This document shows, in pieces, positions 1 through 29,117 of a stretch of 29,117 bases of DNA. Below the pieces are notes generated by a model. The model had not been told where the DNA came from. It saw only the letters and a program-made list of their open reading frames with translations, and did no database searches. The position numbers and the translations under genes are program-made. How positions within the stretch are numbered: the first letter of the stretch is position 1; each line of letters opens with the position of its first letter. Origin of the DNA: a virus; IMG/VR virus record IMGVR_UViG_3300033388_002079, positions 1 to 29,117 of that record. One strand, given 5' to 3'.

Positions 1-666
1 ATAAGTTATCTATCTATCCGGCAAAAGCAAGAATAAAGACTCCCGATACGGCTATTTTCGCTTTCGGCAGAGCGTTCCATGTTTACGTCTTAGAGCCAGA
101 TACCTTTGAAAAAGCAGTTGCCATATCACCGGAGATTAATAGGCGTACCAATCAGGGAAAAGAAGATTATCGTATGTTTGTTGAACAAAACAAAGATAAG
201 ACAGTGATCACGGCAGATGAATTTAATACCATTAAAGGTATGAAAGAGAAAATACTGCTTCACCCGCTTGCGTCTAAACTAATTGAAGGTGGTCTTTCGG
301 AACAAACAGTTATCTGGACAGATGAAGAAACGGGGCTCCCATGCAAAGCAAGACCGGATAAAATACCTACAGTTGATGGAGTTGTGGTAGATTTGAAAAA
401 GACCCGGGACGCCAGCCCGCATGGATTCCAGCGTTCTTTAATTGAAGGCACCGGATTGTTTTACCTTTATAGCCGTGGAGGATAAACCGCCATATCGGAC
501 AGAGGTATATACCCTTGATAAAGATTTTTTGAAATGGGGATATAACGAATATAAGAGACTTCTGCTAATAGAAAAGGAATGCCGGGATGCTGGCTTTTAT
601 CCGCACTATCAGAATGCGGGGGCAGTGGAATTAACGAAGCCCAACTATCTACAAAGTTATGATTAG
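1..666 (+). pseudogene. PD-(D/E)XK exonuclease (RecE/DUF3799-like), broken and cut by window edge
   Basis: This is the remains of a phage recombination exonuclease that would resect double-stranded ends to feed the RecT annealing protein next door. The reading frame is already open at the window edge and runs to a stop at 483-485; it has the family's early FGRAFHVYVLEPDTF stretch and the catalytic-type segment KARPDKIP...VVVDLKKTRDASP. The conserved C-terminal part (FTFIAVEDKPPYRTEVYTLD, then a Cys and Tyr near the end) continues in the next frame from about 442 to a stop at 666. The conserved piece normally lying between FQRS and FIAVE, of the type YxYHxQAAFYLDG, is absent, so this is a short internal loss with frameshift around 437-447 rather than a pure one-base slip. 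Microhomology ATTGAAG lies at the join. Family assignment is firm; whether the break is natural or an assembly error is not known. Confidence 0.82.
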
Positions 667-675
667 GAGAGAATC

Positions 676-1627
676 ATGGAAAATTATGAAGTAGCGATTT
701 ATGACGAAAAGGTGAAGTCGAGTTTTGTTGAAGTGGTTGACGAGAGCAAATACACAAAGGAAGTTATCTTTGCCGTACAAGCGTTCAGGGGGAATAACGC
801 CCTTCAAAAATGCGCCCCACAAAGCATAAAAAACGCTATCATTAATGTGGCCCTGACGGGCACAACCTTGAACCCTGTTTTACAACAGGCATATCTTATT
901 CCGAGAGATGGGAAGTGTTGTTTAGATTTCGGGTACAGGGGGCTTTGTAAGATAGCAACTGATGCAGGCGGAGTAATAGATATTGACGCATCCCTACCTG
1001 AAGCATAAACCCTGTCTTGAAAAAGACCGGGGCGAAATGATGTTTGTTTACGCGATAGCTATTTTACCGGACAATATCAAAAAGTTTATTGTGCTTACCA
1101 AATCCGAGATTGACGATATCAAAAAGACATCAAAAGCACTTAACAGTTCTTACTCGCCTTGGAAGGGTGCATTTCAAGCGGAGATGTGGCGTAAGTCTGC
1201 TGTAAAGAAACTCTATAAATATCTTCCACAGACAGAACGAATGTCAACGGCAGTTCATGTCCTGAATGAACATGAAGGATTAAGAAAGGAAGAGTTTACA
1301 TCTGCTGATGATTTAATGAAAAGGGTTGAAGAAGCTGAAGTAGTCGAAGAAACTACGCCCGAGAAGCCCCAGAATGCCCCACAATCGACTAAACCGCAGA
1401 ACAAGGGTAACACAGTAGAGGAGGCCAACAAACAGCTTATATTGGCTCTCAAGAAGAAAATCGGGGATAAAATGACTGGCATGAGCAAAGACGAAAAAAC
1501 GGCTATGCTCGTATGGATGCTAAATGGGAGAGAGATGACTGTTGATTTAATGCAACATTTTCTTGATAAGTATGATGATTTCAATGCAAACTACAAACTT
1601 CACCTATCCAACAATAAAAGAGGTTGA
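676..1627 (+). pseudogene. recT: RecT single-strand annealing protein, interrupted by internal loss and frameshift
   Basis: RecT-family proteins bind single-stranded DNA and anneal it to homologous targets, working with the exonuclease encoded just upstream. The first part (676-1008, ATG after an AGGAGAG ribosome site) carries the typical core NPVLQQAYLIPRDGKCCLDFGYRGLCKIATD. It ends prematurely after DIDASLPEA. The rest (983-1627) is in the next frame and holds LKHKPCLEKDRGEMM, GAFQAEMWRKSAVKKLYKYLP and STAVHVLNEHEG, followed by a charged, Pro- and Gln-rich tail typical of RecT C-termini. Between the two parts about 15 residues (the usual VVYENDxFxxxxG region) are missing, so a simple ribosomal frameshift could not restore a normal protein. 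The break closely resembles that in the neighbouring exonuclease, and both shift the frame in the same direction. Confidence 0.85.
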
Positions 1628-1653
1628 AATGACAGAAATAAAAGAAGGAGAAA

Positions 1654-1908
1654 ATGAATATGTCACGACAACACCATTATCTTAAATGTGAGACAGAGTT
1701 TTTCCAACAAGCAGTTGAATTGGGAGATAAAAACTTTGAGTTACGTAAAAATGACCGAGACTTTAAAATATATGATATTGTATATTTAGAAGAAACGGTA
1801 AAAGGAATAAAAACAGGCAGAGTAACAGATGGGTTTGAGATAACCTATGTACTTAAAGACTATGCTGGTCTGGAACCCGGCTATTGTATTTTTTGCTGGA
1901 GGAATTGA
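1654..1908 (+). CDS. DUF3850-like small protein
   Basis: An 84-residue protein matching the general pattern of DUF3850 (ASCH/PUA-like fold): HYLKCETEFFQQAVELGDKNFELRKNDRDFKIYDIVYL near the start, then EITYVL and GLEPGYCIFCW. Members usually begin close to HxLK, as here. Domains of the ASCH superfamily are thought to bind RNA or modified nucleotides, but no specific role is known for the phage copies. The start is ATG at 1654 or the second ATG at 1660; the AAGGAG ribosome site at about 1645 fits either. It follows the broken recT by 26 bases and heads a run of small early genes. Confidence 0.7.
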   Translation: MNMSRQHHYLKCETEFFQQAVELGDKNFELRKNDRDFKIYDIVYLEETVKGIKTGRVTDGFEITYVLKDYAGLEPGYCIFCWRN

Positions 1909-1940
1909 AGAAATATTACCACTATGAAAGGAGAATAACA

Positions 1941-2126
1941 ATGGAAAATATGTTTATAGAGGGCTTTAAAGAGGGAATATCGACATTTGGCACATTGATG
2001 GGGTTTTTTCTGCCTATCATGATACTTGGAGTGCTTATAATTGTAATAACCAAAATACCGTGGAAATGGAAAGGGAAAGGGAATAACAATGACACTATTA
2101 GAACAAGTCAACAGAGAAGAGCCTGA
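1941..2126 (+). CDS. Small single-span membrane protein
   Basis: A 61-residue protein beginning at ATG 1941 with a good ribosome site (AAAGGAG, nine bases upstream); the open frame extends further upstream to 1884 but without a ribosome site. One strongly hydrophobic segment lies at about residues 19-38 (TLMGFFLPIMILGVLIIVIT), followed by a basic stretch KIPWKWKGKG that should stay in the cytoplasm by the positive-inside rule. The last 38 bases overlap the start of the next small membrane gene in another frame. I do not recognise a family. Confidence 0.6.
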   Translation: MENMFIEGFKEGISTFGTLMGFFLPIMILGVLIIVITKIPWKWKGKGNNNDTIRTSQQRRA

Positions 2127-2271
2127 ACTCCGGCAAGAAGCCATCATCAGAGCGCAAGCATACCTTAGAAAACGAGCGGAAGAGAAGATGATGGCAATTT
2201 ACAAAGCGGATACAGTCGCAATAGGTGTAGGGCTGGTATTGCTGGCAGTGTTTGCTTGGTTTGCACTTTAG
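2089..2271 (+). CDS. Small tail-anchored membrane protein
   Basis: A 60-residue protein. The first 40 residues are charged and probably helical (LEQVNREEPELRQEAIIRAQ and more), and the last 18 or so are hydrophobic (AIGVGLVLLAVFAWFAL) and run to the C-terminus, the layout of a C-tail-anchored inner-membrane protein. The ribosome site AAAGGGA precedes ATG 2089. It overlaps the preceding membrane-protein gene by 38 bases, so the two are probably translated together. No family recognised. Confidence 0.6.
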   Translation: MTLLEQVNREEPELRQEAIIRAQAYLRKRAEEKMMAIYKADTVAIGVGLVLLAVFAWFAL

Positions 2272-2283
2272 AAAGGAGAGGAC

Positions 2284-2592
2284 ATGAAATACGAAGACGT
2301 TGAAAAATATGGACTTACAGCACAAGGGAAACGGGAACTTTTGAAATACTTAGCAGGCGGAAAATTAACCCGGAAAGAAACGATGTTAGCCGCGTGCTAT
2401 GAATGTATGAATGGGTACGCAGATGGGAAGGTGGATTGTGGGATAGAGTCTTGCCCAATGTACCCCTACATGCCCTTTAGCGCACATAAAACTACAAGCG
2501 GGAGGAAGCTAACTCCTGAACAAAGGGTAGAGGCAGGGGAACGATTAAAGAAGGCCAGAAAACATAAATTAAAAGAGAAGGAGAAGGTATGA
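2284..2592 (+). CDS. Cys-cluster phage protein of unknown function
   Basis: A 102-residue soluble protein with four cysteines packed into a short block: CYECMNGYADGKVDCG followed by ESCPMYPYMPF (about residues 37-64). The C-x2-C...C-x4-C spacing suggests a small zinc-binding knuckle; the ACYECMNGYADG and CPxYPYMP pattern recurs in early regions of many phages and prophages, without a known function. A basic C-terminal helix (EAGERLKKARKHKLKEKEK) follows and could contact nucleic acid. The ribosome site AAAGGAGAG lies before ATG 2284, and the stop overlaps the next start (ATGA at 2589). Confidence 0.72.
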   Translation: MKYEDVEKYGLTAQGKRELLKYLAGGKLTRKETMLAACYECMNGYADGKVDCGIESCPMYPYMPFSAHKTTSGRKLTPEQRVEAGERLKKARKHKLKEKEKV

Positions 2593-2810
2593 AAAGACGG
2601 CATAAAGAAGATGTCTATTCCACAAACGATGAACTTCGTTACCTTGAGCATATCGGCGAAGATAGCGAGTATGTAATTCCCAAAGCCAAGCTATTGCGGG
2701 GATATCTGAACGGTATTGAAAAATGGAGGGAGGTCTGGAGAGGGCCCGGACTGAACATTAACCGTGAAGCAATTATTAAGGCGGTAAAGGAAAGGTTGAG
2801 AGCGATATGA
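2589..2810 (+). CDS. Small hypothetical phage protein
   Basis: A 73-residue charged protein rich in Arg, Lys and Glu, starting MKRRHKEDVYS, with no signal peptide or membrane segment. Its ATG overlaps the previous stop (ATGA) and its own stop overlaps the next ATG (ATGA at 2807), so it is translationally coupled on both sides. The C-terminal half (LRGYLNGIEKWREVW then INREAIIKAVKERLRAI) looks like two amphipathic helices. I do not recognise a defined family. Confidence 0.6.
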   Translation: MKRRHKEDVYSTNDELRYLEHIGEDSEYVIPKAKLLRGYLNGIEKWREVWRGPGLNINREAIIKAVKERLRAI

Positions 2811-3166
2811 GAGATGATCCGCAGGCCATTATAAACGGAATGACAGCCAAAAATCTCCTTTTACAAGAGCAGAATAGAGAGCTTTTGAAGTTATCCGAAG
2901 CCAAAGCTCAAGCTGAACGAACTTATAACATTGCCGTGGCTACCGAAGTATTACGCCTTAAAAGCGAAGGAAACCCTGTTACATTGATACCCACGTTAGT
3001 TAAGGGTACAACTACCGTTGCAGACCTTAAATTGAAATTAGACATAGCTACAGGAGTTTTAAGGGCATGTGAGGAATCATTGAGAGATATACGGACTGCG
3101 ATTGATTGTTACAGGTCAATTCTATCCTGGATGAAAGAAGAATTAGTGAAGAGCGGAATCAACTAA
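2807..3166 (+). CDS. Coiled-coil phage protein of unknown function
   Basis: A 119-residue almost all-helical protein. Residues 12-50 (LLLQEQNRELLKLSEAKAQAERTY and on) form a likely coiled coil; the middle has GNPVTLIPTLVKGTTTVADLKLKLD; the end carries CYRSILSWMKEEL. This pattern (AERxYxxAxA, EGxPVTLIxxLxKG, RSxLxWxxxE) recurs in small early-operon proteins of many siphoviruses, none with a proven role that I know of. The start overlaps the previous stop by ATGA. Confidence 0.65.
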   Translation: MRDDPQAIINGMTAKNLLLQEQNRELLKLSEAKAQAERTYNIAVATEVLRLKSEGNPVTLIPTLVKGTTTVADLKLKLDIATGVLRACEESLRDIRTAIDCYRSILSWMKEELVKSGIN

Positions 3167-3178
3167 AAGGAGAGTGAT

Positions 3179-3310
3179 ATGAAATATCTAAAACGTGAGA
3201 GAAAAGTGTGGGAGGACTATCTCATTAGTGTTGTCGTTTTCACCGGGGTTGCCTTTGTTTCTGCGCTTGTCGGAGCAGGGTTTGTGATGATACTTTGGTG
3301 GATTGGATAG
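3179..3310 (+). CDS. Tiny single-span membrane protein
   Basis: A 43-residue open frame with a good ribosome site (AAAGGAGAG before ATG 3179). The N-terminus is basic (MKYLKRERKVWEDYL); residues 15-42 are hydrophobic (ISVVVFTGVAFVSALVGAG, then FVMILWWIG), making one membrane-spanning helix with the N-terminus predicted inside. It is the last gene of the plus-strand early operon and ends 59 bases before the convergent late operon. Third tiny membrane protein in this operon; function unknown. Confidence 0.55.
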   Translation: MKYLKRERKVWEDYLISVVVFTGVAFVSALVGAGFVMILWWIG

Positions 3311-3368
3311 GCAGAGCGGGAAAGGAGAAATCAACCAAGGGAAGAAAAAAGCCGCCCTGCCTATAAGT

Positions 3369-3764
3369 TTACTTCTTGATCAATGTTCCGAGTCCATAAC
3401 TCCCAAAGTAGAAAAATCCAACTATCAAAGCAAGATATGCCAATTTAGTATCAACGATTGTGTCTTTGATATAAGCTGCCCATCCAGGGTCAAATTTCCA
3501 GACAATACAAGCGGCAACAACCAAGAGTACAAACGTCCCCATTATAATCCATGCAAGTATCCTGCGAGTAATTGATCGAACAGAGTTTTCATTTGCCGTG
3601 GCTTTTTGAATCGCAAGCCAAGTCTCCATGACCTTGCCAGCATCTTTGGCCTTTTCTTGGTCTGTATAAAAGGCATTGTCTAACATTCCCATACCGCTTT
3701 TAACTGTATCTGCTACTGTATCAACTACTTTTGGTGTACCTAATATTCCTGTTAAAAATCCCAT
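3369..3764 (-). CDS. Putative holin (GTA/3TM-holin-like membrane protein)
   Basis: A 131-residue protein resembling the phage/GTA 3TM holin group. An N-terminal region with short amphipathic stretches (MGFLTGILGTPKVVDTVADT) is followed by a soluble helical part, then the sequence SVRSITRRILAWIIM leading into two membrane segments at about residues 85-107 (ILAWIIMGTFVLLVVAACIV) and 112-128 (LAYLALIVGFFYFGSYGLG). Holins form the membrane holes that time lysis. It is the last gene of the late operon, after a cell-wall-enzyme candidate and a small membrane protein, which fits a lysis cassette. Ribosome site AGGAGGA precedes ATG 3764. The precise holin class is uncertain. Confidence 0.6.
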   Translation of the reverse strand: MGFLTGILGTPKVVDTVADTVKSGMGMLDNAFYTDQEKAKDAGKVMETWLAIQKATANENSVRSITRRILAWIIMGTFVLLVVAACIVWKFDPGWAAYIKDTIVDTKLAYLALIVGFFYFGSYGLGTLIKK

Positions 3765-3774
3765 AATATCCTCC

Positions 3775-4176
3775 TTACCATTGGTTTAAAATTACTAATT
3801 GAAACATATCCTCTCCTTCAAGTTTCTGCATGAACTCTCCAAAGCCTTTCCGGGATGAAAGAATCGCCGGCACTCCATTAAGCTCTTCAAATTGTTCGCC
3901 GACTAAAATGCAGCCGTGTGAATCATCTTCAAGATTTCCTTTGTGGAATAGAATATGTTTTCTATTGGGCACGTCCATGACTTGAAATGTATCTCCAAAC
4001 TTAGGAGACTTCACTCTCATACACTCATACTGGTCATGTGGTATGCAGGATATTCCCCACTGATTATTCTTCCATTCTCGTTCAAGAGTCAAGGCAAAGG
4101 GAAATCCATCAGTAATCAAAACTCCGAATGTGCCCTTATCCGTCATGGCAACCCTCTTTAGAATTATGATTCTCAT
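3775..4176 (-). CDS. DUF5675-like protein with SHGC motif, candidate lysis enzyme
   Basis: A 133-residue protein with the DUF5675 pattern: GTFGVLITDGFPFALTLER (residues 15-33), IPHDQYECMRVKSPKFGDTF, then HILFHKGN..DDSHGCILVG (residues 74-93). The block with His78, Gly80, Asn81 and Ser86-His87-Gly88-Cys89 recalls the SHGC signature of L,D-transpeptidase (YkuD) enzymes that act on peptidoglycan, though the spacing from the first His is shorter than in that family. It is flanked by two small membrane proteins at the end of the late operon, where an endolysin is expected, and no lysozyme, amidase or transglycosylase gene is seen in the window. An enzymatic role is inference. Ribosome site GGAGGA before ATG 4176. 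Confidence 0.62.
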   Translation of the reverse strand: MRIIILKRVAMTDKGTFGVLITDGFPFALTLEREWKNNQWGISCIPHDQYECMRVKSPKFGDTFQVMDVPNRKHILFHKGNLEDDSHGCILVGEQFEELNGVPAILSSRKGFGEFMQKLEGEDMFQLVILNQW

Positions 4177-4184
4177 AGTTCCTC

Positions 4185-4403
4185 CTATCTCAACTTATCA
4201 ATTTTGTCAAATATCCTCTGCTGCATGTCCTTGATTTCTTTTATGTCATCTTGGATTGCGCCTGACCTTTCGTCACAGAGAGACTTGGGCATGAATCCGT
4301 TACTTTTTGGAGACTTCATTTTGCAGATTCCAGTTATAGCTATACCCCCGCCGGTCACTATCATAGTTGAAAAAGCTAACGCATCTGGTAATGATTCAAA
4401 CAT
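4185..4403 (-). CDS. Small membrane protein with C-terminal coiled coil
   Basis: A 72-residue protein with one hydrophobic segment near the N-terminus (about residues 9-27, ALAFSTMIVTGGGIAITGI) and a charged helical C-terminus (IQDDIKEIKDMQQRIFDKID) likely to form a coiled coil. This layout is seen in small accessory lysis proteins, though here the membrane part is at the N-terminus, opposite to XhlA-type proteins. Its place next to the SHGC protein and the holin-like gene supports a lysis role, but this is inferred from position only. Ribosome site AGGAGAC before ATG 4403. Confidence 0.5.
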   Translation of the reverse strand: MFESLPDALAFSTMIVTGGGIAITGICKMKSPKSNGFMPKSLCDERSGAIQDDIKEIKDMQQRIFDKIDKLR

Positions 4404-4412
4404 TTCAGTCTC

Positions 4413-4745
4413 CTATTTTGTTATTGGTACAACTTCAATTTCTAACTCTTGTTCAGCAATTTTTTCTTCCATAGTTTTAATCTTTGCCCTTTTAACGATT
4501 ATCTTCTGCACTTCCTCTGGTAACTTCTCTGCATCAGTTATAATCTTTCCAACTGTCGCAAATGAGATTGTCTTTTGCTCCTCTGCTGTCACGCCTTCAA
4601 GATTATCAGCATGCTTTTTGACAATGTCCATCATTATTCGATTTGCCCTATTCTCTACTACTCGTTGGCAGAATTCTTCGATTGAAGTATATTCGGTCAA
4701 TAAAGCTTTTATTTGCTCTTCTGTTAGATTGATGTTTATTTGCAT
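4413..4745 (-). CDS. Hypothetical helical protein between fibre and lysis genes
   Basis: A 110-residue, mostly helical, acidic and basic protein without membrane segment or Cys residues. It begins MQININLTEEQIKALLTEYT and ends in a charged helix around KTMEEKIAEQELEIEVV. Lying right after the fibre gene it might be a fibre-assembly helper or a minor structural protein, but nothing in the sequence decides this. Ribosome site AAGGAGAA before ATG 4745. Confidence 0.5.
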   Translation of the reverse strand: MQININLTEEQIKALLTEYTSIEEFCQRVVENRANRIMMDIVKKHADNLEGVTAEEQKTISFATVGKIITDAEKLPEEVQKIIVKRAKIKTMEEKIAEQELEIEVVPITK

Positions 4746-4756
4746 ATTATTCTCCT

Positions 4757-5758
4757 TTAGTCTTTTGAGATTAATTTAATTAGCATAGAAGTATCCCCTA
4801 TCCCACTTCCCCATATATCAACTGTGTCCGCAGATGCATGATTAACGTATGCTTGAAGAACAACAGTATCGTTTGCACTTAATGAATTTATGCTCATCAC
4901 ATGATTAGTCACATCACCTGCAATAGCAGCCTGTGCCCAATGAGAGTTATAAGCGGCCACACCATCGTATGTTTGTCCACCGTAAACTGTATCAGCTATT
5001 ATAGAAGCACCTGACCAAGCAATTTTAAAAGAAATGAGGTATTTTCCTTCTATAGGAGCTGTAAAAGTATAGGTTCCTGTGTTAAAATTAGATCCTATAT
5101 CATAAAACTCTGCATTAAGGTGAACATCTGTCCAAGTTTTATGAATAATATTTAATTGCTGAGCACTTAAGTAGGCTAAGCATTCTGGCACTTGCCCCAA
5201 CGCTTCATCTTTAACCTGCCAATTACTTCCATCACTTACCACCGTTACCTCTGCACAATAAGTATTTAATCGCGCATAAGTTTCTTTTGGCACTCCATCA
5301 GCGTTTTCATAATTAAAAGTTTCAGTGCCATTACCATCAAGCGTGATTAGATTATAATTAGCGTCAGTTTTTTTGAAGTGATAAGTAAGTCCTGCATTGC
5401 CTACTGCGGTGGGTAAGGTTATTGTATAAGGAGAAGACGCAGAAACTAAAACCAATCCTGCTTCTGCCACCGTTAAGGTTGCTGTTGTTGTTTTTGATAC
5501 GACTGAATTATCTATCTTCACATTGGGGATTCCATAGTTATCAAGCCCCGTCATTGAGGTTATGTCGGAGTTGACGCCTGCATCAGCATAAATCCCGTCA
5601 AAGTAAGTCTTCAGGAACGCCTTGATACTTGTCCAGCTACTTCTTTTAGTCTCCCCGGTCGCCTGATTTGTGGTATCGGAGACGTCCCGGATGGTTATAT
5701 TATCCCCGTTTGCTAACTCGGTTAGTTCTACTAAATCACTATTTCGTTTGTTCGCCAT
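4757..5758 (-). CDS. Tail fibre with C1q/TNF-like tip domain
   Basis: A 333-residue fibre protein. The N-terminal 60 residues (LVELTELANGDNITIRDVSD, then SIKAFLKTYFDGIYA) are typical of phage fibre attachment regions. The middle (about 85-185) is beta-rich, with the pattern LTVAEAGLVLVSASSPYTIT, FKKTDANYNLITLDGNGTE and VVSDGSNWQV, seen in many virion surface proteins. The C-terminal 140 residues (DVHLNAEFYDIGSNFNTGTY, TAPIEGKYLISFKIAWSG, ...VVLQAYV...MLIKLI) match a C1q-like jelly roll, which normally trimerises and binds ligands; in a phage it would be the receptor-binding tip. Ribosome site AGGAGGCA before ATG 5758. Confidence 0.72.
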   Translation of the reverse strand: MANKRNSDLVELTELANGDNITIRDVSDTTNQATGETKRSSWTSIKAFLKTYFDGIYADAGVNSDITSMTGLDNYGIPNVKIDNSVVSKTTTATLTVAEAGLVLVSASSPYTITLPTAVGNAGLTYHFKKTDANYNLITLDGNGTETFNYENADGVPKETYARLNTYCAEVTVVSDGSNWQVKDEALGQVPECLAYLSAQQLNIIHKTWTDVHLNAEFYDIGSNFNTGTYTFTAPIEGKYLISFKIAWSGASIIADTVYGGQTYDGVAAYNSHWAQAAIAGDVTNHVMSINSLSANDTVVLQAYVNHASADTVDIWGSGIGDTSMLIKLISKD

Positions 5759-5781
5759 TTTGTGCCTCCTTCTTTACTTCC

Positions 5782-6933
5782 TTATGGTTTTCTCCTTAGT
5801 TTCTTTGTTTTAATATAATCTGGTTTTGAAATAACTTTTTTCACTGGTTCGATTATTGTGTCCCCCGGCATAAACCTGTAATCAGCTAATATTTTCTTGC
5901 CTGTCTTCTTATCGACAATATGTTTCGGCAATCCAACCGTTACAGGCTTTGTAGGCCATTTAGGTTTTGAGTTTTCGTCAATCTCGTAGTTTTCCGTAAT
6001 AACTTCAAGAAGGTCTTTATCCGGTTTCGTTTCATCTTCAACAATAGTCTCTAATTCCATTTGCTCTATTTCTTCATTGGTTGGATTGATGACAATTATT
6101 TCATGTTTTGTTTCGTCATAACTTCCAAAGGGATGGGGGACTAATTGAGGTTTACCTCCATTGCCAAAACAGGGATGGTCGGGAGCTTGATACATTGAGA
6201 CTGTTTTTTTGGTAGTCTTGTCTCTTAGAATGAATATCCAATGAATTTCACCGGAAGATGTTACATAGCGTTGTTGAGCATAGGCTCGATAGCTTGCTGA
6301 TTGGGTAGACAGATACATAGTTGTGGTATATGCGGCAGAAATAGTTTCTCCTGCCCATTTTCCAACGCCAGCGCCAGCATCCCATCCCCAAAATGCAGGA
6401 TAACCGGCACCACCCGAACTCTTCAGTTGTGGATAAAATCCATATTCCCCACCAGGCAATGTTAAATCTTCACCACTCGTTGATACCGTAGAAACACTCC
6501 CTATACTCGTTTTGAGCTTGGCCTGGGTAACTGACGCGTTAATAGGCACTCTCTGATTACTCAATCTCGCATCGTTTCCAGCGCAGGCATTTGTGGAGCC
6601 CGTACCGAGACTCCTTAATCCATAAGTTCCTCCTGCTGGATTTTTTAGAGCAGCATTGCACATCGTCAAGGTAACAAGACCATCATTAAGAGCTAACAAA
6701 GCTTTAGATGTTCCAAAGTTGTAAATACTTATCCATGCATTATTCGCTTCATTACGTTGCTTTAAAATATTTGTGGTTGTGTCGAACCACCCCATCCCAG
6801 CAACTGTATTCGCCGGAGCACTTGCCCCTGAAAAAGCCGACTTCAATGCTGCAAAGTTGTTTTCTACGTTCTGCATATCTGTCTGTACGGCGTGGTCGGT
6901 CGCAAAAACATTGTCAGTATAATCCTGTGACAT
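5782..6933 (-). CDS. Virion tail-associated protein
   Basis: A 383-residue protein starting MSQDYTDNVFATDHAVQTDM, followed by VENNFAALKSAFSGASAPAN and GMGWFDTTTNILKQRNEANN, an N-terminal block that recurs at the distal tail end of many environmental siphoviruses. A beta-rich central domain (about 85-260) follows. The last 110 residues are quite different: charged, Pro- and Lys-rich, from SYDETKHEIIVINPTNEE to the end KTKKLRRKP, and may be a separate module that packs against the host or other fibre subunits. Its ATG shares one base with the stop of the preceding gene (TAATG at 6933), implying coupled translation. Confidence 0.6.
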   Translation of the reverse strand: MSQDYTDNVFATDHAVQTDMQNVENNFAALKSAFSGASAPANTVAGMGWFDTTTNILKQRNEANNAWISIYNFGTSKALLALNDGLVTLTMCNAALKNPAGGTYGLRSLGTGSTNACAGNDARLSNQRVPINASVTQAKLKTSIGSVSTVSTSGEDLTLPGGEYGFYPQLKSSGGAGYPAFWGWDAGAGVGKWAGETISAAYTTTMYLSTQSASYRAYAQQRYVTSSGEIHWIFILRDKTTKKTVSMYQAPDHPCFGNGGKPQLVPHPFGSYDETKHEIIVINPTNEEIEQMELETIVEDETKPDKDLLEVITENYEIDENSKPKWPTKPVTVGLPKHIVDKKTGKKILADYRFMPGDTIIEPVKKVISKPDYIKTKKLRRKP

Positions 6934-7172
6934 TATATTTCCTCCTTAAATTCCGCCAAAGCCTGTTCAACCTCAATCATCTTTGCTTTTTTGGCATTGT
7001 GATTGTCTCGTATCTTTTTGGTTTTGGCCTTTAATTGGGTCTTGAAGTCCTTTTTATTTTTCCATGTTACACAGGTAGTTTCTAAAACTTCACCTGTTTC
7101 ATCGGTCACATGGATATAAACTACATGGCCTTTTTTATCGTTTACAATTTTATCTATTTTGTATTCAATCAT
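6933..7172 (-). CDS. Small hypothetical protein between tail tip and fibre genes
   Basis: A 79-residue protein. The first half looks like a small beta domain (KIDKIVNDKKGHVVYIHVTD, ETTCVTW); the second half is a very basic helix (KDFKTQLKAKTKKIRDNHNA). It begins immediately after the J-type gene and its stop overlaps the ATG of the next gene (TAATG). Probably a minor tail or fibre-assembly protein by position; no family recognised. Confidence 0.5.
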   Translation of the reverse strand: MIEYKIDKIVNDKKGHVVYIHVTDETGEVLETTCVTWKNKKDFKTQLKAKTKKIRDNHNAKKAKMIEVEQALAEFKEEI

Positions 7173-7173
7173 A

Positions 7174-9678
7174 TCAGCTCCAATACGCGGCTTTGCAGTT
7201 TAATTTTTTGATGTAAAGTTGTGAATCTGCTTGAGGGTCCGTGATAGAGATTTCAACCTGAACGTACCGCGCGGTGAATTCAGGAGAAAGGATCTGGAAG
7301 AAATCTGCCTCAAAAGGATAGACTCCGGTAGCCGTCCCCCACTTAATTTTAGCGTTCAGAATCGCTGCCACATCAGGAGTAGTTAATTCATACCAGCGAG
7401 TATTTGAATCAGTCTTATCTGCCCACGTTGTCGATCCCGGAAAAATACCCCCCCACGAAGTTGCGGATGATGTAAAGACCGTCAAAAAGTCACCCCAGAC
7501 CCTTACTGTCTTTTCCGAACCTAAATCATATTCTGGAGCTGTCCATGTACCCGTGAGAACTCCATCTGTGTGACTGCATTTCAGGCAATCATCGCCATTA
7601 TACAATACATATTCAGTGTTATCATGTGTTCCGATTCCATTATAATCCCATGACCAGGTGTTCTTGTCACTATATCCGGGCGGGTAAAAAACAGTCACGG
7701 AGGCGGAGACAGGGTTCTCGGAGTAGTTGCCGCTGTTGTCTTTCGGGGAACACCAAAGAGTAAAAGTCCCAGGCTTCACCCCGGAAAGGCGGAAATTCGG
7801 TGTCTCGTTGGAGGCCATGAAAATACCCCCAGCCCACGAATCACCTATTCGCAGCTCATATATAGAGACATCAGGATTAGTTACTTTCTCTCCGTACACG
7901 CTAATGGTATCACCCGCGGCGGTCGCAACGATATTAACCATGCTGTCAGGGAGTGCTGTTTTCCCAAAAATATATTGAGATATTGTATAAGCAGAATCAA
8001 AGTTTTCCTTCACTCCAAAAATCGACACGGAGCGGATTTTCATATAGTACATTTCGCCCTCTTCGACCGGATCGAGAATATAGTCAGAGGTGGCCTTCGT
8101 CATAAATCTATACTCCCCGGACCCTATTTTCACCCAGATTTCAGCATAATCCCAGAAGGGGTAGGAAGTCACCGGAGGCGGATCAAAGTCAATCTTCCAA
8201 CGGGTAAAACTTCTGTCCCGATAGTAGTAGACCTCTTCTTCCTTTGTCACATTAATCACGGGCTGAACCGCTGCGGAGGGGCTTAGGAGGTCAGTAATAA
8301 ACAATTCTTGCTCATCAATATCATAATCGTCATTATAAAGGGCATCGTCTTCTTGTAATAAATTCAGAGCAACGTTGCCATCCATTGTTATCTGATTTGA
8401 TTCAACCCTGTATAAAGGCTTCGTCCCGCTCGTCCATCCAGGCATCCGGTGTGTAATTTCTATCAAGTCCATCGGCTCCAGTGACATGGCTTTGTTGCCT
8501 GCTGTCAGACTTACAGCAGTTCCCCACCGTGCTCTCTCAAGATAATAATAAGACATCGGTATAACCTTTGACAGGGAGTCTAATCCTAATAACTCGATCT
8601 GTTGCTCTCGATAATCTCCTTCTGTGTCGTAAGCGTCATCATCTTGGAAGACTTTCTCATCCTGTGTGTAATTCTTGTCAGCGGAGAAGAAGGTCGCCTT
8701 AATTGCGTTGGGCCGTGAGAACAGAGTAGCAGAGGGTGAAATTTCAATCGTGCTTTCACTTCCTGTCTGAATGATATCATCTTCCGTAAGCTGCATTACA
8801 ACCGATTCTTCCCGTGTATCCCGGAATTTCAGCTTAAATTTGTTTTCGGAATAGATTATTTCACTGCGCCCGTTTACCAATAGGGACGCGATATTGTCTT
8901 CTATGGATTGATTCCTGTTAATAGGCATATTGCAGTTCCAGCCATACGTATCATAATAATCAGCGGCATCACGAAAAGAGGGTAAATCTATTCTGGTAGG
9001 ATCAAGACCCTTCCCACCACGAGTGCTCGGCCGGGTTAACAGATCATAAACACAGTACGCTAGATTGTCAGTATAAACCAACGGCATGGAATCATAATCG
9101 CTTTCTGTTGCGAAATTCTTAACTTTGCTACCCTCAAGAATCGCCGTTATGTCTGGAATTGACGAAAATTTATCCCGATCATACTCAAGCCGGCAATAAA
9201 GATACGCTGTGTATCTCATACAATCTGTCCAGTTTGGATAAGCCGTATGTAGTGTCGCGCACACGTTTTGTGTCGCTGACCCATCAAAGAACTCGTAATA
9301 GAAATTATCTTTGTAATCCGATTCTGTGTATATTACCCCATCCAGAAAGATTTGATCTACTCCCGCGTCTTGATAAATTCCTTTTACCGGCCCTTCAGCC
9401 ATTCCTAAGATCAAATGCAAATATTTATTGTCCGTGCCTGTTGTTGTCGCAAAGACCTGATTCCCACCGACCCTGGTCTTGCCATAAACAATCGGAAGTA
9501 TCTCTGCGGTTGATCTGGTATTTACCAGCCGCCCGGCATCTTCTTCCTTTTCTGCCGCAAAAGAAGGAGCCTTTCTGCCCGCGATACTAATTGATTGAGC
9601 AATCCCGTAGGCAACCGCAGCCCAGCCAATAAATTGAGTAATTGTCATCGCACCGATATAAGCGCCTACGGCTGGCAT
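7174..9678 (-). CDS. Tail tip/central fibre protein, lambda J type
   Basis: An 834-residue protein that would sit at the distal end of the tail and contact the host. The first 33 residues contain a hydrophobic stretch (ITQFIGWAAVAYGIAQSISI). Residues 50-135 (STAEILPIVYGKTRVGGNQV, YLHLILGMAEGPVKGIYQDA, QIFLDGV) are the conserved J-type entry region, followed by the long tail-hub part (TRPSTRGGKGLDP and GRSEIIYSENKFKLKFRDTR). After about residue 480 come fibronectin-III-like beta repeats, and the last 160 residues form a separate beta domain, perhaps carbohydrate-binding. It overlaps the upstream NlpC/P60-like gene by 13 bases, in the usual L-K-J type order. Confidence 0.82.
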   Translation of the reverse strand: MPAVGAYIGAMTITQFIGWAAVAYGIAQSISIAGRKAPSFAAEKEEDAGRLVNTRSTAEILPIVYGKTRVGGNQVFATTTGTDNKYLHLILGMAEGPVKGIYQDAGVDQIFLDGVIYTESDYKDNFYYEFFDGSATQNVCATLHTAYPNWTDCMRYTAYLYCRLEYDRDKFSSIPDITAILEGSKVKNFATESDYDSMPLVYTDNLAYCVYDLLTRPSTRGGKGLDPTRIDLPSFRDAADYYDTYGWNCNMPINRNQSIEDNIASLLVNGRSEIIYSENKFKLKFRDTREESVVMQLTEDDIIQTGSESTIEISPSATLFSRPNAIKATFFSADKNYTQDEKVFQDDDAYDTEGDYREQQIELLGLDSLSKVIPMSYYYLERARWGTAVSLTAGNKAMSLEPMDLIEITHRMPGWTSGTKPLYRVESNQITMDGNVALNLLQEDDALYNDDYDIDEQELFITDLLSPSAAVQPVINVTKEEEVYYYRDRSFTRWKIDFDPPPVTSYPFWDYAEIWVKIGSGEYRFMTKATSDYILDPVEEGEMYYMKIRSVSIFGVKENFDSAYTISQYIFGKTALPDSMVNIVATAAGDTISVYGEKVTNPDVSIYELRIGDSWAGGIFMASNETPNFRLSGVKPGTFTLWCSPKDNSGNYSENPVSASVTVFYPPGYSDKNTWSWDYNGIGTHDNTEYVLYNGDDCLKCSHTDGVLTGTWTAPEYDLGSEKTVRVWGDFLTVFTSSATSWGGIFPGSTTWADKTDSNTRWYELTTPDVAAILNAKIKWGTATGVYPFEADFFQILSPEFTARYVQVEISITDPQADSQLYIKKLNCKAAYWS

Positions 9679-10070
9679 ATTAGCCTCCTCGCCATAATCG
9701 GCACAAACACATCCCCTAAAAGATACGTCTGAACCCCATCTTCCCTTGACGCGGCTAAGGCTTTTTTGGCTCCAATATAGAGCGCAGGGAATTTGACTGA
9801 TTTATATTGCACAACTATAAGATCACCCTTTTTCAAGTTTTTGACATCAGCTTCCTCGCCTATCGTTTCAAAGAGTTCCATCATAACCCGTATCATGCCA
9901 TCCGGGTCTTGCTCCCAATGTCCCATGTATGTCTCAAGGTTGTATCCTTTGTAATTATCAGGTACCTTAACCCCGGCATCGGTATAAAAATCATGGATAA
10001 ACTTCATGCAATTATATTCTCCGAAAGAAGCCCCAATATATTTTCGTGTTAAAATTCCAAAGTTTTTCAA
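9666..10070 (-). CDS. NlpC/P60-like tail assembly protein (lambda K type), His apparently lost
   Basis: A 134-residue protein in the position of lambda K, between the L- and J-type genes. The NlpC/P60 entry is visible at residues 13-34 (GASFGEYNCMKFIHDFYTD), with the predicted nucleophile Cys21, and the later KKGDLIVVQY block at 80-89. The family normally has a catalytic His in the HxGIYxG strand; here that strand reads VKFPALYIG (92-100) with no His, so peptidase activity may be lost. I place the start at TTG 10070, which overlaps the L-type stop (TTGA) and has GGGGG eight bases upstream; a longer GTG start at 10118 lacks a usable ribosome site and would overlap by 52 bases. Confidence 0.68.
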   Translation of the reverse strand: MKNFGILTRKYIGASFGEYNCMKFIHDFYTDAGVKVPDNYKGYNLETYMGHWEQDPDGMIRVMMELFETIGEEADVKNLKKGDLIVVQYKSVKFPALYIGAKKALAASREDGVQTYLLGDVFVPIMARRLICQP

Positions 10071-10771
10071 TCTGTTTTCCCCCAGTATATCTGCTTCTCC
10101 ATCAAGTCGGGAAGCCACCTAAAACCGCTGAAATTATCCGTATTCCCCAAAGCTTTACATCTGGCATACGATTGATCGCACCATGTTTCCCCTCCGGTGT
10201 ACCCACATTCAGTGCTCTTAAAAGGCCATCGGCACGCGGATTGGTACTTCCTTAATGTCTTCTTGTTCCACAGTACAAACTCATTCACAAGAGTAATTGA
10301 CGCTTTAGGCTCTGTCAGTTTCCACGTTGAAACTAAGCCCTCAAAGATTTTGAATGTCTGGTCTATAATTTGATTATTAGAATCGAAAAAGCCCACTTTT
10401 AGAGTCCCCCATTTATTCATTATATCTTCATTTAGAAACACAGCGGACATCTGTAGATCAACATTTCCTATTTCAATTTCAACCTTATCCACGGAGGACT
10501 TCGCACTGTAGTTTACCGCTGAAATTGAGAAGGGCATAGTTTCAAACTTGTTGCTCTCATATCCTTGTTCGAGTATTAACTGATCCCCGCTTTCCGTTAC
10601 GAGTAAATCTCCGGCTTCCGTTGCCAAATCTATCCTATTTTCAACCCCCCATAAATCGACATCGCAGTCTGTATATCGGAGTGTTGTATTAAAATCCAAC
10701 TCCAAAAACCAGAACATCTTGCCCTCTTCGCTTGAAAGAGCAGCTTCTATGAATGATGATAAGTCTCTCAT
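10067..10771 (-). CDS. Minor tail protein, lambda L / DUF2163-BR0599 type
   Basis: A 234-residue tail-tip protein. The C-terminal block ACRWPFKSTECGYTGG then WCDQSYARCKALGN (residues 179-210) has four cysteines at 180, 189, 198 and 205; in lambda gpL the corresponding Cys cluster binds an iron-sulfur centre, so the same is likely here. The end GFRWLP is also typical of the family. An insertion around residues 48-72 (LATEAGDLLVTESGDQLILE) is a Gly-Asp-rich beta-hairpin-like motif often found spliced into phage virion proteins. Together with the M-, K- and J-type neighbours it forms the tail tip. Confidence 0.8.
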   Translation of the reverse strand: MRDLSSFIEAALSSEEGKMFWFLELDFNTTLRYTDCDVDLWGVENRIDLATEAGDLLVTESGDQLILEQGYESNKFETMPFSISAVNYSAKSSVDKVEIEIGNVDLQMSAVFLNEDIMNKWGTLKVGFFDSNNQIIDQTFKIFEGLVSTWKLTEPKASITLVNEFVLWNKKTLRKYQSACRWPFKSTECGYTGGETWCDQSYARCKALGNTDNFSGFRWLPDLMEKQIYWGKTD

Positions 10772-10778
10772 ATTTCTC

Positions 10779-11357
10779 CTATTGAGGTGAAAGTCCTTTC
10801 AATTTTATCCCGTAAGAATAAACCTGTTCAATAAATGTCTCCCGTGGCAATTTGTCCTCTGCGAATCTGGCTCGTATCCTCAAATAGCCAGTAAAATCAG
10901 CTGTAATAATTACCCCTTCACCCGGTGCCGTGTCATACTCGACCCTATCGCTATCCGAATTCCCCCCACCTACCAAGATAGATGTACTTGTTGTCGCATC
11001 CACACCATCCGAATAAATAGTATGAGATACTGTCTCTCGTCCGGGGATATCGAATATTTTAGTAACCCCATCCCCTGTCCCGCAGTATTGCCCCTTGTGA
11101 ACGAATTTATGTTCAGGGAAAAGGGTAAAATCGTAAATATAAAAAGCCTCTTGCGCTCCATTACGGGCCAAGTAAAACTCCCATAACGTCCGGGCATCTG
11201 CAACTTCCAATTTTTCGTATGCCAAGGTAACGTTATATTTCGGGTACATCTGTTTGCTTCTTCGCTGTTCGCCACCGCCATCGAATTGACTGATTAGCGT
11301 GTTAAACTCCGGCTCTACAGTTAAAGTTTGTGTGTCTATTTCAGGAAAAGCAGCCAT
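10779..11357 (-). CDS. DUF2460-like distal tail protein (lambda M position)
   Basis: A 192-residue protein fitting the DUF2460 group of tail-tip proteins: FPEIDTQTLTVEPEFNTLIS at the N-terminus, then the conserved core YPKYNVTLAYEKLEVADART, LWEFYLARNGAQEAFYIYDF and a C-terminal part EQVYSYGIKLKGLSPQ. Between them is a beta-rich segment (GQYCGTGDGVTKIFDIPGRE and on, about 90-160). It follows the tape measure directly: the shared base at 11357 means the tape-measure stop and this ATG overlap (TAATG). Expected role: the connection of the tail tube end to the tip. Confidence 0.72.
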   Translation of the reverse strand: MAAFPEIDTQTLTVEPEFNTLISQFDGGGEQRRSKQMYPKYNVTLAYEKLEVADARTLWEFYLARNGAQEAFYIYDFTLFPEHKFVHKGQYCGTGDGVTKIFDIPGRETVSHTIYSDGVDATTSTSILVGGGNSDSDRVEYDTAPGEGVIITADFTGYLRIRARFAEDKLPRETFIEQVYSYGIKLKGLSPQ

Positions 11358-13459
11358 TATATTGTACCTCTGATTGTATCTAAGAGCCCCGACCTATTTT
11401 CCAAGGCATCATTTACCACGGTTACGATTGATCCAGGGTTTCTTTTTACCACTTCGGAAAAGGACTTTGAGTCGATCGCATTGATTATTATCGTTGTCCC
11501 CCCACCATTAGAGACAACACCAAGATCTCCTGAACTTGTGCGCTTTAGAGGCATAACCGCTTCCGGCCCATCTTCCCCCATCAGACCAGCGCCCTGTGCC
11601 ATTGGAAAGACTGTCGGAAGTGAGACAATCCCACCTTTTGCGAAGGGAAGAAGATTGCCCCCCTCGAAAGCGTTGCCTTTAGCAGAAAACAGCTTCGATC
11701 CGCCCAATGCCGTACCAACAGCTTTCAATGTGATCCCGAACCAGCCGCCCCCACCACCTTTGCCAAACATCTTTTCTATAAGGTATTTCTGGATCAGCAT
11801 CTGGGTAACCATCTGGGCGAATGATTCTGCAATAGCCTCAAAGGTCGTCTCTGACCCCCACAACATATCATTCAAAGTCGAAGAGAAAGAATTACCCCAA
11901 CCAACGAAGGCTTGCTCCATTACATCGGATTTTTCCTCTGTCGTATCGGCCAAGTCTTCGAGGCTCTTGATGGAGGCTTTCGTTCCCTCATCTATATCAG
12001 CCATCATATCAATTATGGCTTCATCAGTTGCGGCGTATGCCTTCATGTTGTCTGTCGTGTCAAGTATTGCTTCGGCCAATTTGAGTTGCTCGGGAGTCGC
12101 ACCCTGCATTCTAAGATGATACAGAGCGACTTCTTTTGAGGCCATACCAAAGGTGTCACGCTGCACTTTGAGAGACTCTATCTGCTTATCGACTGCCTCT
12201 TTTAATTTAGCGGCGACCGTTTCTGCCGCAAGTCTTGCTGCTGCTTCTTCTGGGGTTTCCCCCACCATTCCGCCACCAGTGCCACCTGTGCCAACCGCAG
12301 GTTCATCCAAGTCCCAACCTCGCGTTGCCCCAGAGGGCTTACCGGGAACCCCGCCAGCAAAAGGATCACTGATTGCGTCCAACGCCGCCTTGAGTTCCTT
12401 TGCGTTCATTGTTGCAAATTCAAGAAAATCAAGGCTGCCTTCTGAAACCGCTCCAAATCCTTTTAGGGTTCTTGCTATTTTAGGCAACAGCATTGCCGCA
12501 GCAACAATCACAGCAATTTTTTTCCCAAACAGCGCAGCTCCAAGAACCCCGACTCCACCCGTGATCTCTTCTGGAATATCATCATAGACATCTTTGATGT
12601 CGCCTAGACTATCTTTCATGGCATTAATCTTGGCTGGCATGTCCTGAGTGATAAAATCATTGTTATCAGCGACCCATTGAGCCATTCCAGCAGCGGCCTT
12701 ACCTAATTCCGGGCCAACCGAGGAGATTGCACTGATGAGAGAAACCTTAATAACAGCCGATAGATCATCTATGTTGTCCTTTGCTTTCTCTGCTCCCCTA
12801 AGAAGATCCTCATCAATCTCAAGACCCAACCGTTCAAATCGATCTCTTAGGGTGTCAGTGTTACCGGCCAGTAAGAGCATTCGAGGACCGAGTTTCATCC
12901 CGAAGGTCGCCTCAGCAAAGGCCAGCCGGGCAAGTGGGTCCTCAAGTTTCTCGACGGCTTCGAAGAAAATATCAAAGGCTTCAGAGGAGTTGCCAGCTGC
13001 TTTGAATTGCCCCAAAAGGGCTTCGTTGGTTTTATTCAGGTACGTGTAGAGCGTTCCAGTTCCTGCTTGGAGCTTGCCAGTCCTGACAGCAAGCATGTTA
13101 AGTGCTTTGTCGAGTTGATCGGTGGATACTCCGGAGCGGTCGGCAATATATCTCCATTGTTGTAAAGCTTTGGTCGAGATACCAATGCTATCAGCAGTCT
13201 TGGCGATTGAGTCAGCGTATTCGAGGTTCTTCTTAATAGCATAAACCATCCCGGCAACCATAGCAGTTCCAGCCATAATGCCACGGAATGAGGTCATAGC
13301 TTTGGCAGCGCGGGTAAATTTATCCCCCACTTTGTGCATAGCTTTCTGCATACCGGTGGCGTTCTTCTGCACAGCATTCTTTGCCTTCCGCATGTCGGCG
13401 GAGAACTGGGCGTGTCCCGCGCTAAGCTCGGCTCTAAGACTACCAATTGGCTGCGCCAT
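11357..13459 (-). CDS. Tail tape measure protein
   Basis: A 700-residue protein that would set tail length and travel with the DNA. The start LRAELSAGHAQFSADMRKAK and the early block (QKNATGMQKAMHKVGDKFTR, SIAKTADSIGISTKALQQWR) are characteristic of lambda-type tape measures. Hydrophobic spans lie near residues 60-75 (RGIMAGTAMVAGMVYAI) and 300-335 (GVGVLGAALFGKKIAVIVAA). The C-terminal third has the region FAKGGIVSLPTVFPMAQGAG, GLMGEDGPEAVMPLKR, which is highly conserved in the group. Using the usual rule of about 0.15 nm per residue, the tail would be roughly 100 nm long. Its ATG shares a base with the end of the chaperone frame at 13459. Confidence 0.9.
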   Translation of the reverse strand: MAQPIGSLRAELSAGHAQFSADMRKAKNAVQKNATGMQKAMHKVGDKFTRAAKAMTSFRGIMAGTAMVAGMVYAIKKNLEYADSIAKTADSIGISTKALQQWRYIADRSGVSTDQLDKALNMLAVRTGKLQAGTGTLYTYLNKTNEALLGQFKAAGNSSEAFDIFFEAVEKLEDPLARLAFAEATFGMKLGPRMLLLAGNTDTLRDRFERLGLEIDEDLLRGAEKAKDNIDDLSAVIKVSLISAISSVGPELGKAAAGMAQWVADNNDFITQDMPAKINAMKDSLGDIKDVYDDIPEEITGGVGVLGAALFGKKIAVIVAAAMLLPKIARTLKGFGAVSEGSLDFLEFATMNAKELKAALDAISDPFAGGVPGKPSGATRGWDLDEPAVGTGGTGGGMVGETPEEAAARLAAETVAAKLKEAVDKQIESLKVQRDTFGMASKEVALYHLRMQGATPEQLKLAEAILDTTDNMKAYAATDEAIIDMMADIDEGTKASIKSLEDLADTTEEKSDVMEQAFVGWGNSFSSTLNDMLWGSETTFEAIAESFAQMVTQMLIQKYLIEKMFGKGGGGGWFGITLKAVGTALGGSKLFSAKGNAFEGGNLLPFAKGGIVSLPTVFPMAQGAGLMGEDGPEAVMPLKRTSSGDLGVVSNGGGTTIIINAIDSKSFSEVVKRNPGSIVTVVNDALENRSGLLDTIRGTI

Positions 13460-13716
13460 TATTTCTTCCTCGTCTCTTTAATTGCCTCAAGTTGTCTCTT
13501 GAGTAATAATCCGTTCTTCGGCTTTTTCTTGCCGCGACTTAACTTCTCGAATCTCGGCAGTTTCTTCGCTCTCGAAAATGCTGCTATCATCCACGCCTGT
13601 TTATCCGACCGTTCAGAAGTGGCTTCCATCGCAATATGGGTCTGGTATGGAGTCAGCTCCCAGAATTCTAATGGCGAAATACCCGCAACAATCGCATTTT
13701 TATACGCTTGATCCAT
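13459..13716 (-). CDS. Tail assembly chaperone, downstream frame (T part of G/GT type)
   Basis: The downstream frame of the tail chaperone pair. Read continuously from the slippery site it gives KADPDWMDQAYKNAIVAGIS, PLEFWELTPYQTHIAMEA and a basic tail RFEKLSRGKKKPKNGLLLKR, the pattern of T-domain proteins that recruit the tape measure. The ATG at 13716 is internal to this frame and has no clear ribosome site; expression is more likely by -1 frameshifting from the upstream frame (see the site at 13732-13740), giving a fused protein of about 190 residues. Confidence 0.75.
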   Translation of the reverse strand: MDQAYKNAIVAGISPLEFWELTPYQTHIAMEATSERSDKQAWMIAAFSRAKKLPRFEKLSRGKKKPKNGLLLKRQLEAIKETRKK

Positions 13717-14030
13717 CCAGTCAGGGTCTGCTTTTTTTTTACGTCCTCATCTTCCGGCATACCTTTATCGCCAAAATACGCCCAAGTAAGAGCTTGCTGT
13801 ACGTCATTGGCAAAAGGTATTAGAGGAGGTGATAGCTCCATGATCTTTTCAGGAGTCATCTCCGGATGTTTCTTACGCATTCCAGCGGCCCCAACGAATG
13901 CCACTACCTCTGGCTTGAATAGGTCGGGAGAATCGCCGTACTTCTCGTTCACTTCGGCTAAAACAGCCCACGTGTACCTGAGTCTGTACGGCTTCCCCTC
14001 TATTGTCGTAACCTTCGTTCCTGTTATCAT
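13668..14030 (-). CDS. Tail assembly chaperone, upstream frame (G type)
   Basis: A 120-residue protein in the place of lambda gpG, between the major tail protein and the tape measure. It has the common opening VTTIEGKPYRLRYTWAVLAE and the helical centre IPFANDVQQALTWAYFGDKG. In the zero frame it ends KKKQTLTGWIKRIKMRLLRV and stops at 13668, overlapping the next frame; most of its last 20 residues would be replaced when ribosomes slip at the A9 run. Both products would coat the tape measure during tail assembly. The ATG at 14030 overlaps the major tail stop. Confidence 0.75.
   Translation of the reverse strand: MITGTKVTTIEGKPYRLRYTWAVLAEVNEKYGDSPDLFKPEVVAFVGAAGMRKKHPEMTPEKIMELSPPLIPFANDVQQALTWAYFGDKGMPEDEDVKKKQTLTGWIKRIKMRLLRVFRH
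13732..13740 (-). promoter_or_regulatory. Programmed -1 frameshift site (A9 run) in tail chaperone genes
   Basis: In the transcribed direction the zero frame reads GAC GTA AAA AAA AAG CAG; the nine A residues contain an A-AAA-AAA heptamer of the X-XXY-YYZ type. A -1 slip switches from the G-type frame to one reading K A D P D W M D Q A Y K without a stop and continues to 13459. The predicted fusion is about 190 residues (99 from the first frame, 91 from the second). Confidence 0.78.
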
Positions 14031-14674
14031 GATAGTGTCAACGCTCCTACTCTATGAATGGTTATCGTGCCGTTTACCTTGTCATCGCCGCCACCGGAAT
14101 CGTTAATGCCGATTACGTAACCTGTAAAGGTATGTACGGCATCATCGGAGTAGGTCAGCTTAAACGTCTTGAGGGTTCTTGCCGCCCTTGCTGTTTCAGC
14201 AGCCAGAAGTCCTGTATCATCGGACGTCCAATTCACTGAAAAGGTCAGTGCGCTACCCCTCGGAATACCAGGTTTCTCTTCGGCCCGTGTCGATCCCAAC
14301 GCGGTATAATCTATCATGTTGTGAGTATCACCGGCGATATCCCAATCAGTGATTGAGCATATCTCGGTATAACTCTGCGGCGTCATTGTCGCGGTGTCAG
14401 TGTTGTCATCAATCGTTAAATCCGTTGAATCCAAATCAATGGCGAAGGTATCATCCGTGACAAACTGGACAACAAACGATTTACCGTTAATGTCCGCTGC
14501 ATCAGCCCCGTCAAAGGACGCCGCCACAACAACATCGCCGTTGGACAGGCCGTGCGCTACTGATGTTAATACTGTTGGATTCGAGAGAGTCATCGCCGTT
14601 ATGGTTTTAGCGATCCCAGACCCAGTATCCATCTCTAATTTAGTTCCCTGCGATTCTAACATTTCTACTGTCAT
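14027..14674 (-). CDS. Major tail tube protein with inserted HGL/FCCH-like domain
   Basis: A 215-residue protein in the major tail position, just before the G/GT chaperones. The C-terminal half has the tube-protein pattern EEKPGIPRGSALTFSVNWTS...LKTFKLTYSDDAVHTFTGYV...VNGTITIHRVG. The N-terminal part has an inserted small beta domain (about residues 28-83) with NPTVLTSVAHGLSNGDVVVA, INGKSFVVQFVTDDTFAID, the pattern of the E1 FCCH-like domain common in phage surface proteins; it would project from the tube. ATG 14674 is preceded by an AGGAGGAAAG ribosome site. Confidence 0.8.
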   Translation of the reverse strand: MTVEMLESQGTKLEMDTGSGIAKTITAMTLSNPTVLTSVAHGLSNGDVVVAASFDGADAADINGKSFVVQFVTDDTFAIDLDSTDLTIDDNTDTATMTPQSYTEICSITDWDIAGDTHNMIDYTALGSTRAEEKPGIPRGSALTFSVNWTSDDTGLLAAETARAARTLKTFKLTYSDDAVHTFTGYVIGINDSGGGDDKVNGTITIHRVGALTLS

Positions 14675-14706
14675 TTTTCTTTCCTCCTGTTGTTTTTAAA
14701 TTGGGT

Positions 14707-15075
14707 TTATTTTCCCTTCTCAAGCACTCCGATTTCCATGCCCTCGTGAAGAAATAAGACATTCGGTTTATGCCCAAGTCCTTTTACAAACTCTTTTACC
14801 ATCTTCACACTCCCCTCCCGTGCATCCTTGGATAATCTCAAGGGAGACCGCAAAACTATAATATCATTTTCATTAATAGATAGTTTCTGCATCGACTGAA
14901 GAAGATTGACATGCTCCTTGTCGTTCACATTTTTTAATATGCTAACCGGGTTCTTTCTCTCCTTCTCTTCAAACTCCATTATCTTAAAAGATTGCTTTTG
15001 CTCTTCCTTTAATGTCTCATAATAAGCCTTGGCCACACCAAGCGGCCCCCATAGGATAATACCATTATCAGACAT
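14707..15075 (-). CDS. Accessory small protein, paralogue of the 25646-26085 gene pair
   Basis: A 122-residue accessory protein inserted between the tail terminator and major tail genes. Residues 1-37 (MSDNGIILWGPLGVAKAYYE, then KQSFKIMEFEE) are identical to part of the small protein encoded at 25918-26085. Residues 58-122 (LLQSMQKLSINENDIIVLRS, LHEGMEIGVLEKG) resemble the protein encoded at 25646-25933. The pattern DxDIxVLR...LS...V..L..GMEIG recurs in small phage proteins of unknown function. The ATG overlaps the stop of an 11-codon open frame at 15075-15110 (TGATG): at the other locus that frame continues into the gene, but here two extra bases close it. An upstream TTG is also possible. 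Confidence 0.65.
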   Translation of the reverse strand: MSDNGIILWGPLGVAKAYYETLKEEQKQSFKIMEFEEKERKNPVSILKNVNDKEHVNLLQSMQKLSINENDIIVLRSPLRLSKDAREGSVKMVKEFVKGLGHKPNVLFLHEGMEIGVLEKGK

Positions 15076-15110
15076 CAAATTTCCTTATTCCAAAGTCCGT
15101 AAAATCTCAT
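14965..15110 (-). repeat. Copy A of a dispersed repeat (114 bp perfect plus 30 bp near-perfect)
   Basis: Positions 14965-15078 are identical, base for base, to 25942-26055. After a two-base insertion here (AT at 15079-15080), 15081-15110 matches 26056-26085 with one mismatch. The unit is the 5' part of a gene, including the start region MRFYGLWN, and both copies are in the same orientation. In this copy the two-base insertion ends the leader after 11 codons (MRFYGLWNKEI), and the downstream ATG overlaps that stop. Third-position bases are also unchanged, implying recent duplication or gene conversion. Confidence 0.95.
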
Positions 15111-15130
15111 GTCCTCCTCCTTGTTTTTAT

Positions 15131-15529
15131 TTAAATTGTGTACCATACACTGTAATCAGCGGTTAACCGCAACGCATTAACCTCTGGCTCTTTTTGCTCA
15201 AAATCTGAAATGAACAATATTGAACCAATCGTTATAGATTCAACGGTTCCAATGTAACCCCCTAAAGCCGATTTTACGGCCTTAGATAATACCCTCAAAT
15301 CCGAATAACCGGCCTCTCCAATATCTTGTACCCATAAATCAATTTGGACTCTGGGGTTTTCCTTCCCAGATGGCCCCCTAAGAGCGTTTTCTCCACGCCC
15401 GAATACGGAATAACTTATAAACGGATACGTTGGATTTTGCGGGATTTTGACAGAAGGATAGCACCGGGTTGTAATGGCTTTCACGGTTGCATCGTTTGTC
15501 AAGATACTATGGATTGCTTTTCCGATCAT
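15131..15529 (-). CDS. Tail terminator-like protein (DUF3168 type)
   Basis: A 132-residue protein matching DUF3168: an N-terminal helix MIGKAIHSILTNDATVKAIT, then RCYPSVKIPQNPTYPFISYS, GKENPRVQIDLWVQDIGEAG, DLRVLSKAVKSALGGYIGTV and a closing strand ALRLTADYSVWY. Proteins of this group cap the tail tube at its head end, corresponding to lambda gpU. It starts with ATG just after the stop of the small gene at 15531-15701. The accessory gene at 14707-15075 separates it from the major tail gene. Confidence 0.75.
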   Translation of the reverse strand: MIGKAIHSILTNDATVKAITTRCYPSVKIPQNPTYPFISYSVFGRGENALRGPSGKENPRVQIDLWVQDIGEAGYSDLRVLSKAVKSALGGYIGTVESITIGSILFISDFEQKEPEVNALRLTADYSVWYTI

Positions 15530-15530
15530 T

Positions 15531-15701
15531 TTAATACCACCCTGTATCTCCTGCGTCCTTAATTTCGTTGCACCGTTTTATTACCTTTTTGAGTGCCTCA
15601 ACAGCTTCCGTTGAATCCTTGTATTCATCTAGCAGCACTTCGATCATTCCCATTATTTCTTTCGCTGCTGTACTTGCCCCTGCTCCTCCTCCCATGCTCA
15701 T
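15531..15701 (-). CDS. Small hypothetical protein
   Basis: A 56-residue open frame with a ribosome site (AAGGGGA before ATG 15701), filling the gap between the gp10-like and DUF3168-like genes. The start is Gly/Ala-rich (MSMGGGAGASTAAKEIMGMI) and the rest is an acidic helix (EVLLDEYKDSTEAVEALKKV). Its stop is two bases before the next ATG. Nothing indicates its role; it could be a small assembly helper. Confidence 0.5.
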   Translation of the reverse strand: MSMGGGAGASTAAKEIMGMIEVLLDEYKDSTEAVEALKKVIKRCNEIKDAGDTGWY

Positions 15702-15727
15702 ATCTATTCCCCTTCTTATTTGTTTTT

Positions 15728-16246
15728 TTATCTCGATAACCCCGCACGTTGTTTTGATGTCAATGTTCCCTTGAGAGCCTTTTTGTGGAGCAACTTTGCA
15801 GCTTTTTCTAATGCCCGCCAGAGCTCTTCTTTTAAGAGATCAAGGGAGACTTTCTTTTGCGAATCAAACGCTTGCCTCATAAACGGCATAGGAGGTATAA
15901 ATCCCCTATATGCACCACTTTTGGTGTATCTCTCGGTAGTTCCCCATTCAAAAATCGAAGCCAACGGATGTGAAGGCCCCACGTACACAGTAACCCTCGA
16001 TCTGTCTGTCCGACCTCTCTGCGACTTCTTAAGGCTTGTTCCAACCTTGATGGATTTAACTATATTTTCACCCTCAATAGGAATACCTTGCGCATTCTGT
16101 TTGGCACGATCCTTGATAGGGATAGCCGCCTTTTTCAGCGCATTCCTCACGACTGTCTTCTTCATGCTCAAGGTCGGAAGCTGCTCAAGCGCGTCCATTG
16201 TTTCTTTCAGGCCAACTAATTGAAATGAAAATGCTGGCTGTGCCAT
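15728..16246 (-). CDS. HK97 gp10-like tail completion/head-tail protein
   Basis: A 172-residue protein of the HK97 gp10-like group. The N-terminus has the usual LVGLKETMDALEQLP; the centre has RNALKKAAIPIKDRAKQNAQ, a basic stretch, then the conserved end RVTVYVGPSHPLASIFEWGT followed by PPMPFMRQAFDSQKK. In known phages these proteins sit at the head-tail interface. It overlaps the head closure gene by one base (TAATG at 16246). Confidence 0.78.
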   Translation of the reverse strand: MAQPAFSFQLVGLKETMDALEQLPTLSMKKTVVRNALKKAAIPIKDRAKQNAQGIPIEGENIVKSIKVGTSLKKSQRGRTDRSRVTVYVGPSHPLASIFEWGTTERYTKSGAYRGFIPPMPFMRQAFDSQKKVSLDLLKEELWRALEKAAKLLHKKALKGTLTSKQRAGLSR

Positions 16247-16743
16247 TATTCGCCCCTCGCATTCACAATCAATTCAAGTCCCTCTTTGCGTCCCAGTTCT
16301 AATACGGCTGCTATATCATATTCCTTTCCGGCTGCGTCAGTCAATATGTTCAGGGGGCTTACATCATCCCTATACCGAATGCGATATTTACAAACCACAG
16401 ACGCAACAACCTGTTTTGCGCTCCATCTTTCGTTTCCCCGGAGTTCTAATCTTTCACCCCACACACTCCCCGGGAGAGTAACCGGCTTAACCTTATTCGA
16501 GGCATCGCAAGTCTCCGTACCCGCCGCAGTGAAAGTATCATATATTACAACCCCGGTACCGAAATGGTCCTCTTCCGTGGCTGTGACCTGATAAAGAATG
16601 CCCTCTGTAAGTGTCCCTGTGGCTATTTCGGAGCCGACCTTTACGAGTTCAATCCATGATACAATCTCCTCACCAAAGGCGTTTTCCGTTGTAACCTTCT
16701 CGTACAGCGTTATAATTTTATCCATCCTGCCACTGCGCATCAA
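16246..16743 (-). CDS. Head closure/head-tail adaptor protein with inserted beta domain
   Basis: A 165-residue protein of the head-closure group (SPP1 gp16 / HK97 gp7-like): RSGRMDKIITLYEKVTTENA, FGEEIVSWIELVKV, then SVWGERLELRGNERWSAKQV and VCKYRIRYRDDVSPLNI. Normally about 100-120 residues, it is enlarged by an insert between the first strands and GSVWGERLEL (about residues 39-87: ATGTLTEGILYQVTATEEDH, VIYDTFTAAGTETCDASNKV). The insert matches a short beta module often seen in phage surface proteins. It overlaps both neighbours by one to four bases (16246; 16740-16743). Confidence 0.75.
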   Translation of the reverse strand: MMRSGRMDKIITLYEKVTTENAFGEEIVSWIELVKVGSEIATGTLTEGILYQVTATEEDHFGTGVVIYDTFTAAGTETCDASNKVKPVTLPGSVWGERLELRGNERWSAKQVVASVVCKYRIRYRDDVSPLNILTDAAGKEYDIAAVLELGRKEGLELIVNARGE

Positions 16744-17348
16744 TCAAACCTCGTGTGTATAATATAATTCAATAACAGGGTGTCAACGGCCCCCTGAATC
16801 CGTCCCACACTCACCCCAATGACGATCTCCCCCCTGTTGTTATAAGCATCCTCAATCATCAATAACATCGCATTCCTGATGTCCTCTGGCACGTCTGTTG
16901 CACTATCACCATATCCACAGACATATTCAATTTTAATCGGGTTGTCGGTATAGAGGGTCCCACTCGGCCATGATTCATTCGGCTGTAAAATTACCCGGCC
17001 CGGTTCACTTACGATATCAGTATCCACGGTCGAGAGAGTATTGTCGTAATCGGCATCGTCTTGTAATCGGTATGTCACGACCGCGGATTGTAGTTTAGGA
17101 TAAGGAAGCCTGATATATCTCTTGTCCGGCCACTCATCCAGATAGTACGTCCGTGTCTGCGTAATCAATGCCCGGCCTGTCTCATGCTCAACCTGGAGCC
17201 GTGCTGATTTAATATTTCTATTAAGCCAGTCATCTTCCGTGGTGTATGCCGCAGCCTCCGCCGCTGTGGTAGCTAAACGAAGGTGTAGTTTGACCTCTTC
17301 CAGAGATATACATTCCGTTGCTGGGGCTGTTGTAGTTACGATTCTCAT
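16740..17348 (-). CDS. Head-tail connector protein (gp6-like)
   Basis: A 202-residue protein of the phage gp6-like head-tail connector group, which forms the ring beneath the portal. The entry ECISLEEVKLHLRLATT, with helical DDWLNRNIKSARLQVEHETG, RALITQTRTYYLDEWPD and LPYPKLQSAVVTYRLQDDAD, and the end VPEDIRNAMLLMIEDAYNNR are characteristic. It is followed directly by head closure, gp10-like and terminator genes, the standard order. Stop and next ATG overlap at 16740-16743. Confidence 0.82.
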   Translation of the reverse strand: MRIVTTTAPATECISLEEVKLHLRLATTAAEAAAYTTEDDWLNRNIKSARLQVEHETGRALITQTRTYYLDEWPDKRYIRLPYPKLQSAVVTYRLQDDADYDNTLSTVDTDIVSEPGRVILQPNESWPSGTLYTDNPIKIEYVCGYGDSATDVPEDIRNAMLLMIEDAYNNRGEIVIGVSVGRIQGAVDTLLLNYIIHTRFD

Positions 17349-17355
17349 ATCTCAC

Positions 17356-17862
17356 CTATTCATGTATATGGTATCTCAAGTGCAAAGTCATCGTTGCAGA
17401 AGCTGTTTCACATTTCAAACGATAATAAACAGTCTCCCCGCTTGGAATTTGAAGGTCTCGCATTCTTTCCTGACTGATATGGCTAATCTGGTTTGTACCC
17501 GCTAATCCCCTTGCTCTACATACAATCGTTTTACTATCACCATAAGCAATTTCAATTAAATAAATATTGTCCTTTGCGCTTGTAGACTCAACAACAATCG
17601 AACTAATATGACCAGAAGAATTGAATTTTGAACTCAATGTCACGGAATTATTATCAACTATTTCTGCCCACGCTCCAAAGGTATTTACAGAACTGCCCGC
17701 CGTGAAGGTAACTGTTTCGTTTGAGTCTTCCGGGAAGATATTATTCTGATGAAATGCCTCTTTATGAAGGTCTTTCACCCAAATATAGTTCCCATTATGT
17801 CGCCTCTCTATATCCCACAAATACCGTACAGACCTGTGCCGCGGCTGTAGCACCTCCAGCAA
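17356..17862 (-). CDS. Beta-rich structural protein, start uncertain
   Basis: Up to 168 residues, with the block WDIERRHNGNYIWVKDLHKE, DSNETVTFTAGSSVNTFGAW, YLIEIAYGDSKTIVCRARGL and ETVYYRLKCETASATMTLHL. I have the impression that closely similar proteins occur in environmental phage genomes, but no function is known; by position it is a virion surface protein. No ATG serves this frame: the longest version starts at TTG 17862, while a TTG at 17820 would begin just before WDIERR. Both lie inside the upstream gene, whose end it overlaps, so translation is likely coupled. Confidence 0.5.
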   Translation of the reverse strand: MLEVLQPRHRSVRYLWDIERRHNGNYIWVKDLHKEAFHQNNIFPEDSNETVTFTAGSSVNTFGAWAEIVDNNSVTLSSKFNSSGHISSIVVESTSAKDNIYLIEIAYGDSKTIVCRARGLAGTNQISHISQERMRDLQIPSGETVYYRLKCETASATMTLHLRYHIHE

Positions 17863-18316
17863 TAGTGAGCTGTATCAATTTCCCACCTACAACCGTCCCA
17901 CCGGCATTGTATTGCAGATATTTGTTTTCAGTAAGGTTAGCCAGGGCCCCAGCTGTTGAGCTGACAAATACAACCGGAGTGCTATCTGTTGACTGGATTG
18001 ATATCGAAGTTAAGGTTGATTCTTCTGTCAGGTCGGCTGGAATGATTATCGTCAAATGCAAGACTTCAATGTTGTTTGCCCCAACAGTGAAAAGCGTATA
18101 ACTTCCCGCCGCCTGTTTAAGGTCGATAGTAGTGGTCTGGAATCTGATACCTTCTGCGTCTTTTAATACCCAGTTCGTCCCACCATCCGGGGTGTCGTAA
18201 AGTTTCCCGGTATTGTACTCGCGGAACGTAGCCCCGATTTGACATGTAGTTGGTTTTGTGTCGGTCGAAAGACCAAGAAAACGATTCTCTAAACTTCCTA
18301 TTCGTGTTACTGACAT
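17795..18316 (-). CDS. Probable virion structural or decoration protein
   Basis: A 173-residue, beta-rich, Thr-rich protein without Cys pairs or membrane segment. It opens MSVTRIGSLENRFLGLSTDT, then GATFREYNTGKLYDTPDGGT and WVLKDA, a start motif (EYNTGKLYxxxGxxW) common among phage capsid-associated proteins. The rest contains EVLHLTIIIPADLTEESTLT and IQLTIAGGATAAAQVCTVFV. Located between capsid and connector genes, it is likely a head decoration protein or a surface spike. Strong ribosome site AGGAGGTACAGGAG before ATG 18316. Confidence 0.55.
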   Translation of the reverse strand: MSVTRIGSLENRFLGLSTDTKPTTCQIGATFREYNTGKLYDTPDGGTNWVLKDAEGIRFQTTTIDLKQAAGSYTLFTVGANNIEVLHLTIIIPADLTEESTLTSISIQSTDSTPVVFVSSTAGALANLTENKYLQYNAGGTVVGGKLIQLTIAGGATAAAQVCTVFVGYREAT

Positions 18317-18349
18317 CTCCTGTACCTCCTTTCACTTTTTTGGGAGGGA

Positions 18350-18378
18350 GGAGGCAGCCCGGAGAGTAGACTGCCCCC
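18350..18378 (-). other. RNA hairpin in the gap before the 18316 gene
   Basis: In the late transcript GGGGGCAG and CTGCCTCC pair into an eight-base stem with one G-U pair and a 13-base loop, just upstream of the ribosome site of the 18316 gene. No U-run follows, so it is not a typical terminator; it may mark an RNA-processing or stabilising element after the 18386-18925 gene. Confidence 0.4.
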
Positions 18379-18385
18379 TGTGGGT

Positions 18386-18925
18386 TTAAGCCTTAGTTGC
18401 TGCTCCTGCGGTCGGGGTTGCATACACAACATACATTCTTGTACGTCCTGCGGTTCCCGCACCTACCGAAGTCGCAACACCGATAATATTTCTCGCTGCG
18501 GCAGAGTAAAGTTTTCTCTGCTCACTCGCTATATAAGCACCTGCCTTGCCTCCGGGATGTTCAATGTTGTTAATTTCACCAGCCAATAAATCGGTCGCTT
18601 TCAGATTCGTAGCGGTGAAGAACCCATCTGGGTCGCTGTCATCCCCAACAATCATGCTTGCCGAAGTTCCAGCCGTCCAAAGTGCCTGTCCATCAACGCC
18701 AATATCAATAATCCGTGACCCAGCGGGGAGTGCTATCGTCCCGGTATAGGTTCCGGCTCCGGCTTCGGTGAAGAGAACCTCTGCGGTTACGGTTGGATAG
18801 ACTTGAGTCCCTGCTAATTTAAAAGCTCCACCGGATTCGACATCCAGAGAACCTCCTGAAGCGATAACGTGGGTATCGCCACCATCTTTTCTGTATGTTT
18901 TCGGCTGATATGTTTCGTCTGCCAT
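18386..18925 (-). CDS. Probable head decoration protein
   Basis: A 179-residue Gly/Ala/Thr-rich protein. The N-terminus MADETYQPKTYRKDGGDTHV, IASGGSLDVESGGAFKLAG resembles the arms of small head-stabilising proteins that wrap over the capsid. The rest is compact and beta-rich: AGTYTGTIALPAGSRIIDIG, VDGQALWTAGTSASMIVGDD, RNIIGVATSVGAGTAGRTRM, YVVYATP. Pattern and position between capsid and connector suggest a virion surface protein. The gene is flanked by two stem-loops (18350-18378 and 18963-18982) and has a good ribosome site, AGGAGGAAATGAAA. Confidence 0.6.
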   Translation of the reverse strand: MADETYQPKTYRKDGGDTHVIASGGSLDVESGGAFKLAGTQVYPTVTAEVLFTEAGAGTYTGTIALPAGSRIIDIGVDGQALWTAGTSASMIVGDDSDPDGFFTATNLKATDLLAGEINNIEHPGGKAGAYIASEQRKLYSAAARNIIGVATSVGAGTAGRTRMYVVYATPTAGAATKA

Positions 18926-18962
18926 TTTTCATTTCCTCCTGTTCGATTGGTTGCCCCGGTAT

Positions 18963-18982
18963 GGCCCGGATAAGACCGGGCC
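18963..18982 (-). other. Perfect seven-base hairpin between structural genes
   Basis: GGCCCGG-TCTTAT-CCGGGCC in the late transcript, a perfect stem with a six-base loop, lies between the 19006-19428 and 18386-18925 genes. It lacks a following U-run, so full termination is unlikely; pausing, partial termination in one direction, or RNA stability are possible. Confidence 0.5.
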
Positions 18983-19005
18983 GAGTACCCACTTAAGGGA
19001 TCGGA

Positions 19006-19428
19006 TTATATGGCCGGAACATCCAGACCATGACTCTTAATAATTTCAATACCCATTGGCATGGACACAGTACCAGTCTCTGTATATGTGAGTTCGAGAT
19101 ATCGTTTTCCGCCGACATAGCCGAATTGATAGATCGAATTGTCCTCACCGACAGCATCAATAGTGAGAATGACACCACTTGCCACTGTCACACCGAGCAT
19201 ATCCGCCGTTTCGACAGCCGTGTAAGTCGTTCCGTCGCTTGAATCTTTCAACGTAAAAACGAGTTTGTTTGAACCCGACAATCCCGATCCAGCGTCAAGA
19301 CCGCAATTAATGACCAACTCCGCCGAGTTGAAATCCTGAAGGTCGATATCGGTATGTGTCGCAGTAGCCTCAACCACAACCGGGTCAAGAATTGAGACAA
19401 CTTCTATATTATTGTGAAGATCTTTCAT
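19006..19428 (-). CDS. Phage structural protein downstream of capsid
   Basis: A 140-residue beta-rich protein: MKDLHNNIEVVSILDPVVVE, ATHTDIDLQDFNSAELVINC, NKLVFTLKDSSDGTTYTAVE, and a closing strand KRYLELTYTETGTVSMPMGI. This pattern (MKDLxxNIxVxxxLxP, DLQGFxSAEFxI, VQLxxSDDGTTY, RRYLxLxxTxTGT) is common among proteins encoded after phage capsid genes, probably decoration or capsid-surface proteins. It is now separated from the capsid gene by an HNH endonuclease gene. Ribosome site AGGAGGTAATAAAA before ATG 19428. Confidence 0.65.
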   Translation of the reverse strand: MKDLHNNIEVVSILDPVVVEATATHTDIDLQDFNSAELVINCGLDAGSGLSGSNKLVFTLKDSSDGTTYTAVETADMLGVTVASGVILTIDAVGEDNSIYQFGYVGGKRYLELTYTETGTVSMPMGIEIIKSHGLDVPAI

Positions 19429-19433
19429 TTTTA

Positions 19434-20033
19434 TTACCTCCTGTTTGAGTTTATAAGTTTTAATTCTGGTTTAACTTCTTCCCCGTAAAGTTCAATAATT
19501 TCATATGCCCACTTTACGAGATCTTCTGGTCGTTGACCTTCGGGATGTCCCTTGACAAAAAGCTCAAGGTTCTCAATGCGATTGTCTGTCTTGTCGCCAT
19601 TCTTATGATGAACAAGTTCGCCGCTTCTCAAGAGACGGCCTAAATATTCGGCCATTACAAACCTGTGCTGATAAACAATCTGGTTTTTACCAGCGTGGGG
19701 GCTTTGGGGGTCATATTTCATGACATACCCAACATTATTGATGTGCCACTCTTTTGATCTACCATCACACACAGAACCACCGTTTGGATCACCATATTTT
19801 TTCCATTTTGAATAATGCTTAGAGCAGAGACCCCATGCAACATCTTTATTCTCACATCCTTCTACTTTACATTTGCCTAATAAGGGAGCTCCTTGTTTCG
19901 GCCCTCCTGCCAATGGGTCGCCATGCCTACGCCATCTATCATAATGGAAATTACACCAACCTCTTTTCCTGGCATCGTTATCACAGCCCTCTACACTGCA
20001 CTTGCGATCTCCAGGGAATCTTCTTGGTAACAT
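19434..20033 (-). CDS. Free-standing HNH endonuclease with twin zinc fingers
   Basis: A homing-type endonuclease of 199 residues from ATG 20033. Two tandem zinc-finger-like repeats come first, KCSVEGCDNDARKRGWCNFH (11-30) and KCKVEGCENKDVAWGLCSKH (54-73), each C-x4-C-x8-C-x2-H and each followed by a W-K/R-GDP motif. The HNH core lies at residues 122-160 (QHRFVMAEYLGRLL, LVHHKNGDKTDNRIENLEL, with His142-His143 and the N-R-N positions). ATG 20033 has an excellent ribosome site (GGAGGTG); a 32-residue longer version from ATG 20129 also has AGGAG upstream and could carry a remnant of an older gene. It separates capsid from the next structural gene. Confidence 0.82.
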   Translation of the reverse strand: MLPRRFPGDRKCSVEGCDNDARKRGWCNFHYDRWRRHGDPLAGGPKQGAPLLGKCKVEGCENKDVAWGLCSKHYSKWKKYGDPNGGSVCDGRSKEWHINNVGYVMKYDPQSPHAGKNQIVYQHRFVMAEYLGRLLRSGELVHHKNGDKTDNRIENLELFVKGHPEGQRPEDLVKWAYEIIELYGEEVKPELKLINSNRR

Positions 20034-20138
20034 ATTTGCACCTCCGTTGTGCTCCCGGAAATTCCCGTGCAGAAACAAAACCGGAATATTTTGCTTATCG
20101 GGTGCGCTCCCTATCTGCACGGTAAACATAATTAGCTC

Positions 20139-21353
20139 CTACGAACTCGCTATTTTCAGCGTCTTGATTGCCTCGTACATCGTGATGCCGCCGCCGACTC
20201 TCTTTGTGGTGTAAAAGAGAATGTAAGGCTTGCTGGAGAAGGGATCTCTCAAGACTCTTATCCCGAAACGGTCGATAATGAGATACCCTCGCTTGAAATT
20301 CCCGAAATAAATCGGATAATTCCCGGCTCCAATATTCTCAACATTGTCATCTGTTACTACCGGGAACCCTAATAGGGTATTCGGCGATCCAGCCTCAAGA
20401 CCGGGTCTCCACAGATAGTTGCCCTCGCCGTCTTTCATCTTCCTGATAACACCGTTTGTCGTTCTGTTGAATAACCAAGATGCACCATTCAGATAAACGG
20501 GTTTCAGAGCTGTGGTAAGATCAATGAGTTTATCTGCACTATTCAGCAGGGAAGCATGACCTCCTGCGATGTAACCCATTTTACCCCAGGCATAAGAAGC
20601 GTTCGCAACTTTGGAATATGCATCAAGACCTTTAGGTTCGGATACACCATCACCATTGATAAAGGCATCGCCTTCCTCTTCTGCGAACTCAATCGCAACC
20701 TCATTACCCAGCCATGCAGCGATATCAATTCGACTATCGTCCAAAAGTTTCTGAGTTGCGGCTGGCATAGCGTAAATCTCTTTCGTGTTAATCGCGATTT
20801 CAACCAGCGAGGGAGTATCAGTTGCCGCTCTTGATCCTTTCTCCCCAACCCAACCGGAAGAAGCTCCGCCCTGGTTGACCAATTTCTTATAAGTATCAGT
20901 TCCAATACTCATAACCGTGGAAATTCTTCGCATTGCTGATACGCTTTCCGCTACACGGTCGATGGTCGCTTCCATCTCTTCCGGGACAGTAAATCCACCC
21001 GCCGTGTCATCCAGAGTGGACGCATTAGCCTGAACTGCTAATTGGGAAAGATCTCCTTCAACACCTTTACGGAACCAGCTCTCAAATCCAGCCTTATAAT
21101 CAGCTTTAGCTTTATCTAATTCCGAAGTTCCGCCGCCAAAAGCCCCCCGTCCCGCCACGGTTTCAAGTGATTCAAGCTGTGTTTTCATTTCGGCGATTTT
21201 TGAGATTTCCGCATTGATCTTCTCCACCTTTTCTGTCAGGAGAGGATCTGCGCTTCCTTTTGCCTCAATTTCCTTGAGACGTTTGTCGTTTGCGGCCTTA
21301 AATTCTTCAAAGGTCGTTCCCAGTGACTGTATGGTATCTTTTAGTTCCTGCAT
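20139..21353 (-). CDS. HK97-fold major capsid protein
   Basis: A 404-residue capsid protein. Residues 1-70 form a long coiled coil (MQELKDTIQSLGTTFEEFKA, then EKINAEISKIAEMKTQLESL), the scaffolding-like delta domain removed by the protease; the Gly-rich stretch RGAFGGGTSEL (69-79) marks the likely cleavage region. The fold core has TLDDTAGGFTVPEEMEATID, RVAESVSAMRRISTVMSIGT, EIAINTKEIYAMPAATQKLL, DFAINGDG-type FINGDGVSEPKGLDAYSKVA and the end PILFYTTKRVGGGI as KPYILFYTTKRVGGGITMYE. Protease and portal genes precede it as in HK97. The two HNH genes before and after it are later insertions. Confidence 0.92.
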   Translation of the reverse strand: MQELKDTIQSLGTTFEEFKAANDKRLKEIEAKGSADPLLTEKVEKINAEISKIAEMKTQLESLETVAGRGAFGGGTSELDKAKADYKAGFESWFRKGVEGDLSQLAVQANASTLDDTAGGFTVPEEMEATIDRVAESVSAMRRISTVMSIGTDTYKKLVNQGGASSGWVGEKGSRAATDTPSLVEIAINTKEIYAMPAATQKLLDDSRIDIAAWLGNEVAIEFAEEEGDAFINGDGVSEPKGLDAYSKVANASYAWGKMGYIAGGHASLLNSADKLIDLTTALKPVYLNGASWLFNRTTNGVIRKMKDGEGNYLWRPGLEAGSPNTLLGFPVVTDDNVENIGAGNYPIYFGNFKRGYLIIDRFGIRVLRDPFSSKPYILFYTTKRVGGGITMYEAIKTLKIASS

Positions 21354-21364
21354 TTCTCTACCTC

Positions 21365-22480
21365 CTATGATGTCATTATGTTTTTTATTTTTTCAACTTC
21401 TGCTTGTATCACCTCAACGTCCCGTTGAGTGCCTTCTCTTCGTCGCGAGAGAAGTGCCTTCGCCTCTTTTTGAGAAAAACCCACGTCACGTAAGGCTTGC
21501 TCTTTTTTCCTTATTGTTGGTTCTCCAGCCGGCACATTTGCAAACATCGAAAGATCAAAGTTTGCTTTTGCCACGCCCGTATCGAGAACCGTATCGACAA
21601 ACCCTCGGTCTTTTGCTTCTTTTGCCGTAAGCCATGTTTCCTCTTTCATCATTTCTTTCAGTTCACGTTTCCCGATATTGGAATTGTCAGAATAAATATC
21701 AACCATATTCACACTGATTTTTGCTAAGATATCTGCTATATCCCGAAGCTCATATTGATTTCCGGCTGTCAGTACCCACGGATCATGGATCATATACATA
21801 GCATTTTTATGAGCCTGAACCTCGTCTCCAGCAAGCGCAATAATGGAAGCTATTGATGAAGCGATTCCTTCATTCTTTGTGGTAACTCGTGCCTTATGCT
21901 CTCGGAGGGCATTATATATAGCCAAGCCATCAAAAACATCTCCTCCAGGTGAATTAATGCGAATCGTAATATTCTTGCCTTTAATCTCTCCGAGGGCCCG
22001 AACTAAATCAAAAGCATCGTTGTACGGATAACCGATCACATCATAGATAATGATTTCCGTTTCCTCTTCTGATTTTGCCTCTATTTTATACCAATCATTT
22101 TTCTCTAAAGGCTTTCCCCAGAAAGAAGCGATAGCCTTTGCGTTTTTTTCTGTTCTATATGCTAATCCCATTGTATTCCCCTTAATTAAGGCAGATTTTT
22201 GTTCCTCGGCAGGTTCAAATTTTATATATTCAATATCATGATCCTTAAGCCATTTTTTTGCTTTCTTAACAGTGAAATAATCAACATGAAATCTATATGA
22301 TTGTGCAGTTGTGGTTGTTTCGCCCTTTAATTTTCCAATAATTACTCTAATTCCAGTATCAATCTTTTTAGATCGAAAAGAATTCTGCTCAAAATCTTCC
22401 GGTTCACGAATTCGGGCTGAGTGTTCTGTTGGATATGGAATAGTAATCGCCCCCTTGTCTTTTATTATATTATGTTGCAA
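21365..22480 (-). CDS. ClpP-like head maturation protease with N-terminal extension
   Basis: A 371-residue protein whose residues 128-320 are a phage ClpP-type serine protease: DWYKIEAKSEEETEIIIYDV, ITIRINSPGGDVFDGLAIYN (oxyanion region at 175-180), GIASSIASIIALAGDE (nucleophile Ser at about 209) and MYMIHDPW (His232). It should cleave the capsid delta domain. The first 115 residues are extra: IPYPTEHSARIREPEDFEQN, FTVKKAKKWLKDHDIEYIKF and EPA, resembling a module of XkdF/prohead-type proteins. The longest start is TTG 22480, overlapping the HNH stop by 11 bases; no strong ribosome site precedes it, and the HNH insertion may have altered its original start. The C-terminus is charged and helical. 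Confidence 0.82.
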   Translation of the reverse strand: MQHNIIKDKGAITIPYPTEHSARIREPEDFEQNSFRSKKIDTGIRVIIGKLKGETTTTAQSYRFHVDYFTVKKAKKWLKDHDIEYIKFEPAEEQKSALIKGNTMGLAYRTEKNAKAIASFWGKPLEKNDWYKIEAKSEEETEIIIYDVIGYPYNDAFDLVRALGEIKGKNITIRINSPGGDVFDGLAIYNALREHKARVTTKNEGIASSIASIIALAGDEVQAHKNAMYMIHDPWVLTAGNQYELRDIADILAKISVNMVDIYSDNSNIGKRELKEMMKEETWLTAKEAKDRGFVDTVLDTGVAKANFDLSMFANVPAGEPTIRKKEQALRDVGFSQKEAKALLSRRREGTQRDVEVIQAEVEKIKNIMTS

Positions 22481-23327
22481 TAGCTAAAGATGGTTGAAAT
22501 GATCTTTCTATCCTTGCGCCTTTGCTTCTATTCTCTGATTTCTCTAATGGTTGAAGATTTTTAAGACTCCAACATAATCTAAAATCAACATCATCAGGCT
22601 TTTCAAAATTAAATGCAGCTATTGGAATTTTGTGGTCTATTTCCCAAACTGTTCCATAATTCTCCCACGACATACCCGGCTTGAATAGTTTTTCAAGATG
22701 ACCTTTGAGTTGATCTACTGTAAAATCTACAAGCTCTTCCCAATGGCGTTTATTCTTTGTACCATTATCAAACAATGATGTTCTAATCCGTCGGGATATA
22801 CTACCACTAACTCTATATTTTATATTTTCTCCTCGTTTTTTATTCGCCCTTCTCATCGCAGCCCGGTCTTTTTCAGGATTAGCAGCTCGCCATCTTTTTA
22901 GTGCATCTCGTTTCTTTTCAGGATTAGCTTTGATCCATGCGTCACGAGTAATTTTGTCTCTTTTCTTGTGTTCTTGCCGATAAACCTTTGCCCGAGCCGC
23001 CTTTTGCTCTTTTGTTCTTTCGTTGTATTCTTTTATTTTATCTTTATTTTCTTCAGCATATTTTTTCGCATAGGCTAATCGTTCTTCTCTATGCTCTTGA
23101 TGATATTTCCTTGAGTAGGCTTTTATCTTTTCTGGATTTTTAGTTTTCCATTCTTTGCTTTTTAAACTATCCCCTTCCTTATTTTCAGCATGTCTTTTTC
23201 GAGTATAACTACGAGCACATTCTTTACACCATACTCCAATACCACTTTTATTTCGTGAGCATTTCATGAACTCTGAATAAGGTTTTACTATATTACACCT
23301 TGCACATTTTTTACTTAGATTTTTCAT
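22470..23327 (-). CDS. Free-standing HNH endonuclease between portal and protease
   Basis: A 285-residue homing-type endonuclease. An N-terminal zinc ribbon has Cys8, Cys11, Cys34 and Cys37 (KKCARCNIVKPYSEF, GVWCKECARSY). Residues 40-175 are a long, very basic helical region with a repeated motif of the type (N)PEKxxxxxxxWRxxNPEKxR, probably wrapping along DNA. The HNH nuclease lies at 215-275: WENYGTVWEIDHKIPIAAF (Asp231-His232), FRLCWSLKNLQPLEKSENRS (Asn257). It overlaps the portal end by 17 bases and the protease start by 11 bases. Its A+T-rich composition and A-rich coding strand differ from the capsid genes, as expected for a transferred element. Confidence 0.85.
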   Translation of the reverse strand: MKNLSKKCARCNIVKPYSEFMKCSRNKSGIGVWCKECARSYTRKRHAENKEGDSLKSKEWKTKNPEKIKAYSRKYHQEHREERLAYAKKYAEENKDKIKEYNERTKEQKAARAKVYRQEHKKRDKITRDAWIKANPEKKRDALKRWRAANPEKDRAAMRRANKKRGENIKYRVSGSISRRIRTSLFDNGTKNKRHWEELVDFTVDQLKGHLEKLFKPGMSWENYGTVWEIDHKIPIAAFNFEKPDDVDFRLCWSLKNLQPLEKSENRSKGARIERSFQPSLAIAT

Positions 23328-24534
23328 CTAACTTTTTGTCCTCTTTTACAGTCGAAGTGCGTGTCCTGTATTCGTCTCCGCCCTCATACGGGTTGAGATC
23401 AAGGTACATCCGGGCCTCGTTAGGGTTCATGATTTCTTTGTCGATCGCCACGGCAAACGAATCCATCTGCTCTTTAAAAGATCCCCTCTGTAATCCCTGT
23501 GCTGTGAATTTTGCATATTGCGTTTTCCGTTTTGCCATAGGAATGAGATCACGGGAAATAGCTTTTTCAATCGTCACTAACCAGGGCATTAAAGCATAAA
23601 TTACAAATCCAATTGAAAACTGTTCTGCACTGGCATAGGTCGGGGTTTTGTCTTCGGATGAAAGAATCGTCAGGGGCATCCCAAAGAAGATATCAACAAT
23701 TTCTGCTTTCTGATATTTCCGCAACTCAAGAAACTGTGAATCTTTTGGATTAATTGTTATTGGTTTCGCTTTCATGTTTTCCTGTAGGAGCATGAGGCGA
23801 TGACTTTTTCCAAGACCACTATATGCTTCTGTCAAAGAGCTTGCTAAATTTGATTTGGCCTCCGGGGAGATTTTCCCTGGATGTTCAACTATAATCCCCG
23901 GATGAGTTCCACTTCCAAAGTATCTTGCCCCAAATTCTTCAGAAGCTAATCCCAAAGCGATTGATTCCCGAATATACTGAATGGGATTGACTCCCATAAA
24001 TCCGTTAACAGTCATTCCTCTAATGTGCATAATTTGAGACTGCGGGATTTCGGTCTGTGTCCCATCTGGATATCGTACTTTATAAAGAAGCCGGAATTGT
24101 TTATCTTGCTTGACTTCCTGAACAATACCAGGAGCAAGAGGGATCAGTTCTTTCACCGGGCCGGTGAGAGACATGCCCCGGTTTTTCAATATGAAAAAAT
24201 TCCCTCGTAAGACAAGATGATTGATGCACATCCCCCAAAATTCAGGAGTTGTTTGCCATTCGTTAGGCTGGTCATGCAACATGAAATAGAGAGGATCATC
24301 AATGAGCTTTGTTCTATTTACTCCGTCCGTCTCCATAAGATGACAAGGTAAAGTTCCGATGACTCTTGAAAGAGCATTGACGCACGAATAGACAGTCGCT
24401 TGTCTCATCGCTGTTTCAGAGGATACCAACACCCCAGAAGAAGTAGAGCTACCGCCGAAGCCTGTTAGAATCATTCGCTCAAGTTCTTGGGGCGTTAATG
24501 CTTTCGGTCGCGCCATCCGTGAGACAATTCCCAT
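23311..24534 (-). CDS. HK97-type portal protein
   Basis: A 407-residue portal that would form the dodecameric ring for DNA entry. Typical blocks are visible: VSSETAMRQATVYSCVNALS, DDPLYFMLHDQPNEWQTTPE, FWGMCINHLVLRGNFFILKN, IMHIRGMTVNGFMGVNPIQY, FGSGTHPGIIVEHPGKISPE, IFFGMPLTILSSEDKTPTYA, and the end NPNEARMYLDLNPYEGGDEY. Length is normal for the HK97 group. The ATG overlaps the stop of the small membrane gene (TAATG at 24534), and the 3' end now overlaps an HNH gene by 17 bases. Confidence 0.92.
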   Translation of the reverse strand: MGIVSRMARPKALTPQELERMILTGFGGSSTSSGVLVSSETAMRQATVYSCVNALSRVIGTLPCHLMETDGVNRTKLIDDPLYFMLHDQPNEWQTTPEFWGMCINHLVLRGNFFILKNRGMSLTGPVKELIPLAPGIVQEVKQDKQFRLLYKVRYPDGTQTEIPQSQIMHIRGMTVNGFMGVNPIQYIRESIALGLASEEFGARYFGSGTHPGIIVEHPGKISPEAKSNLASSLTEAYSGLGKSHRLMLLQENMKAKPITINPKDSQFLELRKYQKAEIVDIFFGMPLTILSSEDKTPTYASAEQFSIGFVIYALMPWLVTIEKAISRDLIPMAKRKTQYAKFTAQGLQRGSFKEQMDSFAVAIDKEIMNPNEARMYLDLNPYEGGDEYRTRTSTVKEDKKLDEKSK

Positions 24535-24740
24535 TACTCATCCCTCATCAAATAACCAATCGCCATGAGCAGAACCCCGCACACTATCAGAGCAACACCT
24601 TCCCCCCACTTGAGATACAGACCATAGCCAAGCATACCAAGACCACCGAAGACGAAAAAGTCCCTTACGTCAAAAACCCCATAAGCCTTTGACGAAAGGG
24701 CTTTGATACCTTGTAGGAATCTCTCAATTGGTTTTATCAT
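24534..24740 (-). CDS. Small two-span membrane protein before portal
   Basis: A 68-residue protein with two likely membrane segments, at about residues 29-43 (FFVFGGLGMLGYGLYL) and 48-63 (GVALIVCGVLLMAIGYL), after a basic amphipathic start MIKPIERFLQGIKALSSKAY. Such small membrane proteins often stand just before HK97-type portal genes; the role is unknown. Coupled to the portal by TAATG. It is the last gene before the divergent plus-strand module: the 185 bases between 24740 and 24926 hold the opposite promoter. Confidence 0.6.
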   Translation of the reverse strand: MIKPIERFLQGIKALSSKAYGVFDVRDFFVFGGLGMLGYGLYLKWGEGVALIVCGVLLMAIGYLMRDE

Positions 24741-24868
24741 GGCGTGATTATCTTCCCTTTTTTTACGAAATAAAAATAATATTTGTAAAATCTGGAAAGT
24801 ATTTTTGACTAAATTTGTAACTACTTGATATCAGGCATATTTATTTTTTCCGAAAAGTGAAAAAAAGC

Positions 24869-24897
24869 TTGACATACCTAATCGCTTAGCGTATTAT
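24869..24897 (+). promoter_or_regulatory. Strong sigma70-type promoter with overlapping dyad
   Basis: TTGACA (24869-24874), 17 bases, TATTAT (24892-24897), close to consensus. The spacer contains CTAATCGCTTAG, a four-base inverted repeat around TCGC, which could be an operator. The first start codon follows 28 bases after the -10 box with the ribosome site GGGGAGGT. The promoter faces right, against the surrounding late operon. Confidence 0.82.
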
Positions 24898-24925
24898 TGA
24901 GACAAACAAAGGGGAGGTAAGAAAA

Positions 24926-25072
24926 ATGAAAAGCATGGAAGTAAGGGGTACATACACAGACCCACAAGGACGGAAATATATCACGATTAATGGTTGCCGG
25001 ATATATGACCGTGAAGTACGTGAGGCCTTTAGGACAGAAATACAAACTGAAAAAGAGGAGGAAGGGAAATGA
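24926..25072 (+). CDS. Small hypothetical protein, first gene of the inverted module
   Basis: A 48-residue protein (MKSMEVRGTYTDPQGRKYIT, INGCRIYDREVREAFRTEIQ, TEKEEEGK) with an N-terminal beta-like part and an acidic helical end. Strong ribosome site GGGGAGGTAAG before ATG 24926; the stop overlaps the next ATG (ATGA at 25069). Opposite orientation to the flanking virion genes. No family recognised. Confidence 0.6.
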   Translation: MKSMEVRGTYTDPQGRKYITINGCRIYDREVREAFRTEIQTEKEEEGK

Positions 25073-25404
25073 AAATAATACCACAAGATCATCAATTAAC
25101 AGGATTTGCAGAAGCATGTTTCGACACAAATAGTGTGCCGGAACTTATCGAGGCATTGTTGGAGCAGTCCGCATACAAAGAAGATTGCAAACAATGGGGT
25201 ATTACGCCCATTCAATGGATGGAAGCCATTAAAAAAGCCCTTGAATGCCGCCTCTATCAGATGGAAGATACAACCGGTGAATTAAGTAAACTGGCAGCAA
25301 TCCTGGGCCGCAAAGGAGGCTCCGTGAAATCAGAAAGGAAGGCCGCCGCGTCCCGCGAGAACGGGAAGAAGGGTGGGAAGCCGAGGAAGGAGGTAACAAA
25401 ATGA
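25069..25404 (+). CDS. Hypothetical protein with KGG-type basic tail
   Basis: A 111-residue protein. Residues 1-80 are acidic and mostly helical (FAEACFDTNSVPELIEALLE, WGITPIQWMEAIKKALECRL, TTGELSKLAAILG). The end is strongly basic, with two KGG boxes: GRKGGSVKSERKAAASREN and GKKGGKPRKE. Such tails appear in small DNA-associated bacterial and phage proteins; the final GKPRK is AT-hook-like but lacks the exact GRP core. It may be a DNA-binding protein or regulator, which is an inference from composition. Its ATG overlaps the previous stop and its stop overlaps a very short open frame. Confidence 0.62.
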   Translation: MKIIPQDHQLTGFAEACFDTNSVPELIEALLEQSAYKEDCKQWGITPIQWMEAIKKALECRLYQMEDTTGELSKLAAILGRKGGSVKSERKAAASRENGKKGGKPRKEVTK

Positions 25405-25436
25405 ACGAAGACCGATTCCAAAAATGCGATAAGTAA
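25401..25436 (+). CDS. Possible 11-residue peptide before the terminator
   Basis: ATG at 25401 is preceded by a very good ribosome site (AAGGAGGTAACAAA) and opens an 11-codon frame, MNEDRFQKCDK, ending at TAA seven bases before the terminator stem. The strong ribosome site overlaps the 3' end of the preceding gene. It may be a real micropeptide, or the cut-off start of a lost third gene. Weak evidence because of length. Confidence 0.35.
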   Translation: MNEDRFQKCDK

Positions 25437-25442
25437 CACCAC

Positions 25443-25467
25443 GGCGGGGTTTCGGCCCCGCCTTTTT
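25443..25467 (+). terminator. Intrinsic terminator of the plus-strand module
   Basis: GGCGGGG (25443-25449), six-base loop TTTCGG, CCCCGCC (25456-25462), then five T residues (25463-25467). A perfect seven-base GC stem with U-run on the plus strand only. It closes the 24926-25436 operon and protects the convergent minus-strand genes from read-through. Confidence 0.88.
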
Positions 25468-25646
25468 CATTCCACCACCGGCCTTGATTTTAGAGCCTCT
25501 TCCCGGGGTATCCTTATCGTCCCCCCTTTCTTTACGGCCTGTATAACTCCCTGATCAATCCAAGAATAAATGGTAGAGACAGCTACAGACCAGTAGTCGG
25601 CAACTTCATCAGGCCTTAACAACGGCTTGTTTGGTAGTTTGGTCAT
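25467..25646 (-). CDS. Small helix-turn-helix protein (excisionase/HTH_17-like)
   Basis: A 59-residue DNA-binding protein: NKPLLRPDEVADYWSVAVST, IYSWIDQGVIQAVKKGGTIR, IPREEALKS. This is the MerR-like winged helix of excisionase/AlpA-type proteins (LLxxxEVAxxxxVxxxTIYxWIxxGxIxAxKxGxxxRIP). It could be a regulator or recombination directionality factor; no integrase is present, so a regulator of the nearby plus-strand promoter is possible. Its ATG overlaps the upstream stop (TAATG at 25646-25648), so it is coupled to the gene before it. Confidence 0.72.
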   Translation of the reverse strand: MTKLPNKPLLRPDEVADYWSVAVSTIYSWIDQGVIQAVKKGGTIRIPREEALKSRPVVE

Positions 25647-25933
25647 TAAGCCTCCCTACTAAGTGTGCCGATTTCCATGCCATCTTCAAGAACCATAACT
25701 TTTACATCGTATCCATAGTCCTTGATTGTTCCCCGAACGGCATTCTTGATATTTATGCGGCCCACGTCCGATAGCTTACCACCATACCGCAGGACAACAA
25801 TATCACCGTCCTTTACGTCAAGTTTCTGCATCGACTGAAGCCAGTTGACACTCTGCTCCATCTCTGACAACATCGGCTCTATTACTTCCTTCACCTGCTC
25901 ATTTGATACCCTTGGCCTTAGAAAGTTAAACAT
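25646..25933 (-). CDS. Accessory small protein, paralogue of the C-terminal part of the 14707 gene
   Basis: A 95-residue protein. The C-terminal 65 residues (WLQSMQKLDVKDGDIVVLRY, GGKLSDVGRINIKNAVRGTI, KVMVLEDGMEIGTLS) parallel residues 58-122 of the protein encoded at 14707-15075; the match LQSMQKL is shared also at DNA level (20 identical bases around it). The N-terminal 30 residues (MFNFLRPRVSNEQVKEVIEP) are different. The pattern DGDIVVLR...KLS...VMVLEDGMEIG recurs in phages without known function. It overlaps the truncated upstream gene by 16 bases, with its own ribosome site GAGGAGG inside that gene. Confidence 0.65.
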   Translation of the reverse strand: MFNFLRPRVSNEQVKEVIEPMLSEMEQSVNWLQSMQKLDVKDGDIVVLRYGGKLSDVGRINIKNAVRGTIKDYGYDVKVMVLEDGMEIGTLSREA

Positions 25934-26085
25934 ATTTCCTCCTCTTCAAACTCCATTATCTTAAAAGATTGCTTTTGCTCTTCCTTTAATGTCTCATAAT
26001 AAGCCTTGGCCACACCAAGCGGCCCCCATAGGATAATACCATTATCAGACATCAATTCCTCATTCCAAAGTCCGTAAAATCTCAT
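25918..26085 (-). CDS. Short protein formed from repeat copy B (leader gene cut short)
   Basis: A 55-residue open frame starting at ATG 26085 with ribosome site AAAGGAGAG: MRFYGLWNEELMSDNGIILW, GPLGVAKAYYETLKEEQKQS, FKIMEFEEEEICLTF. Residues 12-48 are also present at the start of the 14707-15075 protein. After EFEE the shared sequence stops and the frame ends seven residues later, overlapping the next gene. So at this locus the long protein is split into this leader piece plus the 25646-25933 gene. The full leader MRFYGLWN is in frame here, unlike copy A. Confidence 0.62.
   Translation of the reverse strand: MRFYGLWNEELMSDNGIILWGPLGVAKAYYETLKEEQKQSFKIMEFEEEEICLTF
25942..26085 (-). repeat. 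Copy B of the dispersed repeat
   Basis: 25942-26055 is identical to 14965-15078 (114 bp), and 26056-26085 matches 15081-15110 with one difference. Same orientation as copy A, 11 kb away. The left border of the identity lies within GAGGAGG, the ribosome site of the 25646-25933 gene. Confidence 0.95.
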
Positions 26086-26097
26086 TCCTCTCTCCTT

Positions 26098-26670
26098 TCA
26101 AAAAGCAACATTTTCGAGTATTTCTTCTTTCGACATACCCCTCAAGATAGTAGCGTTTCCTTTACGCTTTTTTATCTCTTCTGGGGTAAGGTTTTCATGG
26201 GGGCAATATCCATAAAGGCCAAACGATTGATTGCAGTTATGGCATAAAACCCTAAATCCTTCTGGAAAATTGTTTTTTATTAACCATCTATGAAAACTTT
26301 TTGTGCCCAGAGATGCTCTATGAACCCTTCCCCCACCATTAATATGATCTATAGCCAAAAATTCATAATGTGATTCTCCACAACAAGCGCATTTCCCCCC
26401 ATAATGTTCTATACATTTCATGCGCTTGTCTCTTCTGTCTTTTGCAACACGGGCATTATTTTTTTCTTTATTTTTTAAATGCCAATCATGAGAGTATTGA
26501 TCTCTGCGTTTTTTGTATTCGGGATCATGTTTATATTTTTTATGATATCTTTTTCTTACATCTTCGGTATGGCACATCTTGCATATTGTGTGATGCCCGT
26601 CCTTTTTCCTTTGATTTGAATAAAAATCATCAATAGGTTTTTCAATGCCGCATTTAGTGCATACCTTCAT
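26098..26670 (-). CDS. HNH endonuclease with TerL-like C-terminal tail
   Basis: A 190-residue homing-type endonuclease. An N-terminal zinc ribbon (Cys4, Cys7, Cys30, Cys33) is followed by a basic helical linker (about 40-85) and an HNH core: CACCGESHYEFLAIDHINGG (Asp108-His109, Cys94, Cys97) and RVLCHNCNQSFGLYGYCPH (Cys143, Cys146). The last 13 residues, GMSKEEILENVAF, closely resemble the TerL end GMTKAEILASIAF. The ATG overlaps the stop of the ribbon-helix-helix gene (ATGA at 26667-26670), so both are made from one transcript with the promoter at 26832-26860. Confidence 0.85.
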   Translation of the reverse strand: MKVCTKCGIEKPIDDFYSNQRKKDGHHTICKMCHTEDVRKRYHKKYKHDPEYKKRRDQYSHDWHLKNKEKNNARVAKDRRDKRMKCIEHYGGKCACCGESHYEFLAIDHINGGGRVHRASLGTKSFHRWLIKNNFPEGFRVLCHNCNQSFGLYGYCPHENLTPEEIKKRKGNATILRGMSKEEILENVAF

Positions 26671-26807
26671 GTTTCTCTCCCTTTCAGCACGTTCTCAATT
26701 ATCACCCGCGCCATTTGCGCCACTGGTCGGCTTTCCTCTTCAGCCTTCTTCTTTAAAGCTTTGTGGGTATCCTCTTTTAATACGATCGTAATAGGATGCT
26801 TTTTCAT
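26667..26807 (-). CDS. Ribbon-helix-helix (CopG/Arc-like) regulator
   Basis: A 46-residue protein, MKKHPITIVLKEDTHKALKK, KAEEESRPVAQMARVIIENV, LKGRET. The beta strand ITIVLKEDTHKALKKKAEEE followed by RPVAQMARVIIENVL is the classic ribbon-helix-helix pattern of small dimeric repressors and antitoxins. It stands directly behind its own promoter and is coupled by ATGA overlap to the HNH endonuclease, so an autoregulator that limits nuclease production is the simplest reading. Start ATG 26807 has GGGG six bases upstream. Confidence 0.8.
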   Translation of the reverse strand: MKKHPITIVLKEDTHKALKKKAEEESRPVAQMARVIIENVLKGRET

Positions 26808-26831
26808 GATTTTCCCCTGTTTTTTTATTAT

Positions 26832-26860
26832 ATTTTATATTAGGATGAATGTAATGTCAA
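26832..26860 (-). promoter_or_regulatory. Strong sigma70-type promoter for the RHH-HNH pair
   Basis: Read leftwards: TTGACA (26855-26860), 17-base spacer, TAAAAT (26832-26837), in a very A+T-rich gap of 72 bases between terL and the regulator. It gives this cassette expression independent of the late operon and would also read into the 26085-25467 genes. Confidence 0.78.
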
Positions 26861-26879
26861 TCTTTATTTTTAGTTATAA

Positions 26880-28616
26880 TCAAAAAGCTATAGAAGCCAA
26901 GATCTCAGCTTTTGTCATGCCTTCATAAACAGACTCTTCATGGTGTTGGAGTGCTCGCCCTATCCCCATAATCATGGCTACGACTCCATCTATCTTATTT
27001 TCGTTTTTCTGTTTAGTGGGGTAGTAGTACTTTACCGGTCCAGTATTTCTGCCCTGTCTCTGGACCACATTTCCCATCATCCATGTTAAGACAGGATCTC
27101 CAGCATGCCATAATTTATTATCGTAAATAAGACCTTCTGTTTCTTTCATTGGTTCCGACATAAGCGCCGGGCCTTGGGTGATCTCAATACACCGTTCCGC
27201 CCCTAACCAATCCATGACATTGTTGACAAGATAGGTGGCTTCTTTCGGATCAAAAGCCAGCTCAAAAATAGGATGATTTGCGTTTATTTCTTTCAGGTCG
27301 TCTTCGATATACTTGAAGTCAGTCCGGGCGCCAGGGGTAGAAGTAATATATCCTCCTTTTTCCCATTTGTCGTAATGCTCATTTCCGGCCAGTTGTATTG
27401 TCTCTTCGGGGAGATAGTGCCGAGCAAACACAACATAGCCATTCACATATACCCCACTGATTTTTCTCTGATGTTCGAAGATCAATACCAGAGAAGAGAT
27501 ATCAATCTTCGAAGCAAGGTCGAAGGCAACATAACAGGTCTGCCCCTTGAAATCTTCTAACTTCAAAGACTCGTCTTTACACGCTTCCCACTTGACCATA
27601 TTCATCCAAGCCTTACCAGCATTCCTCCACTGATTCAGGTGCATACACAGATTGATGTTCTGCTTAGAGACGTCTGTCATGGCTTCATTATATTTCCGGT
27701 GAAGATAGTCTTTGTTGATCGACACCCCATAGTTTGGATTTGCCTTTTTCCAAACTTCAAAATCCTTGAAATCATCATCAGGAGAGATGGTAAAAAGAAT
27801 CGCAAAGAAGGTCTCATCCTCTATTGTCTTTTCAAGAACCTTTATCGCTTGGAGATATAGATCATAACAAGGGCTTGAGGTATCCGTCCCCGCAGTCGAA
27901 ATAACAAACATCATAGGCTGTTCTCTTGCACCCATACCTGTGTTCATGTTGTCGAACTGCTCACTTGTTTTGTGCTCGTGGTACTCATCAATAATAGCGC
28001 AATGAGGGCTTGATCCAAATCCGGGCTTGCCGATAAGAGGTTCAAAACGGGACATATCAGAAAGACGATATATACTCGTAGGGTTTCGGGGGTTCCCGGA
28101 AAGAGAAAGATCGAAGTGATCACGTAGGTCTTTATTCCTGTTTGCCATTTGCCAAGCCGGGCGGAAGACTTCAAGAGCTTGCTTCTCTGATGTGGCTCCT
28201 GAATAAACCTCGGCGCCTTTCTCTCCATCGGCGGCTAACATGTAAAGTCCTGTATCTGCTCCAGTTACACTTTTCCCGTTCTTCCGAGGCTCCAGAATTA
28301 ACACTGTATTGAATCTTCTCAATCCATCAGACTTTTTTACCCATCCCCAGATACAACATCGCTTAAAAATCTGGTAAGGTTCAAGCTTTAGTCTCTGCCC
28401 TGCCCACTTTCCCTTGACATGGTGTAACTTTTCACTGAATGCACACCGTTTATTGGCTTTTTCCTTGTCGAATTTGTAAGGGAATTCCTTCGTTTTCGCT
28501 CGTTCCAAATCATCAAGGTGTCTCTGACATGCAGCTATAACATAGGGACCCGCAGGGATTTTGCCGGAGGTAATGTCATTGCAGTATTTTAGAGCTGTTT
28601 TTGTGTAGTCGGTCAT
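26880..28616 (-). CDS. terL: Terminase large subunit
   Basis: A 578-residue packaging motor of the HK97-like Terminase_1 group. ATPase domain: LKLEPYQIFKRCCIWGWV, Walker A-like EPRKNGKS (109-116), EVYSGATSEKQALEVFRPAW, Walker B CAIIDEYHEH (206-215) and VISTAGTD. Nuclease domain: VAFDLASKIDISSLVL (Asp366), FELAFDPKEATYLVNNV (Asp456) and KIDGVVAMIMGIGRALQHHE (Asp543). Full length. The end GMTKAEILASIAF is partly repeated at the end of the nearby HNH protein. ATG 28616 abuts the terS stop. Confidence 0.95.
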   Translation of the reverse strand: MTDYTKTALKYCNDITSGKIPAGPYVIAACQRHLDDLERAKTKEFPYKFDKEKANKRCAFSEKLHHVKGKWAGQRLKLEPYQIFKRCCIWGWVKKSDGLRRFNTVLILEPRKNGKSVTGADTGLYMLAADGEKGAEVYSGATSEKQALEVFRPAWQMANRNKDLRDHFDLSLSGNPRNPTSIYRLSDMSRFEPLIGKPGFGSSPHCAIIDEYHEHKTSEQFDNMNTGMGAREQPMMFVISTAGTDTSSPCYDLYLQAIKVLEKTIEDETFFAILFTISPDDDFKDFEVWKKANPNYGVSINKDYLHRKYNEAMTDVSKQNINLCMHLNQWRNAGKAWMNMVKWEACKDESLKLEDFKGQTCYVAFDLASKIDISSLVLIFEHQRKISGVYVNGYVVFARHYLPEETIQLAGNEHYDKWEKGGYITSTPGARTDFKYIEDDLKEINANHPIFELAFDPKEATYLVNNVMDWLGAERCIEITQGPALMSEPMKETEGLIYDNKLWHAGDPVLTWMMGNVVQRQGRNTGPVKYYYPTKQKNENKIDGVVAMIMGIGRALQHHEESVYEGMTKAEILASIAF

Positions 28617-29069
28617 CTAAAATCCTTCAAATTCATTCTTCTTTTCTGTACTCTTGCCGGTTCCGAATTTCAAACCATCCACATGTGTTAATCCCATTGC
28701 CGCAAGTAAGGACTGGGCATGTCGAAGAGCCTTCTCTCTTAACTTAGATGCTGGATGTTCTTTAATAATAGCATCTCCGAATGAGTTTGAGGTTTTGTAA
28801 GTTGCTCCCTCGTTCTCAATCGTCTTGTCGCATTCTTCCACTTCACATAACCTTTGAGCACACATTGTCTGTACCTCTGTATAAGAAGCTGTTGCCCTAC
28901 TTCCAAGCCTCTCTGTAAGAATGTTGAAGATTTGCTTTTCTCGTTCTGATAGAGCTTTCGGTGGAATGGGTTTTTGAGCAGAGACCTCTGGTTGCCCTTT
29001 ATCTCGACATGCTTGATATGTTCCTTTTGCTTTTTTAACGTCAATCGGAATGATTTTTCTGCCTTGCAT
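28617..29069 (-). CDS. terS: Terminase small subunit, P27 type
   Basis: A 150-residue protein of the P27-like small terminase group, which recognises phage DNA and loads TerL. It shows the family layout: basic start QGRKIIPIDVKKAKGTYQAC, the Pro-rich then helical PPKALSEREKQIFNILTERL, helix YTEVQTMCAQRLCEVEECDK, and the end HPASKLREKALRHAQSLLAA, MGLTHVDGLKFG. It is the first late gene in the window; ribosome site GGGAG lies before ATG 29069, and the stop adjoins terL. The late promoter should lie beyond the window edge: the last 48 bases show no clear -35 box. Confidence 0.85.
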   Translation of the reverse strand: MQGRKIIPIDVKKAKGTYQACRDKGQPEVSAQKPIPPKALSEREKQIFNILTERLGSRATASYTEVQTMCAQRLCEVEECDKTIENEGATYKTSNSFGDAIIKEHPASKLREKALRHAQSLLAAMGLTHVDGLKFGTGKSTEKKNEFEGF

Positions 29070-29117
29070 TATTATCTCCCAATTTTATGTTTTATTTTGC
29101 ACTCGTAAAAAGATGGG

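Follow-up and report, generated by a model that had tools for sequence, protein, structure and literature searches.

The closest precedent for the arrangement described here is the mORF gene hybrid of fungal mitochondria, known from atp6 in Allomyces and from atp6, atp9, cox2 and nad3 in Glomus (PMC3630166). In these hybrids, an endonuclease ORF lies at the 3' end of a gene, the resident gene carries a foreign C-terminus, and the native C-terminus is displaced downstream. Compared with a relative, the displaced native C-terminus has 91-98% DNA identity and the inserted one 64-81%, and the protein is nearly identical (PMC3630166). Phages have free-standing HNH homing endonuclease genes (HEGs), such as the mob genes of T4 (PMC2988022) and the HEGs of ICP1 (PMC10448857). 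According to the available excerpts of these sources, they lie next to essential genes, including terminase genes, near which the ICP1 HEGs cluster, and their flanks are co-converted; the same excerpts do not mention a duplicated or recoded gene terminus. In Aeh1 nrdA/mobE ('genes in pieces'), as far as the excerpt of PMC3322345 goes, an HEG resides inside an essential gene whose function is kept. In HomeR, a synthetic drive in Drosophila, Cas9 cleaves an essential gene at its 3' coding end, and the drive inserts itself with a re-coded, uncuttable 3' end that rescues function (PMC7968924).

We analyzed a virus record of 29,117 bases (IMGVR_UViG_3300033388_002079), called the window, in which a matching arrangement is found at the 3' end of terL (Table 1). 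The mORF hybrids have LAGLIDADG or GIY-YIG enzymes, whereas the present cases have HNH nucleases of tailed phages, also occur at the 5' ends of genes and, in the window, include a ribbon-helix-helix (RHH) gene. Since the nuclease is of the HNH type and the genomes are those of phages, the locus would work like an mORF hybrid without being a member of that set. The excerpted account of Aeh1 describes a gene left in two pieces, whereas here a replacement end completes the gene. HomeR is engineered; the phage cases are natural, and cleavage in them is putative. The open-access literature that was searched holds no description of the arrangement in phages, which is weak evidence of novelty because its coverage is incomplete.

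Table 1. Features of the terL locus in the window, and gene ends duplicated around HNH genes in other loci. The native or foreign origin of the terL ends is assigned by comparison with relatives.
Feature	Locus	Position (strand)	Description
terS	window	28617-29069 (-)	
terL	window	26880-28616 (-)	large terminase subunit, 578 aa, invaded gene; Pfam TerL_nuclease 1.1e-36, TerL_ATPase 5e-19; PHROG 9
Replacement (foreign) 3' segment of terL	window	26880-26996 (-)	about codons 541-578 and stop; tail GMTKAEILASIAF; upstream boundary approximate
Cassette promoter-like site	window	26832-26860 (-)	sigma-70-like, TTGACA-17-TAAAAT; 11/12 consensus
RHH gene	window	26667-26807 (-)	Arc/CopG-like, 46 aa; Pfam RHH_5; PHROG 3180
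HNH endonuclease gene	window	26098-26670 (-)	N-terminal zinc-finger-like CxxC motifs; nuclease body about residues 1-177; PHROG 2255
Displaced native 3' end of terL	window	26098-26139 (-)	GMSKEEILENVAF-stop, in-frame fusion to HNH gene
RBS-like spacer 3' of displaced tail	window	26082-26097 (-)	AAGGAGAGA; like the sequence downstream of terL in relatives
Duplicated gene start	L158		minus-strand gene, MATFQV.DECG
Duplicated 3' end	L176		minus-strand gene
Duplicated 3' end	L163		minus-strand gene
Duplicated N-terminus	L316		presumably DUF932-like
Duplicated N-terminus	L267		P-loop N-terminus
Duplicated gene start	L184		gene that we take to be cytosine-methyltransferase-like
Short duplicated tail	L196		

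The C-terminal likeness of TerL and the HNH protein, pointed out in a preliminary description of this DNA, was confirmed. The last 13 residues (GMTKAEILASIAF on TerL, GMSKEEILENVAF on the HNH protein) are identical at eight positions, with conservative T/S and I/V changes, and the two tails share 27 of 42 bases, stop codons included. Which tail is native can be judged from L014, a viral contig whose TerL is 95% identical to that of the window and ends in NMSKEEILENIAF. An HTH gene follows terL directly in L014, and no RHH-HNH is present downstream. The HNH-borne tail matches the terL tail of L014 at 33 of 39 nucleotides, 27 of them contiguous (window 26111-26137). The last 13 codons of the window's own terL match it at 22 of 39 nucleotides. 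Over the last 38 codons, terL agrees with L014 at 78 of 114 nucleotides, against 1419 of 1620 in the body of the gene (codons 1-540; Fisher p=2.7e-7), and these terminal 38 codons are its most diverged stretch of that length. Identical residues use the same codon in 334 of 489 cases in the body and in 9 of 26 at the end (p=0.0009); the resident 3' segment thus encodes the same kind of peptide with different codons. Because the HNH tail diverges from L014 as the terL body does, and the resident tail far more, the native 3' end of terL has moved onto the nuclease. By this comparison, the HNH-borne tail is the displaced original, which now lies about 740 bp downstream of terL as an in-frame extension of the HNH gene, and terL itself ends in a replacement. 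The displaced terminus is closer to the relative than the resident one, as in mORF hybrids, and the identities of 85% (native) and 56-68% (inserted) compare with 91-98% and 64-81% there.

The surroundings of the displaced tail agree with this reading. The sequence 3' of the HNH stop, TGAAAGGAGAGA, also lies 3' of terL in the related locus L017, and its counterpart in L016 is TAAAAGGAGAA. A 23-base core of the tail matched only the L014 contig in IMG/VR, in a search that possibly excluded the window's own record. About 125 TerL loci were searched for a repeat of their C-terminal 14 residues within the following 2.5 kb. The window reached a score of 42; the runners-up scored 34, 30 and 26, none of them ending at a stop, and the window gave the only good stop-ending match. 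In the preliminary description, the event had been read as a cassette insertion near the terL 3' end, by which terL acquired one tail and the nuclease kept the other. The L014 comparison supports this proposal, and as predicted, one of the tails, the HNH-borne one, matches the empty site. Its interpretation was thus largely right, but 'mimic' was the wrong word for the HNH tail: it is the old terL end in a new place and did not evolve as an imitation.

Between the displaced tail and the HTH gene lie two short ORFs (55 and 95 aa; window 25646-26085), neither of which was seen after terL in L014. A second and different HNH gene, of the W..DHKIPIAAF type, is present between the portal gene and the next gene in both the window (22470-23327) and L017 (4940-5788). 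In L016, positions 4863-5057 resemble a deletion remnant of this gene.

A promoter, an RHH gene and a nuclease had been placed between the two tails, and a promoter-like sequence, an RHH gene and an HNH gene were recovered there. Five promoter-like sites were found in the scan against 4.2 expected by chance, the strongest being the TTGACA-17-TAAAAT site. The RHH protein scores 28.9 bits with RHH_5, above the Pfam cut-off of 26. The HNH start overlaps the RHH stop as ATGA, so the reported coupling of the two genes stands. The HNH protein belongs to PHROG 2255 (E=3.5e-18) and has the conserved DH...CHNCN motif and paired cysteines; the DH, CxxC and CHNCN columns are invariant across its homologues. 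Pfam HNH models gave no match to it above their cut-off, and a sequence search of the PDB found no relative. In a fold search against the PDB, the best matches were the weak ones to the Cas9 HNH domain and the Gme HNH nickase (E 0.016-0.036). The terL-RHH-HNH cassette was found at this position in no other phage. In L023 (373-1237), an HNH-like ORF is followed by an RHH gene whose product is 51% identical to that of the window, and then by terS and terL, a hint that RHH and HNH genes occur together near terminase genes. The search for further RHH-HNH pairs that had been suggested yielded none in the same order, the order in L023 being HNH-RHH-terS. The RHH protein is probably an autoregulator, but its earlier description as the dedicated repressor of the nuclease is less well supported, as the RHH-HNH order appears in no other locus examined. 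The RHH protein and the HNH tail may each have functions of their own.

We consider it likely that the window carries a homing cassette built around an HNH endonuclease, which is directed at the end of an essential gene and brings a recoded copy of that end with it. The presence or absence of the cassette, the displacement and the recoding come from the comparisons above; cleavage, homing and protection are parts of a proposed mechanism. During mixed infection, the nuclease would cut the native terL end of a cassette-free phage, and repair would copy in both the cassette and the recoded terL end, through which terL function would be kept. The recoded end would lack the recognition sequence, and we propose that the invaded genome is immune because its terL end no longer fits the nuclease. 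The old end would stay on the far side of the insert and, if in frame, would become the C-terminus of the nuclease.

A mirror image of this arrangement is seen in L016 and L019, where a different HNH gene occupies the 5' end of terL. There, the first ORF opens with a TerL-like N-terminus (MTKDYTPTALKYCKDIVSGSIPA and MSDYPKTALQYCIDVTSGKIPA) in frame with the nuclease, and terL then restarts with a diverged N-terminus. Compared with relatives that are empty at this site (the window and L014), the displaced N-termini match at 68-76% of bases and the resident ones at 52-65%. Separately, TerL of L017 (510-3290) has an intein-like insert of about 350 residues in its P-loop (GK/ALEINT...TITHN/S), whose first residue is Ala and not Cys.

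Terminus duplication was also sought around other HNH genes by comparing both flanks in all reading frames at 127 testable, non-redundant related HNH loci; an earlier protein-level flank test had been confounded by low-complexity frames. Eight of the 127 scored at least 60 (cases 60-136). The cross-locus null gave scores up to 44.5 among the first 10 of 47 null matches listed. Among control ORFs, a set without deduplication, 14 of 552 scored at least 54, and by eye most of these were tandem paralogues, tRNA translations or GC-rich frames. Only one control, L188, looked terminus-like, and it is itself an HNH gene of the Endo VII type (1010-1426), located between imperfect copies of a short sequence, TACCCTCAGYGACARCTTTGGGA, found at the start of the next gene; it may represent a comparable event in a different HNH family. 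Clear diverged duplicates of a terminus flank the HNH gene in L158, L176, L163, L316, L267, L019 and the window, and also in L184 and L016. Residues are largely kept in these nine pairs, but the same codon is used at only 29 of 95 identical residues (2 of 13 in L184, 2 of 13 in L176 and 2 of 12 in L316). A tail-anchored test, in which the HNH protein and the product of the upstream gene had to share at least 5 of their last 8 residues, gave three loci (the window, Gordonia phage AnClar and L196) against a null of about 0.04. By these tests, most loci of the window's HNH family (more than 100 of 128) lack terminus duplication. Other cultured HNH loci, in Arthrobacter, Synechococcus, Keanu, ANB28, Munch and Manatee Spring phages, did not show it either.

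Three candidates were left out: L144 (Streptomyces phage Galactica, genes 102-104), where the HNH gene lies between paralogous copies of a whole gene, L225, a tandem HNH, and L245, which is borderline. Other HNH loci have features of their own. In L147 (2231-3949; uncultured phage LR756511), the HNH frame continues with no stop into a nicotinamide-phosphoribosyltransferase-like frame. L325 and L146 (Stenotrophomonas phage ANB28) have two related HNH genes near each other: nrdA and nrdB enclose one of them, and the other is upstream of nrdA.

The alternative that survives best, though we regard it as improbable, is the plain homing of a free-standing HEG with co-conversion of its flank. The terL flank would then come from a diverged donor, the duplicated tail would be an accident of joining, and recoding would play no role. 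Flank co-conversion is standard for phage HEGs in the excerpted account of the T4 genes (PMC2988022). The foreign tract in the window is about 38 codons long, and the diverged N-terminal tract of L016 and L019 extends to about the P-loop. The replacement tail of the window has amino-acid changes (8 of 13 residues kept), and it could therefore be a diverged, co-converted homologue and not a specifically recoded end. Against this alternative, duplicated termini recur at several unrelated genes with near-random codon agreement, and AnClar presents a much shorter change. AnClar differs from the near-identical Yago84 by a 489-bp HNH insert, which is also absent from the same site in Sisko and BiggityBass. 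Codons 1-192 of its ParB-like gene are identical to those of Yago84 (188/188 informative). At the protein level the last seven residues agree as well, but only two of the seven codons are common, and the stop has changed from TGA in Yago84 to TAG in AnClar; Sisko shares one of the altered codons, GAA. The native 18 bases, AAGGTGGTGACGGTATGA, form the 3' end of the AnClar HNH gene, matching Yago84 at 18 of 18, and this gene still overlaps the following one as ATGA. Ordinary co-conversion from a diverged donor would not be expected to change the last few codons synonymously, together with the stop, beside a tract of identical codons. Judged from these genomes, a protein-neutral, codon-scrambled end next to identical DNA is hard to explain other than as cargo of the nuclease element.

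Functional mimicry is a very unlikely explanation. TerL C-termini contact portals, and the TerL-like tail of the HNH protein could dock on the portal or motor within the packaging machine, as in HK97-like HNH proteins adjacent to terminases. The tail has been kept and is predicted to be partly helical, at low confidence: the AlphaFold model (mean pLDDT 84.7) has a confident nuclease body, C-terminal blocks at 56-58 and a poor last 30 residues. HNH proteins encoded near terminase genes can act with terminase, according to the excerpt of PMC10448857. However, the 27 bases identical to terL at the empty site mark the tail as a displaced original, and the same pattern occurs at non-terminase genes and at N-termini, where docking makes no sense. 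A packaging role like that of HK97 gp74 is further disfavoured by the position of the HNH gene 3' of terL and by relatives at non-terminase sites. HNH homologues mostly end 0-15 residues past the conserved CPH motif, and none has the tail of the window; the GMSKEEIL ending, whose occurrence at unrelated sites had been named as evidence against an insertion, is not on HNH homologues elsewhere.

A group I intron or intein spliced out of terL, in which case the true 3' exon would be the HNH-borne tail and the terL tail a read-through extension, is scarcely credible: some introns have an HNH ORF in frame with the downstream exon, and L017 has its intein-like insert, but the upstream tail is of a functional type and complete down to its stop, superfluous for an intron, the gene is intact without splicing in AnClar and L184-type cases, and Rfam intron or RNA elements were absent from the region at the gathering threshold, with chance-level matches at a relaxed one. 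The tail motif is short enough for a chance likeness of two lysine/glutamate-rich helical tails to be raised, but the match to L014 refutes it, no comparable copy exists in about 125 other TerL loci, and both copies end in a stop, leaving it a next to negligible probability.

With somewhat less assurance than for the window itself, we favour the view that this family of phage HNH nucleases consists of natural home-and-rescue elements. Such an element would combine a nuclease with a recoded terminus for either end of an essential gene, keeping the protein and making the invaded allele uncuttable, and would recur across phages and targets. AnClar and Yago84 make the idea directly testable, as they are near-identical cultured phages with the same annotated host strain that differ by the insert. 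Displaced native ends would provide a signature for active HEGs and their target sites, because the displaced end would mark the cut region. The process would account for some gene tails next to HEGs whose codon divergence is unexplained. It would also be a natural counterpart of engineered re-coded rescue drives. In this way, by bringing a synonymous replacement end, a homing nuclease could do without an intron or intein and still occupy an essential gene at its most conserved part.
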